From Planctomycetaceae bacterium (GTDB lineage: Bacteria > Planctomycetota > Planctomycetia > Planctomycetales > Planctomycetaceae), in assembly GCA_947476295.1 (NCBI GenBank), contig CANJQC010000009.1, positions 1 through 64,000 on the forward strand: 64,000 nt of DNA. The letters run 5' to 3'. Shown here in pieces: positions 1 to 64,000 of the stretch (the first letter of the stretch is position 1; every line of letters begins with the position of its first letter). The notes under the pieces were generated by a model that had not been told where the DNA came from, ran no database searches, and was given only the letters and a program-made list of their open reading frames with translations. Both the position numbers and the translations under genes were made by a program.

Positions 1-345
1 CTTGCGTTACGGACTGTTCATTCGCCGCCAGTTGCTCTCCACCCTTTCTCTTGAAAACGCGGTTACCTTTGGCTACAGAGCGGTAACGAATGCTCTGATC
101 AGGACTCTCACCTGACTGTTCAATCGCCTTCACAGGCGCACGAGCGGCAGGGCGTCAGCCCTCCGAGTACCATGAATCTGTTTACAGAAAGTGTTGTGCC
201 TCGAGAACCACTCGAAGGGCTGACGCCCAGCCGCTCGCCGGATTCTTGGTGGTGAATTGAATTGAATGAGGGGCTGCTGCATTGGTAAACTCAAACGACT
301 GCCCGACGAACTGCACCTCTTCAATCACCAGTGAATACTTCCGCC
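1..345. other. Intergenic region upstream of the DUF1501 gene
   Basis: No convincing gene is visible here. DUF1501 genes in planctomycetes usually follow a DUF1549/DUF1553 cytochrome-type gene, but no tail of such a gene is readable in these bases. The stretch holds one strong inverted repeat (141-237, listed separately) and a weak 6-bp complement near 62-87. No clear promoter was recognised. Confidence 0.5.
141..237. repeat. Imperfect inverted repeat, 27-bp arms
   Basis: The left arm (141-167) and right arm (211-237) are reverse complements at 25 of 27 positions. Both are built around the core GGCGTCAGCCCT / AGGGCTGACGCC, with about 43 bases between them. It is non-coding and lies upstream of the DUF1501 gene. 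It resembles the dispersed intergenic hairpins common in planctomycete genomes. Whether it acts as RNA or DNA cannot be told from one copy. Confidence 0.75.
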
Positions 346-1791
346 ATGACGAATCCGTTTCTCGAAAATATGGCCCGTGTCACGCGCCGACAGCTGTTTG
401 GTACGACATCGAGCGGGATCGGCCTGGCGGCATTGGCATCGATCGCAGGTTCATCATTTGCGAGCGCTGCGGATCGTGGGCTGCCGGGGATGCCGCACAT
501 TCCGGCGAAGGCAAAGCGGGTGGTGGTAATGTGGCAGGGAGGAGGTCCATCACATGTGGATCTGTTCGACGAAAAGCCCGTGATGCGGCAGATGGCGGGC
601 AAAGATATCCCGGATTCTATTCGAGGTACAACGAGGCTTTCTACAATGTCCAGTGGCTACGGAAAGTGGCCGTGTCAGCCTGCGATCAAGCCATTTAGAC
701 GTTACGGCCAGGCCGGGATTTCGTTGAGCGAAATGCTGTCGAATGTGGGCTCCATCGCAGACGATATCTGCGTTGTCCGCAGCATGCACACAGAAGCCGT
801 CAATCACGCTCCCGGAGTCACCTTGTTTATGACCGGGTCCCAGGTTCCTGGTCGGCCCAGCATGGGCGGATGGTTATCGTACGGCCTTGGCAATGACACC
901 GACAACCTTCCGACATTCGTCGTGATGACCTCCAGCGACAAAGCCAGGACCTGTGGCCAGTTGTTCTTTGATTATTACTGGGGCAGCGGTTTCCTTCCGA
1001 GTCGCTTTCAAGGCGTCCGCTTTCGAAATACTGGCGATCTTGTTCCCTACCTGATGAATCCAGCCGGTGTCAGTGCGGAATCGCGCCGCGCGATGCTGGA
1101 TGATCTGGCTGCCATGAATGCGGCTCATTTGGCCGATTACGGTGACCCGGAAATTGATACGCGAATCGCGCAGTACGAGATGGCGTATCGGATGCAGTCG
1201 AGCGTTCCGGACCTCGTCGATTTCTCCGGCGAAACCAAATCGACGCTTGATCGCTATGGCGTGGATGTGCTTGAAAAGGGCACGTACGCGAATAACTGTC
1301 TGATTGCTCGCCGATTACTCGAACGCGGCGTTCGTTTTGTGCAGTTAATGCATGCGGGCTGGGATCAGCACAGTAATCTGTTCACTCAGCTTGAACAGCA
1401 ATGCCTCGATACGGAAGGCCCCTCTGCTGCACTGGTGAAGGATCTGAAAGAACGCGGGATGCTGGACGATACGCTCATCGTGTGGGGCGGTGAATTTGGA
1501 CGCACGCCGTTTGGTCAGGGAGATCCGGAAAATCCCAAAGGCCGCGATCACTTCGGAAAAGCCTACAGCTGGTGGATGGCCGGCGGTGGAATTAAACCGG
1601 GAACGGTCTACGGGGAAACTGACGACTTTGCTTGGAACATCACGTCGAACCCAGTACATGTCCACGACATGCAGGCCACGATGCTGCATCTGTGCGGCAT
1701 CGATCATACACAGCTGACCTACCGCTATCAGGGCCGACAGTATCGGCTGACCGATGTGCATGGTGAAGTTGTGCAAGGCATTCTTGCATAG
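346..1791 (+). CDS. DUF1501 domain protein, Tat-exported
   Basis: This 481-residue protein belongs to the DUF1501 family, a sulfatase/alkaline-phosphatase-fold group very abundant in planctomycetes and of unknown substrate. The N-terminus reads NPFLENMARVTRRQLFG followed by a hydrophobic stretch ending near ASA, a twin-arginine export signal. Family-typical segments follow: VVVMWQGGGPSHVDLFD (about residues 60-76), MHTEAVNHAPG, GWDQHSNL, WGGEFGRTPFGQ and GRDHFGKAYSWWMAGGG. The ATG at 346 fits the family start; a GTG at 331 would add five residues. It probably acts outside the cytoplasmic membrane. The usual DUF1549/DUF1553 partner is not visible upstream. The family call is firm, the function unknown. 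Confidence 0.93.
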   Translation: MTNPFLENMARVTRRQLFGTTSSGIGLAALASIAGSSFASAADRGLPGMPHIPAKAKRVVVMWQGGGPSHVDLFDEKPVMRQMAGKDIPDSIRGTTRLSTMSSGYGKWPCQPAIKPFRRYGQAGISLSEMLSNVGSIADDICVVRSMHTEAVNHAPGVTLFMTGSQVPGRPSMGGWLSYGLGNDTDNLPTFVVMTSSDKARTCGQLFFDYYWGSGFLPSRFQGVRFRNTGDLVPYLMNPAGVSAESRRAMLDDLAAMNAAHLADYGDPEIDTRIAQYEMAYRMQSSVPDLVDFSGETKSTLDRYGVDVLEKGTYANNCLIARRLLERGVRFVQLMHAGWDQHSNLFTQLEQQCLDTEGPSAALVKDLKERGMLDDTLIVWGGEFGRTPFGQGDPENPKGRDHFGKAYSWWMAGGGIKPGTVYGETDDFAWNITSNPVHVHDMQATMLHLCGIDHTQLTYRYQGRQYRLTDVHGEVVQGILA

Positions 1792-1806
1792 ATAACGGTG
1801 ACTCAT

Positions 1807-1834
1807 GCAGGTCAGACATTCATGTCTGACCTGC
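1807..1834. terminator. Perfect hairpin between convergent genes
   Basis: The palindrome GCAGGTCAGACAT / ATGTCTGACCTGC lies 15 bases after the DUF1501 stop and 43 bases before the ddl stop on the other strand, so it sits where a bidirectional terminator would be. There is no T-tract on either side, so intrinsic termination is doubtful. It may instead be a dispersed repeat: its core GACATTCATGTC recurs in the arms at 28168-28279. Confidence 0.5.
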
Positions 1835-1876
1835 CCTCCCACGACATAAATATCCATCCTGCGGAATGCTTGTGGG

Positions 1877-2809
1877 TCATCGGAATCTGGCGACAGATTG
1901 AAGCAAAAGTTGTTCGCAGAGTTCGCCGACACTGATTCCTCGCGCACGGGCGGACATCGGGACGAGGCTGTGGGAGGTCATGCCAGGGATCGTGTTGATT
2001 TCCAGTATCCACACATGGCCATGTGAATCGACACGAAGATCCGTGCGACTGATACCATTCACCTGGCAGGTCTCACATGCGGCCAGGACGATGTCGGTCA
2101 GGTTGGCGGGCAGGTTTTTGGGTGCGACGTCGTAGCGAGTTGCATCGTCGGTGTATTTTGCGGAGTAATCATACCACCGGCTGGCTGGCAGAATCTCGAC
2201 AACCGGAAATGCTTCGCCATTGATGACGGGGACTGTGACTTCGCGGCCTTCAATATATTTTTCGATGAGGAACATATCGCTCCAGCGTGCGGCCTCGGCA
2301 GCGGCGGCGACGATTTCCTGTTCAGAATCGACGATTGTAATTCCTACGCTTGAACCCTGGGCGGCGGGTTTTACGACCTGGGGATAGCCGATTTGAATTG
2401 AAGCTGCGCGAATCAAATTGCTGGGCGCATCGTGTGAAAACGATATTCCAAGGGCAACCGGAAGTCCGGCTTTTGCTAGGATCTCACGAGTGGCAACCTT
2501 GTCAAAGGTCAAAGCCGACGCCTCTGCAGAACTTCCGAGCCACGGAATGCCCAGCCGGTCCAGTTGCCGCTGCAAAGTCCCGTCTTCACCGCCAGTTCCG
2601 TGCAGCATGGGGAAGATCACGTCAGTGGTTCGCGGAATCTCGTGCAGGGCCAGGATTGAGGGATCGAATTGAAGCACTCGATGCCCGCGCTGCCTCAAAG
2701 CCACCGCAACGCAGGCACCGCTTTCCAGACTGACCTCTCGTTCTGCGGAGTCACCCCCGGACAGGACGACGATTCGCAGCGGGTTACATTGAGAAAAAGT
2801 CTGAGACAT
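1877..2809 (-). CDS. ddl: D-alanine--D-alanine ligase
   Basis: This 310-residue ATP-grasp enzyme joins two D-alanines for the peptidoglycan stem peptide in the cytoplasm. Visible motifs are VVLSGGDSAEREVSLESG at residues 13-30, MLHGTGGEDG in the N-terminal domain, PQVVKPAAQGSSVGI (ATP binding), and LEINTIPGMTSHSLVP near the C-terminus, which carries metal and substrate ligands. The length is typical. It lies downstream of murC and murB on the same strand with a 156-base gap to murB, reproducing the murC-murB-ddl end of the classical division/cell-wall cluster. The ATG at 2809 is the first start and fits the family. Confidence 0.96.
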   Translation of the reverse strand: MSQTFSQCNPLRIVVLSGGDSAEREVSLESGACVAVALRQRGHRVLQFDPSILALHEIPRTTDVIFPMLHGTGGEDGTLQRQLDRLGIPWLGSSAEASALTFDKVATREILAKAGLPVALGISFSHDAPSNLIRAASIQIGYPQVVKPAAQGSSVGITIVDSEQEIVAAAAEAARWSDMFLIEKYIEGREVTVPVINGEAFPVVEILPASRWYDYSAKYTDDATRYDVAPKNLPANLTDIVLAACETCQVNGISRTDLRVDSHGHVWILEINTIPGMTSHSLVPMSARARGISVGELCEQLLLQSVARFR

Positions 2810-2965
2810 TTGTGTCTTTCATCTGAAATGTTCAGCTGCCGCGCCAGCAGCGTGAACGCTGGAATGATGTGGCAATGCTGCTGATTTCGATGAACTCGTT
2901 CACGAATCCTGTTGAGTCATGTTCTGCTGCCACGGGCGGAGTGATCGAAGCGCAGTTCGCTCCAA

Positions 2966-3847
2966 TCACCAGACTTTGATTTCCAGTTCCAGATCAACCG
3001 CAAATTTCTCGGCAACGGCCTTTTGAATGCGGCCGATGAGCTGCTTCACATCGTTGCTGGTGGCACCGGATTCCGTGACGATAAAGTTAGCGTGGCGTTC
3101 GCTGATCCGTGCCTTGCCAACGGAGAGTCCTTTTAGTCCGCACTGTTCAATTAACGCTCCGGCGCTAAGTCCACGAGGATTACGAAAAATGCAACCCGCT
3201 GACTGATCGGCCAGCGGCTGTGTAGATCGCTTCAAGATCCAGTTCTTACGCATCCTCTTGGTCAGTTCTTCGGAATCGTCTCGCGTAAGCTCCAACGTCG
3301 CGGACAAAACCAGCAGATCCTGAATGCTGCTGCGACGGTAGGAGAACGACAGCTCGTCACCATGTCTCACTGCAATTTCGTTATCCTGAGTCAGCACTCG
3401 AACGCTTGTGATAAGCTGACCAATGTCACCCGTTCGCCCGCCGCTGTTACCAACAACGGCACCGGCGATCGTGCCAGGAATTCCAACAAGATATTCGATG
3501 CCGCCCAAGCCCGCTCGTACTGCTTCCGCCACAACGTGCGACAGCAATGTTCCACCGCCGGCCGTGAGCGAAGTGCCTTCGATCTTAACTTCACCTAGGA
3601 GCGGTTCGACAACTCGAACGACAACTCCCTGCACGCCCGGTTCTCGCACAAGCAGATTTGATCCGCTTCCGAGGATGTGAATGGGCAATTGTTGGCGGCG
3701 GCAGGTCCTGATGACCTCCAGCAGTTCTGTTTCTGTACGCGGGGTCACAAAGTACTGGGCGGGGCCACCCAGTCGCAGCCATGTGTGATGGCTGAGCGGT
3801 TCGTCACGCTGCAAAATTTCGCTGAAGTCTTCGATAGATTTCGTCAT
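2966..3847 (-). CDS. murB: UDP-N-acetylmuramate dehydrogenase
   Basis: MurB reduces UDP-GlcNAc-enolpyruvate to UDP-MurNAc using NADPH and FAD. The 293-residue protein starts MTKSIEDFSEIL and shows the FAD-binding LGSGSNLLV and GIPGTIAGAVVGNSGG motifs. The late block AGCIFRNP carries Cys where E. coli MurB has its catalytic Ser229. The shape is type II (Gram-positive-like, short). The ATG at 3847 is preferred over an in-frame start at 3886, which adds 13 unconserved residues. Either way the start lies inside the 3' end of murC (44-base overlap with the chosen start), so the two genes are probably translationally coupled. Confidence 0.95.
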   Translation of the reverse strand: MTKSIEDFSEILQRDEPLSHHTWLRLGGPAQYFVTPRTETELLEVIRTCRRQQLPIHILGSGSNLLVREPGVQGVVVRVVEPLLGEVKIEGTSLTAGGGTLLSHVVAEAVRAGLGGIEYLVGIPGTIAGAVVGNSGGRTGDIGQLITSVRVLTQDNEIAVRHGDELSFSYRRSSIQDLLVLSATLELTRDDSEELTKRMRKNWILKRSTQPLADQSAGCIFRNPRGLSAGALIEQCGLKGLSVGKARISERHANFIVTESGATSNDVKQLIGRIQKAVAEKFAVDLELEIKVW

Positions 3848-5294
3848 GAATCTGATGTGTCCTGCCTGCTCCCATTGTGATGACAACGTCGCCTAGTCGC
3901 CCGGAATGGTCTAATCTTCCCAGTACCTGGTCAAGATTCGACATCAGGAAAGCACGGCCTCCCGATTCAGAGATACTTCGGACCAGAGTTCCCGAAACGC
4001 GGCTGCAGTGAGCGTATGAAGCCGTTTCTCGCGCGGGAAGTACGGGAAGGATAAGGCATTCGTCGGCAAGTAAAAGTGCAGAACGAAAATCTTTAAAAAG
4101 TGCAGAAATTCGTGACAACTGATGCGGTTCAAAAACAACAATCAGACGGCGGTTCTGGAAGACAGTGCGTGCGGTAACGAGAGTGGACCTGATTGCGGTG
4201 GGGTGATGAGCGTAGTCGTCGACCCAGTCGATGCCAAACAAGTGCCCGCGATGTTCGAAGCGTCGACGAATTCCGGAAAATGCCCCAATACCGCTAATAG
4301 CTGATTCAACCGATACTCCCATCGAAACGGCGGCCGCAATAGCTGCGACAGCGTTCTGTCGATTGTGAAGTCCGGGCACCTGAAGCGGCACCAGCCCGAC
4401 AGCATGGTTTCTGTTGCGAAGCAGGAACGTCTGCCGCTGACTGCTGGCCGGAATCCCGGGTGGATCTGATTCGCAAGAGACGGCATTCCAGTCCGCGTCC
4501 CTATGCAGCGAAAATGAAATCGTCCGGCGTCCGCAGGTTGCTGCGATCGTTGCGGATCTCTGGCAGTCATGGTTGAAAATCAAAGTGCCATCGGTCGGTA
4601 GTCGCGCCACAAAGTCGTTGAAGGTTTGATCGTAGTCGGCCTGCGACGAAAAGCAATCGAAGTGATCCGGTTCGATTCCGGTGAGCACAACTGTCGATGG
4701 CGACAGGTGCAAAAACGACTGACGGTATTCACAACTTTCGACGACGGCCACCGCGCCTGAACCGAAGACACCTGAGCGACCTTGACTTCTCATCACTCCA
4801 CCAACATACGCCGACGGATCACGGCCTGCCTGTTGCAGGATACACCAGATCATTCCACTGGTTGTCGTTTTTCCGTGTGTCCCTGCCACGCACGCCTGAT
4901 TGTGGGAGACAAGTAACTGGCTGAGGGCCTGCGGAAGTGACATTGGTGTTAAACCAAGTGATCGGCAGCGCTGAAGCAGCGGACAGGACTCCTGTACAGC
5001 CATCGAATAGACGACGTACTCAGGAGTGTCTGCGAAAATCTGTTCCGCGCGGTCCGGATGCAAAAGTCTGAAGGCTAGATTATGGACGACTGCTGGCAGA
5101 TCGCTCTCACAAGCATTCAATTCGTGATCAGTGCCAACAACAGATTCACCAGCGTCAAGCAGCATCTCCGCGAACGCTCGCATCCCGGCACCTAGGACGC
5201 CGACCAGCAGCCATGGTCTTTTGTAATCTGAAGATAAACCATTGAACAACGGGCGATTGTTTTTCTTCAACGTCTCTTTTCTCACGGCAGCCAT
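3804..5294 (-). CDS. murC: UDP-N-acetylmuramate--L-alanine ligase
   Basis: MurC adds L-Ala to UDP-MurNAc. The 496-residue protein (from ATG 5294) has the N-terminal Rossmann glycine motif, here LVGVLGAGM instead of the usual GIGGIGM. The Mur-ligase P-loop GTHGKTTTSGMIW follows, then DDYAHHPTAIRSTL, and near the end GDVVITMGAG. A GTG at 5375 would extend it by 27 residues without family support. It is the first gene of the murC-murB-ddl set. The divergent kinase starts at 5665, so promoters for both probably lie in 5295-5664. Planctomycetes have peptidoglycan, and this set is consistent with that. Confidence 0.95.
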   Translation of the reverse strand: MAAVRKETLKKNNRPLFNGLSSDYKRPWLLVGVLGAGMRAFAEMLLDAGESVVGTDHELNACESDLPAVVHNLAFRLLHPDRAEQIFADTPEYVVYSMAVQESCPLLQRCRSLGLTPMSLPQALSQLLVSHNQACVAGTHGKTTTSGMIWCILQQAGRDPSAYVGGVMRSQGRSGVFGSGAVAVVESCEYRQSFLHLSPSTVVLTGIEPDHFDCFSSQADYDQTFNDFVARLPTDGTLIFNHDCQRSATIAATCGRRTISFSLHRDADWNAVSCESDPPGIPASSQRQTFLLRNRNHAVGLVPLQVPGLHNRQNAVAAIAAAVSMGVSVESAISGIGAFSGIRRRFEHRGHLFGIDWVDDYAHHPTAIRSTLVTARTVFQNRRLIVVFEPHQLSRISALFKDFRSALLLADECLILPVLPARETASYAHCSRVSGTLVRSISESGGRAFLMSNLDQVLGRLDHSGRLGDVVITMGAGRTHQIHDEIYRRLQRNFAA

Positions 5295-5664
5295 CCTGGC
5301 AATTATTCCTAGCGTCACGACTAGAACTTTTTCTTTTTCGACAATTCGTGGATGACTCCATCGAACTGTTGCCACTCGAACAAGCGGGAAGAATAATGGT
5401 TTTGTGCGATTGCTGACATAGCGAGACGTGCGAAAAAGTCGCGGATCGGGATCGGGGGAATATGTGAGCCATTTGATCGAGGTTTTGAAGGAAGTCTACT
5501 TTCCGGGCAGGAATGGTTTCCCCGGCGTCCTACAGGTGGTAGTCTAGTCATCGGCAGAGCGTGGATTTTCCAGAGCGAACTGTACGCTCCCCCGAAACGA
5601 TATGTTGTATCGTCTCATTCTGGCGAACACGATTCATGGGATTAGGTTTGACAGAGCCACAAAG

Positions 5665-7380
5665 ATGAAGGTTCCGGTCGCAGCTCAAAACTTTCTGGAA
5701 TTGCTCGAAAAGAGCGAACTGCTCACTGGATCGCAGATTAAGAAGGTGCGCGAAAGGCTAAAGATTCCGGACACGGCAACGGCACGCGAGACTGCAAAAG
5801 CTCTGGTTCAGGGACGTGTACTGACACCGTTCCAGGCCGAACGCCTGCTCGAAGGACGATATCGAGGCTTGGTGATTGACGGCTATCGTATTCGCGAAGT
5901 GCTGGGCTTCGGAGGCATGGGCTGTGTCTTCATTGCCGAACATCAAAACGAAAGTCGCAAGGTCGCGCTCAAGGTATTGTCGTCGGAACATGCTCTGGAT
6001 GCCGGAATGCTGGCCAGAATGAAACTGGAAGCGATTGCGGGGATGCGACTCAATCACCCGAACATTATTCGCACATATCGAATGGATACAACCGGCGCAG
6101 TCCATTTTCTGGTGATGGAACTCTTTCGCGGTATCACCCTGCATGAACTTGTCGCCCTGTACGGAGCCCTCAAGTGGCCAGTGGTGTGTGATATTGCTCT
6201 GCAGGCAGCAGCAGCACTGAAGGCCGCACATGCGCAGGGGATTATCCATCGCGACATCAAGCCGGCAAACTTCCTGATTGACCAGAACGGTGTGACGCGA
6301 ATTCTGGACTTTGGCCTGGCGATGATAAAAGACGTACCGGAAGAAGAATTTTCGCTGTCAATGGTGTTTGGCCACGACTGCCTTGGAACACCTGACTATA
6401 TTGCTCCGGAGCAATCACTGGACAGTCGCCGCGTGGATGCACGAGCGGACATCTACAGCCTTGGCGCGACGTTGTACGTTGCGCTGACCGCGCATGTGCC
6501 GTTTCCTGACAAATCCAACAAGGCAAAGCTCGAAGCGCATCGTTCGAAACGACCAAAGAACGTTTGCCAGCTTCGTCCGGAGATCCCGTCAGAAATCGGG
6601 GCCATCATTGCTAAGATGCTGGAAAAAGATCCTGCGAAGCGGTTTCAGTCGGCTGACGAACTTGCGGATGCAGTCAGGCCGCACGCGCAGCGAACTTCGA
6701 TACAGTTCGATTTTCGTGAATTGGTCACACTGAGGGCAAAACAAGCGAAGGCGAAAGTAGAACAGTCGGGGAAGAAACCGTCCGGACAGAGATCATCCAT
6801 CACATCGACGTCAGGATGGCTCAGGGAAGGCAGTCTTCAGATTGCCGAAAGGACTGACAGCTTCAGTCAGTCGGAAACGCCCGCCATCCGGCAGCCCGAA
6901 CCTCATCGAATGCGAGCAGAACCCGTGCATTCAGTGCCAACGACTTCCATTCGTTCCACAACATTCAGTGGGCCGGTGCCAGTGGGCTGGCGGCTGCAGA
7001 TGCTCGGCACAAGGCGACGGGTTGCACTGGTGAAGGCCAGAACATCGATCGGTTCCGAGCACGGTGCCGACGTGCTATTGCTGCGAGACGGCGGCGTCGA
7101 TAGTCTGCAGTGCTGGCTGGAATACGACGGGCTGCACTGGAAGCTGCATCAGGAATCGAAAACACTCCCGACATACGTCAACGGCACAGTGGAAGCGTTG
7201 TGTACGCTGCGTCATGGCTCAAAAATTACGTTCGGCGGAAAAACGGGCGTAAGACTTGTCAGCCTTCCGCAAATCGCCAAAAACCGAAAACGCCTGATGG
7301 CGTCAATTATCGGACTCATTGTGATCCTGACCGGCGGCGGACTTGCATGGTGGCTGCTGAGTTTATTTCAAGTTTTCTAA
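5665..7380 (+). CDS. Ser/Thr protein kinase with FHA-like region and C-terminal membrane anchor
   Basis: This is a 571-residue Hanks-type kinase. Residues 1-70 form the helical module common in planctomycete kinases (FLELLEKSELL, LTPFQAERLLEGR). The kinase domain spans about 73-340: glycine loop LGFGGMGCVF, VALK lysine near 103, HRDIKPANFL with the catalytic Asp near 197, DFG near 215, and GTPDYIAPEQ. A Ser/Thr-rich linker leads to a region near 445-535 (IGSEHGADVLLL, LPTYVNGT, GSKITFGG) resembling a forkhead-associated phosphopeptide domain. A single hydrophobic segment near 543-566 ends the protein, implying a tail-anchored cytoplasmic kinase. The ATG at 5665 fits related starts; ATG 5602 adds 21 residues. 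Confidence 0.92.
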   Translation: MKVPVAAQNFLELLEKSELLTGSQIKKVRERLKIPDTATARETAKALVQGRVLTPFQAERLLEGRYRGLVIDGYRIREVLGFGGMGCVFIAEHQNESRKVALKVLSSEHALDAGMLARMKLEAIAGMRLNHPNIIRTYRMDTTGAVHFLVMELFRGITLHELVALYGALKWPVVCDIALQAAAALKAAHAQGIIHRDIKPANFLIDQNGVTRILDFGLAMIKDVPEEEFSLSMVFGHDCLGTPDYIAPEQSLDSRRVDARADIYSLGATLYVALTAHVPFPDKSNKAKLEAHRSKRPKNVCQLRPEIPSEIGAIIAKMLEKDPAKRFQSADELADAVRPHAQRTSIQFDFRELVTLRAKQAKAKVEQSGKKPSGQRSSITSTSGWLREGSLQIAERTDSFSQSETPAIRQPEPHRMRAEPVHSVPTTSIRSTTFSGPVPVGWRLQMLGTRRRVALVKARTSIGSEHGADVLLLRDGGVDSLQCWLEYDGLHWKLHQESKTLPTYVNGTVEALCTLRHGSKITFGGKTGVRLVSLPQIAKNRKRLMASIIGLIVILTGGGLAWWLLSLFQVF

Positions 7381-7558
7381 CGAAGTATCACGTCGCCCGA
7401 ACGTCCTTTTCCTTAACTGTATGGCGATGGATGTCAGGATGGCGAAATGTCTGTCTCATGGCGGACCTTGGCGTTCACATCTGATCTGATGTTCATGGAA
7501 AATCCTGACAACAGCAGCGACTGGTTTGTATGTCGCAGCACTGCCGCGCAGACGATCG

Positions 7559-8551
7559 TCATTCCAGCTTCAGCGGGCGTTGCATCAGTTCAACCGTCGC
7601 TTCGCGAGGCCATTTGTTTTCGAAGAGGACTCGATAGACTTGTTCGGCGATTGGCATATTAATGCCGCGTTGACGGGAAAGATGGTAAACGCTGCGTGCC
7701 GTAAAGATGCCTTCCGCGACGGCGGTCATGGATTCGAGGATCTCCTTGAGTGTTTGACCGCGCCCGAGAGCTTCACCAACAAAACGATTGCGACTGTACG
7801 GACTGTTGCAGGTCGTTACAAGATCTCCCAGACCGGCAAGGCCATAAAACGTTTCAATGTTCGCCCCCAACGCTGTTCCGAATCGCACCATTTCGGCCAA
7901 CCCTCGTGTCAGCAGTGCGGCCTTTCCATTGTCGCCGAATTTCAATCCGTCACAGATTCCGGCGGCAATGGCGATGACATTTTTCAGTGCACCAGCAAGT
8001 TCAACGCCTTGCTGGTCGGCGTTCGAATATACGCGCAGTGTCTCCATCGACATCAGCGACTGAATTCGTTCCGCTGCGTCAAGTGAATCACAGGCTGCCA
8101 CAATGCTTGCTGGTTTCCGTGCCGTGATCTCTTCGGCATGACAAGGACCGCCAAGCACAACGACCGGACGCTGACCGACGATTTGCTGAATCATCTGACT
8201 CGGGCGCAGCAACGTTTCATTTTCGATCCCCTTCACAGCGCTCACCAACAGCGCCTGATCGGGGATTAACGCTGCCAGTTGCTGCATAGCCTCACGCAGA
8301 CCACGTGTCGGAATGCAAACCAGCACAACGGACGCCTCCCGTAGTGCAATTGCCGCGTCGGCTGTCACCTGAATCGCGGCAGGCAGTCGCACATGCGGCA
8401 ACAGACGACTGTTTTCTCGTGTCTCGTGGATATGCCTGGCGAAGGTCTCATTCCTGGCCCACAGGCGCACGGAGACATCCGGGTTTTGCGCAGCAACCCA
8501 TGCGCAGGCAGTTCCCATGGCTCCTGCACCAAGCACACTGATTACAGTCAT
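7559..8551 (-). CDS. gpsA: Glycerol-3-phosphate dehydrogenase [NAD(P)+]
   Basis: GpsA reduces dihydroxyacetone phosphate to sn-glycerol-3-phosphate for phospholipid synthesis. The 330-residue protein begins MTVISVLGAGAMGTACAW, the NAD(P)-binding glycine motif at the extreme N-terminus. It contains SAVKGIE, VLGGPCHAEEI, ELAGALKNVIAIAAG (catalytic Lys) and GLAGLGDLVTTC. The ATG at 8551 is chosen because the 11 upstream in-frame residues lie before the conserved start. It appears to be a single-gene unit: the upstream neighbour is divergent (8827) and the downstream gene is convergent. Confidence 0.96.
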   Translation of the reverse strand: MTVISVLGAGAMGTACAWVAAQNPDVSVRLWARNETFARHIHETRENSRLLPHVRLPAAIQVTADAAIALREASVVLVCIPTRGLREAMQQLAALIPDQALLVSAVKGIENETLLRPSQMIQQIVGQRPVVVLGGPCHAEEITARKPASIVAACDSLDAAERIQSLMSMETLRVYSNADQQGVELAGALKNVIAIAAGICDGLKFGDNGKAALLTRGLAEMVRFGTALGANIETFYGLAGLGDLVTTCNSPYSRNRFVGEALGRGQTLKEILESMTAVAEGIFTARSVYHLSRQRGINMPIAEQVYRVLFENKWPREATVELMQRPLKLE

Positions 8552-8826
8552 GACGATTCCACAGTAAAGTACGAAAACAGCCAAGTCTCACATAGCGTAT
8601 TTCAACGGTGTGTGGCGTGAACGCAACAGACTCAGGAGGGAAAACCAGGAAACGCCGCAATCCGATTGATCGACAAATTCGGTGAAATCGCGTTTCCCCA
8701 TCGACGCTTGCCCTCAAATCCAATTGACGAAATCGAAAGTCGTTTGCGGCCTGCGGAAACTCAACCAATGGTTACGCAGCGTTAAGTCAGCGATACGGCC
8801 TTCAGGCTTGCGCCACGGAGTCTAAG

Positions 8827-9093
8827 GTGAACCAAACCATGAACCAAACCATGAACCAGCCATCTGTCATCGAACCACCAGGATCTGTTTTCACGGAACG
8901 TCGTCAGCGCGACGCCGGTGCGCCCCTCGGCGCGTCAGAACGTCGTCAGTTTCGCGACGGTGACAGATCAGCTCGACCGGAAGTTGCCGAACTGGCAAAC
9001 GCCGTGGATGACCACAAGATCGCCCATCACCGCCGCTTCATTACCTTTGAAGAACTTTTCGACGTGATGGCATCACTGGGATATCACAAGTAG
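8827..9093 (+). CDS. Small Arg-rich protein, paralogue of the next gene
   Basis: This 88-residue protein has no recognised function. The N-terminal half is polar with ERR/RRQ clusters (TERRQRD, SERRQFRDG). The C-terminal 35 residues form a likely helical module (ELANAVDDHK, FEELFDVMASLGYHK) that matches the end of the neighbour at 9370. The start is unusual: a 12-base direct repeat AACCAAACCATG gives three in-frame starts (GTG 8827, ATG 8839, ATG 8851). GGAG at 8817-8820 is well spaced for the GTG. No signal peptide is seen, so it is probably cytoplasmic. Confidence 0.75.
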   Translation: MNQTMNQTMNQPSVIEPPGSVFTERRQRDAGAPLGASERRQFRDGDRSARPEVAELANAVDDHKIAHHRRFITFEELFDVMASLGYHK

Positions 9094-9369
9094 CCTGATC
9101 GTCACAATCGGTTTTCTTCCGCGATCGCTAATGTTTCTTTGGATGAACATGCCTTAGTAATCGTCTTATTTGCACCTGTCTGCCTTTTGCGGGGAATACT
9201 CTACTGCCGGTGCATGGATGCGTAGCGGTGATCTGAAGGAATGGATCCGGGAACTGATTTAATCGGTTCACTATACATCCGGCCGAAGCTGTTGTAGCAC
9301 CGACTGATTTTAGTCATGCCCCAACGGGTCTTGTTTCATTCCCGCAAAACGTGAAGAGGGTGCTTTGCT

Positions 9370-9807
9370 ATGTCGGACTATTCTTCCGATCTTCTCGTCA
9401 CAGAACGACGCAGAACTGATCGCAGACGAATGACTTCAAACCGCAAACCTGCGGTCATTGAAGCAAAGGTCACAGAAGCCAAAACTACAAAAACGGTTAA
9501 GCTGGTGCCAGAGATGGAGTCTGTCCAGACAGCACCGGAAATGACAATCGAAGAACGACGCGAAATCATTTGTCGTCGCCGTCAGGATCGCCGTCGGCAG
9601 ATTGATCCAACGACCTGCGAACGCGACTATTCGGACAATGAAGTTGAATTCATGAAGGCAATGGACGACTACAAACGCAAAAGTGGTAGATCGTTTCCGA
9701 CTTGGAGCGAAGTTCTTGAAGTGATGATGAGCCTTGGATACCGAAAAGTAGCGGATCCTTCCACAATGGAATGGCGTACCTTTGGGGACCAGATGGGATC
9801 GCTGTAA
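9370..9807 (+). CDS. Small Arg-rich protein, paralogue of the previous gene
   Basis: This 145-residue protein has no recognised function. It has two ERR-type clusters ([11 protein letters not shown] at 10-20 and [17 protein letters not shown] near 62-78) separated by a Lys/Thr/Val linker. A C-terminal helical module, [10 protein letters not shown]...[14 protein letters not shown], aligns with the end of the 8827 gene. It extends a further 20 residues past that module. GAGG around 9355 may serve as ribosome-binding site. The tandem arrangement, same strand and shared end point to a duplication. The high Arg content could mean nucleic-acid binding, but that is a guess. Confidence 0.78.
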
Positions 9808-9994
9808 GGCGGCGGTCTGTAGAAGAGTCGAGCTGCGGAACTGCGCAATTGCTGTGCATTGATGCGAAGAAAATGATATCCGGCGCACCGAGTTTCCTGA
9901 ACGTCTCAGGTGTTGGTTCGCCTGTCATCGAGTGGTTCTTAAAAAACGCAGCGAAATCCACGATGTGACATACTGATTCGCATTCTGTACAGGA

Positions 9995-10025
9995 TTGGCA
10001 CAACGCTTGCTTAACTGGTTAATAC
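9995..10025 (+). promoter_or_regulatory. Sigma-70-like promoter of the ncRNA candidate
   Basis: TTGGCA at 9995-10000 is followed 18 bases later by TTAATA (10019-10024), or 19 bases later by TAATAC. Both boxes resemble the housekeeping consensus. The predicted transcript start is near 10031 and transcription would run to the terminator at 10185-10218. There is no open reading frame start or ribosome-binding site immediately downstream, which favours a non-coding product. Confidence 0.5.
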
Positions 10026-10030
10026 AGAGG

Positions 10031-10218
10031 CGAATGACGGCGTGGTGGGACCCGGCGTTCGCGAAACTCTGCAGGGGTGTGAAGGAGGGAAGGTCAGGAA
10101 ACTCGCCTGTTCCCGCTCACATGGGTGCGTGGCCCGAGCGGGAAGCTCCTGCCGGGAGATTCGCTTTGGTGCATCTCACGGTGGAAAAAGGGGAAGGATT
10201 CGTCCTTCCCCTTTTTTT
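10031..10218 (+). ncRNA. Candidate structured small RNA (about 190 nt), family not identified
   Basis: Between the small paralogue and lepA lies a transcription unit without a plausible gene. It has a promoter-like sequence and a textbook terminator. The sequence between them folds into a long imperfect rod: GCGAA (about 10060) with TTCGC (about 10160), CTC with GAG, GCAGGGG with CTCCTGC, and an apical TTCCCGCTC / GAGCGGGAA stem. A large asymmetric bulge lies on the 5' side and contains a small CAGG/CCTG hairpin. Length and rod shape recall 6S RNA. The SRP signature (GGTCAGG followed by a GGAA tetraloop and AGCAG), RNase P and tmRNA signatures were looked for and not found. Confidence 0.5.
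10185..10218 (+). terminator. Strong intrinsic terminator, probably bidirectional
   Basis: A 14-bp stem (AAAAAGGGGAAGGA with its complement) closes a TTCG tetraloop at 10199-10202 and ends in seven Ts on the plus strand. On the minus strand the same hairpin is followed by five Ts. It therefore can end the ncRNA transcript and also lepA, whose stop codon is 76 bases away. Confidence 0.9.
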
Positions 10219-10293
10219 GATTCTGATGGATTCTGCGCCTGAATAAGAATCGAATTCCAATCACGGTCAAAAATCGCTTAGGCTCACCGCAGG

Positions 10294-12096
10294 CTATTCA
10301 TCTTTCTGCGATTCCAGCACGGACAGAAATGCCTTCTGTGGGATTTCGACTTCGCCGAATTGTTTCATCCGCTTCTTGCCCTCCTTTTGCTTCTGCAACA
10401 GTTTGCGTTTACGGGTAATGTCGCCGCCGTAACACTTGGCAGTCACGTTCTTGCTGAGGGCTGAAATGGTTTCTCGCGCGATGACTCGTGAACCAATCGC
10501 GGCCTGGATCGCAATTTCGAATTGATGCTTCGTGATCTCTTCTTTCAGGCGTTTGACCAATGATCGCCCGCGACGGTCGGCGTTGGAGCGGTGGACGATC
10601 GTTGAAAGCGCATCGACGCGCACGCCCTTAACCAGAATGTCCATCTTGACAAGGTCTGCGGCCGTGAAGCCTATGACTTCATAGTCCATCGTGCCATAAC
10701 CAGACGTCACGCTCTTCAGCTTGTCGTACATGTCATACACAATTTCGCTCAACGGCAGTTCGTAAACGATCTGAGCCCGCTGCGGTCCAAGGTACTCGGT
10801 GCTCTTGAAGATTCCACGTCGATCCTGACACAACTGCATAATTGTGCCGACGTGTTGTGACGGGACGATATAGCTGACTTTGGCGATCGGTTCGCGGAAC
10901 TCTTCGATGATGCCTGCATCCGGAACGTCCTGCGGGTTATCGATTGTCATGACCTCCCCGTCACGCTTGACGATCTGATACGTCACGTTCGGAGCAGTCT
11001 GGATCAGATCCATATCCTGCTCTTTTTCCAGACGCTGCTGCACAATTTCCATGTGCAGCATCCCCAGAAATCCGCAGCGAAATCCAAATCCCAGAGCGTC
11101 GCTGGATTCCGGAGTGAACGAGAAACTTGAGTCGTTCATCTGAAGTTTCTGCAGCTCCTCCCGCAGCGCTTCAAAATCTGTGGCGTCAATCGGGAACATG
11201 CCGCAGAACACCATCTGCTTCGGCTTCTGATAACCCGGTAACGGCGCGGCGGCAGGATCGTGAAACAGCGTGACAGTGTCACCAACGGTGACTCTGCTGA
11301 GTTCCTTCAATCCTGTCAGGAGATAGCCGACCTGCCCGGGCCCGAGTGCATCACATGGTTTCATTTGAGGCCGGAACTGACCGATTTCCAGAACTTCATT
11401 GACGACACCTTCTCGCATGAAGCGAACTTTGTCGCCTTTCTTCACGCAGCCTTCAAACACGCGGACGTAGGTGATCACGCCGCGATAGTTGTCGTACTTG
11501 CTGTCAAACACAAGTGCCTTGAGCGGTTTGTCAGCCGTTCCACTTGGTGGCGGAATTTTTTTGATGATTGCTTCAAAGACGGATTCAATGTTCAGTCCGA
11601 CCTTTGCGCTGACTCGAAGCGCTTCTGTCGCATCCAGTCCGAGTACAGTTTCGACTTCTTCAAGGACTTCATCGACGCGAATGACCGGCAGGTCGATCTT
11701 GTTGACGACCGGAATAATCTCCAGATTCACGGCGATGGCCGCGAAAGCGTTTGCGACCGTTTGAGCCTGCACGCCCTGAAACGCATCGATCAGTAACAAA
11801 GCGCCTTCACAGGCGGCAAGACTGCGGTTGACTTCGTAGTGAAAGTCGACGTGTCCCGGCGTGTCGATCAGGTTGAGTTCATAGATCTGGCCATCCTGAG
11901 TCCAGTTGATGGTCACGGAGCGGGCTTTAACCGTGATGCCACGTTCGCGCTCGATGTCCAGGTCATCCAGAATCTGTTCTCGAAACTGCCGCTGCGTGAT
12001 CGTGCCGCTCTTTAGCAGCAACTGGTCGGCGAGCGTGCTCTTGCCATGGTCGATATGAGCAATAATGCTGAAATTACGGATGTACTTCGGGTCCAT
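10294..12096 (-). CDS. lepA: Elongation factor 4 (LepA)
   Basis: LepA/EF4 is a ribosome-dependent GTPase that acts on stalled or mispositioned ribosomes. The 600-residue protein has the typical length and motifs: FSIIAHIDHGKSTLADQLL (P-loop), RERGITVKA (switch I), LIDTPGHVDF (G3) and VNKIDLP (G4). The C-terminus carries the LepA-specific block GGDITRKRKLLQKQKEGKKRMK. The ATG at 12096 gives the canonical start MDPKYIRNFSIIAHIDHGKS. It is 282 bases downstream of scpA on the same strand and ends just before the bidirectional terminator. Confidence 0.98.
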   Translation of the reverse strand: MDPKYIRNFSIIAHIDHGKSTLADQLLLKSGTITQRQFREQILDDLDIERERGITVKARSVTINWTQDGQIYELNLIDTPGHVDFHYEVNRSLAACEGALLLIDAFQGVQAQTVANAFAAIAVNLEIIPVVNKIDLPVIRVDEVLEEVETVLGLDATEALRVSAKVGLNIESVFEAIIKKIPPPSGTADKPLKALVFDSKYDNYRGVITYVRVFEGCVKKGDKVRFMREGVVNEVLEIGQFRPQMKPCDALGPGQVGYLLTGLKELSRVTVGDTVTLFHDPAAAPLPGYQKPKQMVFCGMFPIDATDFEALREELQKLQMNDSSFSFTPESSDALGFGFRCGFLGMLHMEIVQQRLEKEQDMDLIQTAPNVTYQIVKRDGEVMTIDNPQDVPDAGIIEEFREPIAKVSYIVPSQHVGTIMQLCQDRRGIFKSTEYLGPQRAQIVYELPLSEIVYDMYDKLKSVTSGYGTMDYEVIGFTAADLVKMDILVKGVRVDALSTIVHRSNADRRGRSLVKRLKEEITKHQFEIAIQAAIGSRVIARETISALSKNVTAKCYGGDITRKRKLLQKQKEGKKRMKQFGEVEIPQKAFLSVLESQKDE

Positions 12097-12378
12097 AGTT
12101 ACACAAACAAGAGGTCAAAGGGCTTGCGTGGCCTGAAGCGACCTGACGCAAATCGGGCATGAATGGGCCATTCGCGTGGTTCTGACGAATGACGGCCGAA
12201 CGGGGGCGAGCCCGCAGAGGCCACGTATGGTACGGAGTTCGAAGGGGATTGGTCGAGCCCTGAGAGTGTGGATTTGCAACTCCTGAAGCGAGTTCTCGCG
12301 GATATCGAGCGTATTTCGCGTAGATTGACTCGCCGAGTCGAGATTCGGGGGCTGTGGTCGAAGGCGGTCCAGGAACAG
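12097..12378. other. scpA-lepA intergenic region
   Basis: These 282 bases carry no supported gene; the reading frame that crosses them runs antisense-frame through scpA and looks like a shadow. A promoter for lepA is expected here but no convincing pair of boxes was identified. Confidence 0.4.
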
Positions 12379-13107
12379 TTACCGAGGCGGCAGGATCCAG
12401 ATTTCATCGAAATCGATGACTTGTTCTGAGCGGTAGTGTTCATGGCGGATAAGTTCCAGAATGGCCAGAAAGACTCCCACGATGCGAGATTGAAGTTTTT
12501 CACCGGCAAAGAATGAGCTGAATGCGACGCGGCCCTCTGCAGTGATGCGGTCGCGAATCTGTTCCTGATAAACAGCCATTGGAGTTTCATCCATCCGAAT
12601 GCTGACTTCGCGTTCGATATCCGGCATCCGCACGATGCGAGACAACGCGCTGACAAGGTCCCACAGTTCGACTCCTCGGATGCGATCGTCCGAACGGTCA
12701 CGCTTCGCTGTCGGACGATCGCTGCTAAGTCGTGGATAACGTTCCAGCCATTCTGAGGCACGATCGTCAAGTAGCCTCGATGCTTCTTTGTAACGACGAT
12801 ACTCCATCAGACGGGTAATCAGGTCACTGCCGGATTCTTCTTCCTCTGTGTCATCAACGACCTGAATTTGTGCAGGCAGGACTTCGCGGCTCTTGATTTC
12901 CAGCAGCGTGCTGGCGACGACAACAAAGTCTCCGATCAGGTCGAAGTCCAAGAATTCCAGCACGTCAATATAGTCCACAAAACCCTTCGTAATCTTCGCC
13001 AGCGAGACCGCGCAGACATCAATTTCTGTTTTGCGCACCAAATACAACAACAGATCAAGCGGACCAGCGAAAAACCCAGTATCAATGCGATATTCTGTGA
13101 GCGTCAT
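12379..13107 (-). CDS. scpA: Segregation and condensation protein A
   Basis: ScpA is the kleisin subunit that bridges SMC heads in the bacterial condensin. The 242-residue protein shows the family start YRIDTGFFAGPLDLLLYLV, then KITKGFVDYIDVLEFLDFDLIGDFVVVASTLLEIKSREVLP. It ends in a winged-helix-like region (SSFFAGEKLQSRIVGVFLAILELIRHE). Length and N-terminal helix are typical. The partner scpB is not seen in this window. The ATG at 13107 is the family start. Confidence 0.95.
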   Translation of the reverse strand: MTLTEYRIDTGFFAGPLDLLLYLVRKTEIDVCAVSLAKITKGFVDYIDVLEFLDFDLIGDFVVVASTLLEIKSREVLPAQIQVVDDTEEEESGSDLITRLMEYRRYKEASRLLDDRASEWLERYPRLSSDRPTAKRDRSDDRIRGVELWDLVSALSRIVRMPDIEREVSIRMDETPMAVYQEQIRDRITAEGRVAFSSFFAGEKLQSRIVGVFLAILELIRHEHYRSEQVIDFDEIWILPPR

Positions 13108-13635
13108 AGCGTGCGACTTTGCTGGCTATTAAGCCAGTCAATGATTTTGAATTGCTGCTTCCGAAGGGAAGGACCAACGAGCCTTGCTGGCGCCAGCCTA
13201 CCATGGGTGGCATCGATCGGTGGGCCAGCACGGTTTATCAGCCGCCAGTCTCGCCCTTTGGTCAGCGTCGAGGGAGTACGGCCGGCAGAAACCGCCGGTC
13301 ATTGACGATGTGTGAATGATCAGCAGATCCACCGCTTTTCTGCATCGGCCTCATAACCGTCACAACTGGAACAAATTCAGGATCGCATGGTGACATCGTC
13401 TCGATGTGGCCAATATGTAGCCGGCTTTCCATAACCAAGACGTATGAAAAGTTAAAACTTCCATCTTCGACAAAAGAAAAAACGACCAGCATGAATGTAC
13501 ATCCCACGTCGTCCGCTTTTTCATATAGTTCCCTCTTCGCCAAAGTGCGTTTGACTCCGTTCTTCAGTTTCCGAAAGCTCCGCCGTGCAACGACCTCATG
13601 GACATTCTGCTCCACTGCCTGAACCAACCGTCCTC
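13108..13635. other. scpA-hemQ intergenic region
   Basis: A 528-base stretch between divergent genes. A 12-bp perfect palindrome GCTGGCGCCAGC sits at 13186-13197. A 121-codon minus-strand frame (13262-13627) is open and has a plausible amino-acid mix, but it resembles no family I know and would start only 8 bases from hemQ. Promoters for scpA and hemQ should lie here; none could be assigned with confidence. Confidence 0.4.
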
Positions 13636-14427
13636 ATGTCAGAGGGGTGGCACTGCCTGCATATTTATTATCGCATCAATCAGGCCGCTCTGATGGCCCT
13701 CAATCCAACCGATCGCGCTCACGGCCGTGCAGAAGTGTTGGAAATTCTGAATCCGCAGGGCGAATATGTACCCGTGCGGATGCAAATCTCGACCGTATCC
13801 GGGCATCGAGCGGATTTAGGGTTGATGTTGATGGATCCAGACCCGCTCAAAATTGACGCCGTTGTACAGCGGCTTCGTGCAAGTCGTTTGGGATCTGTGC
13901 TGGAGCCAACATATTCATTCGTGTCCATCACTGAAGTCAGCGAATACGTTCCGTCCGCCGAACAGTACGCCGCTCGTCTGCAGCGCGAAGGTACAAAGCC
14001 GGACGATCCTGCGTTTCAGGCAAAGTTGAATGCCTATCAGCAACGACTGCCCATGATGAATCAGCAACGCCTGTACCCGGACTTTCCTCCGTTCCCCGTG
14101 ATGACATTCTATCCGATGAACAAGGCACGTCATCCGCTTGCGAACTGGTACGCGGAACCGTTCAGTAGGCGCAGTGAACTTATGGCGGAACATGCAACCT
14201 CGGGCATTAAGTTCGCCGGTCGTGTCTCGCAGCTGATCACAGCTTCAACAGGCTTCGACGATTGGGAATGGGGCGTGACTCTTTGGAGCCGCGCTCCGGA
14301 ATACATCAAAGAAATTGTCTACACTATGCGCTTTGACAAAGCCTCTGCCGGCTACGCAGAGTTTGGCCCGTTCTACGTGAGCTACATCATGTCTGCGCGT
14401 GAAGCGCTCGAACATTTGCGAGTTTGA
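13636..14427 (+). CDS. hemQ: Coproheme decarboxylase HemQ (chlorite-dismutase-like)
   Basis: HemQ/ChdC converts coproheme to heme b with H2O2, the last step of the coproporphyrin-dependent heme pathway. The 263-residue protein shows [29 protein letters not shown] (catalytic Tyr near 159) and [20 protein letters not shown], with His near 186 as the proximal heme ligand. [12 protein letters not shown] follows. The ATG at 13636 is preferred because the 17 extra residues from an upstream GTG are unlike the family. The next gene starts 47 bases downstream. No other heme genes are in the window. Active-site conservation argues against a true chlorite dismutase. Confidence 0.93.
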
Positions 14428-14474
14428 AGCATTGTTTCAAATCTTTAATTTCAACTCTGAAATCTAAAATCCCC

Positions 14475-15665
14475 ATGCCGCGCTTCAACTTTGCAATTAT
14501 CGGTGGAGGAATCGTAGGGCTTGCCACTGCATGGCAGCTGATGCGACTGAAGCCTGGCCTGAAGATCGCGGTCCTCGAAAAAGAATCAGCGCTGGCCTTT
14601 CATCAGACAGGCCGGAATTCAGGCGTGATTCATTCCGGGATCTACTACAAACCAGGCTCCTTGAGGGCTCGAAATTGTCGCGAAGGAAAAGCGGCCTTGG
14701 AAGCATTCTGCAACGAGTATGGCGTCGCATGGCAGCGCACGGGAAAGGTCATCGTTGCCACGCAGGAACACCAGTTACCTCAGCTTCAGACAATCTTCGA
14801 ACGCGGCCAGCAGAACGGTGTTGACTGCACCGTCATCGGTGTCGATCGGCTGAAGGAACTGGAGCCGCACTGTGCGGGTGTCGGAGCGATTCATGTGCCT
14901 GAATCAGGCATTGTTGATTACCCCGGCATGTGCCAGAAACTTGGCAGCTTACTGCTCGCCGCGAACGGTGAAATCCATCTCAATTGCCGAGTCAACTCGA
15001 TCGACCAGCGGACGGACTTCGTTCGATTGCAGACATCGCAGGGCGACATCGAAGCGACTCAGGTGATTAACTGCGGTGGTCTGCACAGTGATCGTATCGC
15101 ACGCCAAAGTGGTCAAAAGATGAAGGAGCGTATCGTTCCGTTTCGTGGTGAGTACTTTGAGCTGAAGCCGGAAGCTCACCATCTGTGCCGGACGCTTATT
15201 TATCCCGTCCCCGACCCGCGTTTTCCGTTTCTCGGTGTCCACTTCACTCGAATGATTCATGGCGGAGTTGAATGCGGGCCAAACGCGGTGTTTGCACTAG
15301 CGCGCGAAGGATACAACTGGCGAACTATCAGTCTGCGGGACGTGTTTGAATCAATCACGTATCCGGGATTTCTGAAACTTGTCGCAAGGAACTGGAAGAC
15401 AGGCTTGGGTGAAGTCTGGCGATCACTTTCGAAGGCCGCCTTCGTAAAGGCACTTCAGCAACTGGTTCCTGAAATTCGAGTCGAACACCTAGAATCCGCG
15501 CCGGCCGGTGTGAGAGCCCAGGCGCTGGGACTTGACGGAAAGCTGCTGGACGACTTCGTGATCCTGCGACATGAACGAGTCATCAATGTCTGCAATGCGC
15601 CATCGCCAGCCGCCACCGCGTCGCTGAATATCGGGAAGCATATTGCAGAACAGGCGCTCGGGTAG
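14475..15665 (+). CDS. lhgO: L-2-hydroxyglutarate oxidase/dehydrogenase
   Basis: This is an FAD enzyme of the D-amino-acid-oxidase fold that oxidises L-2-hydroxyglutarate to 2-oxoglutarate. The 396-residue protein starts [22 protein letters not shown] (dinucleotide-binding motif). It shows [22 protein letters not shown], characteristic of Lhg[10 protein letters not shown], and near the end GVRAQAL and [12 protein letters not shown]. The ATG at 14475 places the glycine motif at the N-terminus; in-frame sequence from 14424 is unconserved. It is co-directional with hemQ and possibly co-transcribed. Confidence 0.92.
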
Positions 15666-15933
15666 TGCTCCGATGAAGACCGGACCTTGCTGAACAGCAG
15701 CGATTTCAAAGTTGAGACAATCCTGTAGAAAGCCGTAGAGGCCGGAACGGCCACGCATCATGGTCGCTCCTCAGACTAAAGCCACGCGCTACGAAGGTGG
15801 GGTCTTTACTATTGCCGAGCACTCACTTTTTTCGATCCGTGCTCATCGACCATGCTAGGAGGTTTAGCATTTCCAGGTATTGCACTCGTTGCAAGGAACG
15901 ATCAGCAGGTAGTCGGACATGCAGAAAATCGCT

Positions 15934-16968
15934 TTATAGCGGATGAGCCAGTGAACGGGTTTTCTGAATCAATGCTTCCAGCAATGCGAGTGACTTACCA
16001 CTACTGATCGCGGCTGCAGCGACATCCACGCCGGTTCGAAGTATGTCCACTCGCCCACTGACCACCAATGCTGCTGCGGTGTTGGCAATGACCATGTCAG
16101 ACGCCGGGCCGGGGATACCTTTGAGCACATTCAAAATCACCTCGGCGCTTTCTGCAGCAGACGTGACACGAAGCGACGCCACGTCACAGGATGTTAATCC
16201 AAAATTAGCTGCCGTCCATTCTAGTCGGTGGACTGATTCTGCACGCACATCGAAGACGGTTGTTGTGCCCCATAGTGCAACTTCGTCCAGTTCATTGTTT
16301 CCGCAGACCACAAACGCCCGTTCAATTTTCAGTTGTGACAAGGCGTTCGCCAGCAATTCGGCATGATTGATTGAGCTGGCTCCCAGTAACTGAAACTCAG
16401 CCGACGCAGGATTGGTCAGCGGGCCCAGCAGATTAAAGATCGTCGGGAATCCCAATTGTCGCCGCACCGGGGCTGCGTACTTCATCGACCCGTGAATCAG
16501 CGGTGCGAAGCAAAACGCCAGGCCCACTTCATCTAGGCACTGACCGGCCAGGCCTGCCGTCAGAGAAATATTGACGCCCAAGGCTTCAAGGACGTCAGCA
16601 GATCCACTGGAACTTGAGACGCTGCGATTCCCGTGCTTCGCCACGGCCATGCCGCACGACGCCGCAACAAGTGCAGTGGCTGTGCTGATATTGAATGTGT
16701 GCAGTCGATCACCGCCGGTCCCGCAAGTGTCCAGCAGTGGTCGGCGGTGACTGGTAATTGAAGTCGCTCGTTGCCGCATGGCCGTCGCTGCACCGACAAG
16801 TTCGGACACAACCGAACCTTTTGCCGTCATCGCTGTCAAAAATGCAGCGATATCGACAGGATCGCACAACCCGTCCATAATCGCACCTACTGCATTGCAG
16901 CATTCAGTGTCGCTCAGGTCACGGCGTTGTAACAGTGCTTCGACAGCAGGTTTCAGACTATCATGCAT
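15934..16968 (-). CDS. trpD: Anthranilate phosphoribosyltransferase
   Basis: TrpD transfers phosphoribosyl from PRPP to anthranilate in tryptophan synthesis. The 344-residue protein carries LLDTCGTGGDRLHTFNIST (the GTGGD PRPP-binding motif), VAKHGNRSVSSSSGSADVLEALG, and FLLGPLTNPA-type sequence (FNLLGPLTNPASAEFQLLG). The length is typical. No other trp genes flank it, so it is an isolated biosynthetic gene here. The ATG at 16968 is used; a promoter should lie in 16969-17170. Confidence 0.96.
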   Translation of the reverse strand: MHDSLKPAVEALLQRRDLSDTECCNAVGAIMDGLCDPVDIAAFLTAMTAKGSVVSELVGAATAMRQRATSITSHRRPLLDTCGTGGDRLHTFNISTATALVAASCGMAVAKHGNRSVSSSSGSADVLEALGVNISLTAGLAGQCLDEVGLAFCFAPLIHGSMKYAAPVRRQLGFPTIFNLLGPLTNPASAEFQLLGASSINHAELLANALSQLKIERAFVVCGNNELDEVALWGTTTVFDVRAESVHRLEWTAANFGLTSCDVASLRVTSAAESAEVILNVLKGIPGPASDMVIANTAAALVVSGRVDILRTGVDVAAAAISSGKSLALLEALIQKTRSLAHPL

Positions 16969-17053
16969 AAAGTGACTTTACGGATAAACAAACAAGACAA
17001 GACAGAGCAGACCGACCTGTGCAGTCTATATTTCACGCGGTCGCCGCTGATAG

Positions 17054-17109
17054 TAACCCGAAGCGTCAGCGAGGGCTGCAAGGCATTGCCTCGCTGCCGC
17101 TTCGGGTTA
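17054..17109. repeat. 21-bp inverted repeat (AACCCGAAGCG family)
   Basis: The arms 17054-17074 and 17089-17109 are reverse complements with one mismatch around a 14-base spacer. The arm begins TAACCCGAAGCG. Translated in one frame it gives NPKRQRG, a string often seen in spurious planctomycete protein predictions, which fits a dispersed intergenic repeat. It lies between the divergent genes trpD and the transferase at 17171. Confidence 0.8.
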
Positions 17110-17170
17110 GTATGGTCAAGCAAACGACTTCTCACTATTGACCGCACGAAGTCTAACGGATTTCTAACAG

Positions 17171-17923
17171 ATGACACACGACGCGCCGTTTGCAGAACTG
17201 GAAATTGAAGGCACGGCATCGCCATGTTCCTACCTGCCGGGACAAACGGCAAGGATGATCTACCGGATCGCATATGAACTTTCTGAGACGCGATATGAAC
17301 AGTTGTTGTCTCGCGGCTGGCGGCGTTTTGGCAGAACGCTCTTCCGCCCGATGTGTGCGGCATGTCGAGAATGCCGCAGCCTGCGCCTGTGCATTCCGGA
17401 ATATATGCCAAACAAGAATCAGCGGCGGTGCGTGAGTCGCAACGCAGGACTAACACTGCTAATCCAGAAACCAACAGTGAGCGACGAACATGTTTCGCTT
17501 TACAACCGCTTCCATCTGGACATGCACCATCGTCGGCAGTGGCCGCATCGGGAAATCACAAAGGATCAGTATTACGAATCCTTTCTGGAAGGCCAATTCC
17601 CATTTGCGCGGGAATTTCAGTATCGCGACGGCGGACAATTGATTGGTCTGGGGCTGGTGGATATCACTGCATCGGCAATGTCCAGCATTTATTTCTTTCA
17701 CGACCCGGACTATCGCGAAGGCGGACTGGGAACTTTTTCAATTCAGAAAGAGATCGAATACGGACGTGCGAATGATCGTTCGTGGCTCTACATGGGCTAC
17801 TACATTCGCGACTGCGCTTCGATGAACTACAAGAACCGCTTTCGCCCGCATGAAATACTGCAACGCTATGTCGCAGATGATGAACCGCCGCTGTGGGAAC
17901 GCCCGGAGAATGTCAACGACTGA
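17171..17923 (+). CDS. bpt: Aspartate/glutamate leucyltransferase (Bpt/Ate family)
   Basis: This 250-residue protein belongs to the arginyl/leucyl-tRNA--protein transferase family, which tags N-termini of proteins for ClpS/ClpAP degradation. Signature segments are CSYLPGQTARMIYRI, RGWRRFGRTLFRPMCAACRECRSLRL (clustered Cys residues), FHLDMHHRRQW, LGLVDITASAMSSIYFFHDP and LYMGYYIRDCASMNYKNRFRPHE. Length and layout match the short bacterial form. Whether it transfers Leu or Arg cannot be decided from sequence alone. No ClpS or Aat is nearby. Confidence 0.9.
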   Translation: MTHDAPFAELEIEGTASPCSYLPGQTARMIYRIAYELSETRYEQLLSRGWRRFGRTLFRPMCAACRECRSLRLCIPEYMPNKNQRRCVSRNAGLTLLIQKPTVSDEHVSLYNRFHLDMHHRRQWPHREITKDQYYESFLEGQFPFAREFQYRDGGQLIGLGLVDITASAMSSIYFFHDPDYREGGLGTFSIQKEIEYGRANDRSWLYMGYYIRDCASMNYKNRFRPHEILQRYVADDEPPLWERPENVND

Positions 17924-18109
17924 CGATTGGCCACTCTGTGCTGGACTTTCGCGACCCTGCCTCTTTCGTCTCGGAACTGAAACGGAGAGAAGGCTCGTTG
18001 ACTTTTGTCGCGTTCGCCGCCACCCTGTCCGTTCTCCCTGCGGTCGGGCGAAGGTCTGCGGTTCGGGCTTTTGGCAACCGCGAGTCTTTGTATGTTATGC
18101 TGATCCTCC

Positions 18110-19708
18110 ATGCTGTTCCGAATTACTAACCTGCGAACACCGGTGGAGTTGCCGGAGCACGGCCTGTCTGCAGAGGTTGCTCGTCGGCTGGAACTCCCTG
18201 CGGACGAACTTTCGACGCTGAAAATCCTGCGGAAAAGTCTCGACGCACGCACCCGCCATCGCATGGAGTTTGTGTATTCACTGACGTTGTCGCTTCCGGA
18301 CGCCGATTCGATGCCTTTCGCAGATGGTATGGACATCGCCCCATGGACGCCCCCCGTATTTGACGATCCTGAACCTGGTACTCAGCCTCTGCCTTATCGA
18401 CCCGTGATTGTCGGATCGGGTCCGGCCGGGCTGCTGGCCGGTTATTTTCTCGCGTTGCGCGGCTATCGGCCGATCATCATTGAACGCGGTCAGGCGGTGC
18501 GTGAACGAGTTCCGGCGATCCGCCAGTTTGATTCCGGCGGTGAACACGACTGCGAAAACAATTACCTGTTTGGTGAAGGTGGTGCGGGTTGTTTCAGCGA
18601 CGGAAAACTGACATGCCGTATTGCGGGACCGGATGTAGACTGGGTGCTACAAAGTTTCGTTGATTGCGGCGGACGCCCGTCACTGGTCTATGAAAATCGT
18701 CCACATCTTGGCAGCAATAAACTGCCGCTGATCTGTCGCAATTTTCGTCGCAGGATTGAAGCACTCGGCGGCGAATATAAATTCGGCTGTCGTCTGGAAG
18801 GACTGAGATTTCAGGACGGCCAGTTGCAGGGACTGGAAACATCATCCGGATTTATCGCGTCGTCCGTCTGTGTCCTGGCAATCGGTCACAGCGCGAGAGA
18901 TACGTATGAGATGCTGCTGAAGACCGGATTGCCTCTGAAACAAAAAGCGTTTCAACTGGGACTCAGAATTGAGCAGCCACAGGAAACTGTGAATCAGCGG
19001 AAGTACGGCCGCGATGATGATTATCTGCAGTTGCTGGGAGCTGCTGATTATTCGCTCATTGCCAAGGGTCAGAAGGATCTGTTCACGTTCTGCATGTGCG
19101 CCGGTGGAATTGTGATCCCCAGCGTGTCTGAACCGAACATGTACTGTTCTAACGGCATGAGCAATTCGAGGCATGACACGCCATTTGCGAACAGCGGGCT
19201 GGTCGTCACGCTGGAACCGCATGAATTTGGAAGCAGTCATCCGCTGGCTGGTGTCCATGTCCAGCGGCAGTATGAATCACTGGCTTTCGAAATGACAGGC
19301 GGCGACTATTACGCTCCGGTGCAGCGGGCAAAGGATTTTCTTTCGGATCGAACGCCCTCTCCGTCTGAGCAACTTCCGTCATCGTACGAACGCGGAACGC
19401 GGGCAAGGAATCTCTCTGCTGTGCTGCCTCCGTCGATTCTGAAAGCGATGAAGGCCGGTCTGCCGATCTTGGATACTCAATGGCGCGGGGAGTTTCTTCA
19501 GGATGCAGTATTGGTCGGGCCGGAAATGCGAGGCAGCTCACCGGTCCGCATCGATCGCGATCCGGCGACGTTTGAAATCCCATCGTTGCCCGGCGTCTAT
19601 CCCATCGGCGAAGGCGCTGGCTACGCTGGCGGGATTGTGACCGCCGCTGTCGATGGCCTGCGTGCCGCTCGGAAAATTATCGTCAAGCACCGCTGCCCGG
19701 ATGCTTAA
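18110..19708 (+). CDS. Uncharacterised FAD-dependent dehydrogenase (COG2509-like)
   Basis: This 532-residue protein has an N-terminal region of about 90 residues preceding the FAD module. The dinucleotide motif VIVGSGPAGLLAGYFLALRG lies near residue 100. Then come DCENNYLFGEGGAGCFSDGKL, SVCVLAIGHSARDTYEML and GVYPIGEGAGYAGGIVTAAVDG (FAD ribityl contact) near the end. The architecture matches a broadly conserved family of FAD oxidoreductases whose substrate is unknown. It ends 3 bases from the convergent stop of the large fusion gene, so the two transcripts must overlap. Confidence 0.85.
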   Translation: MLFRITNLRTPVELPEHGLSAEVARRLELPADELSTLKILRKSLDARTRHRMEFVYSLTLSLPDADSMPFADGMDIAPWTPPVFDDPEPGTQPLPYRPVIVGSGPAGLLAGYFLALRGYRPIIIERGQAVRERVPAIRQFDSGGEHDCENNYLFGEGGAGCFSDGKLTCRIAGPDVDWVLQSFVDCGGRPSLVYENRPHLGSNKLPLICRNFRRRIEALGGEYKFGCRLEGLRFQDGQLQGLETSSGFIASSVCVLAIGHSARDTYEMLLKTGLPLKQKAFQLGLRIEQPQETVNQRKYGRDDDYLQLLGAADYSLIAKGQKDLFTFCMCAGGIVIPSVSEPNMYCSNGMSNSRHDTPFANSGLVVTLEPHEFGSSHPLAGVHVQRQYESLAFEMTGGDYYAPVQRAKDFLSDRTPSPSEQLPSSYERGTRARNLSAVLPPSILKAMKAGLPILDTQWRGEFLQDAVLVGPEMRGSSPVRIDRDPATFEIPSLPGVYPIGEGAGYAGGIVTAAVDGLRAARKIIVKHRCPDA

Positions 19709-19711
19709 CGT

Positions 19712-22700
19712 CTACTCCACGACCATCACACCGTTCATCACCATCCAATGACCAGGGAAAGTGCAGAGAAACGGATAACGGCCCGGTTCAGTTGGAGCGG
19801 TATAGTAGATCGTTTGTTTTTCGCCGGGTGAAACAATGTCGGTGTGAGCGAGTACGTTGTCGGATTCCGGGATATACTGGCGGGCGAAGGCTTCCGGGTT
19901 CGCTATGAGTTGATTGCCGAGTTCACCAACGCTCTGTAATGAACCGGGTTGCACGAGAACCCAATTGTGAGGGACGACGTCGGGGTTGGAAAGTGTGAAG
20001 GCGATCGGCTCGTTAGCTTTGACAGTGAATTCTTTGGTGGCATAAGAAAGATTTTTTCCGGTCTCGATTTCGATTTCACGCGATCCCTTAATTTTCCGTC
20101 GCCACGGATTTGGGATTTGAACAGCGTTCAGTGCAAGATCGGTGAGGAGCGGATGCGCGGCGATGATTTTCTCACTCGGTTCGTAGCCAGAAAATTTTTG
20201 GAACGGTCGATCAAGTTTGTGAACGGTGACGAATAAATCGTGTCCCGTGCCTGCTGGCGAACATGTGAGTGAGTCCTCGCCGTTGACATGCAGTCGCAGG
20301 TGCAGTTGACTGACAGGTTGCAGTTCCGGGATCTCGAGAAATACCGAACAGCCGTCCGAAAGCATATGAGCCGAGGTGATCGCCAGTGTATCGTGACCGG
20401 GGATCCCGGGATGCGTCGTGGAATACTCAGGCGAACCGTACGCACCGCTGTAGCGATAGTTCCAGCACTGAGCGAACTGGCGATGTGCGTCCGCTGCAAC
20501 CGACTTGTCGATCCGCTCTGCAAAGGTCACACGAATTCCGTTTTCATACGTGTGGAATCCAACCGGGATCTGAACCGCATCGCCTGTATAGCGCACTCGC
20601 TGAAAGCAGCCGTCGTCGGGGGTGTAAGAACCCCAGCCTGCCATGCCGGACACGTACAACTGTCCGTCTGTCGGATTAAATCGTCCCCGATGTGTACCGG
20701 ATAGAAAATCACCTGCCATTGGCACAACGGCACCCTGAAGCTGGTCACCGACTTCGTCTTTCAGGACAACAGACCACGTTCCCGCGCCGAACGAAAAGTG
20801 CAGTAACTGTCCGTTGAGCGGCCCGAACGCATCACTTTTTACGTAAACCTGTCCGCCGCTGGAATTGTCGAGTCCTCGTGGCAGATACGCCAGCGGCAGT
20901 TCCGGTGGCTTGCCCTCTTTCGGGCCACGGTAACCGAAATGCAATGGATTAGCCGAAGATCGAGTATTGGCATATGGGACGGCATCCACCATTGATGCAG
21001 GAGTCCATTCGCCTTCGGAAACGGGTAGCGTCACTGTTCCGTCGGGCAGAATGCCAAGTCCGTCTGGATTGCGAAATCCAGTGGCAATCACTTCGGCAGT
21101 TTGACCATCGGGCGAAATACGAATCAAACCCTGATTGCCGGAGGCTGTGTAAAAGTTACCGTTCTGGTCGCGTTGCAGACCACAAATAAAATCATGTCCG
21201 GCAGGGGATGTCACGAAGGCGTTGCTGAAACATTCGTAGAAGTCGGCTTCACCGTCATCATTGAGATCAGTGAGACGAGTCAACTGGTCCCGGCATTGCA
21301 CGTAGATCTTTCCATCTGCGACAACCAGACCGAGAGCATGATGGAGCCCTGATGCAAATCGCCGCCAGTAAGCTTTACCCGGCTTGTCGGCACCAGAATC
21401 TAAACCGGTGACGCGCCACACATCGCCCTGAATGGTGCAGACCAACGCGCTGCCGTCGGGCAGGAAGTCATGATCGCCGCAAAACAGTGGTGCCTTCCAC
21501 GCATTGTCGTAGGGCAATTCAATCGTATCGATCGCATACGGACGACCATCGCCGGGAATGATTTTTGTTTGCAGCACTTGAGGCCACTGAGCTGGCCCTC
21601 CTGCTGCTAGGGCTCGCAGCGGATGCTGGTCCGCCGGTGCGGCATCATTGACGAACTTGCCATCGCTTGCCCACGGTGAGTCGAGATATTCGACATCGCC
21701 GATTCGATACGCGAACACGACTCGATTGCCGTGGCGATAGAATCCGTGGTATTTGAACGGTTTCCCAGGAGGATTCTGTTTGGGAATTGGCACCATCTGC
21801 CCGACCATCCGTACGCCGCTGACAAATCCGTGACGAACAGAATCAAAGTTAACAAAACCGCCAGACCAAACAGCGTCAAATGTCAGCGTGTCGGGATTGA
21901 AACAGGCTGATAATTCACCGCGATCGCCAAGTTTAACGCAAACGCCGCGTGCCACGGTGATGCCATCTGCGTGAAAGACTCCTGACTGCACGGAACCGAG
22001 CTGTGCCTCGTTCCATCGCCCATCGGCCCAGACGGCTTCGTTTTGATTACCCCAGTGCCCTTGCTTCCCGCCGTCAAGTCCCGGAAATTGAGCCAGCAGC
22101 ATCGGGATGTGATGCTGCTGTCGAAAGAAATCTGCTTGCTTGGTGTAGAAATCATACAAGCGATCGCGATTCACAGGATTGTTTGCGTTTAACCAGCGAC
22201 TCGGTTCAAGTGGTTCTTTTGTGAAAGGAAACTCAGCAGGGCCATGTATTTGACTATGAGCGATAGCGTCCAAAAACTCGACGGAAAGTGGTTCGCCGTC
22301 GCGTCCAAGTTCGCTTAGGAATCGAATCAGATCCAACTGTTGTCGCCGCGACATAGCCGCAGTAAGTCCGGCAGGCATCACGGTGCTGGCCGCAATTTCC
22401 TCTTCGACTTCCGCACGCATGATCGTTGTCAGCTTGCTGGTGGCAGGATCGCGCAGAGTGACCTGATTCTCGTCCGAACTGTGTTTGTAGCCGGTAAAGA
22501 CCCGGCCTTTTGCGGTTAGAATTTGCCATGTCACGAATTCCGGTTTGACATCTCGCTTTGGCCATAGCACGGATTCAATGATGTGATCCAGCTTTCGATC
22601 TTTTGCAACAGCGGACAAATCGGGACCAACCGTACCTCCCTGCGGTCCGATTTTGTGGCACGAAACACAGGCCACCTTTGCGTCGGTGAAGACTGAGACC

Positions 22701-23674
22701 CCACGAATTGCATCGCCATGTTCGCCTGCTTCTGCGACCAGTCGCGCGACAAGGTCAGCATCGTAAGGCATTTCCGGCATCACTCGACTATCCGCAACGG
22801 GCTTCGGGCCTCCACTGCCGGGTTTTTCGATTTCCTTGCGAATCCAATCTAACCCGCCACGGTTCTCCAGCAATGATTCGCGGGCATCCAGTTGTTCGCG
22901 ATGATCAAGAATCCCGATCGGCCCATCGTAACCACTTTCGACGACCGTGCGAATCATGTCCAGTTCATGGGCCCCTTTGCCAATGCCCAGAATCTTCGGC
23001 TGTTCCAGCTCATTCATTCCGTTGAGATTCAGACAGTGCAGATATGGCTTCATCAACGCAAACGATACAGCCCAGTCCGCGATATGCCCGTGGCCGTGAT
23101 GGAAGTTGTATACGATGCCAACCTGATCCTGTCCGAGTTCATGCAGGCGTTTACATACGGCTACCAGATTTTGCGGTTCACCGCCCCAGCCGCCGTGGTT
23201 GTAAAGCCCGAGTTTGCATCCCATTGTCTTTGTACGCTTTGCAAGTGGCAACATCTGCTGAGCAGCCGCCTCCACTTTCGTATCCTCCGCTGTTCCGCCG
23301 GGATCGCTCAGCGTCTGCCAGATCTGCGGATGAAGGTCGTATTTTTCGAACAGTTTAAATGCTTCTTCGTGAACACTCCAGAACGCGAAATATTCGATGC
23401 CATTCTTTTTGTATTCCTGAATCTCCTGTTCAAACGTAGGCACGTGTTCTTCGCGCCAGTCGTATGCACACCGCATGATGCCCAACTCTTTGAGCATAAT
23501 CGCCCGCTCCGCTGGTCCGCGTTTCGCTGCATCAAAAGGAACAATACACCATGCGACTTGGTTTTCACGACGAAGTACGGCAGCGTCATCGATCGCCGAC
23601 ACCGACGTTCCTGTACACGAATAAAACGAGGCCACCAGAATTGCGGCAAGGGAGAGTGAAGTTGATTTGTTCAT
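19712..23674 (-). CDS. Giant exported fusion: TIM barrel + cytochrome c + propeller + azurin-like domain
   Basis: This 1320-residue exported protein has four recognisable modules. Residues 1-27 are a signal sequence with a lipobox-like ending (SFYSC). Residues 30-295 look like a xylose-isomerase/sugar-epimerase TIM barrel (EYFAFWSVHEEAFKLFEKYDL, GLYNHGGWGGEP). A cytochrome c module follows with CVSCH at 336-340. Residues about 480-1050 resemble the propeller/glucose-dehydrogenase region of PVC heme proteins (LHHALGLVVADGKIYV, FRNPDGLGILPDG). The C-terminus is a cupredoxin: His1236 (VVPHNWV) and Cys1304-x4-His1309-x3-Met1313 (CTFPGHWMVM), the azurin ligand pattern. It probably works in the periplasm on sugar-related substrates. 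The combination is inferred; the substrate is unknown. Confidence 0.88.
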   Translation of the reverse strand: MNKSTSLSLAAILVASFYSCTGTSVSAIDDAAVLRRENQVAWCIVPFDAAKRGPAERAIMLKELGIMRCAYDWREEHVPTFEQEIQEYKKNGIEYFAFWSVHEEAFKLFEKYDLHPQIWQTLSDPGGTAEDTKVEAAAQQMLPLAKRTKTMGCKLGLYNHGGWGGEPQNLVAVCKRLHELGQDQVGIVYNFHHGHGHIADWAVSFALMKPYLHCLNLNGMNELEQPKILGIGKGAHELDMIRTVVESGYDGPIGILDHREQLDARESLLENRGGLDWIRKEIEKPGSGGPKPVADSRVMPEMPYDADLVARLVAEAGEHGDAIRGVSVFTDAKVACVSCHKIGPQGGTVGPDLSAVAKDRKLDHIIESVLWPKRDVKPEFVTWQILTAKGRVFTGYKHSSDENQVTLRDPATSKLTTIMRAEVEEEIAASTVMPAGLTAAMSRRQQLDLIRFLSELGRDGEPLSVEFLDAIAHSQIHGPAEFPFTKEPLEPSRWLNANNPVNRDRLYDFYTKQADFFRQQHHIPMLLAQFPGLDGGKQGHWGNQNEAVWADGRWNEAQLGSVQSGVFHADGITVARGVCVKLGDRGELSACFNPDTLTFDAVWSGGFVNFDSVRHGFVSGVRMVGQMVPIPKQNPPGKPFKYHGFYRHGNRVVFAYRIGDVEYLDSPWASDGKFVNDAAPADQHPLRALAAGGPAQWPQVLQTKIIPGDGRPYAIDTIELPYDNAWKAPLFCGDHDFLPDGSALVCTIQGDVWRVTGLDSGADKPGKAYWRRFASGLHHALGLVVADGKIYVQCRDQLTRLTDLNDDGEADFYECFSNAFVTSPAGHDFICGLQRDQNGNFYTASGNQGLIRISPDGQTAEVIATGFRNPDGLGILPDGTVTLPVSEGEWTPASMVDAVPYANTRSSANPLHFGYRGPKEGKPPELPLAYLPRGLDNSSGGQVYVKSDAFGPLNGQLLHFSFGAGTWSVVLKDEVGDQLQGAVVPMAGDFLSGTHRGRFNPTDGQLYVSGMAGWGSYTPDDGCFQRVRYTGDAVQIPVGFHTYENGIRVTFAERIDKSVAADAHRQFAQCWNYRYSGAYGSPEYSTTHPGIPGHDTLAITSAHMLSDGCSVFLEIPELQPVSQLHLRLHVNGEDSLTCSPAGTGHDLFVTVHKLDRPFQKFSGYEPSEKIIAAHPLLTDLALNAVQIPNPWRRKIKGSREIEIETGKNLSYATKEFTVKANEPIAFTLSNPDVVPHNWVLVQPGSLQSVGELGNQLIANPEAFARQYIPESDNVLAHTDIVSPGEKQTIYYTAPTEPGRYPFLCTFPGHWMVMNGVMVVE

Positions 23675-23701
23675 AAGATTGGGTGCTGTATCCAGAGAAT
23701 C

Positions 23702-23721
23702 TCAGTCGGCGGAGCGACTGA
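23702..23721. repeat. Short hairpin between divergent genes
   Basis: TCAGTCG and CGACTGA (23702-23708, 23715-23721) flank a GCGGAG loop in the 178-base gap between the large fusion gene and the amidohydrolase. It lies in the 5' leader of the fusion gene. It could be a dispersed repeat or a weak operator-like site. Confidence 0.35.
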
Positions 23722-23852
23722 CCTACATAGGCGACTTCACGCCACAATCCGCATTCTGTATTCTTCCTCAGTCGTTTACTATTGAAAGTCATTCCTCCTG
23801 CGTGAGATTTCTGACGCCACACTGAGAAATCCACTTTCCGAGATCTGTTCCC

Positions 23853-25145
23853 ATGCGATCCGCCACTGATACAACATTGATCCACAACGGACAGGTCATT
23901 GATGGAACAGGAGTACCTGCCATCCCCGATGCCTGCGTGTTGATTGAATCAGGTGTGATCCGTTACGTCGGGCCTCTGGAAAATGCGCCGCAGGTTCCGG
24001 AGACTGCAATGCGAGTGGATGCGAACGGCGGGACGATCATGCCGGGGTTAGTGGAAGCTCATTTTCATCCCACCTATTTCAACGTTGCGGCGCTGGAAGA
24101 TCTGGATATCAGATACCCCGTCGAATATGTCACGCTTCTCGCAGCCTGCAATGCACGATTGGCGCTGGAATGCGGTTACACATCGGCCCGCAGTGGCGGC
24201 AGTCTGTTTAACATTGACGTGTGGCTGAAGAAGGCGATCGAAAGTGACCTAGTGATCGGCCCTCGCCTGGCGTCGAGTGGACGTGAGATCTGCGGTGCCG
24301 GCGGGTTGATGGACTGGAATCCTGAATTCCGCAAGATCGGAATGGAAGGACTAATTCTGCTCGTCAACGGTCCCGATGAAGCACGCAAGGCCGTTCGGAA
24401 ACTGGTCAAAGACGGCGTCGAATGGGTGAAGACATATCCGACCGGCGACGCAGCAGCAGCCGACCATAACGACCATCACACTCTGTGCATGACGTTTGAA
24501 GAAATGCACGCCGTCGTTCAGACAGCGCACAATCATGGAATGAAAGTCACCGGCCATTGCCGCGCCACGGCTGGAATCAAGAATGCGCTGCTGGCTGGTT
24601 ATGACGCGATCGAGCACGGGACATTCATCGATGATGAAACACTGGAATTGCTGCTCAAACGAAATGTTCCCGTGGTGCCCGCGCTGTATTTCGAACTAAT
24701 GAGTATCGAACGCGGGCCCGAATTCGGAATGCCACAAGCCGTGATTGACGGGCACCAGGAAACACTGGACGGCGGTGCCGAAAGTGCCCGACGAATTCTG
24801 GCGGCAGGCGGGCGACTGGGAATGGGCGGTGACTATGGATTCGCGTGGAATCCCCACGGCGACTATGCCAAAGAGCTGTCATTCTTCGTGAACTACGTCG
24901 GCTTGAAACCACTGGAAGTCATCAAATGTGCGACTCAGACTGGCGCGGAGATTCTTGGCCGCGATGATGAACTGGGAACGCTGACTGCGGGAAAACTCGG
25001 TGACGTACTGGTCGTTGACGGCGATGTCGTGGCTGACATCTCGATACTGCATGACCGAAAGCGACTCATCGCCGTCATGCAGTCCGGCATCATCAAAAGC
25101 CGCTGCGGCGTGAGCTGTTTGAGCGGCGACGCAGTGGTGAGTTAG
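23853..25145 (+). CDS. Metal-dependent amidohydrolase family protein
   Basis: This 430-residue member of the amidohydrolase superfamily belongs to the imidazolonepropionase/prolidase-like branch. Visible metal and catalytic features are GLVEAHFHPT (HxH), VEWVKTYPTG (candidate carboxylated Lys), GMKVTGHCRA, YDAIEHGTFID, and MGGDYGFAWNPHG with the late Asp. The ends carry the usual composite beta-sandwich (LIHNGQVIDGTGVPAIPDA at the start; LTAGKLGDVLVVDGD at the end). No signal peptide is seen, so it is cytoplasmic. The substrate cannot be inferred. It is divergent from the large fusion gene and may share a regulatory gap with it. Confidence 0.88.
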   Translation: MRSATDTTLIHNGQVIDGTGVPAIPDACVLIESGVIRYVGPLENAPQVPETAMRVDANGGTIMPGLVEAHFHPTYFNVAALEDLDIRYPVEYVTLLAACNARLALECGYTSARSGGSLFNIDVWLKKAIESDLVIGPRLASSGREICGAGGLMDWNPEFRKIGMEGLILLVNGPDEARKAVRKLVKDGVEWVKTYPTGDAAAADHNDHHTLCMTFEEMHAVVQTAHNHGMKVTGHCRATAGIKNALLAGYDAIEHGTFIDDETLELLLKRNVPVVPALYFELMSIERGPEFGMPQAVIDGHQETLDGGAESARRILAAGGRLGMGGDYGFAWNPHGDYAKELSFFVNYVGLKPLEVIKCATQTGAEILGRDDELGTLTAGKLGDVLVVDGDVVADISILHDRKRLIAVMQSGIIKSRCGVSCLSGDAVVS

Positions 25146-25158
25146 ACGAGCGGAAGAA

Positions 25159-25353
25159 TTAGCGAATGTCGTCGTACGGCACTCTGTCGTCTCACTCGAC
25201 CGACAGATTCTTGCGAATCACAACTATGCGATTCATCTGGCCGCAGGCTCGTGGCCGATATTCGAACTCCGCAATGTCTTCGCTGAGCAGTTTAATGTTC
25301 TTGAATTCGCAACGGTTCCTTCGCACAACATCCTGGAGAGCCACGGATCTTTG
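25159..25353 (-). pseudogene. IS1380-type transposase remnant
   Basis: Read on the minus strand, this gap encodes FKNIKLLSEDIAEFEYRP, ACGQMNRIVVIRKNLSVE, a stop, then DDRVPYDDIR and another stop. The string closely resembles the late part of IS1380-family DDE transposases (fKNikLlSEDIAEFeYrP..c...RivViRKNlSvE....lFDDIRYFFY). Only about 65 codons remain, open from 25353 with an internal stop at 25192-25194. No terminal inverted repeats or second transposase piece were found. It is a degraded fossil between the amidohydrolase and deoC. Confidence 0.6.
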
Positions 25354-25491
25354 CTAGACCAATCTCGCTTCAATCCTACTGCCGGCGAACAGAACATTTT
25401 CTAAAGTGCAGATATGTGACAGAGATCGCCTGATCTGGCATAATCCACTTTTGCCACTTCGCCACGCTCACAGACAGCAAGAATCAGACTC

Positions 25492-26217
25492 ATGAATTAC
25501 ACATACGAAGACATTTCACGAATGATTGATCATTCGTTACTGAAGCCGACGTTGACGTTTGAGGACTTTGAGGCAGGTTGCCGCATGGCTGCGGTTTTCA
25601 TGACAGGCAGTGTCTGTATTCAGCCTCACTATCTGCAACGCTGTGCGCAGATTTTGAAAGGTTCCGGAGTCAAGTCCAGTACCGTAATTGCATTTCCTCA
25701 CGGTGGTCACACCACTGCCGTCAAAGTTGCCGAAGCAAAGCAGGCTTTGGCCGACGGTGGCGAGGAACTGGACATGGTCTGCAATATCAGTCGAGTCCTC
25801 AGCGGCGACTGGGACTATATACGTCAGGATATCAAGGAAGTGATTGATGTGGCTCACGCCGCTGGCCAGAAAGTCAAAGTTATCTTCGAAAACTGCTATC
25901 TGGAAGACGCGCACAAGATCCAACTTTGCGAAATCTGCAGCGAACTTAACGCCGACTGGGTCAAGACATCCACCGGTTACGGGACTGGTGGTGCAACCAT
26001 GGACGATCTGCGACTGATGCGGCAACATTGCGCTCCGCATGTACAGGTGAAGGCAGCCGGCGGCGTGCGGGATATGGAAAGCTTGTTGAAATGTCGTGAG
26101 ATCGGCGTCACCCGGATCGGTGCCAGTGCGACTCAGGCGATGCTGGATGAATGCCGTCTGAGCCTAAAACTGGAACCAATACACTTTAACCCCGGCGCGG
26201 CAGTTGACGGATATTGA
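25492..26217 (+). CDS. deoC: Deoxyribose-phosphate aldolase
   Basis: DeoC cleaves 2-deoxyribose-5-phosphate to glyceraldehyde-3-phosphate and acetaldehyde. The 241-residue protein has MIDHSLLKPTLT at the start, ELDMVCNISRV with the catalytic Asp, KVIFENCYL, and ADWVKTSTGYGTGGAT with the Schiff-base Lys. VKAAGGVRDME, with the second active-site Lys, and RIGASATQAML follow. The length is typical. The ATG at 25492 is the natural start. The next gene follows 37 bases later on the same strand, so the two may form an operon. Confidence 0.95.
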   Translation: MNYTYEDISRMIDHSLLKPTLTFEDFEAGCRMAAVFMTGSVCIQPHYLQRCAQILKGSGVKSSTVIAFPHGGHTTAVKVAEAKQALADGGEELDMVCNISRVLSGDWDYIRQDIKEVIDVAHAAGQKVKVIFENCYLEDAHKIQLCEICSELNADWVKTSTGYGTGGATMDDLRLMRQHCAPHVQVKAAGGVRDMESLLKCREIGVTRIGASATQAMLDECRLSLKLEPIHFNPGAAVDGY

Positions 26218-26254
26218 CGCGGCAACAAAAACGCAGATCGAAGACCAATATTTC

Positions 26255-26611
26255 ATGACGCAACGCTTCTGCATCCTGCTGCACGATAAGCCTTTCTGGC
26301 ACTGGGATTTTCTACTCGAGAACGGTGACCATGCACTGTGCTGGCGGCTGCATCGACAACCATGCTGCGAAGAACCAATCGCGGCTGAACAAATGCAGCC
26401 GCATCGTTTGTTGTATCTGAACTTCGAGGGACCGGTGAGCGACGAGCGAGGAACCGTGAAACGCATCGCCAGTGGAACGTACCAACTCGTATCAGCGGCA
26501 CCTGTTTTCGTGATTCAGCTGGAGGGTGTGGACTGGGCTCATCAGGCATCGCTTTTCGTTGTCACCACCAACCGACCTTTTTGGCGATTCAGCGTCGCAC
26601 CATGGGGCTGA
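26255..26611 (+). CDS. Stand-alone LigD-type 3'-phosphoesterase domain
   Basis: This 118-residue protein corresponds to the N-terminal phosphoesterase domain of the bacterial NHEJ ligase LigD, here without ligase or polymerase domains. It starts MTQRFCILLHDKPFWHWDFLLE, matching the family pattern HD.p..HwDf.LE that supplies catalytic His and Asp residues, and ends WRFSVAPWG. In LigD this domain trims 3' ribonucleotides or phosphates from DNA ends. No ku or ligD gene is in the window. A TTG at 26204 could extend it by 17 residues and overlap deoC. Family assignment is by motif only. Confidence 0.8.
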   Translation: MTQRFCILLHDKPFWHWDFLLENGDHALCWRLHRQPCCEEPIAAEQMQPHRLLYLNFEGPVSDERGTVKRIASGTYQLVSAAPVFVIQLEGVDWAHQASLFVVTTNRPFWRFSVAPWG

Positions 26612-26728
26612 CGCCGCCGCGATCGCCAGTTACCGTTTCCCTTAAATGCGATCACTGATACACTCCGCCCCGCTGAGTAACCGCAGACTGGACTCTGAAC
26701 ATCGCGTAATAATGAAGTTGCAAAATCT

Positions 26729-28105
26729 ATGAAACGAATCGGTATCCTGACGGCTGGAGGCGACACTCCGGCACTCAATGCAACTATCTATGGAGCCGTC
26801 GAACGGGCAAACGCACTCAAGGTCGAAATTCTGGGACTGCAACGCGGCTATGCAGGTCTGCTTGACAGCCGCGTTCCTCATGTGCATCTCAATCCGCTTT
26901 TTACGTCGATTCCGGAGCTTGATCCCTGCAAAGGTGGTACCTTGCTGGGATCGTCGCGAACCTACATTGATGAAACTCATAATGACCGCCTAGCACTTGT
27001 CGCAGCGCATGTGCGTAAACTGAGGCTCGATGGATTGATCTGCATCGGTGGCGACGGCACAATCAACGGGATGCAGCCGATTTGCGAGATTCTGCCCTGC
27101 GTTCTGGCTCCAAAAACCATCGACAATGATCTGGGGCTAAACTACATCGACGAAGCAAATGAGTGGATTCGGAAGCCGATTGACAGTAACCCGGGATATT
27201 GCGAAGAGCTGGTGCGTTCTCGTGATTCGATGGAACTGGAAGACATCATCAACTATGCGACACCGGGCTATGCGACCGCAGTCTACGCTGTGGCACAGAG
27301 CATTGAACGACTGCGAACCACGGCTGAAAGTCATCGCCGCGTGGCGATCGTGGAAGTTATGGGCCGGCAATCCGGATACATCGCACTTGGTGCCGCATAC
27401 GCGCAGCCCGACATTATTCTGATTCCGGAATCACCGCTCAATCTGGAACAACTGACATCGCGAGTCGTGCAGTTGTATGAACTGCAACAGAACGTTGTGA
27501 TTGTCGTGGGCGAAGGCGTACGCAATGCAGACGGGACAGAACTGGGTGCAACAGAACCAACCTTCGATCCAGCTGGCAACGTGCGTTATAGTGGTGCAGC
27601 AGACGCGATTAGTCAGATGCTGAGTAAGAGCCTAGGTGAAGACGTTTTTTACGACATGCGGGCTTTTGACCCCGCATCATCGGCAATTTTCATTCGAAAA
27701 ATCGGCCATACGCAACGTGGAGGACGCCCCATTCTGTTCGATAGATTCTATGCATCGCAACTGGGCGGCAAGGTCGTGGATCTGCTTGTATCGGGCGAAA
27801 CAAACGAGGTTGCCACCCTGCAGTATGAACGCACATCCGGGTTCCAGGTCAGTTCAATCTCAGCCAACAAGCTGCGCGACCAATGGGGAGAAATTCATCC
27901 TCGTTCAGTCCATCCGTCATTCTACGACGCCAAACGAATGCAGCTATCGCCAGCAGGGATAGAATACCTGCATCCCATCTTCACCAATGCCATTGGTGCC
28001 GACGACGTCGAATGTATCAGGACGCAAATGTTCAGCTCGGGCAGCGTCCGCAATCGCTACCAAAGCGTCAACACCGACATCCGAAAACGAATTCGGTATC
28101 TGTAG
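26729..28105 (+). CDS. pfkA: 6-phosphofructokinase, group with GGDG/PKTIDND signature
   Basis: This 458-residue phosphofructokinase phosphorylates fructose-6-phosphate. Key motifs are ILTAGGDTPALNATI, CIGGDGTINGM (Gly at the position that is Asp in PPi enzymes), PKTIDNDLG (Lys at the position that is Gly in classical ATP enzymes), EVMGRQSGYIALG, and IGHTQRGGRP. The Gly/Lys pair is known in ATP-using enzymes built on the PPi-type scaffold, such as trypanosomatid and actinobacterial forms, so the phosphoryl donor is probably ATP but is not certain. The length exceeds the short E. coli type (about 320), with a C-terminal extension. Confidence 0.92.
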   Translation: MKRIGILTAGGDTPALNATIYGAVERANALKVEILGLQRGYAGLLDSRVPHVHLNPLFTSIPELDPCKGGTLLGSSRTYIDETHNDRLALVAAHVRKLRLDGLICIGGDGTINGMQPICEILPCVLAPKTIDNDLGLNYIDEANEWIRKPIDSNPGYCEELVRSRDSMELEDIINYATPGYATAVYAVAQSIERLRTTAESHRRVAIVEVMGRQSGYIALGAAYAQPDIILIPESPLNLEQLTSRVVQLYELQQNVVIVVGEGVRNADGTELGATEPTFDPAGNVRYSGAADAISQMLSKSLGEDVFYDMRAFDPASSAIFIRKIGHTQRGGRPILFDRFYASQLGGKVVDLLVSGETNEVATLQYERTSGFQVSSISANKLRDQWGEIHPRSVHPSFYDAKRMQLSPAGIEYLHPIFTNAIGADDVECIRTQMFSSGSVRNRYQSVNTDIRKRIRYL

Positions 28106-28636
28106 TGGACCCCACTCAGTCGAAGATGCCCGTGATTTCATTCGCCTTGTTGGCCGCTCGCAGCTTGGACATTCATGTCCGAGTCCTCGCCAGAAGACAT
28201 GGCTGATACGAAACATGCACGATCTACAGCGATCTTTTCATCGGCAGAGCGAATTGGATTAGCGACGGACATGAATGTCTACATTCGTGTCGCTTGTGCC
28301 GTTGCCGTCGCTGTCCTGTGTGAACTGACGCCTGCCAACCCGTTCGCCGCTGTCGCTCGGAGAACTTCGTCGCCCTGAGGCCACCGGTATTCTGCTGTTC
28401 GCTGAGAAAATCATCGCTCAACAAGTGATCCCCAGAAAACCAAAAGCAACCAGTCAAACATGCCAAAACACGGTCGGCGGCCCAATCTCGAAGCTGAATT
28501 GCGTTACCTGCCATCCGATGTCGGCAAGCTGTGTATCTTCCTAGTCGTCGTCGCAAATTGGATGGCTGGTATCAGTTGCAGCACCTTATCTTGTGCCGCC
28601 GCAGTCAGAGAATTCAAGTTTTGGAAAATGGAATTT
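28106..28636. other. Intergenic region at the left edge of a decayed island
   Basis: No gene is supported in these 531 bases; the open frames lack family resemblance. The stretch carries the inverted repeat 28168-28279 and leads into the RTX-like pseudogene. It may be sequence left over from earlier insertions. Confidence 0.45.
28168..28279. repeat. Inverted repeat, 14-bp perfect arms
   Basis: GACATTCATGTCCG (28168-28181) and CGGACATGAATGTC (28266-28279) are perfect reverse complements separated by 84 bases. The core GACATTCATGTC is also the centre of the palindrome at 1807-1834, so this is a recurring element. It follows the phosphofructokinase stop. Confidence 0.7.
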
Positions 28637-29894
28637 CTACAGCCAGCTGCTGATTTCGGTGAAGACGCTGTCTAGGTCCGCATCGGTGACTGTATCTCGA
28701 TTGGCTTCAATCGCACCAATGCTGTTGCGCAAATACCAGTCTTTGCCATTGCCGCCATTCCGCGTGTCCATCACATTGTCTTCCTTGACCGTGGCGGAAG
28801 TCAGCCTGTAGCTGCCGTTGGCTCCGCCCGCCAAAGTGCCGAGCAAATGCGCCACGCGATTGTCGTAGCTGCTGGCCGAGGTCCATTCACTTCGCAAGGC
28901 GATCAATGCGAGAACATTATTCTCACCTGTGTATCCGGTCCCCAGCAACAGGTTTTCGCCTGAACCACCGGTGAGTGTGTCAGCACCAATGCCACCAATC
29001 AGGATGTCCTTTCCTGTGCCGCCGTTGAGCTTATCATTGCCCGCACCGCCCGAGAGAACATTCGTACTGCGACTAATCGTCACTCGACCAGCCACATGCG
29101 TTAGCGTGAACGCATCATTTCTAGGCGTACCAACAGGCTGGCGGAGCACGTTGATCATCTTCGTCGGCTGGTTGCTCGTTCCATCATCACCGTCCGTGAG
29201 AGTGACACGGACTGCTCGAGTCAGTGTCGATGGATTCTCCGACAGACTGTGGAACGTCACATTCCTGAGCAGTGCCTGCACGGCTAGTGGTGTCGCATTG
29301 GCATTTAATGTGACGGTCAGTGTGGTTGCTCCGACAAATGTCCCGATGCCCACACCACCGTAACTCACGGTATTACCACTGATCCCAATCGGACCGGCCG
29401 CATTTCCAGCGTGTCTAATGCGGATTCGATCAGTCAATTCCGAATTTGCCGTGATGGCCACTGTTAGTTTGCCACCAGCCATGTTCGCTGAGTCCACGTC
29501 AACCACGGTAGCGTTCGTATCGAGAACGACCGGCGAAGCGTTTTCCATGTATGACACAGTCGTATCGAATGCTCCCACAACGGGATTATCATTGACTGCC
29601 ACCAGCATGATTGGCTTCATAGATGGTAGCTCGTCCCACCATCACCATCCGTCAGCGTGACTCCAAAATTTCGATTTGCTGTGCCGGGATTCTCGCTAAC
29701 AGCGAGACGGTGAACACCAACGGCGCATTCCCCAGAGTACCTTCCGATTGAGATACGGTAGTCGGAGCGATCGACAATCCTAGTGCCATCAGGGTCACTG
29801 TGTTGTCAATGCTGGTCGAGCCTAGACCGAACTTGAACGGCTCCAAAATGAGCTTTGAGCGGTAGAAGACTGGGATTTGATCAAAGAACGGCAA
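28637..29894 (-). pseudogene. Frameshifted fragment of an RTX/cadherin-like surface protein
   Basis: The last 327 codons (29620 down to 28637) encode a cadherin-like repeat and then RTX calcium-binding nonapeptides (GGAGNDKLNGGTGKDIL, GGIGADTLTGGSGENLLLG). Upstream coding continues in other frames. A frame ending at 29652 reads SIAPTTVSQSEGTLGNAPLVFTVSL and is then shifted. The matching sequence VSENPGTANRNFGVTLTDGDGGTS continues in a second frame to a stop near 29620, after which KPIMLVAVNDNP resumes in the third. It duplicates the later repeat LSENPSTLTRAVRVTLTDGDDGTS. Two frameshifts and no secretion or N-terminal region mark it as a decayed 3' remnant of a larger exported adhesin-type gene. 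Confidence 0.75.
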
Positions 29895-29970
29895 CTATCA
29901 AATTACATGTGTAGCCAGAACCTATCAAGATTTTCCTAGACTTTGTTTTTCCTGCCGCTACAAATCTGCC

Positions 29971-30937
29971 ATGAGCAAGCCCGACAAACGCCCCGTGCGT
30001 GTGGCGGAAATTAAAAAGACACTCAAAGGCAAGGTTCACGTTTCAACGTACCTCCGCAGAACGTTTCGGCAGGATGGCAAGGTCAAGCATGAGACCGTGG
30101 CCAATATCTCCGACCTGCCCGGACGATATGCTCGCCGTCGAAGTGTTCCCCGGCAACACGGCAGACCCGAAAGCATTCACAAGCAACGTCGGGCACGTTC
30201 GCAAGTGGTTTGGCATTACAAACGAGGTGTTCGTGGGTGATCGCGGGATGATCACGGCGAAACGCATCAACGAGGATCTGCGAGACTTGGACGGGCTCGC
30301 ATGGATTTCGGCGTTGCGAACAGAAGGCATTCGGTCAGTCGTCGACGCGGGCAAAATCAGCCGTTCATTGTTCGACGAAAAGGACCTGGCGGCGATCACG
30401 GACGAAGAACATTTTCCTAGTGAACGCTTCATCGTGTGTCGCAATCCGCTGCTGGCCGACGAACGCGATCGTAAGCGTGAAGAACTGCTCAAGGCGACGG
30501 AAAAAGATCTGGATAAGATCGTCGCCGCCACTCAGCGAACGCGTAAGCCACTGCATTGTGAAGATGAGATCGGACTGGCTGCAGGCCAGGTAATCGGCGG
30601 TCATAAAATGAAGAAGCACTTTGAACTGACAATGACGGAGAACAGTTTCTCATACGCGCGTCGTCAGGAGAAAATTACGGAGGAGGCTGCACTGGATGGC
30701 CTGTACGTGATTAGGACCTGCGTGAATGAAGAGCGGATGCAATCCGAACAGGTCGTGCTGATGTACAAGAGCCTTGCGAAGGTCGAACCGTTCTTCCACA
30801 CACTGCCAGCCCGGCGTCTAGTAGTAATGCCGAGCTTCCGTCAGCGTGCCGCTGCCGTGCGCATCTTTGAGGATGCGGTAGCCACGAGTGTCGTACAGAG
30901 GTGCCTTATGGCAAAAGTCGAGCTAAGCCGCAATTGA
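29971..30937 (+). pseudogene. IS1634-type transposase, internally deleted and truncated
   Basis: The 5' part encodes a transposase N-terminus (about 50 residues, to NISDLP near 30118). The frame then shifts and jumps to the middle of the protein: MLAVEVFPGNTADPKAFTSNV and VFVGDRGMITAKRINEDL, typical of IS1634-family DDE enzymes. A block of roughly a hundred or more codons is missing at the junction. The 3' end is also broken: MYKSLAKVEPFFHTLPARR runs into unrelated sequence where the family continues with its RPIHHR segment. It overlaps the 3' end of the convergent P450 gene. Inverted terminal repeats were not found. Confidence 0.8.
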
Positions 30938-32353
30938 GATTTCTCGTGTCATGTCCGGCAGTTGAACCAGATTATGGACCGAACCAAAAACTGGCACACT
31001 GACCGGCAGTTGGTCACAAGGCAGAAGCGTGGCCGGGATGGAACTGGTTGGGCCGAGCATTGTGGAAATGACGTGCCCGTTGATGGTGCTCATCGGCTGG
31101 ATCTGGAAGTTGAATCGCTTGAGCATAATTGTCAGAGCTGTGCGAATTTCGGCCATTGCCAGTGGTGCCCCGATGCACATTCTCGGGCCAGCTCCGAACG
31201 GCAGATATTCGTACGCCGAAGGCGTGATTGTGGCCCACCGTTCCGGCATAAAGCAGTCGGCGCTGGCGTACAGGTCAGGACGGTGGTGAGTGATGTATTG
31301 ACTGAAAATCACAGGCGTTCCGGGATTCATCCGAACCGGGCCAAGCGATGTCGGCTGCACGGCGATTCGTTGTGAATACGACGAAGCCGGCAGGACTCGC
31401 ATGCTCTCCTTGATGACTGCGTCAAGATACGGCAAGCGATCCAGTTCTTCGAGTGTTGGAGTAAATGCGGATACGTTTGTGCTGAGTTCCGTCTGCAGTT
31501 TCTGCAGCACGTCCGGATGCTGAGACAACAAAAACAGCGTCCAGCTGAAGGTATGTGCGGTCGTCAAATGTGCGGCTGCGAACAGCAGCGTTGCGTGGCC
31601 TGTCAATTGATTGTCGGTGAGTTTTTCCTGTGATTGTTGAGCCTGAAAAAGCAGGCTGAGAATGTTCAGGCGATCATGCTGAATGCTGCGATGCGACTGA
31701 AACATTTCGCGAACGGACTGCTCCAGTTCCTCCGCCTGCTCAAGCAGATCGTCATAACCCTCAGCAAACTGTGGCGACGACACCAGCGCCCCTAGGCCGA
31801 TTTCATGATTTCGATGCACCCAGCGATCGATCAACGCGCCCAGACGATACGCGAAAGCAGCATCGTCCACACCAAACAAAAGTGCAGCCGTCATTTTAAG
31901 CATGAACTGAACCATTTCGGAGTTCAGGTCACAGGCGTCTCCGGCGTTCCAGTTGTCCGTCAAATCACGGGCGATCTGGCAAATCGTCTGGTGATAGCCG
32001 GGAAGAATCTTCTTTGCAAAGACATCCTTCATCATCCGCCGCGCGTCACGATGTTCGGCACCGTTCTGGCTAAGCAAACCCGACGTAACGCGGCGCTGGG
32101 CAGAGTTACGATTACCTCGGACGGCGAAGAAACGAGACTCGAACACCTGAGTGTTGGACAGGACTTCGCGATTGAGTTCCGGCGAAAACACGAAAACCAG
32201 TCGTTGATCGTTTTCCTCCAGCACGGCCAGGTCACCGTGATCGCGATTGAGCCGTTTCATGCAGGCAATCGGGTCGTCTGCAAACTGCATCAGTGGACCG
32301 CGTGTTAATCGAACCCCGGGATCGTGCAGCGAGAGCTTCGGTCGGTCGGACAT
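30923..32353 (-). CDS. Cytochrome P450
   Basis: This 476-residue soluble bacterial P450 is a heme monooxygenase-type enzyme. The heme loop FGAGPRMCIGAPLA gives the thiolate ligand near Cys393, the K-helix has KESMR (ExxR near 316-319), and FMPERW precedes them. In the I-helix the usual AGxD/ET(T/S) is replaced by AAHLTT (near 260-265), so the conserved acidic residue is a Leu. This could alter proton delivery or indicate a peroxygenase or isomerase-type reaction. No ferredoxin or reductase is adjacent. The ATG at 32353 is chosen over one 15 codons upstream. The substrate is unknown. Confidence 0.92.
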   Translation of the reverse strand: MSDRPKLSLHDPGVRLTRGPLMQFADDPIACMKRLNRDHGDLAVLEENDQRLVFVFSPELNREVLSNTQVFESRFFAVRGNRNSAQRRVTSGLLSQNGAEHRDARRMMKDVFAKKILPGYHQTICQIARDLTDNWNAGDACDLNSEMVQFMLKMTAALLFGVDDAAFAYRLGALIDRWVHRNHEIGLGALVSSPQFAEGYDDLLEQAEELEQSVREMFQSHRSIQHDRLNILSLLFQAQQSQEKLTDNQLTGHATLLFAAAHLTTAHTFSWTLFLLSQHPDVLQKLQTELSTNVSAFTPTLEELDRLPYLDAVIKESMRVLPASSYSQRIAVQPTSLGPVRMNPGTPVIFSQYITHHRPDLYASADCFMPERWATITPSAYEYLPFGAGPRMCIGAPLAMAEIRTALTIMLKRFNFQIQPMSTINGHVISTMLGPTSSIPATLLPCDQLPVSVPVFGSVHNLVQLPDMTREISIAA

Positions 32354-32506
32354 CGCAGGTCTTCCATGACAGTTGATCGGAGCCAGCAGACGCTCCACGT
32401 CCGCTCCGTCGCGCGACCGCTCTACCGGCCATGCGTGCCCGACAGTTCTACCACATCCGATTAGTTAAAGCGAACCAGTTTTCTGAATTGAGACGATCCT
32501 CGAAAA

Positions 32507-33421
32507 TCAGGAAGCCCTGTTCTTCGCCGCGTGGGGATGGGCTTTTTCGTAGGTCTCACGCAGTCGCCGAGTGCTGACGTGCGTATAAATCTGAGTCGTC
32601 GTCAGACTCTTGTGACCCAGCAATTCCTGAACACTGCGCAAGTCGGCTCCACCATCCAGCAAGTGAGTTGCAAAACTGTGTCGCAGCGTGTGCGGCGTCG
32701 TTTGCTGTGTCAACCCGGCCGTCAGGATATGCGTTTCAAGCATTCTGCCAATACTTCGCGTGGTCAGCCGCCGTCCAAAACGGTTCAGAAACATGGCCGA
32801 ACGTTGCTTCTCTGCGGCCTTGGCATCCGGAGCTCGCACTTCAACCCAACGATCCAAGGCTTTGGAAGCATAACTGCCGACCGGAGAGATTCTCTCTTTG
32901 CGCCCTTTACCCAGAACTCGCAGAATTCCTGCCGACCGATCCCAATCTTTCAAATCAATTCCAACGACTTCTGAAACACGAAGTCCGGCGGAGTACATTG
33001 TTTCGAGAATCGCGCGATCTCGCAGGCCTGCATCGGAATTCGCTGGCGGAGCGATGAGTAGAGCGCCGACCTGATCGGTGGTCAGAAAATGAGGCAGTTT
33101 GCGACCGCTGCGAGGTGTTCGCAACGGCTTGGCGGGATTCGTTTTGCATATCCCCTCGCGATTGCAGTACCGAAAAAAACTGCGAAGACAGGCAAGTCTT
33201 CGTGCGACGGTCGTGCGAGCGTATCCGCATTCGTGCAGCCAAGCGACGTAGGATCGCAGGATTCCGACTTCGATGTGTTGTGGCTCTGGCACGGAGCCCG
33301 TCGTTTCCTGCAGGAATTCGATGACATGGGACAGGTCATCGGCGTACGACTTAATAGTCAATGCGGACGCATTGCGTTCGATTCGCAGGTAATTCAGAAA
33401 TGCCTGGATGGCAGCATGCAT
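32507..33421 (-). CDS. xerC: Tyrosine recombinase XerC/XerD
   Basis: This 304-residue tyrosine recombinase has an N-terminal SAM-like DNA-binding domain ([23 protein letters not shown]) and a complete catalytic set: Arg148 (GLRVSE), Lys172 (GKGRKER), His244 and Arg247 ([10 protein letters not shown]), His270 (LLGHKSL) and Tyr279 (TQIYTH). Length and motifs fit the housekeeping Xer proteins that resolve chromosome dimers; a phage-type integrase would usually be longer at the N-terminus. The small gene at 33442 lies 20 bases upstream on the same strand, suggesting co-transcription. XerC versus XerD cannot be settled here. Confidence 0.93.
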
Positions 33422-33441
33422 GGCAAAGTTCCCGAAGCCAT

Positions 33442-33669
33442 TCAGAAGAAGGTTGGAAAATCTTCGGTTTCCATATCAGCCTCTTCACTTTGCAGATCGC
33501 GTACGCGCTGAGATAATGTTGCCGCATCATACCATGTAAAGTCAAGTTCAGGGTCACCTGCAAATTCAGCGAGTTGAGACAGAACCTGCCGGACGCTGTT
33601 GTCATCGTAAAGAAAAATGTATCTCTGGCCGTTCCGAACAAGTGCCAAAACGTTGACCGCTTGACTCAT
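33442..33669 (-). CDS. Small acidic protein upstream of xerC
   Basis: This 75-residue protein is not recognised. It starts [23 protein letters not shown] and ends in an acidic tail ([14 protein letters not shown]). A GAGG about seven bases before the ATG supports the start, and the close spacing to xerC supports a two-gene unit. No signal peptide or membrane segment is present. Its composition is that of a real, folded small protein. Confidence 0.7.
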
Positions 33670-33864
33670 ATCAGCCTCGCTCCATCAAAGCCGCGACAAG
33701 GTGAATTCTTTGCTGCCATCTGTATCGGACGCGGGGGTGTTGAGTTTCGAAACATTCACAGACTGTGTAAAACTCAAGGATCAAAGATAAGCGCCTGCCG
33801 TCAAGAACACCGCAAACCGAATTGTCTCCGGCAGTTCATGCTGGTTAGTGTAAAGAGGAATCTC

Positions 33865-35325
33865 ATGAATCCCGCCGAAGTGGAACGCCCATCGCGCAAG
33901 CCATATCCGGAAACACCTTCCGGAATCATGCGTCTGCCTGCCAGCTTTAAAGCGGCCGCCGCCGCCGCACGATATTTCGATCCATCCAGTCGCGAAGCCC
34001 AGGCGGAATCGATCACCGTGCGAATTCGCTGGTTCGGTTTGTGCGTCGGATATCTGTACGTCAATCTTGTGCAGCGCGAGAGCGGTCGTTCGGAGCTGAA
34101 CGGCATGTTGACGCTGGGCGCTGTCTACGCGCTGATGGATACGCTGGCCAGTTGGAAAGGCAAGGTCTTGCTGGCGGAATATCGCATCGGCATTTCGCTG
34201 ATGGAGGCGCTGTTCATCGGATTGTTGTGCAATTTTGATCATGGTGTGAGCAGTCCGTTTCGATTTTATTATTTTCTGTCGCTGCTGGTCTGCGCGATTC
34301 GCCATTCACCGAAACTCACATTTACAACGTTCGGGCTGCATTCCATCAGCTACATCGTGCTGGGGCTGTATGCAGCACCTCAGCAGGAAGCCGACATTGT
34401 CACTGTCATCCTGACACTGGTCTTTTTCGGCTGGGCCGCCTGGGCCATCATCTCGCTGACGGGACTGCTCAGGTCGGCTGGACAGAAGCTCGTAATTCTG
34501 AACGAAGAATTGCAGTCAAATCAACAACTGCTGGAACGCCGAATCGCAGTCCGCACAAAAGAGTTACAGGAATCACAGGCAATGCTGGTCCAGCAGGAGA
34601 AGCAGGCGGCGTTTGGATTGCTGGCTGCCGGCATCGCACATGAAGTTGGTAATCCGCTGGCGTCGATCAGTTCCATCATCCAGATGCTCAATCGAAAGAA
34701 TTCCGATGTGCATGTCAAAGAACGCCTAGACCTAGTGGATGGGCAACTCACCAGAATCCAGCGAACGCTGCGTGAGTTAACAGGATTCAGCCGCCCGACT
34801 AATCAACAGCAATCCACCGTCGATGTGCATGCTGCGATCAATGATGCATTGAACATTGCGAAGTATTACAAACGCTGGAAGGGCAAGTCCGTCGTTTCAA
34901 ACTTTGCCTCCGAATTGCCGCACATCCGAACTGTGTACGATCAGCTTGTGCAGGTGATGCTCAACTTAATCCTCAACGCTCTTGACGCCACAAACGAAGG
35001 TGCTGCGATGGAAATTACCACAGAGCTGATTCCGGAAACTGATTCCGTGCCCGCTCGGATTGGTATTCGTGTTCGAGATGAAGGTCACGGGATTCCGAAG
35101 GAATCGCAGGAACAGATCTTTCAGCCCTACTACACGACCAAGGATCATGGCACAGGACTTGGACTGTTCGTGTGCCGCCAACTCACGCGACACGCACTGG
35201 GAGGAGAAATCACGCTGGTTAAATCGACACAGCAAGGGACAGAATTCTTTGTAACGCTGCCCGTCGTGACGGATTCCGGATCTGACGACAGCTCCCACTC
35301 GACCATCGCTCATGCTGTTGTGTGA
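33865..35325 (+). CDS. Membrane-bound sensor histidine kinase
   Basis: This 486-residue kinase has about six hydrophobic segments in residues 50-215, then a coiled coil (GQKLVILNEELQSNQQLLERR). The dimerisation/phosphoacceptor helix AAGIAHEVGNPLASISSI carries His259. The ATPase domain has LNLILNALDAT (N box), VRDEGHGIP (G1), YYTTKDHGTGLGLFVC (F/G2 region), and ends by residue 486. The H-box and compact ATPase domain resemble NtrB-type kinases. The ATG at 33865 has an AGAGGA eight bases upstream; earlier in-frame starts give unconserved sequence. No response regulator gene is adjacent, so its partner is unknown. Confidence 0.92.
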   Translation: MNPAEVERPSRKPYPETPSGIMRLPASFKAAAAAARYFDPSSREAQAESITVRIRWFGLCVGYLYVNLVQRESGRSELNGMLTLGAVYALMDTLASWKGKVLLAEYRIGISLMEALFIGLLCNFDHGVSSPFRFYYFLSLLVCAIRHSPKLTFTTFGLHSISYIVLGLYAAPQQEADIVTVILTLVFFGWAAWAIISLTGLLRSAGQKLVILNEELQSNQQLLERRIAVRTKELQESQAMLVQQEKQAAFGLLAAGIAHEVGNPLASISSIIQMLNRKNSDVHVKERLDLVDGQLTRIQRTLRELTGFSRPTNQQQSTVDVHAAINDALNIAKYYKRWKGKSVVSNFASELPHIRTVYDQLVQVMLNLILNALDATNEGAAMEITTELIPETDSVPARIGIRVRDEGHGIPKESQEQIFQPYYTTKDHGTGLGLFVCRQLTRHALGGEITLVKSTQQGTEFFVTLPVVTDSGSDDSSHSTIAHAVV

Positions 35326-35340
35326 GCGGCGCGGCCACAG

Positions 35341-36402
35341 CTATTCGGGCAGCGTTTCGGAAAAGAATCGCCGCCAGTTTCCATGCATGATTCCGGCGAT
35401 ATCGGCATCAGCATAGCCGCGTTTGCGCAGCAGGTCCGGGATCCGCTGCAGGTCGGAAATACGATCGAGATCGGACGGTGTCTGTTCGACGCCAAAGCCG
35501 CCGTCCAGATCACTGCCAATGCCGACATGCCGCGTGCTGCCAGCCAGTTGACACACGATATCGATGTTCTCCACCACGCGGTCCATCGTCACGGTCACTT
35601 CGCTCACATGCCGCACGTAACCCGGCTGCAACATGATCACATCCAGCGCCATCCCGATCACACCATTCCGTTCAATCACGGCTTTGTACTGTTCATCAGA
35701 AAACTGTCGCTGCCATGGTGCCAATCGACGGGAATTCTGATGACTTGCATGAATCCGGCCGTCGAATCGATCCAGCACCTGCCAGAACGCAACGTCGGAC
35801 AGGTGTGTCACATCAACTGTCATCCCAAGTTCGCCGATGCGCTTCAGTAACGGAATCGCATCCACAGCGAGTCCGACTTCCGACAACGTCCCGCCACCAT
35901 AGCGGTTGGCGCCGTAATGAGTGAGCCCGATGGCTCGCAGCCCGTGTTCGTAAAACTCATCAATCGTGTCCGGCACCAACAATGGGTCGGCACCTTCCAT
36001 CGTCTGGATGAAACCCAGTGGCGTAATTTCCGGTTTTTTTTCGCAGTCCTGAAAATGTGACTCCAAATCACTCCGCGTGCGGATGGCTCGCAGATATCCG
36101 GCTTGTACCATCGCCTTGTGCCATGCCAGATGCGCATGAGCGATCGCGTAGCAGGTGGCTGGAGAAGTCCAGCCGAAACTGTGATTGATTTCGCGTTCCT
36201 GCCGTGCCAGAAGTGTTGAAAGGCAGACACGAATTTCACCGCGCTGCAGTTCAGGAAAACTGAGCGTACAACCGCAGCGACCCGCCTCCTTCATTCCCAG
36301 CGCCCGTTCCTGAGCCCGCAGTTCCGCAACATCGCAACGCAGGTCACGATTCCAGTCCACGCCGTTCAGGGCAAGGTCCAGATGAGCGTCAAAAATCAGC
36401 AT
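35341..36402 (-). CDS. Membrane-dipeptidase-like metallopeptidase (M19)
   Basis: This 353-residue protein belongs to the renal dipeptidase family. Zinc-site features are DAHLDLA at the N-terminus (HxD), GFIQTMEGADP (bridging Glu), VDVTHLSDVAFW and IHASHQNSR (His ligands), and HVGIGSDLDGGFG near the C-terminus. No export signal is apparent, so it may act in the cytoplasm on dipeptides, possibly D-amino-acid-containing ones. It lies 15 bases downstream of the phosphoesterase gene on the same strand, indicating an operon. Confidence 0.9.
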   Translation of the reverse strand: MLIFDAHLDLALNGVDWNRDLRCDVAELRAQERALGMKEAGRCGCTLSFPELQRGEIRVCLSTLLARQEREINHSFGWTSPATCYAIAHAHLAWHKAMVQAGYLRAIRTRSDLESHFQDCEKKPEITPLGFIQTMEGADPLLVPDTIDEFYEHGLRAIGLTHYGANRYGGGTLSEVGLAVDAIPLLKRIGELGMTVDVTHLSDVAFWQVLDRFDGRIHASHQNSRRLAPWQRQFSDEQYKAVIERNGVIGMALDVIMLQPGYVRHVSEVTVTMDRVVENIDIVCQLAGSTRHVGIGSDLDGGFGVEQTPSDLDRISDLQRIPDLLRKRGYADADIAGIMHGNWRRFFSETLPE

Positions 36403-36417
36403 TCAAATCTCCGTGAA

Positions 36418-37206
36418 TCAGGGGACTGGTGAAAATCGAGCTACAGGAAGTCTGCATACGGTCGTGGAAAAACCTTCATCCGTCAATTCAATCACACGAT
36501 AGCCGGGCGGTTCCGCTACAAACGCGGGCTGACTGCCCGCAGGACTAAACTGAATTCCGGTCGCTGGCGTTGAGAATATTTTTGCGTTGCCGACCTGACT
36601 GCTGAATTCGTGATGCACATGACCACAGCAAACCAATTGAATGCGACTCTCTGTGTTGAACAGATCCTGCAGCAGCTCTTTGCCGGACAAACCGATCGCA
36701 TCCATCCACAGGCTGCCGACATCGACAGGCGGATGATGCATGAACAATGCCACTCGATCGGGATTCGCCCACTGAATCTGCTGGCGAATCCATTCAATCT
36801 GGTCAGCTTCAATTGTTCCCGGCACGGCACCCGGCACTTGCGTATCAACGCCCATGCACAGCCATTGGCCAGCCTTGAATGAGAACGCAATCCGATCCCG
36901 CCCCACACCGCTGACGCGATCCCCAAAGACCGATCTCAACACCGACCGATCATCATGATTCCCCGGTACCTGCCACAGACGATCCAGCCAGGGACCTAAG
37001 ATTCGCCGTACCGCCTGATAACTCTCCGGCAATTCGTCATGTGTATGATCACCAGTCACGACCACATAATCGAACGTTTCACCGGCCTCGCCAATGTGTC
37101 GCACAACATCCTCCAGTAATTCCCGCGTGGGAATTCCCTTCAGACGTACCTCCGGCTCCTGGAACACATGCAGATCTGTGAGTTGCAGAATTCGAACCGT
37201 GGCCAT
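36418..37206 (-). CDS. Calcineurin-like phosphoesterase, CpdA-type
   Basis: This 262-residue metallophosphoesterase shows the dinuclear metal motifs in order: LTDLHVF, VVTGDHTHDELPESY, VPGNHDD, ALFMHHPP and CCGHVHHEFSS. The order and spacing fit the CpdA (3',5'-cAMP phosphodiesterase)/Icc subgroup, but the substrate in planctomycetes is untested. The ATG at 37206 puts the first motif at residues 7-13; an upstream start adds 22 residues. It precedes the M19 peptidase in a probable two-gene operon. Confidence 0.88.
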   Translation of the reverse strand: MATVRILQLTDLHVFQEPEVRLKGIPTRELLEDVVRHIGEAGETFDYVVVTGDHTHDELPESYQAVRRILGPWLDRLWQVPGNHDDRSVLRSVFGDRVSGVGRDRIAFSFKAGQWLCMGVDTQVPGAVPGTIEADQIEWIRQQIQWANPDRVALFMHHPPVDVGSLWMDAIGLSGKELLQDLFNTESRIQLVCCGHVHHEFSSQVGNAKIFSTPATGIQFSPAGSQPAFVAEPPGYRVIELTDEGFSTTVCRLPVARFSPVP

Positions 37207-37650
37207 GAATCTGAAATCTAATCTGTCTTTGCGGCAGGCATGAAAGCGATAGAAGCACGCCCAGGATGTCAACCAATACCGGCAGATTACTTATCGCGGA
37301 AACGGCTGCCAACTCTGCAGCTTGATGGACTGGAACTTTCTCGCTCGTCGTCGGCCTGATATCGCCGCGGCGTTGGACGTCCCCAGAAATAAGATCCCGG
37401 ATTTGATCGCCGCACAACGAGTGCTCGACTGGACTGCTGCCGACTTGTGCTGGTTGTGCATCATGGTGTGGTGCGGAAATGTGAAAATATCACTCTTCGA
37501 ATTTTTAAAGTCACTGTTTGCTGGAGATTATTTCATTCACATGCTAGCCTCACGGCCTTAGTTTGGGACGTAAGTCATTTTGAAGCAGTTCGCGGTTACG
37601 GGTTGATGCGGAATCGTCGCAGGTCTATATCTTGGGGGGGGGAATTAAAC
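37207..37650. other. Gap upstream of the beta-oxidation cluster, with a G9 tract
   Basis: No gene is supported in these 444 bases; in-frame upstream extension of the acyl-CoA dehydrogenase is unconserved. A run of nine Gs (37634-37642) ends eight bases before the ATG at 37651 and probably doubles as the ribosome-binding site. Promoters for both flanking divergent units should be here but were not assigned. Confidence 0.5.
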
Positions 37651-39552
37651 ATGGCAACTGTTGAATCTGATGAACCAACCTTTGTGGAAACCGCCCTGAA
37701 GCTTGGTGGAAAAAGCGACGAGGAAGCTCGAACCACAGGTGCGGTTGACCGAGCAGAAGATCAAGTGGAAGCGATGTATCTGGCCGCACAGAGGACTTCT
37801 GGTGGACCGGTGCATCGCGCGGTCTGGGACGATACCTTCCCGTCCGAACTTTTTGCCACCAAACGGATCGCTGCCGGTGACGAGGTTCGTCAGGTGATGG
37901 ATCGCAGCCTTGAAGTTGTGCGACGACGCAAACAGGCTGGAACTCTGCTGAACAGTGAAAAAAAAATATCAGCGGAATCTTTGGCTGAGCTTTCGCGTGC
38001 TGGTTACTGGCGTTTGCTGGTTGATCGTGAATATGAAGGCGTCGGTGCAAAATTCGCCCCGTTTTCACGATTCTTGACGGAAATGGCAACTGTCGATGCG
38101 ACGGTTGCTGGGATGGCATCCGTCCATGGCTGTATTGGTGCGGTTGATCCCTTGCGGACGTTCGGAACGCCCGAACAAAAAGCCGCCTACCTGCCGAAGC
38201 TGGCAAGTGGTGAAAGGCTCTCTGCATTCGCGTTGACGGAACCGGGGGCCGGTTCTGATCTGACAGCGCTTAAAACCGTGGCTGTGCTGGACGGAAACGA
38301 CTATGTTGTCAACGGCGAAAAACTATTCATAACAAACGCAGGTTGCGGGCGAACGGTTGGGTTAGTGTGCCGAATCAAGGATCGGCCTGCGGTGTTGATC
38401 GCCGACCTGCCGGAAAAGGAAAATGATCATTTTCAGATTGTGCGCTACAACCTTTACGCTCTGAAGCAGTGCTACAACCACGGCATGAGGTTCAGAGACT
38501 TTCGTGTCCCAAAGGAAAATTTACTGGTTCCCGACAAAGGGGACGGACTTGCGATCGCCTATCACGGCCTGAATCACGGTCGAGTCGCGCTGTGCGCGGG
38601 GGCTGCGGGTTCGATGCGAGTTATGCTCGCCAGCATGTTGCCGTGGGGGAAATACCGTCGCACCTATGGCGCGGCCATTGACACACGAGAGTTGATCCAA
38701 CGCCGTATCGGTCGTCTGGCTGCGTTAATTGTTGGCTGCGATGCCTTGACGGAATGGTGTGGCAGCCTCTTGGACGCAGGTTTCCGAGGGGAACTGGAGT
38801 GCATCATTGCCAAAGTCTTCGGAAGTGAGGCGCAAAAAGAAGCGGCCATTGAACTGCTCATGAAAACACACGGCGGCAGAGCATTTCTGCATGGGCATCT
38901 GTTTGGGGATAACGTCCATGAATACCTCGCGCCCTGCATTTATGAGGGCGAGGGTGAGATTCTCGGAATGGGCTTCTTTAAGTCTCTTGTGAAGGATCAT
39001 GGGAAGAACTTCTACGAACCCATCGGGAAAGCGCTCTACAACGCCGGGATCAAGCAGCCGAATATGCTGAATCCGGCTCATTTATGGAAACTGCGAAAGG
39101 CCGCCGTGCCATACGGAAAGTGGCGGGCCGGTCAATTAATCAGCGGAGCAACAAAGCCAGCGCTGCCAGCGCTGAAAGGCAAACTTTCGGCGCATGCGGA
39201 GTTCGCGGCCGTAGCGCTGCAGCGATCGCGCAAGAGCGTAGACGCACTGATGCAGAAGTATCAGTTGAAACTGGCCGATCGCCAATGTGCGGTTGCCGCT
39301 GAATCCAAGCGAGTTCAGTCGCTCGTTGTGATGCTGGTTTCAGCCATGTGGGCTGGTCAGCAAACCGACAAAATACTGCACGCGGCCGCTGACGTCCTGT
39401 GTTCTGATCTTCGGCGCGAAATCACAGGAGAACGGCCAACCGGAGACTATTTCCGAAGTGTGACCAGTTTGGGAAAAGCTGTGGCTGAGGGAGGATTTTC
39501 TGCATTGACGGGAGTCGAAGCGGATGAAATCCTGATGCCGTATGAGCAATGA
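37651..39552 (+). CDS. Acyl-CoA dehydrogenase, long form
   Basis: This 633-residue flavoenzyme catalyses the first oxidation of acyl-CoA. It has an N-terminal helical domain, the middle beta-domain (FALTEPGAGSDLTALKT, NGEKLFITNAG) and the C-terminal domain with IYEGEGEILGMG around the catalytic Glu. About 200 additional C-terminal residues resemble the extension of very-long-chain dehydrogenases. The ATG at 37651 is preceded by a G-tract acting as ribosome-binding site. It opens the cluster followed by fadJ, a thiolase and an acyl-CoA ligase. Chain-length preference is inferred only from size. Confidence 0.92.
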   Translation: MATVESDEPTFVETALKLGGKSDEEARTTGAVDRAEDQVEAMYLAAQRTSGGPVHRAVWDDTFPSELFATKRIAAGDEVRQVMDRSLEVVRRRKQAGTLLNSEKKISAESLAELSRAGYWRLLVDREYEGVGAKFAPFSRFLTEMATVDATVAGMASVHGCIGAVDPLRTFGTPEQKAAYLPKLASGERLSAFALTEPGAGSDLTALKTVAVLDGNDYVVNGEKLFITNAGCGRTVGLVCRIKDRPAVLIADLPEKENDHFQIVRYNLYALKQCYNHGMRFRDFRVPKENLLVPDKGDGLAIAYHGLNHGRVALCAGAAGSMRVMLASMLPWGKYRRTYGAAIDTRELIQRRIGRLAALIVGCDALTEWCGSLLDAGFRGELECIIAKVFGSEAQKEAAIELLMKTHGGRAFLHGHLFGDNVHEYLAPCIYEGEGEILGMGFFKSLVKDHGKNFYEPIGKALYNAGIKQPNMLNPAHLWKLRKAAVPYGKWRAGQLISGATKPALPALKGKLSAHAEFAAVALQRSRKSVDALMQKYQLKLADRQCAVAAESKRVQSLVVMLVSAMWAGQQTDKILHAAADVLCSDLRREITGERPTGDYFRSVTSLGKAVAEGGFSALTGVEADEILMPYEQ

Positions 39553-39593
39553 CTGAGAAACTCTTAGCGTAAAACGACTCTGACCAAACCCTC

Positions 39594-39728
39594 CACGGCT
39601 GGCCAGTTCGTGAATTTGTAGGGTGTGACAAGCGGCAGCGCAGGCACACCGTGACCGTGTTTTGGTGTGCCTGCGCGTTGCTTGTCACACCCTACAACCT
39701 GCCCATGATCAATAACTGGCCAGCCGTG
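39594..39728. repeat. Long nested hairpin A in the beta-oxidation cluster
   Basis: Three nested complementary blocks form one long hairpin: a 15-bp outer arm (39594-39608 with 39714-39728, CACGGCTGGCCAGTT), a 17-bp middle arm (39617-39633 with 39680-39696, TGTAGGGTGTGACAAGC), and a 13-bp inner arm (39638-39650 with 39664-39676, GCGCAGGCACACC), all perfect. It fills the gap between the acyl-CoA dehydrogenase and fadJ. A related hairpin is at 43201-43332. Confidence 0.9.
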
Positions 39729-39765
39729 CCAAACCCTCCTGCTCCCTGTTGCAAGAACATTAAAG

Positions 39766-41931
39766 ATGGTAAGCGCCTTTCAACTTGAAGTGACCGAAGA
39801 CGGCATCGGACTTCTGACGTTTGACGTCCCTGGCCAGAAAGTCAACACACTTTCCGCACCTGTTTTTGCGGAACTGTCTGAGATCGTCACGAAGCTGGAA
39901 GGTCGCCGGGACCTGCGGGGACTGATCGTCCGGAGCGGCAAGGCCGGACAGTTTATCGCAGGTGCGGACCTTGGTGAGCTTTCTGTCTTGTCGCTTGCAA
40001 CTCCGGCGGAAGTTGAACGTGGCGTCCGGCGCGGACATGACCTGTTTGAGCGGTTCAGTCAATTGCCGTTTCTGACTGTCGCTGTAGTTGATGGGCATTG
40101 TATGGGAGGTGGAACCGAGCTCATCCTTTCACTTGATCAGCGGCTGCTGTCTGATAACAGCAAAGCGGGAATCGCATTGCCGGAAGTGAAGATAGGCATC
40201 ATTCCTGGCTGGGGTGGCACACAGCGACTGCCACGGCTGATCGGCGTTCATCATGCCATCAGGATGATCACGACCGGAGATACGGTTCGAGGCGCAGAAG
40301 CAGTTGCTCTGGGACTTGTTTTTGACGTGGTGCCGACAGATCAGTTGATGTCCGAAGCTCGACGGCTGATCGACATGGCGCAGAACGACGATGACTGGAA
40401 AAAAATCCGCGAACGCCGGCGGCAGCCACTTGGTATGACTGCGGATCAGGTCGCATTTACGTTTTCCATTGCAGAGGGATACATTCGCAGTAAGACCGGT
40501 TCTCAGTATCCAGCTCCTCTGATGGCGTTGAAGGCGATTCGTGAAGGCATCAACCTTCCACTTTCAGAGGGATTGAAAGTGGAACAGAAAATTTCTGCTG
40601 AAATTATGCAGTCACCGACCGCTGCAAATCTAATCAGCATATTCTTCAAAGGGAATGCGGTCGATCGTGATCCCGGAATCGATTTGCGTGCTCATCGCCC
40701 GAAAGACGTCGCCCGAGTTGGTATTCTCGGGGCCGGTCTCATGGGTGCCGGTATCGCGACTGCTCACGCTCGTCGTGGCATCCCTGCAGCAATGGTCGAT
40801 ACGGAAAACGAGCGTATTGAAGCTGGCCTGAAAGCCGCAGCAAAGGTTGTGCAGGGCCGCATTGCGATTGGCCGCGCCACCACGGACGAACTTGTCGGGA
40901 TGATGGCTTTGCTCAGCACATCGACATCGCACAGCATTTTCGCCGACTGCGACGTGGTGATTGAAGCTGTGCCGGAAAACGAGCAGCTTAAGACAAAAAT
41001 CTTCGGTCAACTGGCCCAAGTCATGCGACCCGACGCGATTCTGGCGAGCAACACTTCGACGATTTCAATCACGCGCATGGCCAAATCTGCTCCAGCCGCA
41101 GATCGGTTTGTGGGAATGCATTTTTTCTCACCTGTCGATCGCATGGCGCTGGTTGAAGTCATTCGCGGTGATCAGACGAGCGATGAGACGGTTGCCACAA
41201 TAGTCACTCTGGCCAAACGCATCGGCAAAACGCCGATCGTGATCAAAGACTGCCCAGGTTTTCTGGTCAACCGATTGCTGATGCCATATATGGCAGAAGC
41301 GGTCCTGATGCTCACCGAAGGCGCGTCGATGGATATGATCGACAAGGCTGCCACCCGATTTGGAATGCCGGTCGGACCGATCGCTCTGCAGGATATGGTT
41401 GGAATTGACGTCTCCTGTTTCGCGGGCGATGTTCTCGTCAATGCCTACTCCGATCGAGCGGTGCCAAGTCTTATTCTGCGAGAACTCGTGAAATGCGGGC
41501 GACTGGGGAAGAAGACGGGAAGCGGATTTCGTCGATATGTCGGGCCGAAAGGAAAACCGGCTCCTGATCCGGACTTCGACCCAATTTTGGCGAAGTTGCA
41601 GTCCGAGGTCCGGTCGTTCGCAGAGGAGGAAATCACGGATCGCCTGTTTCTCGCGATGCTGCTCGAAGGTGTTCGTGCCCTGGAAGAAGGGATTGTCCAC
41701 GAACCGGCACATGTGGACATGGCGATGATTCTCGGCACTGGTTTTCCACCACACCGAGGTGGACTATTGGGGTGGTGCGACAATGAGGGAGCGGCCACGA
41801 TTGTCGAACGGGCTGCAAAGTACGAATCGCTCGGGCTGCGGTTTAAATCGCCTGAGATGCTGATACAGATGGCCACCTCGGGCGAACGTTTTTATCCACA
41901 GTCGATAGCGACCGCGAAAACCATAGATTGA
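39766..41931 (+). CDS. fadJ: Bifunctional enoyl-CoA hydratase / 3-hydroxyacyl-CoA dehydrogenase
   Basis: This 721-residue fusion carries out the second and third steps of beta-oxidation. Residues 1-200 are crotonase: FIAGADLGEL (oxyanion hole), DGHCMGGGTELILSLD and LPEVKIGIIPGWGGTQRLPRL. From about residue 317 comes the NAD-binding domain VGILGAGLMGAGIATAHARRG. It continues with ASNTSTISIT, FVGMHFFSPVDRMALVEVI (catalytic His) and DCPGFLVNRLLMPYM. The late GTGFPPHRGGLLGW is typical of FadB/FadJ. The thiolase partner follows 67 bases downstream. Confidence 0.96.
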   Translation: MVSAFQLEVTEDGIGLLTFDVPGQKVNTLSAPVFAELSEIVTKLEGRRDLRGLIVRSGKAGQFIAGADLGELSVLSLATPAEVERGVRRGHDLFERFSQLPFLTVAVVDGHCMGGGTELILSLDQRLLSDNSKAGIALPEVKIGIIPGWGGTQRLPRLIGVHHAIRMITTGDTVRGAEAVALGLVFDVVPTDQLMSEARRLIDMAQNDDDWKKIRERRRQPLGMTADQVAFTFSIAEGYIRSKTGSQYPAPLMALKAIREGINLPLSEGLKVEQKISAEIMQSPTAANLISIFFKGNAVDRDPGIDLRAHRPKDVARVGILGAGLMGAGIATAHARRGIPAAMVDTENERIEAGLKAAAKVVQGRIAIGRATTDELVGMMALLSTSTSHSIFADCDVVIEAVPENEQLKTKIFGQLAQVMRPDAILASNTSTISITRMAKSAPAADRFVGMHFFSPVDRMALVEVIRGDQTSDETVATIVTLAKRIGKTPIVIKDCPGFLVNRLLMPYMAEAVLMLTEGASMDMIDKAATRFGMPVGPIALQDMVGIDVSCFAGDVLVNAYSDRAVPSLILRELVKCGRLGKKTGSGFRRYVGPKGKPAPDPDFDPILAKLQSEVRSFAEEEITDRLFLAMLLEGVRALEEGIVHEPAHVDMAMILGTGFPPHRGGLLGWCDNEGAATIVERAAKYESLGLRFKSPEMLIQMATSGERFYPQSIATAKTID

Positions 41932-41998
41932 CCGCAGCGTCGAACGCAATCTGTGCCAGTCAGCCATATCAGAATTCCACAAGTACCGGACGGTAAGT

Positions 41999-43162
41999 AT
42001 GACAAATGCAGTGATCACCCATGCCATTCGCACGCCAATTGGCAAAGCATCGCCGGACAAGGGCATGTTTCGGGACAGGCGTGCCGACGACCTGTCTGGC
42101 GATCTTATGCGGCGACTGGTGGATATTTCCGGAATCGATCCACACCTGATTGGTGATGTTCGCTGGGGCTGCGTGCAGCAACAGGGGGAGCAGGGTTTCG
42201 ACATAGCTCGGAATGCCGCACTCATCGCGGAGCTGCCGATCGAAGTTGGCGGGGTGACCGTCAATCGGCTCTGTGCATCAAGCCTGCAGGCGATCAACGA
42301 TTGCGCCATGCACATCGCTGCAGGATTCGAAGATGTTCAGATTGCCGGCGGTGTTGAGCACATGCATCACATTCCGATGGATAAGGATTACAATCCGTCG
42401 CCGCGATTGTTCGTGAAGAACAGTGAGGCGATTATGAACATGGGACTGACAGCCGAGTATCTCGCCGTCAAGCATCGGATCAGTCGTGAGGCACAAGACG
42501 AATTCTCCTGTCGCAGCCATGAACTCGCTGGAAAAGCGATCACATCGGGAGCTTTTGACTCTGAAGTGGTTCCTACCTGGGGACGCTGTGACGACGGAAA
42601 AAAAGCGAAGCTGACGCGAGATCAGTGTGTTCGTGATGATTGCAGCGTCGAATCATTATCCGGCCTGACGCCGGTCTTCAATCCTCAAGGTGGTTCAGTG
42701 ACTGCTGGCAACAGTTCGCCGCTGAGTATTGGAGCATCAGCCATGTTGATGATGTCTGAAAAGAAGGCAGCCGAGCTTGGTCTGAAACCAATGGCTCGCG
42801 TACTGGCGATTGCTGTGGCAGGGGTTGAGCCCTGTGAGATGGGCATTGGCCCGGTTCCTGCCGTCCACAAGGCGCTGCGACGAGCCGGGCTTTCCCTCGA
42901 TGACATTGGTTCCATTGAACTGAACGAGGCGTTTGCTGCGCAGGCCCTGTCTGTACTTAAATTGCTGGGCATCGACACAAAACGAGTCAATACTCGCGGT
43001 GGAGCCGTCGCGCTTGGGCATCCGCTCGGAGCCAGTGGCTGTCGCATTTCAGTGACACTGCTGCATCGCATGCAAAGCGAAGGCAGCAGGTATGGTCTGG
43101 CCACGATGTGTGTCGGCCAGGGCCAAGGAGTTGCCACAATCTTCGAGCGGATCGAAGATTAA
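41999..43162 (+). CDS. fadI: Acetyl-CoA C-acyltransferase (3-ketoacyl-CoA thiolase)
   Basis: This 387-residue thiolase cleaves 3-ketoacyl-CoA. The nucleophile Cys92 lies in VNRLCASSLQAI, the second-half motif NEAFAAQAL is present, then GGAVALGHPLGASG with the active-site His, and the second active-site Cys in TMCVGQGQG. It completes the cycle with fadJ and is probably co-transcribed with it. The symbol fadA would serve equally; the choice follows the FadJ-like partner. Confidence 0.95.
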   Translation: MTNAVITHAIRTPIGKASPDKGMFRDRRADDLSGDLMRRLVDISGIDPHLIGDVRWGCVQQQGEQGFDIARNAALIAELPIEVGGVTVNRLCASSLQAINDCAMHIAAGFEDVQIAGGVEHMHHIPMDKDYNPSPRLFVKNSEAIMNMGLTAEYLAVKHRISREAQDEFSCRSHELAGKAITSGAFDSEVVPTWGRCDDGKKAKLTRDQCVRDDCSVESLSGLTPVFNPQGGSVTAGNSSPLSIGASAMLMMSEKKAAELGLKPMARVLAIAVAGVEPCEMGIGPVPAVHKALRRAGLSLDDIGSIELNEAFAAQALSVLKLLGIDTKRVNTRGGAVALGHPLGASGCRISVTLLHRMQSEGSRYGLATMCVGQGQGVATIFERIED

Positions 43163-43200
43163 GATTGAACTAACGATTGACGATCAATACGCACTTTACA

Positions 43201-43332
43201 CACGGTCGGCCAGTTTGTGATCCTACGCCGAATGTAGAGTGGGACAAGCGGCAGCGCCGGCCCACCAATTCGATCTGGTGGGCCTGCGCTCCGCTGGTCC
43301 CACCCTACAAATTCACAAATTGGCCAGCTGTG
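43201..43332. repeat. Long nested hairpin B in the beta-oxidation cluster
   Basis: This has the same layout as the hairpin at 39594-39728: an outer GGCCAGTTTGTGA-type arm (43201-43220 with about 43312-43332) and an inner arm beginning TGTAGAGTGGGACAAGCGG (43233-43266). The inner arm pairs with 43277-43309 around a 10-base loop. Several positions that differ from copy A differ on both arms, preserving pairing (for example GTGTGAC/GTCACAC in A, GTGGGAC/GTCCCAC in B). It fills the gap between the thiolase and the acyl-CoA ligase. Confidence 0.88.
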
Positions 43333-43364
43333 GCACTTTACGAACGATCTGTGGATAACCGGAG

Positions 43365-45044
43365 ATGAGAAAAGTAGCCACGCTTTGTGCGATGCATCGT
43401 TCCGCCGCCCACATACTCGGGCACCGAATTGCGCTGCGCTACAAGCGTGATGGCGTCTGGCATGATCTCTCATGGCACGACGTCCGTCTGTCTGCCGACC
43501 GCGCTGCCGCAGCCTTGATCAGTCTTGGCGTCGAACGCGGCGAACGGGTTGCGATGCTGTCTGAAAATCGTGCCGAGTGGGTGATTGCCGACCTAGCGAT
43601 TCTGTCGTCCGGATCCGCCGGCGTGACAATGCACGCCCCACTGGTTTCGGAACAGGTTGCCTTTCAACTGAGCCATTCGCAGTCGAAGGGGATCATCGTC
43701 AGTGGAGAAGCTCAGGCCCGCAAGGTATTTTCAGTTCTGGATCAGTTGCCCGACCTTGAGTTTCTCATTTCGTTTGACCCGCTGCCGACGACACTTCAAG
43801 CCAGTCGATCGATTGCGCAGTATACTTGGCAACAGTTGGTCCATTCTTCAAACGTACAGAACAACTGGCAACAGCGTGTCCTTGAGCGTGAAGCCACCAT
43901 CACGGAGAACGATCTTGCAACCATCATCTACACAAGTGGTACGACGGGCAATCCCAAGGGCGTGATGCTGACACACAGCAACCTGCTGACAAATGCATTG
44001 GCAACCGGCGACGCCGGGAACTATGGGCCGTCGGATATTCTGCTCAGTTGGCTGCCGTACAGCCACATCTACGCCAGAACGGTCGATCTGTATCTGACGA
44101 TGTCGACATGGGGCACGCTCTGTGTGGGTGGACCTGTGGAGACTCTGTTTGACGACCTGAGCGCGACACAGCCGACCTGGATGACAGCTGTCCCCCGCTT
44201 TTACGAGAAGGCCTGGGAGAAGGTGGAATTCCTGTCGGGCACCGAAAGGTCGGCTGAATTGCGCCGAATATTCGGACCCAGACTTGTTCAGCTTTCGTCC
44301 GGCGGCGCTCCACTTCCACTGCACATCGCGCAAGGTTTTCAGGCAAGTGGAATTCCGCTTTACCAGGGATACGGACTGACAGAATCTTCGCCCGTTATCA
44401 GCTTCAATGACCCTCGGGGGAATCGGCTGGGTTCGGTCGGTTTGCCTTTGCCGGGAGTCGAAGTTCGGATCGCAGAGGACGGAGAGATTTTCACGCGAGG
44501 ACCGCATGTGATGCGCGGGTATTGGCGGGATCCGAAGGCGACTGCCGAAACGATTGTCGATGGATGGCTGCACACCGGCGATGTCGGCATGCTGGATGAA
44601 GATGGCTACCTGTTTATTACCGACCGCAAGAAGGATATCATCGTAACGTCCGGCGGAAAGAATATTGCACCGACAGAGATTGAACGGTTGTTGATCAGTG
44701 ACCCGTATATCGACCAGGCGGTTGTTTATGGTGACGGTCGGCAATTCATTAGTGCATTGGTTGTTCCCAACGCCACCTTGCTGGAAGAAGAAGTCCGGCG
44801 ACAGGGATGGTCTCTTGGTTTAGAAAACGACTTCATTACGTCTGCAGACGTCCATGCGTTCTTTGAAGCACGCATTTCTTCTCTCATGGAACACGTCAGC
44901 CCACCGGAGCGAGTTCGCCGCTTCCTGTTGCTCAATCGCCCTCTGTCAATGGAACGGGGACAACTCACCGCGACACTCAAAGTGCGTCGCCGCTTCGTGA
45001 TCAGTCAGTTTGAGACGGAACTCCTGCGTCTTTACCAAAAATGA
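43365..45044 (+). CDS. fadD: Long-chain acyl-CoA synthetase (AMP-forming)
   Basis: This 559-residue ANL-superfamily enzyme activates fatty acids to acyl-CoA via acyl-AMP. Motifs are TIIYTSGTTGNPKGVMLTHSN (P-loop-like, near 185), LSWLPYSHIYART, YQGYGLTESSPVISFN, WLHTGDVGMLDEDGYLFITDRKKDIIVTSGGKNIAPTEIE (hinge and A8 region), and a C-terminal domain ending near residue 559. It is the activating enzyme for the adjacent beta-oxidation genes. The Lys of the usual A10 motif could not be pinned by eye. The ATG at 43365 follows the hairpin by 32 bases. Confidence 0.93.
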   Translation: MRKVATLCAMHRSAAHILGHRIALRYKRDGVWHDLSWHDVRLSADRAAAALISLGVERGERVAMLSENRAEWVIADLAILSSGSAGVTMHAPLVSEQVAFQLSHSQSKGIIVSGEAQARKVFSVLDQLPDLEFLISFDPLPTTLQASRSIAQYTWQQLVHSSNVQNNWQQRVLEREATITENDLATIIYTSGTTGNPKGVMLTHSNLLTNALATGDAGNYGPSDILLSWLPYSHIYARTVDLYLTMSTWGTLCVGGPVETLFDDLSATQPTWMTAVPRFYEKAWEKVEFLSGTERSAELRRIFGPRLVQLSSGGAPLPLHIAQGFQASGIPLYQGYGLTESSPVISFNDPRGNRLGSVGLPLPGVEVRIAEDGEIFTRGPHVMRGYWRDPKATAETIVDGWLHTGDVGMLDEDGYLFITDRKKDIIVTSGGKNIAPTEIERLLISDPYIDQAVVYGDGRQFISALVVPNATLLEEEVRRQGWSLGLENDFITSADVHAFFEARISSLMEHVSPPERVRRFLLLNRPLSMERGQLTATLKVRRRFVISQFETELLRLYQK

Positions 45045-45070
45045 TGACAAACCAGGCGATATGCTGAAAA

Positions 45071-45589
45071 TCACGCCTCCATGATGCCGCACAGTGGTGC
45101 AGACCAGTTCAAATTTGAATGTTTTTCGAGCACTGCATCGATGCTCGTTGCGACTGTATCCAAAAAGGGAGATGTTCGGCGAGTCGCCATGTCAACATGC
45201 GTACAAATTATCTCGAGCGTTGCAGCCAGTCGGGAATCGTCAATGCGGGTCATAAAATGCATCGCGTGAAGCCGTTTTGCGGTCCGATTGAGGATACGAG
45301 TGCGAATGTTAAGACGGTCTCCTACCCGCACTTCGGCGATGTACCTCGTGTGGCATTCCAGCATAAATGAACCAGCGGCATTTGATTCGAAGTACTGCCT
45401 CGTCAACCCGAGTTCAATAAACATCTGCCGTGTTGATTCTGCAAACAGATGCGTGTACCACATGACGTTCATATGGTCCATTTCGTCACGATACTCTTCG
45501 AGAACTACGGCCTCACAGGTGACTGGAAGTGGCAGCAGATCTGGATCAGGGTTCGGAAATGAAACCTGTTTCCTTCGAACTGTGTTCAT
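45071..45589 (-). CDS. Hotdog-fold acyl-CoA thioesterase
   Basis: This 172-residue protein resembles the YbgC/4-hydroxybenzoyl-CoA thioesterase family. The N-terminal block EEYRDEMDHMNVMWYTHLFAEST matches the family pattern with an acidic residue before HxN. YIAEVRVGDRLNIRTRIL is the central strand pair. It ends 26 bases from the convergent acyl-CoA ligase stop and presumably recycles CoA from acyl-CoAs, an inference from its position beside the beta-oxidation genes. The ATG at 45589 is chosen; an in-frame start 22 codons upstream is unconserved. Confidence 0.82.
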   Translation of the reverse strand: MNTVRRKQVSFPNPDPDLLPLPVTCEAVVLEEYRDEMDHMNVMWYTHLFAESTRQMFIELGLTRQYFESNAAGSFMLECHTRYIAEVRVGDRLNIRTRILNRTAKRLHAMHFMTRIDDSRLAATLEIICTHVDMATRRTSPFLDTVATSIDAVLEKHSNLNWSAPLCGIMEA

Positions 45590-45678
45590 TGTTGGAGGAT
45601 ATCCGCAGCATAGTTGAAAAAGATGTGACGTTTTTGACTCAACAGTTGATCTCAACGTGCCGCAGATGAGTTGTCAAG

Positions 45679-45708
45679 TGTCAGGTTCTTGAGTGTCAGG
45701 TTCTTGAG
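45679..45708. repeat. Tandem 15-bp direct repeat, two perfect copies
   Basis: TGTCAGGTTCTTGAG occurs twice head to tail (45679-45693, 45694-45708) in the gap between the thioesterase and galM. It is non-coding and lies just past the galM stop. Its role is unknown. Confidence 0.85.
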
Positions 45709-45753
45709 AGCTTCAATAACCGTTGGTATTCCCATGAAGCCTCGCCAACTTTG

Positions 45754-46902
45754 TTACTTCGCGTCTTTCGTTGGTTCAACAATGCCGAAGGAAAATTCAG
45801 TGCGGGATTTGAATGTTTCCCCAGGCTTCAGGATGGTCGAGGGAAAATTCGGGTGATTCACAGAATCCGGATAGTGCTGAGTCTCCAGACACATCGCACT
45901 GCGATGTGCGTATGGCTTTCCGTCTTTTCCATTCTGACCCTTCAGGAAATTGCCTGAGTAGAACTGGACGCCAGGTTCCGACGTGAAGACACGCATCCAT
46001 CGCCCGGACACAGGATCAACCAGCACCGCAGCAAGGTTGAGTTCGGCATTGACGTTCTTTTCGTTCAGCACGAAGTTATGGTCATAACCAATGGCCGATG
46101 TGGCACCGATCGATTCGATGCGATTTCCAATTCGTGTGGGTTTGCGGAAGTCGAGGTCTGTGCCTGCGACCGGTGCAATCTTACCGGTCGGGATGAGGGT
46201 GTCATCGGTCGGCGTGTAGTTGTCCGCATTTAGACGAAGAACGTGATCCAGCACCGTCGGGCTGCCTTCACCGCCAAGATTGAAATACGAGTGATTCGTG
46301 AGGTTCACCGGTGTCGCTTTGTTCGTCGTCGCCGTGTATGAAATTGAGATCGAATTGCCTTTCGATGGAACAAAATAGATCACTGAGACATTCAATTCAC
46401 CAGGATATCCTTCTTCTCCGTCAGGACTGGTGCAGGAAAACTGAACGCCCTGGCCATTGTCGTTGCTGATCGGCATGGCGGTCCAGATCAGCTTGTCCAG
46501 ACTGCGTTCAATGCCGCCGTGAAGATGATTTGGTTCGTTGTTGATGGCCAGCGTGTAGTCTTTGCCGTCGAGTGTGAATTTTCCCTTTGCAATACGATTG
46601 CAGACACGTCCGGTTGTGGTGCCGAAGTATTGATTGTCGTCTGATTCGTACCCGGTGACGTTGTCAAATCCCAACACCACATCGGCTGTCTTTCCATCTT
46701 TATCCGGCACATGCAACTGCACGAGCGTCGCGCCGCGGGTCATGATTTTTGCAGTCAGTCCGTTGCCGCTTTTCAATGTGTAGAGTTCTACAGCATGGCC
46801 ATCTTTGGTTTTTCCAAAAGATTCAGCCGCAGGATTTTCGCCAACAGCGGTCGATGTCATCAGTAGTCCTCCCAGAAACAATGCAGAACAAGACAGTTTC
46901 AT
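45754..46902 (-). CDS. galM: Secreted aldose 1-epimerase
   Basis: GalM interconverts alpha and beta anomers of aldoses. The 382-residue protein begins with a signal peptide (MKLSCSALFLGGLLMTSTAVG), so it works outside the cytoplasm. Motifs are GRVCNRIAKGKFTLDGK, NNEPNHLHGGIERSLDK (catalytic His), VNLTNHSYFNLGGEG, YDHNFVLNEK and SAMCLETQHYPDSVNHP with the catalytic Glu. An AAGGTGAG lies before the ATG at 46902. It is divergent from the DUF11 gene at 47147. Export of GalM is frequent in planctomycetes that degrade polysaccharides. Confidence 0.93.
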   Translation of the reverse strand: MKLSCSALFLGGLLMTSTAVGENPAAESFGKTKDGHAVELYTLKSGNGLTAKIMTRGATLVQLHVPDKDGKTADVVLGFDNVTGYESDDNQYFGTTTGRVCNRIAKGKFTLDGKDYTLAINNEPNHLHGGIERSLDKLIWTAMPISNDNGQGVQFSCTSPDGEEGYPGELNVSVIYFVPSKGNSISISYTATTNKATPVNLTNHSYFNLGGEGSPTVLDHVLRLNADNYTPTDDTLIPTGKIAPVAGTDLDFRKPTRIGNRIESIGATSAIGYDHNFVLNEKNVNAELNLAAVLVDPVSGRWMRVFTSEPGVQFYSGNFLKGQNGKDGKPYAHRSAMCLETQHYPDSVNHPNFPSTILKPGETFKSRTEFSFGIVEPTKDAK

Positions 46903-47146
46903 AGTCACTCACCTTAAACTTCAGAGAGACAAAAGGGTTGCCCAGCAAATCTCATCAATTGCAACGTGTGATTGTCAAGTTCTGCAGCGTCTCAGGCAAG
47001 TGAACCGTGATGTTCTCCGTCGATGTTGAGAAAGTCGTCTTCCATCGATCGGCGGAATCTGCTACTTGTTCCGCCGAAGCGCCAAGTGATCGCTCCGCAG
47101 GAGGCGGAGTTGACGACGGATTTTCCCGGGGCGGGAAGGGATTCCC

Positions 47147-49960
47147 ATGCAAAGTTCTATGTGGAAATTATTGACAGCTGCGGGCATTATTGGCATCGGT
47201 ACAATGACGGTTCTGGAGGTCCAGAATCGTCTGTCGATGCTGTCGCACGCATCAAATATTGCCAAAGCCACTAATTCCGCTGAAATTGCAGGAGCAACAC
47301 CTTCGGGTAAGTCGGACGTGATTCCTGACGCCACGACCGCTCTGGATCGTATGCTGGCAGGCGATAACGCGATTGATGACACGCAGTTTGCCATGGATGA
47401 ACCGAATGCTCCCCATGACACCGGTTCACTTCATCCAACCGCTGACGATCAGGTCTATGCTGGAGTGACACCCGTCAATCGGACGGTCCTGAAGGATACA
47501 CTGGCCAGCGATGACAATTCGCTTGATCGTTCGTTCGAATCCGACAGCGAACCAAAACCCTCAAGTACATCCGGCGCCGCTGAGCCTCAGGCAAACAGTG
47601 CTGCGACCACTGAACCGGTAAGTTTTTCTGGCGAGACTGCTCCAGTGGCGTCATCAACATTATCCAGCCCGTCGAAGTCGATAGGCACGTCTTCAACAAT
47701 GTTCTTTAACGGCAACCATGAAAATACAACGTCGGCAACGACGTCAAAGTCGGCGACTCCATCCGTCGCAGCGCCGCCGACGACGACAAGGAACATGATT
47801 CCCACGTCAACTCCGACGTTAACTCCCGCATCAAGCGACAGCCGAACTGCGGCGGTGGACAGCTCCGCAGCCCGCTCGACATCTTCGGCACAGCAGATCG
47901 ATCCGGATGTTCCCGATCTTTTTATGCCGGATGCCGTGCCGGAGATTGACCGACCGTCAAGCCCTTCGGCACCACGCAGCCAGCCAGCTCTCGACACACC
48001 GCTCATGGAAACGCCGGGTTTCGAATCCGATACGGTGCCAAATTTTGACATCACGCCAGAGCTCGCGAATCCAGCCGGCCGAGATGGAAGCGGGGTGCCG
48101 CCTGAAAGCAATCCGAGTACTCCCGGTGGAACCCCGGCAGCTTCCACGAATGATGACGACACACGATTCTTTGAATCCGATGAACCGGTCCCAACGCCTC
48201 CTGTGGGAAATGGTGGATCAAGGCCAGACACCAGTCGTCAAGCACCACCAGCATTCGATCTGGATCCTGTCCCCGGACTTGACGATCGCAGCATCCCACC
48301 GAGATCAACGCCGAGATCAACGCCGGGTTCAGCCCCGCATTCAACACCCCCGAACCCCGCAGATGCCGATTTTCCTAAACCAAGTTACCCGGATCCAGGC
48401 TCCGTTCCTGACCTGAACGAGGGTGCTCCGTTCGATTCATTACCCGGTCGTGGCGACGCCTTCGAAGACTCTTCGAACTTGCCGGCAATCAGTGATCGCC
48501 CAGCGCGTTCAACCCCTGACCGCAGTGGCGGAGGTCCAGGCGCAGCAGGAGATGCTGGTGACCGACGTATGTCAGAAGTAATGCGTCCGCAGTTGAGTAT
48601 TGAGAAGCATGCACCGGGCGCGGCCACTGTCGGCGTGCCACACGAATACACGATCGTTGTTTCCAATGAAGGTGATTCGACTGCATACGATGTGGTGGTG
48701 GACGACGAACTTGGCAACGGCGCGAAACTTGAAAACTCTAAACCGACTGCTGACTTCGACCGAGCTAGTGGCAGACTCAGCTGGACAATCCGCGAACTTG
48801 CTCCGCATGACAAACAGGAAATCGTGGTCCGCGTCACGCCGACCGGTGAAGGCACACTGGACGGCATCGCGACCGTTCGATTCAAAGCTCAGGTCAAGTC
48901 TGCCACGATCATCACGGCTCCGAAGCTCACGCTGGAAATGACCGGGCCGAATGAAGTGAAAGTTGGTGACGAAGTGCAGTTGCGCTATGTCATCAGCAAC
49001 AAAGGCACCGGGGATGCAAGTAACGTGATTTTGCGAAGCATGTTACCGCCCGGCCTAAAACATTCCGAAGGCGGTGATCTGGAATATGAAATCGAGAACC
49101 TCCGCGCCGGTGATCGGGAAGAGATCAACCTGACGGTTGTCGCCGCAGAGCCCGGTCGGCTCCGCACGGTGTCTGAAGTCACAACCTCCGGCGTTTCCGC
49201 CGCCAAAGCGACGACCGACATTGATATTATCGGTTCGCAATTGACTATTCAGCGACTGGGACCGGAGCGACGATTCGTGGGTCGTACGGCAAAGTTCCAG
49301 AACGTCGTTACGAATGAAACAAACTTCGAAGCTAACAACGCTATCGTGACCGAGCTGGTGCCTGAAGGCATGAAATTTATTTCCGCCGATAACGGCGGCG
49401 AATACAACCCGGAAACCGGTCGCATCCGCTGGGAGCTGGCTCGCCTCGCGCCCGGCAGGCAGACTGTGCTGGAAGTCGAACTGGAAGCAGTATCAGCTGG
49501 TGAGCGGGAGATGATTGTCGAAGTCGTTGAAAACGCCGGATTCCGGTCGCAGGCCACAGAGAACACAGTCGTCACCGTCGAAGATTATGAAAACATGACG
49601 GCGAATATCAGTCGTCAGGACGCACCGGTCGCGATCGGCGAGACCTTCGGTTTTACAATCACGATTGAAAACCGCGGCACGGCGGTCGCCCGTAATGTAG
49701 AAATGGTGATCGACGTGCCGTCAGAAATTGTCGTCAAAGCCGCCGGAACTCGTACTATCCCCGCTCGCCGTATGGGGAATTCCGTTCGCTACTCCATAGT
49801 AGAGGCGATTCAGCCTGCGGAGAAGATGACGTTCGAGCTGAAACTTCAGGGCGAACGACCGGCACAGAACGCCCTTGTTCGAGCATCGTTGAAGTATGAA
49901 CAGATGAAGGAACCACTGATCGTTTCAGAATCCGTCACGATCTTCGACGACCGACCATAA
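47147..49960 (+). CDS. DUF11-repeat exported protein with long Ser/Pro/Thr linker
   Basis: This 937-residue envelope protein starts with a membrane/signal segment (MWKLLTAAGIIGIGTMTVL). A low-complexity Ser/Thr/Pro/Asp-rich region covers residues 60-470 (RSTPRSTPGSAPHSTPPNPA). From about 485 to the end are four tandem DUF11-like immunoglobulin-type beta domains, with signature phrases such as YTIVVSNEGDSTAYDVVVDDEL, LRYVISNKGTGDASNV, AKFQNVVTNETNFEANNA and FTITIENRGTAVARNVEMVID. Such proteins are common in planctomycete envelopes and may be structural. No catalytic motif is visible. The ATG at 47147 is chosen; another Met follows at codon 5. Confidence 0.88.
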   Translation: MQSSMWKLLTAAGIIGIGTMTVLEVQNRLSMLSHASNIAKATNSAEIAGATPSGKSDVIPDATTALDRMLAGDNAIDDTQFAMDEPNAPHDTGSLHPTADDQVYAGVTPVNRTVLKDTLASDDNSLDRSFESDSEPKPSSTSGAAEPQANSAATTEPVSFSGETAPVASSTLSSPSKSIGTSSTMFFNGNHENTTSATTSKSATPSVAAPPTTTRNMIPTSTPTLTPASSDSRTAAVDSSAARSTSSAQQIDPDVPDLFMPDAVPEIDRPSSPSAPRSQPALDTPLMETPGFESDTVPNFDITPELANPAGRDGSGVPPESNPSTPGGTPAASTNDDDTRFFESDEPVPTPPVGNGGSRPDTSRQAPPAFDLDPVPGLDDRSIPPRSTPRSTPGSAPHSTPPNPADADFPKPSYPDPGSVPDLNEGAPFDSLPGRGDAFEDSSNLPAISDRPARSTPDRSGGGPGAAGDAGDRRMSEVMRPQLSIEKHAPGAATVGVPHEYTIVVSNEGDSTAYDVVVDDELGNGAKLENSKPTADFDRASGRLSWTIRELAPHDKQEIVVRVTPTGEGTLDGIATVRFKAQVKSATIITAPKLTLEMTGPNEVKVGDEVQLRYVISNKGTGDASNVILRSMLPPGLKHSEGGDLEYEIENLRAGDREEINLTVVAAEPGRLRTVSEVTTSGVSAAKATTDIDIIGSQLTIQRLGPERRFVGRTAKFQNVVTNETNFEANNAIVTELVPEGMKFISADNGGEYNPETGRIRWELARLAPGRQTVLEVELEAVSAGEREMIVEVVENAGFRSQATENTVVTVEDYENMTANISRQDAPVAIGETFGFTITIENRGTAVARNVEMVIDVPSEIVVKAAGTRTIPARRMGNSVRYSIVEAIQPAEKMTFELKLQGERPAQNALVRASLKYEQMKEPLIVSESVTIFDDRP

Positions 49961-50019
49961 CGTTGCAGCGGATTGCTGCAGCACGGATAAATTCGTGGAC
50001 GCATCCTGGTGAACTTACT

Positions 50020-51354
50020 TCATCTCTCACCGATGCAATACAGAACTTCTTGGCGTCGTCCGTCAACGTCAAGGGCTATGCGATGATAGATTCGGCCTCC
50101 ACAGATGGCCGGTGTTGCGAAGACGCTGTTGCCCAATTGATTGGTGGCGACAATTTCAAGTTTCTCTGCGGATGCCTCAAACACAAAAGTCTGCCCCTCT
50201 TCATTGGCAGCATAAATCAGGTTATCAACCAGCACGGGCGAACTGCTGAAAGTCCCGCTCAAGCGGCCCTTCCAGAGTTCTTCGCCCGTGTCGCTCTTCC
50301 AGCACATTGCAATGCCGGCATCCATGACCGCAAACAGGTATCCATCGCGAGTCAGCAGAGATGGGACATAACTTCGAGTAGGGTTTTCCCATACAATCCT
50401 GCCTGATCCATCGGCCGCGACGGCTGAAACATGATTCTTTGGATACCCGCCGCTCGTGAAAATTCGATGACCATCTGTGACAGTGGTTGTCACACATTCG
50501 GTCGTCGAACCATCGATTTCCCAAAACGTTTCACCTGTGAGTGGATTCAGGCTGGTGACCAAGTCGCAGCCGATGAGAAACAGCTGATTCTTTCCTTCAA
50601 CATTCAGGATCACCGGTGATGAGTAGTTTGCTTTCATCGGCCGCGATTTCTGCCAAACGATGTCTCCTGTTGCGCGGTTCATCGCCATAATCACTCCGCC
50701 GCCTTTGTTGTCCGAAACACCAATGACGAGATCCTGATACAGCAATGGTGATGACCCGAATCCCTGATGATTGATATACGCGGATATTTTCGTTTGCCAG
50801 AGTTTCTTTCCCTGCCGATCAAGGGCCGTCATGTAAACTGAATCACCATTCAGGAAGTTGACAAAGAATCGATCACCATCACACGCTGCCGCAGCTGAAG
50901 CCATTGATGACTTTGCATTGCCCTTGACCTCTAGGCCGCTTTCATGGACGACGGTTTCCCAAAGCTGTTTGCCCGTCTCGCGATCAAAGCACAAGACCGT
51001 CTGCACGTTTCGAGCGATATCCGCTGCCGTGACCACCACCTGATCGCCCACAACGATCGGCGATCCATGGCCGCGGCCTGGCAGATTGGTCTTCCAGACA
51101 ACATTCTCAGAATCGCTCCATTGCACCGGCGGATGCTGGTGCGGGTTCGCGATCCCGTCATGAGTGACCCCGCGCCACCACGGCCAGTCCTGCGCCAGAT
51201 CGACATGGATCGCTGACGGATTTACATCGGTCGCGGCTGATTCGGTCTGTCCGGCTGCAGCGTCATGATTGTGTGCTGCAATGAGCATCAGGATTGCGGC
51301 AATAACTGCAATGAGATTCAAGAGACGGGAACATGGAGTAAAGAAATTGCTCAT
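50020..51354 (-). CDS. Exported PQQ-type beta-propeller protein
   Basis: This 444-residue protein starts with a hydrophobic signal (LLNLIAVIAAILMLIAAHNHDAAAG is cut here by the usual rules). It then shows repeated propeller blades with the QQ-type phrases CFDRETGKQLWETVV, ALDRQGKKLWQTKI, AMNRATGDIVWQKS, SLNPLTGETFWEID and KSDTGEELWKGRL. The opening DWPWWRGVTHDGIA is typical of planctomycete secreted propellers. PQQ-binding and catalytic Glu/Asp residues of true quinoprotein dehydrogenases are not evident, so it is probably a structural or ligand-binding propeller. It ends 59 bases from the DUF11 gene stop. Confidence 0.9.
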   Translation of the reverse strand: MSNFFTPCSRLLNLIAVIAAILMLIAAHNHDAAAGQTESAATDVNPSAIHVDLAQDWPWWRGVTHDGIANPHQHPPVQWSDSENVVWKTNLPGRGHGSPIVVGDQVVVTAADIARNVQTVLCFDRETGKQLWETVVHESGLEVKGNAKSSMASAAAACDGDRFFVNFLNGDSVYMTALDRQGKKLWQTKISAYINHQGFGSSPLLYQDLVIGVSDNKGGGVIMAMNRATGDIVWQKSRPMKANYSSPVILNVEGKNQLFLIGCDLVTSLNPLTGETFWEIDGSTTECVTTTVTDGHRIFTSGGYPKNHVSAVAADGSGRIVWENPTRSYVPSLLTRDGYLFAVMDAGIAMCWKSDTGEELWKGRLSGTFSSSPVLVDNLIYAANEEGQTFVFEASAEKLEIVATNQLGNSVFATPAICGGRIYHRIALDVDGRRQEVLYCIGER

Positions 51355-51756
51355 GGTTTAAACTTTCAACAAGGGGAGTTTCTCAAACAGTCGGTGGGCT
51401 CTGCGTTTTTTGCGAGTGGGCTAGGGCTTCCAGCCCGCAAGATTCGTTTGCATGACAGGCACATCAAAAACCATGGCAGGCGTGAAGCCTAACCCACGAC
51501 TTAAGAAGACCTCAGTTCGACGACTCGTGCCATCATATTGATGTGAACCACGTCTGCCAATTCGCCTCGGTCAGCCGATTCTCACACATATCCGAAAGAA
51601 AACGATCTGCAGGAGTTTTGGCACAGTGTTCGCATTTAGTGATTCCCAGAGTTCGAGTAACTCGGTGTGGAATCGAGACGACAGCGAACATCGACATCGT
51701 CGCCAATCGACGTGTCACCGTCAATTTAAGAGCCGATACCAAAGGAATGAATTACT
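51355..51756. other. Gap between divergent propeller and Cys-repeat genes
   Basis: No gene is supported in these 402 bases. The stretch contains the inverted repeat 51416-51497. AAAGGA just before 51757 is the likely ribosome-binding site of the Cys-repeat gene. No promoter was assigned. Confidence 0.45.
51416..51497. repeat. Imperfect inverted repeat, about 23-bp arms
   Basis: The left arm GTGGGCTAGGGCTTCCAGCC (51416-51438) pairs with the right arm 51475-51497 (ending GAAGCCTAACCCAC), with one bulged G and a few mismatches. It sits between divergent genes. It belongs to a visually distinct type of intergenic hairpin from the others in the window. Confidence 0.7.
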
Positions 51757-52650
51757 ATGAAGACTTTGAATCTTTTTTCAGCGATGTGTGTTGCCATCCT
51801 GCTTGCCACGCCTGTGTTTGTGCACGCTCAGGACTTCCGCTCACCCTACGGTGCTTCAAGAACGAATGCTGGCCCGTCACGATCTTTTCTGGGCTTGCCA
51901 ATTCCGCAGCAGTGGAGCGGAAATCGACCCGCAGCAACAAATCAGTATTCCAGAAACGGAGTGTACGGCAGCAACAGTAATTACGGTCAGAACTCCGCAT
52001 TTGGAGCGAATGGTCAAAATGGCAGTGGTCAGTGTGCGACTGGCAACTGCCCGATGGGTCAAAGTGCGACGAGTCGGTTTGCATCCGGCAACTGTCCGAA
52101 AGGAAATTGTGCCACTGGATCCTGCCGCAACTGCAGTTGTCCTGATGGCTCTTGTGCGAGTGGTCTGTGTGCCAGCGGTCGATGTGCAACATGTGCATAC
52201 GGACAATGTTCCGGATGTGCCAACGGCGAGTGTCGCAACGGTCAACGCGCAAGTGGAAACTGTCTAGGCGGACAGTGCCCGCTCAATCAAAATTCGAATG
52301 CTCGCTACAACTCCGTCCCGAGCTACGGTGTCCAGGGAGACTGGTCGCCTCGTACGCCGCGGTCGAATGTGGTTGACCCGTTTCGTCGGGCGGAATATCA
52401 GAATGGAAACGATAACTGGACTCCGCGTCCGGCCGTGCGAAACCCTGTCAACGATTTGTATCCCTCAAGCTACAACCAGAACGATCTGGATCTGCGACGC
52501 CCGTACTTTAACAATCAGTCGGGTGACCTGAATGACTCTCGATCTGGTGACAGTTCTTCAGCAGCACGAGACATTCCGACACCACGCCCGTCGGATCGTT
52601 CAATGTTCAGTGCTCCGGCTGACCGTGCTCATGGTCTGGCTCAGATCTAA
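51757..52650 (+). CDS. Secreted Cys-pentapeptide repeat protein
   Basis: This 297-residue exported protein has a signal peptide (MKTLNLFSAMCVAILLATPV, FVHA). Residues 93-174 contain 16 cysteines, most of them exactly five residues apart with a Gly two before each Cys (ATGNC, ASGNC, PKGNC, ATGSC, PDGSC, ASGLC, ASGRC, YGQC, ANGEC, LGGQC). One stretch keeps the five-residue register from 93 to 143, with Ser and Phe at the two empty positions; a second register runs 154-174. The flanks are Asn/Ser/Arg/Pro-rich. No family is recognised. Possible roles are disulfide-linked envelope structure or metal binding; both are inference. Confidence 0.85.
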   Translation: MKTLNLFSAMCVAILLATPVFVHAQDFRSPYGASRTNAGPSRSFLGLPIPQQWSGNRPAATNQYSRNGVYGSNSNYGQNSAFGANGQNGSGQCATGNCPMGQSATSRFASGNCPKGNCATGSCRNCSCPDGSCASGLCASGRCATCAYGQCSGCANGECRNGQRASGNCLGGQCPLNQNSNARYNSVPSYGVQGDWSPRTPRSNVVDPFRRAEYQNGNDNWTPRPAVRNPVNDLYPSSYNQNDLDLRRPYFNNQSGDLNDSRSGDSSSAARDIPTPRPSDRSMFSAPADRAHGLAQI

Positions 52651-52774
52651 TTGTCGAAAACGTCTGGCGTGCGGTTCCCAATGACGGATTGAGCCTCGCG
52701 GCAGGGTGAAGCCGAAGAACGTGGAGTATATGGAGAGCACGTTCCATGCTCGGGATTTCCCAACTGCCAAAAGG

Positions 52775-52824
52775 ACTCGCTCCGACATCATCATGACGGT
52801 GATGTTGGGCGAGTTTATGTTGTT
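52775..52824. repeat. 50-bp direct repeat, copy 1 (itself a hairpin)
   Basis: It matches 53619-53668 at 46 of 50 positions with no gaps. Within the copy, ACTCGC near 52775 and GCGAGT near 52808 pair, and the adjoining ACATCA / TGATGT extends the stem, so it is also a hairpin. It lies 36 bases past the stop of the DUF5615 gene. Confidence 0.88.
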
Positions 52825-52859
52825 GAGTCGGTTCATGCACATCATCGATTCGTAAAAAA

Positions 52860-53204
52860 TCAGAGGTACAATACCTGACCTTCCCACTCGCCTTCTTTAC
52901 TGTAGAGTGCGAACAGCAGAATATCGTCGATTGACTGGCCAATTGCCGCACGACGATTGACAATGAACACGCCCGGCATCGGTTGTCCGGCGCTCATTCG
53001 ATCGTAGGCAAATGAGGGCATCGTGGCAATGTCGTGCGTGAGCAACACTCGACCGGTTTCCGCCGCAGATGCCAAAATCGCCGGATCGTCGGCTGCTAAC
53101 AACCCGACATCCTGGACGCGGACCAGATCAATCGTCGGATTTGCACGGAAAAGTCCGCGTACGATCTCGCCGTTGAAGTTTTCGTCACTCAACAGCCGCA
53201 GCAT
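52860..53204 (-). CDS. DUF5615 PIN-like toxin candidate
   Basis: This 114-residue protein matches the DUF5615/Mut7-C PIN-like family: LLSDENFNGEIVRGL at the start supplies the first acidic residue, VRVQDVGLLAADDPAILA the second block, and LLTHDIATMPSFAYDRM the third. PIN-fold proteins are usually RNases. It follows and overlaps the DUF433 gene by 20 bases, the standard arrangement for DUF433-DUF5615 pairs, thought to be toxin-antitoxin systems. Toxic activity has not been shown for this pair. Confidence 0.85.
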   Translation of the reverse strand: MLRLLSDENFNGEIVRGLFRANPTIDLVRVQDVGLLAADDPAILASAAETGRVLLTHDIATMPSFAYDRMSAGQPMPGVFIVNRRAAIGQSIDDILLFALYSKEGEWEGQVLYL

Positions 53205-53544
53205 TGGCGTTCCCTGTTATGCTGCGACGATCCATCAATCGGCGGCGAATCTCGGACATCTCCGGCTGCTCCGCTTGAAAACTCTGCCGAATGACTTCTG
53301 CCCGTCGCTCCCTTTCTTCCAAATAGTCCCGAATTTCCTGGCGGTGTCGCAGGTAATATGCGATGGCTGCATAGACGTCGGCCAGTTTCAGTGTCGAGTA
53401 CATTTGGACAATGGTTTCGGGTGTCGCACCGTCATCAAACGCATGCACAACTAAGTCGAGCAGCACGCGACAATCGCCAACGCGAATATCCCCGTGTTCA
53501 TCCTTGGTCAACGGAATTGGTTCAGCGGAAAAGGCGATTGACAT
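53185..53544 (-). CDS. DUF433 antitoxin-like protein
   Basis: This 119-residue protein of the DUF433 family shows PIPLTKDEHGDIRVGDCRVLLDLVVHAFDDGATPETIVQMYSTLKLADVYAAIAYYL (continuing into the helical end) as its conserved core, cut here at several joins. This is a winged-helix-type DNA-binding domain found with VapB-like antitoxins. The ATG at 53544 fits the core; a start 12 codons upstream is less likely. It is the first gene of the pair, whose promoter would lie in 53545-53618, next to the second direct repeat. It probably autoregulates, by analogy with other toxin-antitoxin operons. Confidence 0.83.
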   Translation of the reverse strand: MSIAFSAEPIPLTKDEHGDIRVGDCRVLLDLVVHAFDDGATPETIVQMYSTLKLADVYAAIAYYLRHRQEIRDYLEERERRAEVIRQSFQAEQPEMSEIRRRLMDRRSITGNANAAAVE

Positions 53545-53618
53545 GATCGTTCTCGCAGGAGGCAAATACTCGTAATGCATCTTAAGCAGTCAGCTTGCCA
53601 ATACAACCGCACTCCGAC

Positions 53619-53668
53619 ACTCGCTTCGACATCACGATGACGGTGGTGTTGGGCGAGTTTATGTTGTT
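53619..53668. repeat. 50-bp direct repeat, copy 2, overlapping the terC stop
   Basis: It is nearly identical to 52775-52824 and in the same orientation. Its right end contains the terC stop codon (TTA at 53659-53661 on the plus strand) and the last two Thr codons, so the element appears to have been inserted into, or to have become part of, the 3' end of terC. Confidence 0.88.
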
Positions 53669-54564
53669 TCGGCTTTGGATTTTCGTGCTGGCAGGAATCC
53701 GATACCAAATGCTGCAAGCATCGACATCCAGAAGATCCAGAACTCCGGTCTTGCATAGTTGTGAAAATCAACAGCATGCGGATTCACATTAGAATTGAAT
53801 GCCCAATCGGCAAGAAGCTTCAGCCCTATCACAATGATCAGAAGATAGGCGGACAATTCGAAGCGTGGAAATCTCTCAAGCAGTCTGATGAACATGGCCG
53901 CCGCAACGCGCATCAGGACGATTCCGAGCAATCCGCCAGTCACTACCACCCATAACTTCGGATGAAACGCATTTTCAGGATGACCTTTCGGAGGAACCCC
54001 GACCAGTCCGATAGCGGCAAGAATCGAATCCACTGCGAATGCGATATCCGTAAGCTCGATGACGACAACAGTCATCCAGAAACTTTTCCCTGCTCGAAGT
54101 TTCTCTTCCGGGATGGGCACTGGAACACGTTCTTTAATTTCAAGCATTTCTTGGTCGGCCGTCAGTTTTTCACCGGTTTCAGCGTCGCGCAGTTGTGGCT
54201 CACCCGCAGCGTCAGTACTTAGTGTGTTCGCGCTTTTTTCCTGTGACTCAAAGAACAGGTGCTTGACAGCGATATAAATCAGATAGCCACCGCCGATGAG
54301 CTTTACGACATGCCATTCAAGCAGATACTGGGCGGTTGCCACTGCTAAAAACCGAAATACGAACGCACCGATCAGACCATATGTCAGCGCTCGACCTTGC
54401 AAAGGCTTCGGAACTCTTGAAGCCAGAAGCCCCAGTACCAGCGCGTTATCAATCGAGAGCAGGCCTTCCAGCAGCACAAGCAGCAGGATGACAAGAAGAT
54501 CCTTGTTACTGAACGTCTGACTCCAAAACATCGGAGTATCTGCGGCCAGTTGAAACAAATCGTG
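53659..54564 (-). CDS. terC: TerC-family integral membrane protein
   Basis: This 301-residue multi-pass membrane protein belongs to the TerC family, linked to metal-ion (Mn) homeostasis or tellurite resistance. Hydrophobic segments include LLVILLLVLLEGLLSIDNAL (with conserved acidic and Asn residues), FVFRFLAVATAQYLL, FWMTVVVIELTDIAFAVDSI (second acidic motif), VVVTGGLLGIVLMRVAAAMF and AYLLIIVIGLKLLADWAF. A polar cytoplasmic loop separates the two halves. The ATG at 54564 is preferred to one 11 codons earlier. Its final codons lie inside a repeat element (53619-53668). Confidence 0.93.
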   Translation of the reverse strand, partial: HDLFQLAADTPMFWSQTFSNKDLLVILLLVLLEGLLSIDNALVLGLLASRVPKPLQGRALTYGLIGAFVFRFLAVATAQYLLEWHVVKLIGGGYLIYIAVKHLFFESQEKSANTLSTDAAGEPQLRDAETGEKLTADQEMLEIKERVPVPIPEEKLRAGKSFWMTVVVIELTDIAFAVDSILAAIGLVGVPPKGHPENAFHPKLWVVVTGGLLGIVLMRVAAAMFIRLLERFPRFELSAYLLIIVIGLKLLADWAFNSNVNPHAVDFHNYARPEFWIFWMSMLAAFGIGFLPARKSKAETT

Positions 54565-54731
54565 CATGACGCAAAATCCAAAGCAAAGTTGTGCCAAACC
54601 CGGAATCTGTTCGTCCGGATGAGTGGCGGAAGGGAAGATCTTAGTTCACCGGATATTGAATGCCAGTGCGGAGATTGTCAGTGATCGGGCGTTTCTCAGG
54701 GAATTCTCGCGTAACCAGCAGCAACCTGCGT

Positions 54732-57700
54732 TTAACGAAAATTTCGGGCCTTTGGATCAATCTGTTCCAGCATTTCGCTCACATCATCCAGTCGTTCACA
54801 CACCACATGGATGACATCGCCTTCCCGCTGCAGCCGACCGGTGGCCATCATCACCGTTGCAAATCTCGCCGTTTGTCGAAAGTGCTGCCACACGGACGGA
54901 AACACGACCAGATTTGCAACGCCTGTTTCGTCTTCCAGAGTCACAAAAGTGATTCCGTTGGCCGTTGACGGTCGCTGACGCATCAGCACAAGTCCCGCCA
55001 CTTTGACTCGACGATCCGGCGTCAATTCCGCAAGCTGCTCTGCCGTGACGGCTCGCAATTGAATCAGCTGCCCCCGGAGAAAGCTGACGGGATGCTTTCG
55101 AAGCGTGAGCCCTGCCGATGAATAATCTTCAACGACCTGATCCTGAGCCGACATTTCCGGAAGTTCAGGGACTGGGTCGTCGGACGCTGCGGCCTCTGGT
55201 GCATCAAACAGCGGCAGTTGTTCTCGAGCGGGCAACGATCTCCAATACGCTTCGCGGCGTTCAATCTTCAATGACGCAAACGCATCGGCGCGTGACAGAA
55301 GCTGCAGTGTGGAGCGATTGAGCTGCGTCCGCTGAGCGAACTCCTCAAATGACCGAAACGCTCCTCCACGTTGCCGCACCGTTTCGATCAGGCGTCCGTT
55401 CTCTTCTGAGAACCCTCGCAGCAGTCGAAAACCCAGCCGAAGCGCGTAGCGTTCATCGGCATGGCGAAACCGACCCAGCGCAGGATCGCCATCAATCCGT
55501 TCCAGCGTGCAGTCCCAATCGCTGTGACTGATATCAGCCGGGAGAATGACGACTCCGTGCTCTCTCGCGTCGCGAACCAGCTGCGCTGGCGCGTAAAATC
55601 CCATGGGCTGACTGTTGATCAAGGCGGCCGCAAACACCGCCGGGTGATAGCGTTTGAGCCACGCTGAAACATACACCAGCAACGCGAAGCTCGCCGCGTG
55701 GGATTCCGGAAACCCATATTCACCAAAGCCGCTGATCTGCTTGAAAAGACGCTCCGCAAATTCCGCGTCGTAGCCGCGATCTTTCATTCCATTCACAAGT
55801 TTTTCATGAAACTTTGCAATTACGCCGGTCTTCCGCCAGGCTCCCATTGCGCGACGAAGCTGATCGGCTTCGCCCGGCGTAAAGCCAGCGGCCACGATCG
55901 CCAGTCGCATGGCCTGTTCCTGAAAGATGGGCACTCCCAACGTCTTGTGCAGTACTGCACGCACGGCCTGATTCGGATAGTCGACCGGTTCCTCACCGGC
56001 ACGGCGGCGCAAGTACGGATGCACCATGTCGCCCTGAATCGGCCCCGGACGCACGATCGCGACTTCAATCACCAGATCGTAAAAGCATCGCGGCTTGAGA
56101 CGAGGCAACATGCTCATCTGAGCCCGGCTCTCAATTTGGAACACACCAATCGTATCCGCCGCGCTGATCATGTCGTACACCGCAGGATCCTCAGACGGCA
56201 CATTTGCCAGCGTCAAAATTCTGCCGTGATGTTTTTCCACCAGATCGAACGCGCGGCGAATGCAACTGAGCATGCCCAGCGACAGGCAATCGACTTTCAA
56301 CAGCCCGAGCGCATCCAGATCATCTTTGTCCCATTGAATCACCGTACGACCAGGCATCGACGCATTTTCGATCGGCACCAGTTCGCTCAACAAGCCTCGC
56401 GACATCACCATTCCACCGGAATGTTGTGACAAATGCCGCGGAAAAGTCAGCAGCGAATTGAGCAATTCCAGCATCTGTCGTCCAAGCAACGAATCCGGAT
56501 CGATGCCGCCTTCCCGCATGCGTTCCGGAAACTGCTCCGCATGATCCACATGCTCCATTTGATTGGCGAGTTTATCAATACGATCACTGGACAACGCGAG
56601 AGCGCGCCCGATATCACGAATTGCCGATCTTGGTCGATATGTGATCACCGCGCCTGTCATGCCGGCGCGATCGCGTCCGTAACGATCAAACAGATACTGC
56701 AGTACTTCTTCGCGGCGTTCGTGCTCGAAATCAATGTCGATATCCGGTGCTTCATTGCGTTCGCGACTGATGAATCGTTCGAACAGCACATCGATGCGGC
56801 GGGGATCAACTGATGTCACGCCAAGACAATAGCAGACGACCGAATTCGCGGCGGAGCCTCGTCCCTGACACAGGATTTTGCGTTCTCGGGCGAAGCGTAC
56901 AAGGTCGTAAACAGTAAGGAAATACGCTTCGTAGTGCAGTTCCTCGATGAGAGTCAGTTCATGGTTGATCAGGTCACCGATTTTGGTTGGGATACCATCC
57001 GGATATCGCAGTTTTGCACCATGCAATGCTAGGCTCGTGAGATGCTGAATCGGCGTCACATCCAGTGGGACCAGTTCTTCCGGGTACTCGTACCGCAGTT
57101 CGTCGAGAGAAAACGTGCAGCGGTCGGCAACCTCGACAGAACGCGAGATCAGGCCTGGATCGCCCGCGAACAGTGGCAGCAACTGAGCGCCGGACTTCAG
57201 ATGCCGTTCACCATTCGGAAACAGTTCATGCCCCAGTGATTGCAGACTTGTCGCGTGACGAATGGCCGTCACGACGTCATGCAACGCACGGCGACTGGCC
57301 ACATGATAATGCACATCATTTGCGGCTGCGATCGGGATGTTGAGGCCTCGACATGTCGTCTGCCAGCGCCTCAGGTTTCCTCGATCGTTTGGCCCGTAGT
57401 GAAGTTCTGCAAGTCCATAGCAACGATCACCGAAGCAGTCTCTTAATGTCTGCAGATGCGTAGCCGCGACGTCGATCGACACTCCTGGCACGTATCGACG
57501 TTCAAACCGGAGGCGGGCTTCTTCGCTAAGCGGCACGCAGCACAGCAGGCCCTCGGCGTGCTCCAGAACATCTGCAAACTTCAATCGACATTCGCCTTTG
57601 GGGGCTCTCCGACGCCCGACGGTAATCAGTCGCGACAATCGACCGTAAGCGTTGCGATCGGTCGCCAGCAGAGCCATAGACGGGCCGTCATCCGGAACAA

Positions 57701-57995
57701 TTTCTGCGCCGATCAGCAGCTTCAGGCTCGCTTCCTTCGCTGCAACATGCGCTCGCACAACACCCGCCAGAGAATTGCGATCCGTGACGGCAATCGCTTT
57801 CAGACCAAGTTCGGCCGCTCGCGCTGCAAGCTCGTCAGCATGCGATGCCCCTTCAAGAAAAGAATAATTCGTGCGACAATGGAGCTCTGCGTACGGAAAT
57901 GAGGTGTTATTTGAATCGCCGGTCTGACCCGTAAACGGCCCTGCCGCACCTTGAGTCGCACGGGTTCGATGTTTCGAAGGAGGCGGTTCCGGCAT
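54732..57995 (-). CDS. dnaE2: Error-prone DNA polymerase DnaE2
   Basis: This 1087-residue C-family polymerase is of the DnaE2 type, used in damage-induced mutagenesis. The PHP domain begins YAELHCRTNYSFLEGASHADELA and continues LKAIAVTDRNSLAGVVRA. The palm has CQGRGSAANSVVCY and EAPDIDIDFEHERREEV (catalytic Asp pair). Later come FPRHLSQHSGGMV, VDCLSLGMLSCIRRAFDLV, FGEYGFPESHAASFALLVY and an OB-fold end (VLMRQRPSTANGITFVTLEDETG). Length, the QHSGGMV stretch and the absence of a C-terminal clamp-binding tail fit DnaE2 rather than DnaE1. The imuA-imuB partners are not seen here. The ATG at 57995 is chosen over in-frame upstream sequence. Confidence 0.94.
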   Translation of the reverse strand: MPEPPPSKHRTRATQGAAGPFTGQTGDSNNTSFPYAELHCRTNYSFLEGASHADELAARAAELGLKAIAVTDRNSLAGVVRAHVAAKEASLKLLIGAEIVPDDGPSMALLATDRNAYGRLSRLITVGRRRAPKGECRLKFADVLEHAEGLLCCVPLSEEARLRFERRYVPGVSIDVAATHLQTLRDCFGDRCYGLAELHYGPNDRGNLRRWQTTCRGLNIPIAAANDVHYHVASRRALHDVVTAIRHATSLQSLGHELFPNGERHLKSGAQLLPLFAGDPGLISRSVEVADRCTFSLDELRYEYPEELVPLDVTPIQHLTSLALHGAKLRYPDGIPTKIGDLINHELTLIEELHYEAYFLTVYDLVRFARERKILCQGRGSAANSVVCYCLGVTSVDPRRIDVLFERFISRERNEAPDIDIDFEHERREEVLQYLFDRYGRDRAGMTGAVITYRPRSAIRDIGRALALSSDRIDKLANQMEHVDHAEQFPERMREGGIDPDSLLGRQMLELLNSLLTFPRHLSQHSGGMVMSRGLLSELVPIENASMPGRTVIQWDKDDLDALGLLKVDCLSLGMLSCIRRAFDLVEKHHGRILTLANVPSEDPAVYDMISAADTIGVFQIESRAQMSMLPRLKPRCFYDLVIEVAIVRPGPIQGDMVHPYLRRRAGEEPVDYPNQAVRAVLHKTLGVPIFQEQAMRLAIVAAGFTPGEADQLRRAMGAWRKTGVIAKFHEKLVNGMKDRGYDAEFAERLFKQISGFGEYGFPESHAASFALLVYVSAWLKRYHPAVFAAALINSQPMGFYAPAQLVRDAREHGVVILPADISHSDWDCTLERIDGDPALGRFRHADERYALRLGFRLLRGFSEENGRLIETVRQRGGAFRSFEEFAQRTQLNRSTLQLLSRADAFASLKIERREAYWRSLPAREQLPLFDAPEAAASDDPVPELPEMSAQDQVVEDYSSAGLTLRKHPVSFLRGQLIQLRAVTAEQLAELTPDRRVKVAGLVLMRQRPSTANGITFVTLEDETGVANLVVFPSVWQHFRQTARFATVMMATGRLQREGDVIHVVCERLDDVSEMLEQIDPKARNFR

Positions 57996-58006
57996 ATGGA
58001 TGAATA

Positions 58007-58135
58007 CTACGTGCTCACCAGCAGCACCCACAACGGGAAAAGCATCGCAATCCAGGCAAAGCGGGTAATCAGCACAAGCCCAAATGCAAATGCCGTGAAT
58101 GGTGGCTGGCAACATTCCGTGGCGATTTTGTTCAT
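58007..58135 (-). CDS. Possible 42-residue membrane protein
   Basis: A 42-codon frame starts MNKIATECCQPPFTAF and continues FGLVLITRFAWIAMLFPLWVLLVS, a single long hydrophobic segment. AGAGG five bases before the ATG at 58135 is a good ribosome-binding site. It ends 11 bases before the dnaE2 start, so it could lie in the same transcript. The sequence matches no family I know. The chance of a spurious frame remains substantial. Confidence 0.4.
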   Translation of the reverse strand: MNKIATECCQPPFTAFAFGLVLITRFAWIAMLFPLWVLLVST

Positions 58136-58239
58136 CGCATCCTCTGAGAGCGCGTAGCTCCTCTGCCGCACGCTACTGAAGCAAAAGCAACACCAGCATT
58201 GCACTCCTGAACACAAGTTTCACGACACCGATTGTGGGA

Positions 58240-59703
58240 TCACTGGACGGAATTCGGATACCGCCGTATGGATGCTGTCCGTGCAGGCTGCGACCAGGTG
58301 GCTTGGTGGATGGGTGACCGTCCGTTGAACGAATTCGGGACGACTGGCACGGCGGCAGCAGATGGTCCGTTCAGCTCGTGGTCTCCGTTGAAGTCTCCGG
58401 CAACCATCGGGCGACCGTAGACAGTTTCAGGCATCGTCCCGCCGATCAGCGGTGACATGGGTCGCTGAGATGGCATGACCGAGAACTGCGGCGGCATCAT
58501 TTGAGCCATCATCGGTGTGGTCCGCATCTGTGCAGGTCCAGGCGGAACCATTTGCCAGCCGGAAGTCTGTGGCGCGGGCATCATCGCCGCATTTGAGGCG
58601 AAGTGTCTTGATTGCGGCTGACGGTACATTGCCGTGCCATAAGCTGGTCGAGCCGCCATTGACTGTCCGTAGCCTGGATGTGTATACCAACGACTCATCG
58701 AAGAATACGGAGCGATGTTGTAGGACTGTCCCATTGAAGTGCGGGACATCGACATGGAGCCTGGCGACATCAACATAGTGCTCTGTGGAGCCACAGGAGC
58801 ACCAGACTGAAATCCTGGCTGCGAAAATCCGCTGCCCGATCCACAGCAGCCTGAACCTGAATTCATATCCGGATACCCTGTGCCCTGCATCATTTCTGTG
58901 CCCTGCATCATTTCCGGACCGGGCATCATATTTCCCATGCCACCTCCGCAAGCACCTCCGCAGCCAGAATCCATCATGGGCATCTGCATTGCTGGACCTG
59001 AAGTGAAGTACTGCGTTTGCGGAACCAGGGTGGTCACAGGACGCGGAACCCAGACTGTTCTCCAGCTGCCGCGGTCAATGGTCATCGGTCGCCATGTTGT
59101 GACAGGCACCTGAGCCGGCTGACAACTTACCATCGGCTGCGGCATGCATGGCGATCCACACGGATCGTTGCACATGCCGCCACACGGATTCATCATGGCC
59201 GGCATGGGGATTTGCCACTGTCCCCGATTCGAGCACTGTCCCCGATTCTGCCACTGTGGCTGATATGGCATCTGACAAGGTGTCTCCGTTAGCGGAGCCA
59301 GCGGTGCAACCATTGGAGCAGTCATGCCGTACGACGGTCCGCAAGGTGCGAACAGCGGGCAGGGAGCAAGCCACGAACAGGGATCGAGCAAACGCGGAAA
59401 GAACGCATGGCAGGATCCAATCGGACGACCGGGATAATGCCCCAGCGTTCCCTGTTGATTGCGAAGATAACCATAGCCGAGCCAGTCATCAATGCATCGA
59501 CTGACGCCGTACGGATTAGGGCCATACCCGCAACCGTTTCCGTAGTTGCCATATCCGTAGCCACCGCCATTGTAACCGCAGCCGCCGCCGAACAGCCAGT
59601 AGAACGGTTCAAGGATTGGCACGTAGATGCAGGCGCTGGCGATCGATGTCATGGAGCACAACAGGGCGACCGTCAGAAGCAGAGTTCTGATGTGGAGTCT
59701 CAT
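58240..59703 (-). CDS. Exported Met/Cys/Gly/Pro-rich protein
   Basis: This 487-residue protein starts with a signal peptide (MRLHIRTLLLTVALLCSMTS, ASA). A Gly/Tyr/Cys-rich part follows (GGGCGYNGGGYGYGNYG), then Cys/Pro pairs (NPCGGMCNDPCGSPCMPQP), the phrase VPVTTWRPMTIDRGSWRTVW, and a Met/Gln/Pro-rich second half with a tandem MMQGT. The WRP/VWVPRPVTT stretch recalls the YTV-type segments of planctomycete envelope proteins. No enzyme motif is visible. It is probably an envelope structural protein, possibly cross-linked by disulfides. It is 198 bases downstream of the pseudokinase gene on the same strand. Confidence 0.83.
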   Translation of the reverse strand: MRLHIRTLLLTVALLCSMTSIASACIYVPILEPFYWLFGGGCGYNGGGYGYGNYGNGCGYGPNPYGVSRCIDDWLGYGYLRNQQGTLGHYPGRPIGSCHAFFPRLLDPCSWLAPCPLFAPCGPSYGMTAPMVAPLAPLTETPCQMPYQPQWQNRGQCSNRGQWQIPMPAMMNPCGGMCNDPCGSPCMPQPMVSCQPAQVPVTTWRPMTIDRGSWRTVWVPRPVTTLVPQTQYFTSGPAMQMPMMDSGCGGACGGGMGNMMPGPEMMQGTEMMQGTGYPDMNSGSGCCGSGSGFSQPGFQSGAPVAPQSTMLMSPGSMSMSRTSMGQSYNIAPYSSMSRWYTHPGYGQSMAARPAYGTAMYRQPQSRHFASNAAMMPAPQTSGWQMVPPGPAQMRTTPMMAQMMPPQFSVMPSQRPMSPLIGGTMPETVYGRPMVAGDFNGDHELNGPSAAAVPVVPNSFNGRSPIHQATWSQPARTASIRRYPNSVQ

Positions 59704-59901
59704 ATAGGCTTCCTCGGAGAGTCAGAGAGGACTGAGGCGACGACAGGGAACCGGGCGAACGCCGGCGAGAGATCCCGTCACGGGGTGAGTGCCGGGAAGT
59801 TAAACGCGGAACGCCTCCGGGAAAATTCGAAGTTGACTCAAGTTTGGAAGCAAATCACATTCGGACAAATGTGAAAAATGATGATCGGCTGCTTCCGCCG
59901 C

Positions 59902-60879
59902 TTACCACAATCGACCGGCAAGCAAACGCAGGATGATCAGAGCAACAATGATCACGCCGATCGGCAGAATCCGCCTTCGCCAGGCAAAAACTGCCGATCC
60001 GTGGGCTGCGGGATCTGAGCGCAGAGAGGACCCGGACGGTTCAAACAATTCCACGACGATCGAACGTCGAGACGTTGCCGCTGCGTTACGCTGATCCACC
60101 AGCGGCATTGAATCGTCACCAGTTCCGATCATGATTTCGCCCAGACGCCCCTGAAACTCCCGCGCACTGACGGGTCTTTGAGCCGCACCAGATGCACTTG
60201 ATTGCTCAAAACGCGCCAGCAATCGTTCCATCATCACGCGCGTTGTGACTTTGCCTGGTTCCGGTTCTTCTTCGTCGTTACACACCTGCAGGAGTCGAGT
60301 GAGCAAACAGGCAAGGTCGCGCAAATCCTGACCGACGTCTTCGCGCGACGCAAGGGCACTGATCGTGATCAGAGCCGGCCCGGACTTCGAAGAATCGTCC
60401 GCCGCCACCCCTCTAAGCCATCGAGCAACTCCAAAGTCGATGACAGTGACCTGCAGATTGTCGGACAGCAGAACGTTTTCCGGAGACAAGCCTCCATGCG
60501 CCAGTCCCAGATTATGAGCCAGCTGCAGGGCCGAACACACTTGCCAGCCAATCTCGATAATGTCTTCTGAAGAGAAAGTGCGGCCTGCTGCCAGTTGACT
60601 GGACAAAGGCGTGAAATCGCTGGCTTCTGTCCACAGAAACAGAGTACCACCAGACTCACCGTAGCCCAAGAACTTCACGATTGACTGATGCCGCAGCATC
60701 GCCAGCATAGAGCGATCCATCTTGACCGCGCGGCGAAACTCCGGACGCAGCGAAATTTCCTCGGAGAACACGGCGAGTCGCACGGGTTTGCCCGAGTCCT
60801 TACGAATCGCCGTCAGCACGCACCACTCGGGATATGACTGCAGCTTCTGCCCGATCTCGAAATCATTCAGGTCCGTCAC
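59902..60879 (-). CDS. Tail-anchored protein pseudokinase
   Basis: This 325-residue protein has a protein-kinase-like fold but lacks catalytic residues. There is no glycine loop, the VAIK lysine position reads LAVF (Phe near 38), and the catalytic loop is AHGGLSPENVLL (HGG for HRD, near 128-130). The DFG motif (near 148) and the Asn of the loop are kept. The C-terminus has one hydrophobic segment (ILPIGVIIVALIILRLLAG, about 303-322) with an Arg cluster before it, a tail anchor with the pseudokinase in the cytoplasm. It follows the S1-domain gene by 28 bases and probably shares its transcript. Residual ATP binding or a scaffold role is possible. Confidence 0.87.
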   Translation of the reverse strand: MTDLNDFEIGQKLQSYPEWCVLTAIRKDSGKPVRLAVFSEEISLRPEFRRAVKMDRSMLAMLRHQSIVKFLGYGESGGTLFLWTEASDFTPLSSQLAAGRTFSSEDIIEIGWQVCSALQLAHNLGLAHGGLSPENVLLSDNLQVTVIDFGVARWLRGVAADDSSKSGPALITISALASREDVGQDLRDLACLLTRLLQVCNDEEEPEPGKVTTRVMMERLLARFEQSSASGAAQRPVSAREFQGRLGEIMIGTGDDSMPLVDQRNAAATSRRSIVVELFEPSGSSLRSDPAAHGSAVFAWRRRILPIGVIIVALIILRLLAGRLW

Positions 60880-60907
60880 TGAAAGGTATCTCGCAGAGTT
60901 GCCCTAA

Positions 60908-62563
60908 CTATCCGGTGAAGTCCGACGGATTGCCAAACATTCCACGACCGCTGCCAGGCGTCCCCGTGCCGCCTCGCAGATTTTCATTGCGAGGACGTTT
61001 TGGTTCGGGTGGTGCTTCCGGCTCCGGAACGTGACTGCGAACAGTCTGTGGCGGCTCTGGTCGCTTCTCCAGCGCCTTTAGCGATAGTGAAACACGTTTC
61101 CGTTTGGAATCAACTTCGACCACCTGGAAATCATGGGTCTCACCGACTTTAAGGACTTCACCAACACTTCCCACGCGACGCCACGCGAGTTCACTGATAT
61201 GTACCATCCCTTCTAGGCCAGGCTCCAGTTCGATGAATGCCCCAAATTCCGTAATCCGAGTCACAGTGCCGGACACAGTTCGTTCAGCGGCATAACGCTC
61301 GCTGGCGCTGGTCCAGGGATTCTGAGCCAGTTGCTTCATACCCAGACTGATCCGCTTCTTCTCCGGATCCAGTTTCAGGATCTTGACGTCAACCTGTTGC
61401 CCTTCGGTCAGCACGTCTTTGGGATGATTAATGCGAGTCCAACTGATTTCGCCGATGTGCAGGAAGCCATCCACCGGCCCGATATTGATAAACGCACCGT
61501 AGTCCTTGAGTGTCTTCACGGTCCCGTTGTAGTCCTGGCCCACGTCAACCTTTGCCCAGAACTCCCCTTCGCCTTCCGCTCGTTCTGCCTGAAGCAAGGC
61601 TCGCCGACTGACGACGAGATTTCGCTTCTTGGCGTTCACTTCCGTCACTTGTACAGTCAACTTCTGACCGACGTAACCTTCCAGACTTCCGGCAAAACCC
61701 AGCTCGACCTGACTTGCCGGAAGGAACGCCCGCAGATTGCTCACCATCACCTGCAGACCGCCCTTATTTACCGCAGAGACATGGCAATCAACAACCTGAC
61801 CGACAGCCAGCGCATCCCAGTTTCCACTGGCTCGATGCCGCGAGCGGGGGATACGACCCTTGATGAGTCCATCCGCATCTTTGGAATCGATGATCACGTC
61901 AAGCTGGTCGCCGACGTTGGGATGCTTGTCGTCGGGAAACTGTGTGAGCGACAGAACAACGTTGTGTCGTAATCCCGCATCCAAAAAGACCTCGCCACCA
62001 TGAATGGCCTGAACAGTTCCGCGAATTTTCGATCCCTGCACGACAGTTTTTGAATCTCCGTCGTCGTCAGATTCACCTCCCGGAACAATAACGGCCTCCG
62101 GCATGGTAGCGCCATTTTCTGAAAGCGCGGCTGAGATTTCTGCTTCCAGCGATGCATCCAGATCATCGATCGTCGGGATCTCAACGGCAGCAGGCTTGTG
62201 GCCCTGTCGTGAAGTCGCATGTTCTGGCTGCTGTGCCGGTGGTTCAGACGACTGCGCCATTTTCTCACGCACTCGTGTGATGGCACCTCCCTCAGCCACC
62301 ATCGCGGCTTCCGCTTCTGCAAGGAATTTTGTTTCTGGCGGGAGCGCTGCCTCGACGTGCGACTGCATTGCTTCGACATGCACCTGCACTGCTGCATCGA
62401 GTGCGATGTCGGATACCGGCTTGATGGCTTCAACAGAGCCCAGCGACGGCACTGTATCCGGCTGTGACTCCATCGCAGGGGCATCATTGGCCGGTGCGAC
62501 AGGTAAAGCGCCCGCTGATACTGTGTTTGAAGGGGACACTGGTTGCTGTGGATCCGTTGTCAT
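60908..62563 (-). CDS. S1 RNA-binding domain protein, ribosomal protein S1-like
   Basis: This 551-residue protein carries four S1 (OB-fold) domains at about 172-238, 252-321, 339-410 and 427-498, with typical phrases GTVKTLKDYGAFINIGPVDG, FLHIGEISWTRINHPKDVL and TRITEFGAFIELEPGLEGMVH. A long Glu/Ala-rich N-terminal region (1-170) and a basic Arg/Pro/Gly tail flank them. It has the layout of planctomycete S1-like proteins, probably a translation or RNA-binding factor. The canonical rpsA has six S1 domains, so identity with rpsA is not certain. The ATG at 62563 is the first start. Confidence 0.9.
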   Translation of the reverse strand: MTTDPQQPVSPSNTVSAGALPVAPANDAPAMESQPDTVPSLGSVEAIKPVSDIALDAAVQVHVEAMQSHVEAALPPETKFLAEAEAAMVAEGGAITRVREKMAQSSEPPAQQPEHATSRQGHKPAAVEIPTIDDLDASLEAEISAALSENGATMPEAVIVPGGESDDDGDSKTVVQGSKIRGTVQAIHGGEVFLDAGLRHNVVLSLTQFPDDKHPNVGDQLDVIIDSKDADGLIKGRIPRSRHRASGNWDALAVGQVVDCHVSAVNKGGLQVMVSNLRAFLPASQVELGFAGSLEGYVGQKLTVQVTEVNAKKRNLVVSRRALLQAERAEGEGEFWAKVDVGQDYNGTVKTLKDYGAFINIGPVDGFLHIGEISWTRINHPKDVLTEGQQVDVKILKLDPEKKRISLGMKQLAQNPWTSASERYAAERTVSGTVTRITEFGAFIELEPGLEGMVHISELAWRRVGSVGEVLKVGETHDFQVVEVDSKRKRVSLSLKALEKRPEPPQTVRSHVPEPEAPPEPKRPRNENLRGGTGTPGSGRGMFGNPSDFTG

Positions 62564-62975
62564 CTCATCTGGTCCTGTCAGAGCCGGTCAAGCTGGAACA
62601 ATGTCACAGCAGCGACCAATCAGAAATCCCCAGAAGCCCGTCTGACTTCGAACACTGAGGACAATTTTACACAGGTATGTTCTCGGGAGAACGCACATTT
62701 TCTGAAGCTTCGCCCAGTGACTCATGGGCCGAACACACAGAAATCAAGGAGCCCCGATCAGGGAAGGATATCCAAACGCGGAGGGCTTCGCCAAGCGTGT
62801 GAGCCTTTATGCGTCATATTTCACAATCTCTTTATGGTCGAAACGAGACACAATTGCCACTCGCAGCCGTGTTCCGGAGGGTACAAACTGCGATTGACCG
62901 ACTTTTCGAAGAAGGAGAGAATGCGCCGAACCAGTTCTCTCATTCCTCAATTCGGGCTGTTCAGACTTGACTGAC
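62564..62975. other. Divergent gap between S1-protein and murE genes
   Basis: No gene is supported in these 412 bases. A minus-strand 75-codon frame (62807-63034) overlaps the start of murE and is treated as a shadow. Promoters for both divergent genes should lie here but none could be assigned. Confidence 0.45.
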
Positions 62976-64000
62976 ATGGAAGTCAGATCCATAAGTTTGC
63001 GTAAATCGCTCTCTGCCGTAAGCTTTGTCGGCACGAGTGATATTGTCGCATCGCGGTTTTGCTGCGACAGTCGCCGGATTCAGCCGGGCGACGTCTTCGT
63101 TGCGTTGCGCGGATCAAGAATCGACGGACATCAGCATCTCGAGGCCGCGATCGCTGGCGGTGCGATCAGTGTGATTGTTGAGCGGCCAGCGTCGCGCATT
63201 GACGTGCCGCAATGTGTCGTCGCAAACACAAGAGTGGCGTTCGCAAAGATCTGCCTTGAACGACTGGGATCACCGCAGCGTTCAATTAACGTCATTGGCG
63301 TCACCGGGACAAACGGCAAAACTACCACGACGTGGCTGTTGCGATCGATTCTAGAAACAGCCGGACGAACAACCGGCCTGCTGGGCACGCTGGAATACTT
63401 CGACGGTCGAACAGCTAAATCGGCATCGCTCACAACTCCAGATTCCGAACAACTCGCGCAGTACATGGCGCAGATGGCACGCAATCGTGTCACAGACTGT
63501 GTGATGGAAATCAGCAGCCACGCTCTGCATCAGCAGCGTTGCGCGGGAATTACGCTGAACGCTGCAGCAATTACAAACATCACACAGGATCATTTCGACT
63601 ATCACGGTGATGCAGAACGCTACCGTGCAGCAAAACTTCGTATCGCGTCGCTCCTGGCGTCCGACAGGCCGATTCTGCTCGGTATCGATGACGCAGGCTG
63701 TCAGGCAATTTGTAAAAAACTGACAGCCGATCGAAACGTCCTTACGTTTGGATTCTCGGCGGATGCTAGTGTGCGTGTCGAGTCGCTTTCGTGCTCGCAG
63801 ACCGGACAGACGCTTCGTCTGTTGCTGCACAGCGGTTCGATCGAAATTCGAACGGCGCTGGTCGGTCGGCACAACGCGCTGAATATTCTGGCAGCGGCAG
63901 CATTGGCGGAACAATCTGGTATCGCAGTGAACGAGATTCGCGACGGTCTCGAACAGGTCCTTCAGGTCCCGGGTCGCATGGAACGCATTGACGTCGGCCA
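62976..64000 (+). CDS. murE: UDP-N-acetylmuramoyl-tripeptide synthetase MurE (5' part, runs off the edge)
   Basis: About 341 codons from ATG 62976 continue open to the right edge. Residues 106-118 hold the Mur-ligase P-loop (VIGVTGTNGKTTTTW, with Lys near 115). The N-terminal region shows DIVASRFCCDSRRIQPGDVFVALRG (uridine-binding). TTPDSEQLAQYMAQ, VTDCVMEISSHALHQQR and ITNITQDHFDYHGDAERY follow, all typical of MurE. The C-terminal domain that decides between diaminopimelate and lysine lies outside the window. The gene is separated by about 58 kb from murC-murB-ddl. Confidence 0.93.
   Translation, partial: MEVRSISLRKSLSAVSFVGTSDIVASRFCCDSRRIQPGDVFVALRGSRIDGHQHLEAAIAGGAISVIVERPASRIDVPQCVVANTRVAFAKICLERLGSPQRSINVIGVTGTNGKTTTTWLLRSILETAGRTTGLLGTLEYFDGRTAKSASLTTPDSEQLAQYMAQMARNRVTDCVMEISSHALHQQRCAGITLNAAAITNITQDHFDYHGDAERYRAAKLRIASLLASDRPILLGIDDAGCQAICKKLTADRNVLTFGFSADASVRVESLSCSQTGQTLRLLLHSGSIEIRTALVGRHNALNILAAAALAEQSGIAVNEIRDGLEQVLQVPGRMERIDVG

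Follow-up and report, generated by a model that had tools for sequence, protein, structure and literature searches.

A possible extracellular electron-transfer enzyme: a barrel-heme-propeller-cupredoxin fusion in a planctomycete

Genomes of PVC bacteria contain dozens of genes for secreted heme-propeller proteins. An open reading frame in a Planctomycetaceae bacterium, found in a 64,000-nucleotide stretch of contig CANJQC010000009.1 (hereafter the window), raises the question of whether one chain that joins a TIM barrel, a cytochrome c, a propeller and a copper domain moves electrons between its own modules, as an earlier note on this DNA had proposed. The family to which it belongs offers three redox elements in one chain, together with natural variants that each lack one module (no heme, no TIM or no LamG), so that a deletion series for assigning roles to the modules already exists. 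Should the chain oxidise sugars and pass the electrons to copper, this would be the first function for DUF6797 and for this branch of propellers. Our search of the open-licence literature found no paper on DUF6797 or on a barrel-heme-propeller-copper protein, and none describing that domain order.

Module order and the conserved core of the family

The reading frame lies where the earlier note had placed it, and its full-length homologues align at 45-84% identity. These features set its frame and surroundings:

19712..23674, minus strand: whole reading frame, 1320 residues, ATG start, stop included
23594..23674, minus strand: residues 1-27, probable Sec signal peptide with cleavage near SVSA/IDD, from reading the sequence by eye
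22790..22795, minus strand: residues 294/295, the site at which close relatives L001-L003 have an extra LamG domain (about 190 residues), absent here (junction alignment and tree position)
23853..25145, plus strand: divergent neighbour, an amidohydrolase of prolidase/carboxypeptidase type

Judged by eye from the signal-like stretch at its N-terminus, the 1320-residue chain is probably exported. Domain matches, AF2 models and structure comparison bear out the module identities and the order that had been claimed for it: a xylose-isomerase-like TIM barrel, a TIGR02603 cytochrome c, DUF6797, a six-bladed sGDH-like propeller, a beta domain and an azurin/auracyanin cupredoxin. Structure prediction, which the earlier note had named as a check, places the TIM barrel at the N-terminus and the cupredoxin at the C-terminus, both with high confidence (residues 300-1320, pLDDT 91.4 and pTM 0.85; residues 28-1199, pLDDT 89.5 and pTM 0.71). 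DUF6797, the beta domain that separates propeller from cupredoxin, and LamG as a fifth module in the closest relatives had been overlooked in the first reading. The same genome contains 25 places that match the 1320-residue query, mostly through the heme domain.

The invariant core of the family is DUF6797-propeller-cupredoxin. Along the tree built on this core the heme changes only once and the propeller and copper domains are never lost; heme is absent, with propeller and copper kept, from one clade made up of 11 Verrucomicrobiota rows, the planctomycete L065 and the core-only L060. LamG (Laminin_G_3) is present in 17 rows of homologue alignment A1; in the closest relatives it separates TIM from heme, and the window copy has apparently lost it. 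We had also considered a 3-keto-disaccharide hydrolase (DUF1080) as the identity of this insert and ruled it out, the insert being Laminin_G_3. Architecture labels follow the tree, with 17 changes against 39 in shuffles, and a random splitting of modules among homologues is not seen. Homologues keep the core but not all four modules: LamG and TIM have been acquired in some lines and dropped in others and the heme is missing in one clade, so the four-module set is not a fixed plan of the family. In one related genus TIM and the redox chain meet at an A9 run with a change of frame, probably a case of programmed slippage.

The amidohydrolase also adjoins homologues in L002, L062, L067, L068 and L075, and in L008 as a 113-residue fragment. 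We rejected it as a strict partner because it was found in 63 of the 120 family genomes and, by reading, often lies on another contig than the fusion; its link to the fusion gene is loose at best. The fusion family itself is widespread, conserved and uncharacterised, and looks like an extracellular electron-transfer enzyme in which copper is the constant exit.

Copper and heme sites

Both metal sites named in the earlier note are found at the residues given there:

19715..20080, minus strand: residues 1199-1320, auracyanin/azurin-type cupredoxin with ligands H1236, C1304, H1309 and M1313 (PF00127; auracyanin; 2aan)
22304..22717, minus strand: residues 320-457, cytochrome c domain TIGR02603 with heme ligands H340 and M433 (Kustd1711, 7zs0)
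22655..22669, minus strand: CVSCH heme attachment site, residues 336-340 (C336/C339/H340)

The C-terminal domain matches Copper-bind PF00127 at 1.3e-11 (45.2 bits against a cut-off of 21.2) and auracyanin at 5.7e-15, and its model superposes on 2aan with Z 19.2 and rmsd 1.4. The type 1 copper ligands HCHM are intact in all 73 complete homologue rows. The heme domain matches TIGR02603 at 1.7e-22, with 79.9 bits against a curated cut-off of 68.15, and M433 aligns with Met292, the distal Met of Kustd1711, whose potential is about +350 mV (PMC11791136). H340 and M433 are kept in 62 of 62 heme-bearing rows, as is the MP pair at 433-434. In the chain from barrel through heme and propeller to copper, the axial ligands of heme c and the type 1 copper ligands are thus both intact and strictly conserved.

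The propeller and the path of electrons

The features between the heme and copper domains are the following:

21680..21907, minus strand: DUF6797 (PF20601), residues 590-665, 7.7e-15, in 37 of 39 rows of A1
20579..21547, minus strand: six-bladed propeller of sGDH/NHL type, residues 710-1032, matching 2ism and 3a9g
21194..21196, minus strand: His827, equivalent of the catalytic His of sGDH/Asd (hhalign against E. coli Asd; 54/54 rows)
21068..21073, minus strand: Arg868-Asn869, equivalents of sGDH Arg228-Asn229 (hhalign against E. coli Asd; 54 rows)
20180..20569, minus strand: beta domain between propeller and cupredoxin, residues 1036-1165, from model secondary structure and conserved in the alignment

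The propeller model matches 2ism with TM 0.67 and Z 18.7 and 3a9g with Z 18.6. His827, Arg868 and Asn869 fall on the catalytic trio of E. coli Asd, in a local hhalign alignment of 50% probability that covers the N-terminal part of the propeller only. That electrons pass from propeller to copper is plausible, since these three residues match the quinoprotein catalytic trio. The heme is not an obligatory relay, because the clade without it keeps propeller and copper. The internal relay proposed earlier, from propeller to heme and copper, is thereby upheld in part: intact heme and copper ligands and invariant catalytic positions favour it, and the heme as an obligatory step drops out.

We give a probability of roughly 45% to the reading, drawn from sequence and models, that the chain is an exported multidomain oxidoreductase whose propeller oxidises and whose cupredoxin is the electron exit. 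The central pocket of the propeller would be where a carbohydrate-like substrate is oxidised, and electrons would leave through the cupredoxin as the constant exit; heme c, where present (in Planctomycetota), may serve as a side store or as a relay to acceptors outside the chain. Binding or modification of the carbohydrate would fall to the TIM barrel, together with LamG in proteins that have it, at a non-canonical site.

The propeller might instead be a non-catalytic scaffold within an extracellular hub for electron transfer and sugar binding, the cupredoxin (and heme) trading electrons with further secreted enzymes and the role of TIM and LamG being confined to carbohydrate binding. The window propeller matches NHL and designed Pizza propellers as highly as it does sGDH, no PQQ synthesis gene was detected, and LamG and TIM come and go as binding modules do, all of which suits a scaffold. 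Against it, all 54 rows, which reach down to about 50% identity, share His827, Arg868, Asn869, Arg933, Asp936, Asn937 and Gln942, which is beyond what a scaffold needs, and we regard this alternative as possible but less likely.

Were the propeller cofactor PQQ, it would need to be scavenged. The protein would then be a PQQ-dependent sugar dehydrogenase, a quinohemoprotein like sGDH, Asd or AA12 with an added copper exit, living on PQQ taken up as in E. coli. Its fold, the positions of the catalytic trio and the precedent of a fungal cytochrome-PQQ propeller fusion (PMC6881789) agree with this. On the other side, pqqC was not detected in the window genome and was found in only 1 of the 120 family genomes, in a search whose control set included no PQQ producer, yet in which that one relative scored over the cut-off; that it went undetected in the window genome and 119 of 120 family genomes makes PQQ use doubtful. 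Synthesis in the host was rejected, pqqE giving only sub-cut-off radical-SAM matches and pqqC none. The candidate PQQ-carboxylate arginines are only partly conserved (R996 in 45/54 rows and R998 in 47/54, with the correspondence to sGDH aligned by eye), and the GSDH family is missing from the Pfam matches of the 1320-residue protein. We take this PQQ-dependent reading to be quite unlikely. The propeller also falls below cut-off for TIGR02604 (31.3 bits against 122.2) and for DUF7133. Nitrous oxide reductase, which gave the top Foldseek rows, was rejected as a relative: TM was 0.13-0.29, rmsd was above 22 A, and only the propeller-cupredoxin order is common.

The TIM barrel and comparison with known systems

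The N-terminal module is the following:

22805..23578, minus strand: residues 33-290, xylose-isomerase-like TIM barrel (PF01261 in relatives; structure matches to UlaE 3cqi and to 4ovx; conservation in 51 TIM rows)

The barrel of the 1320-residue protein has no Pfam match in its own sequence, but 26 of the 39 A1 rows do match PF01261. Its model matches UlaE 3cqi (Z 20.1, rmsd 3.7, 242 residues aligned) and 4ovx (Z 19.6). The Glu/Asp/His/Glu metal-ligand positions, whose identities in the reference barrels (3wqo, 4ovx and UlaE) we take from general knowledge, read Y158, N190, N216 or N218, and L256 in alignments to 3wqo and 4ovx, with UlaE used for the last ligand only. The four metal ligands of the isomerase fold thus appear to be replaced, which makes ordinary metal-dependent isomerisation unlikely; the earlier suggestion that the barrel isomerises a sugar keeps its fold (Z about 20) and loses weight as to the reaction. 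Of 21 pocket residues checked (W42, C43, D48, R52, Y71, D72, R74, H77, W99, W119, Y158, N159, H160, W163, N190, H192, H193, H195, N216, N218 and H258), 20 are invariant across all 51 TIM rows.

Cleavage of 3-keto-glycosides is a known reaction of such xylose-isomerase-like barrels (PMC10628242), and the barrel could accordingly be the main enzyme, carrying out a step on sugars like that of a 3-keto-glycoside lyase or isomerase while the redox part supplies or removes electrons for the matching oxidation. Its pocket residues are invariant in the fused rows, its signature motifs recur in standalone copies, and His160 lies two residues past a lost ligand position, as His134 follows His132 in AtOGE. 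Set against this are the apparent replacement of the Mn ligands that 3-keto-glycoside enzymes require and the 16 of 68 tree rows that have the redox chain without the barrel, and we hold this option to be very unlikely. A more far-reaching reading, itself unlikely, is a new kind of extracellular oxidoreductase: a non-PQQ propeller site would feed the built-in blue copper, with heme c optional, and would be coupled to a barrel in which a new His-rich catalytic pocket has taken the place of the isomerase metal site; in one genus programmed A9 slippage would set this coupling, so that a single gene yields both the free barrel and the full fusion.

Among known systems, UlaE, D-tagatose 3-epimerase and 4ovx of Planctomyces limnophilus share the TIM barrel fold, and the window barrel differs from such epimerases in its apparently replaced metal ligands and its new invariant His-rich pocket. 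The diheme cytochrome Kustd1711 of an anammox bacterium has the same type of heme domain with the distal Met aligned, but consists of two such domains and nothing else. PVC-type heme-binding CxxCH proteins (TIGR02603 heme, TIGR02604/DUF7133 propeller) come from the same phyla with the same heme domain and a related propeller; the window protein, in contrast, has its heme ahead of the propeller, plus DUF6797, cupredoxin and TIM. The sGDH and aldose sugar dehydrogenases (2ism, 3a9g, E. coli Asd) and the AA12 pyranose dehydrogenases have the same six-bladed propeller and the same catalytic His/Arg/Asn positions, but the window propeller is very distant in sequence, keeps the carboxylate-binding arginines only in part, is fused to heme c and copper, and occurs in a host with no detected PQQ synthesis gene. 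Auracyanin A/B and azurin share the cupredoxin fold and all four copper ligands; unlike them, the window cupredoxin is the C-terminal domain of a large chain and scores far under the cut-off of the azurin equivalog TIGR02695 (51.2 bits against 105.1). Coprinopsis cinerea pyranose dehydrogenase CcPDH (AA8-AA12-CBM1) likewise combines a cytochrome, here cytochrome b, a sugar-oxidising PQQ propeller and a carbohydrate-binding module in a single secreted chain (PMC6881789), although its cytochrome is of an unrelated heme b type and it has neither a copper domain nor a TIM barrel.

Gene, domains and predicted folds

A domain library search of the window protein placed three segments over their cut-offs, and these are listed below with the gene itself.

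19712-23674, (-) strand: fusion ORF, ATG to stop, 1320 codons
Residues 320-454: TIGR02603 heme domain, over cut-off
Residues 590-665: DUF6797, over cut-off
Residues 1201-1320: plastocyanin/azurin domain, over cut-off

Between DUF6797 and the plastocyanin/azurin domain the libraries returned weak propeller matches, and the same search gave no Pfam match for the barrel in the window protein; of the 39 homologue rows aligned, 26 contain PF01261. Two overlapping AlphaFold2 models, built from alignments of the window protein with its homologues, cover residues 300-1320 (pLDDT 91.4, pTM 0.85) and residues 28-1199 (pLDDT 89.5, pTM 0.71). The folds that the earlier note had proposed for the two ends, a TIM barrel in front and a cupredoxin at the C-terminus, are both predicted: the barrel superimposes on UlaE (3cqi, Z 20.1) and 4ovx (Z 19.6), and the cupredoxin on auracyanin A (2aan, Z 19.2, rmsd 1.4). 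The heme domain matches Kustd1711 (7zs0), a diheme cytochrome of an anammox bacterium, by Foldseek on the model and also by sequence. The propeller model matches 2ism (TM 0.67, Z 18.7) and 3a9g (Z 18.6), and NHL and designed propellers match it as well as these do.

Conservation of the redox sites

The copper ligand set H1236/C1304/H1309/M1313 reads HCHM in 73/73 rows of the full alignment that are complete at that region; the remaining rows are truncated, apart from L061, whose frame is broken. Met-Pro at 433-434 is found in all 62 rows bearing CxxCH, and M433 is aligned on Met292, the distal ligand in Kustd1711; with calcium, the hemes of that cytochrome have potentials near +350 mV (PMC11791136).

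In the propeller, an hhalign alignment to E. coli Asd, a PQQ sugar dehydrogenase, matches H827 to the catalytic histidine of that enzyme and R868-N869 to its Arg-Asn pair; all three residues are invariant in 54 rows, and the same catalytic positions are used by TrAA12 (PMC6881810) and CcPDH (PMC6881789). Arginines near 996-998 are kept in most, not all, of these rows. A search of the window's genome for the PQQ synthesis gene pqqC did not detect it, and pqqC occurs in 1 of 120 genomes of the window's family; for that genome the query has a single listed match, a propeller segment. If the protein used PQQ, the cofactor would need to be scavenged.

The query also matched the window's genome at 25 places on many contigs, mostly through a TIGR02603-type heme domain; the matching frames, of ~390-2000 aa, represent many further secreted heme proteins.

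The barrel and its frame-split relatives

At the four positions that hold the metal ligands in the family of 3wqo, 4ovx and UlaE, the window protein has Tyr158, Asn190, Asn216 or Asn218, and Leu256 in alignments to 3wqo and 4ovx, the last position resting on the UlaE alignment as well. Invariant in the barrel rows, except for one X in one row, are W42, C43, D48, R52, Y71, D72, R74, H77, W99, W119, Y158, N159, H160, W163, N190, H192, H193, H195, N216, N218 and H258; the pocket is under strong constraint even though the metal ligands appear to be replaced. Standalone exported-looking barrels carry the same signature motifs (14 loci checked, one without the first motif). Because the pocket is invariant and the standalone copies keep these motifs, the barrel is not decaying; its site differs from that of the fold.

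The standalone barrels with these pocket motifs (L166-L180) have no redox core gene adjoining within the flanks examined. Locus L079 holds a second, divergent TIM-barrel ORF (3-935, 38% identity) directly ahead of a full fusion gene (939-4895).

At three loci, the barrel and the heme-to-copper part lie in different frames (-1), with junctions near 6790-6815.

5938-9842: frame-split locus L022
5935-9863: frame-split locus L025
5910-9614: frame-split locus L033

These represent three species of one related genus (matched by coordinates and frame lengths), with 74-87% nucleotide identity among them. The downstream frame is open in all three, differences are mostly third-position (L022/L033: 142, 79, 501), and this second frame is evidently under purifying selection. 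Each junction carries a conserved A9 run, and in many bacteria transcriptional slippage begins to matter at this length (PMC1088944); A/T runs of at least nine occur at ~9 per Mb of locus DNA. No ATG, GTG or TTG stands ahead of CxxCH in the downstream frame of these loci, and translation could instead begin at a CTG inside it, but the product would be without a signal peptide. Slippage or -1 frameshifting, probably programmed, most likely yields a free barrel plus the full chain; the two candidate routes are a -1 ribosomal shift on A_AAA_AAC and an added A in the transcript.

Family, tree and neighbourhood

Scanning genomes yielded 208 relatives; the 80 retained are titled Planctomycetota and Verrucomicrobiota plus a few bacteria without a finer label; this is one set of loci, picked with patterns derived from the sequence of the window protein, and it may lack rarer layouts. 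Over the full length, the window protein is 45-84% identical to the 39-row set. Some match at E <= 1e-80 occurs in 94/120 genomes of the window's family, many of these being propeller-only or TIM-only.

On the core tree (FastTree, residues 480-1320, 68 rows) the layouts are TIM-heme (n=18), TIM-LamG-heme (18), heme without TIM (16), TIM-LamG without heme (12), frame-split (3) and core only (1). Homologues do not split the modules at random, as architecture labels taken together follow the tree (17 changes, versus 39.2 in shuffles); the four-module set is not a fixed plan, with heme changing once, LamG 7 times and TIM 11 times. The heme-less side comprises 11 rows titled Verrucomicrobiota or subgroups, one planctomycete (L065) and the core-only L060, titled Chthoniobacter. 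The window protein groups with L001-L003, all with LamG, and in aligned junctions LamG alone is missing from the window copy, an in-frame absence at residues 294/295; the four modules of the earlier note thus probably derive from an ancestor that had five.

The homologue in L011 (5503-9948) has a longer N-terminus. A ThuA domain (PF06283) is present in one of the 39 rows scanned, taken to be L011 from sequence and length.

Divergent from the fusion gene lies a neighbour:

23853-25145, (+) strand: amidohydrolase, resembling arginine carboxypeptidases/prolidases

It is 66-91% identical to genes adjoining homologues in L002, L062, L067, L068 and L075 (upstream on the homologue's strand in the last three) and 61% identical to a 113-aa fragment in L008. 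It adjoins homologues in Planctomycetota as well as Verrucomicrobiota, and is found in only 63/120 family genomes.

Two other families of neighbouring genes turn up repeatedly close to homologues, at 14 and 13 loci, in flanks including those of L007, L013, L014, L018, L030, L039, L059, L061, L074 and L078. Visual inspection suggests PSCyt1/DUF1549-DUF1553 and DUF1501 proteins; since such proteins are common in planctomycetes, their nearness may be chance.

The fusion family is real, widespread, uncharacterised, exported and redox. We tentatively read it as an oxidoreductase with copper as the constant exit, at a probability of about 0.45. What is new is the combination of modules and the barrel site, each single module being of a known kind.
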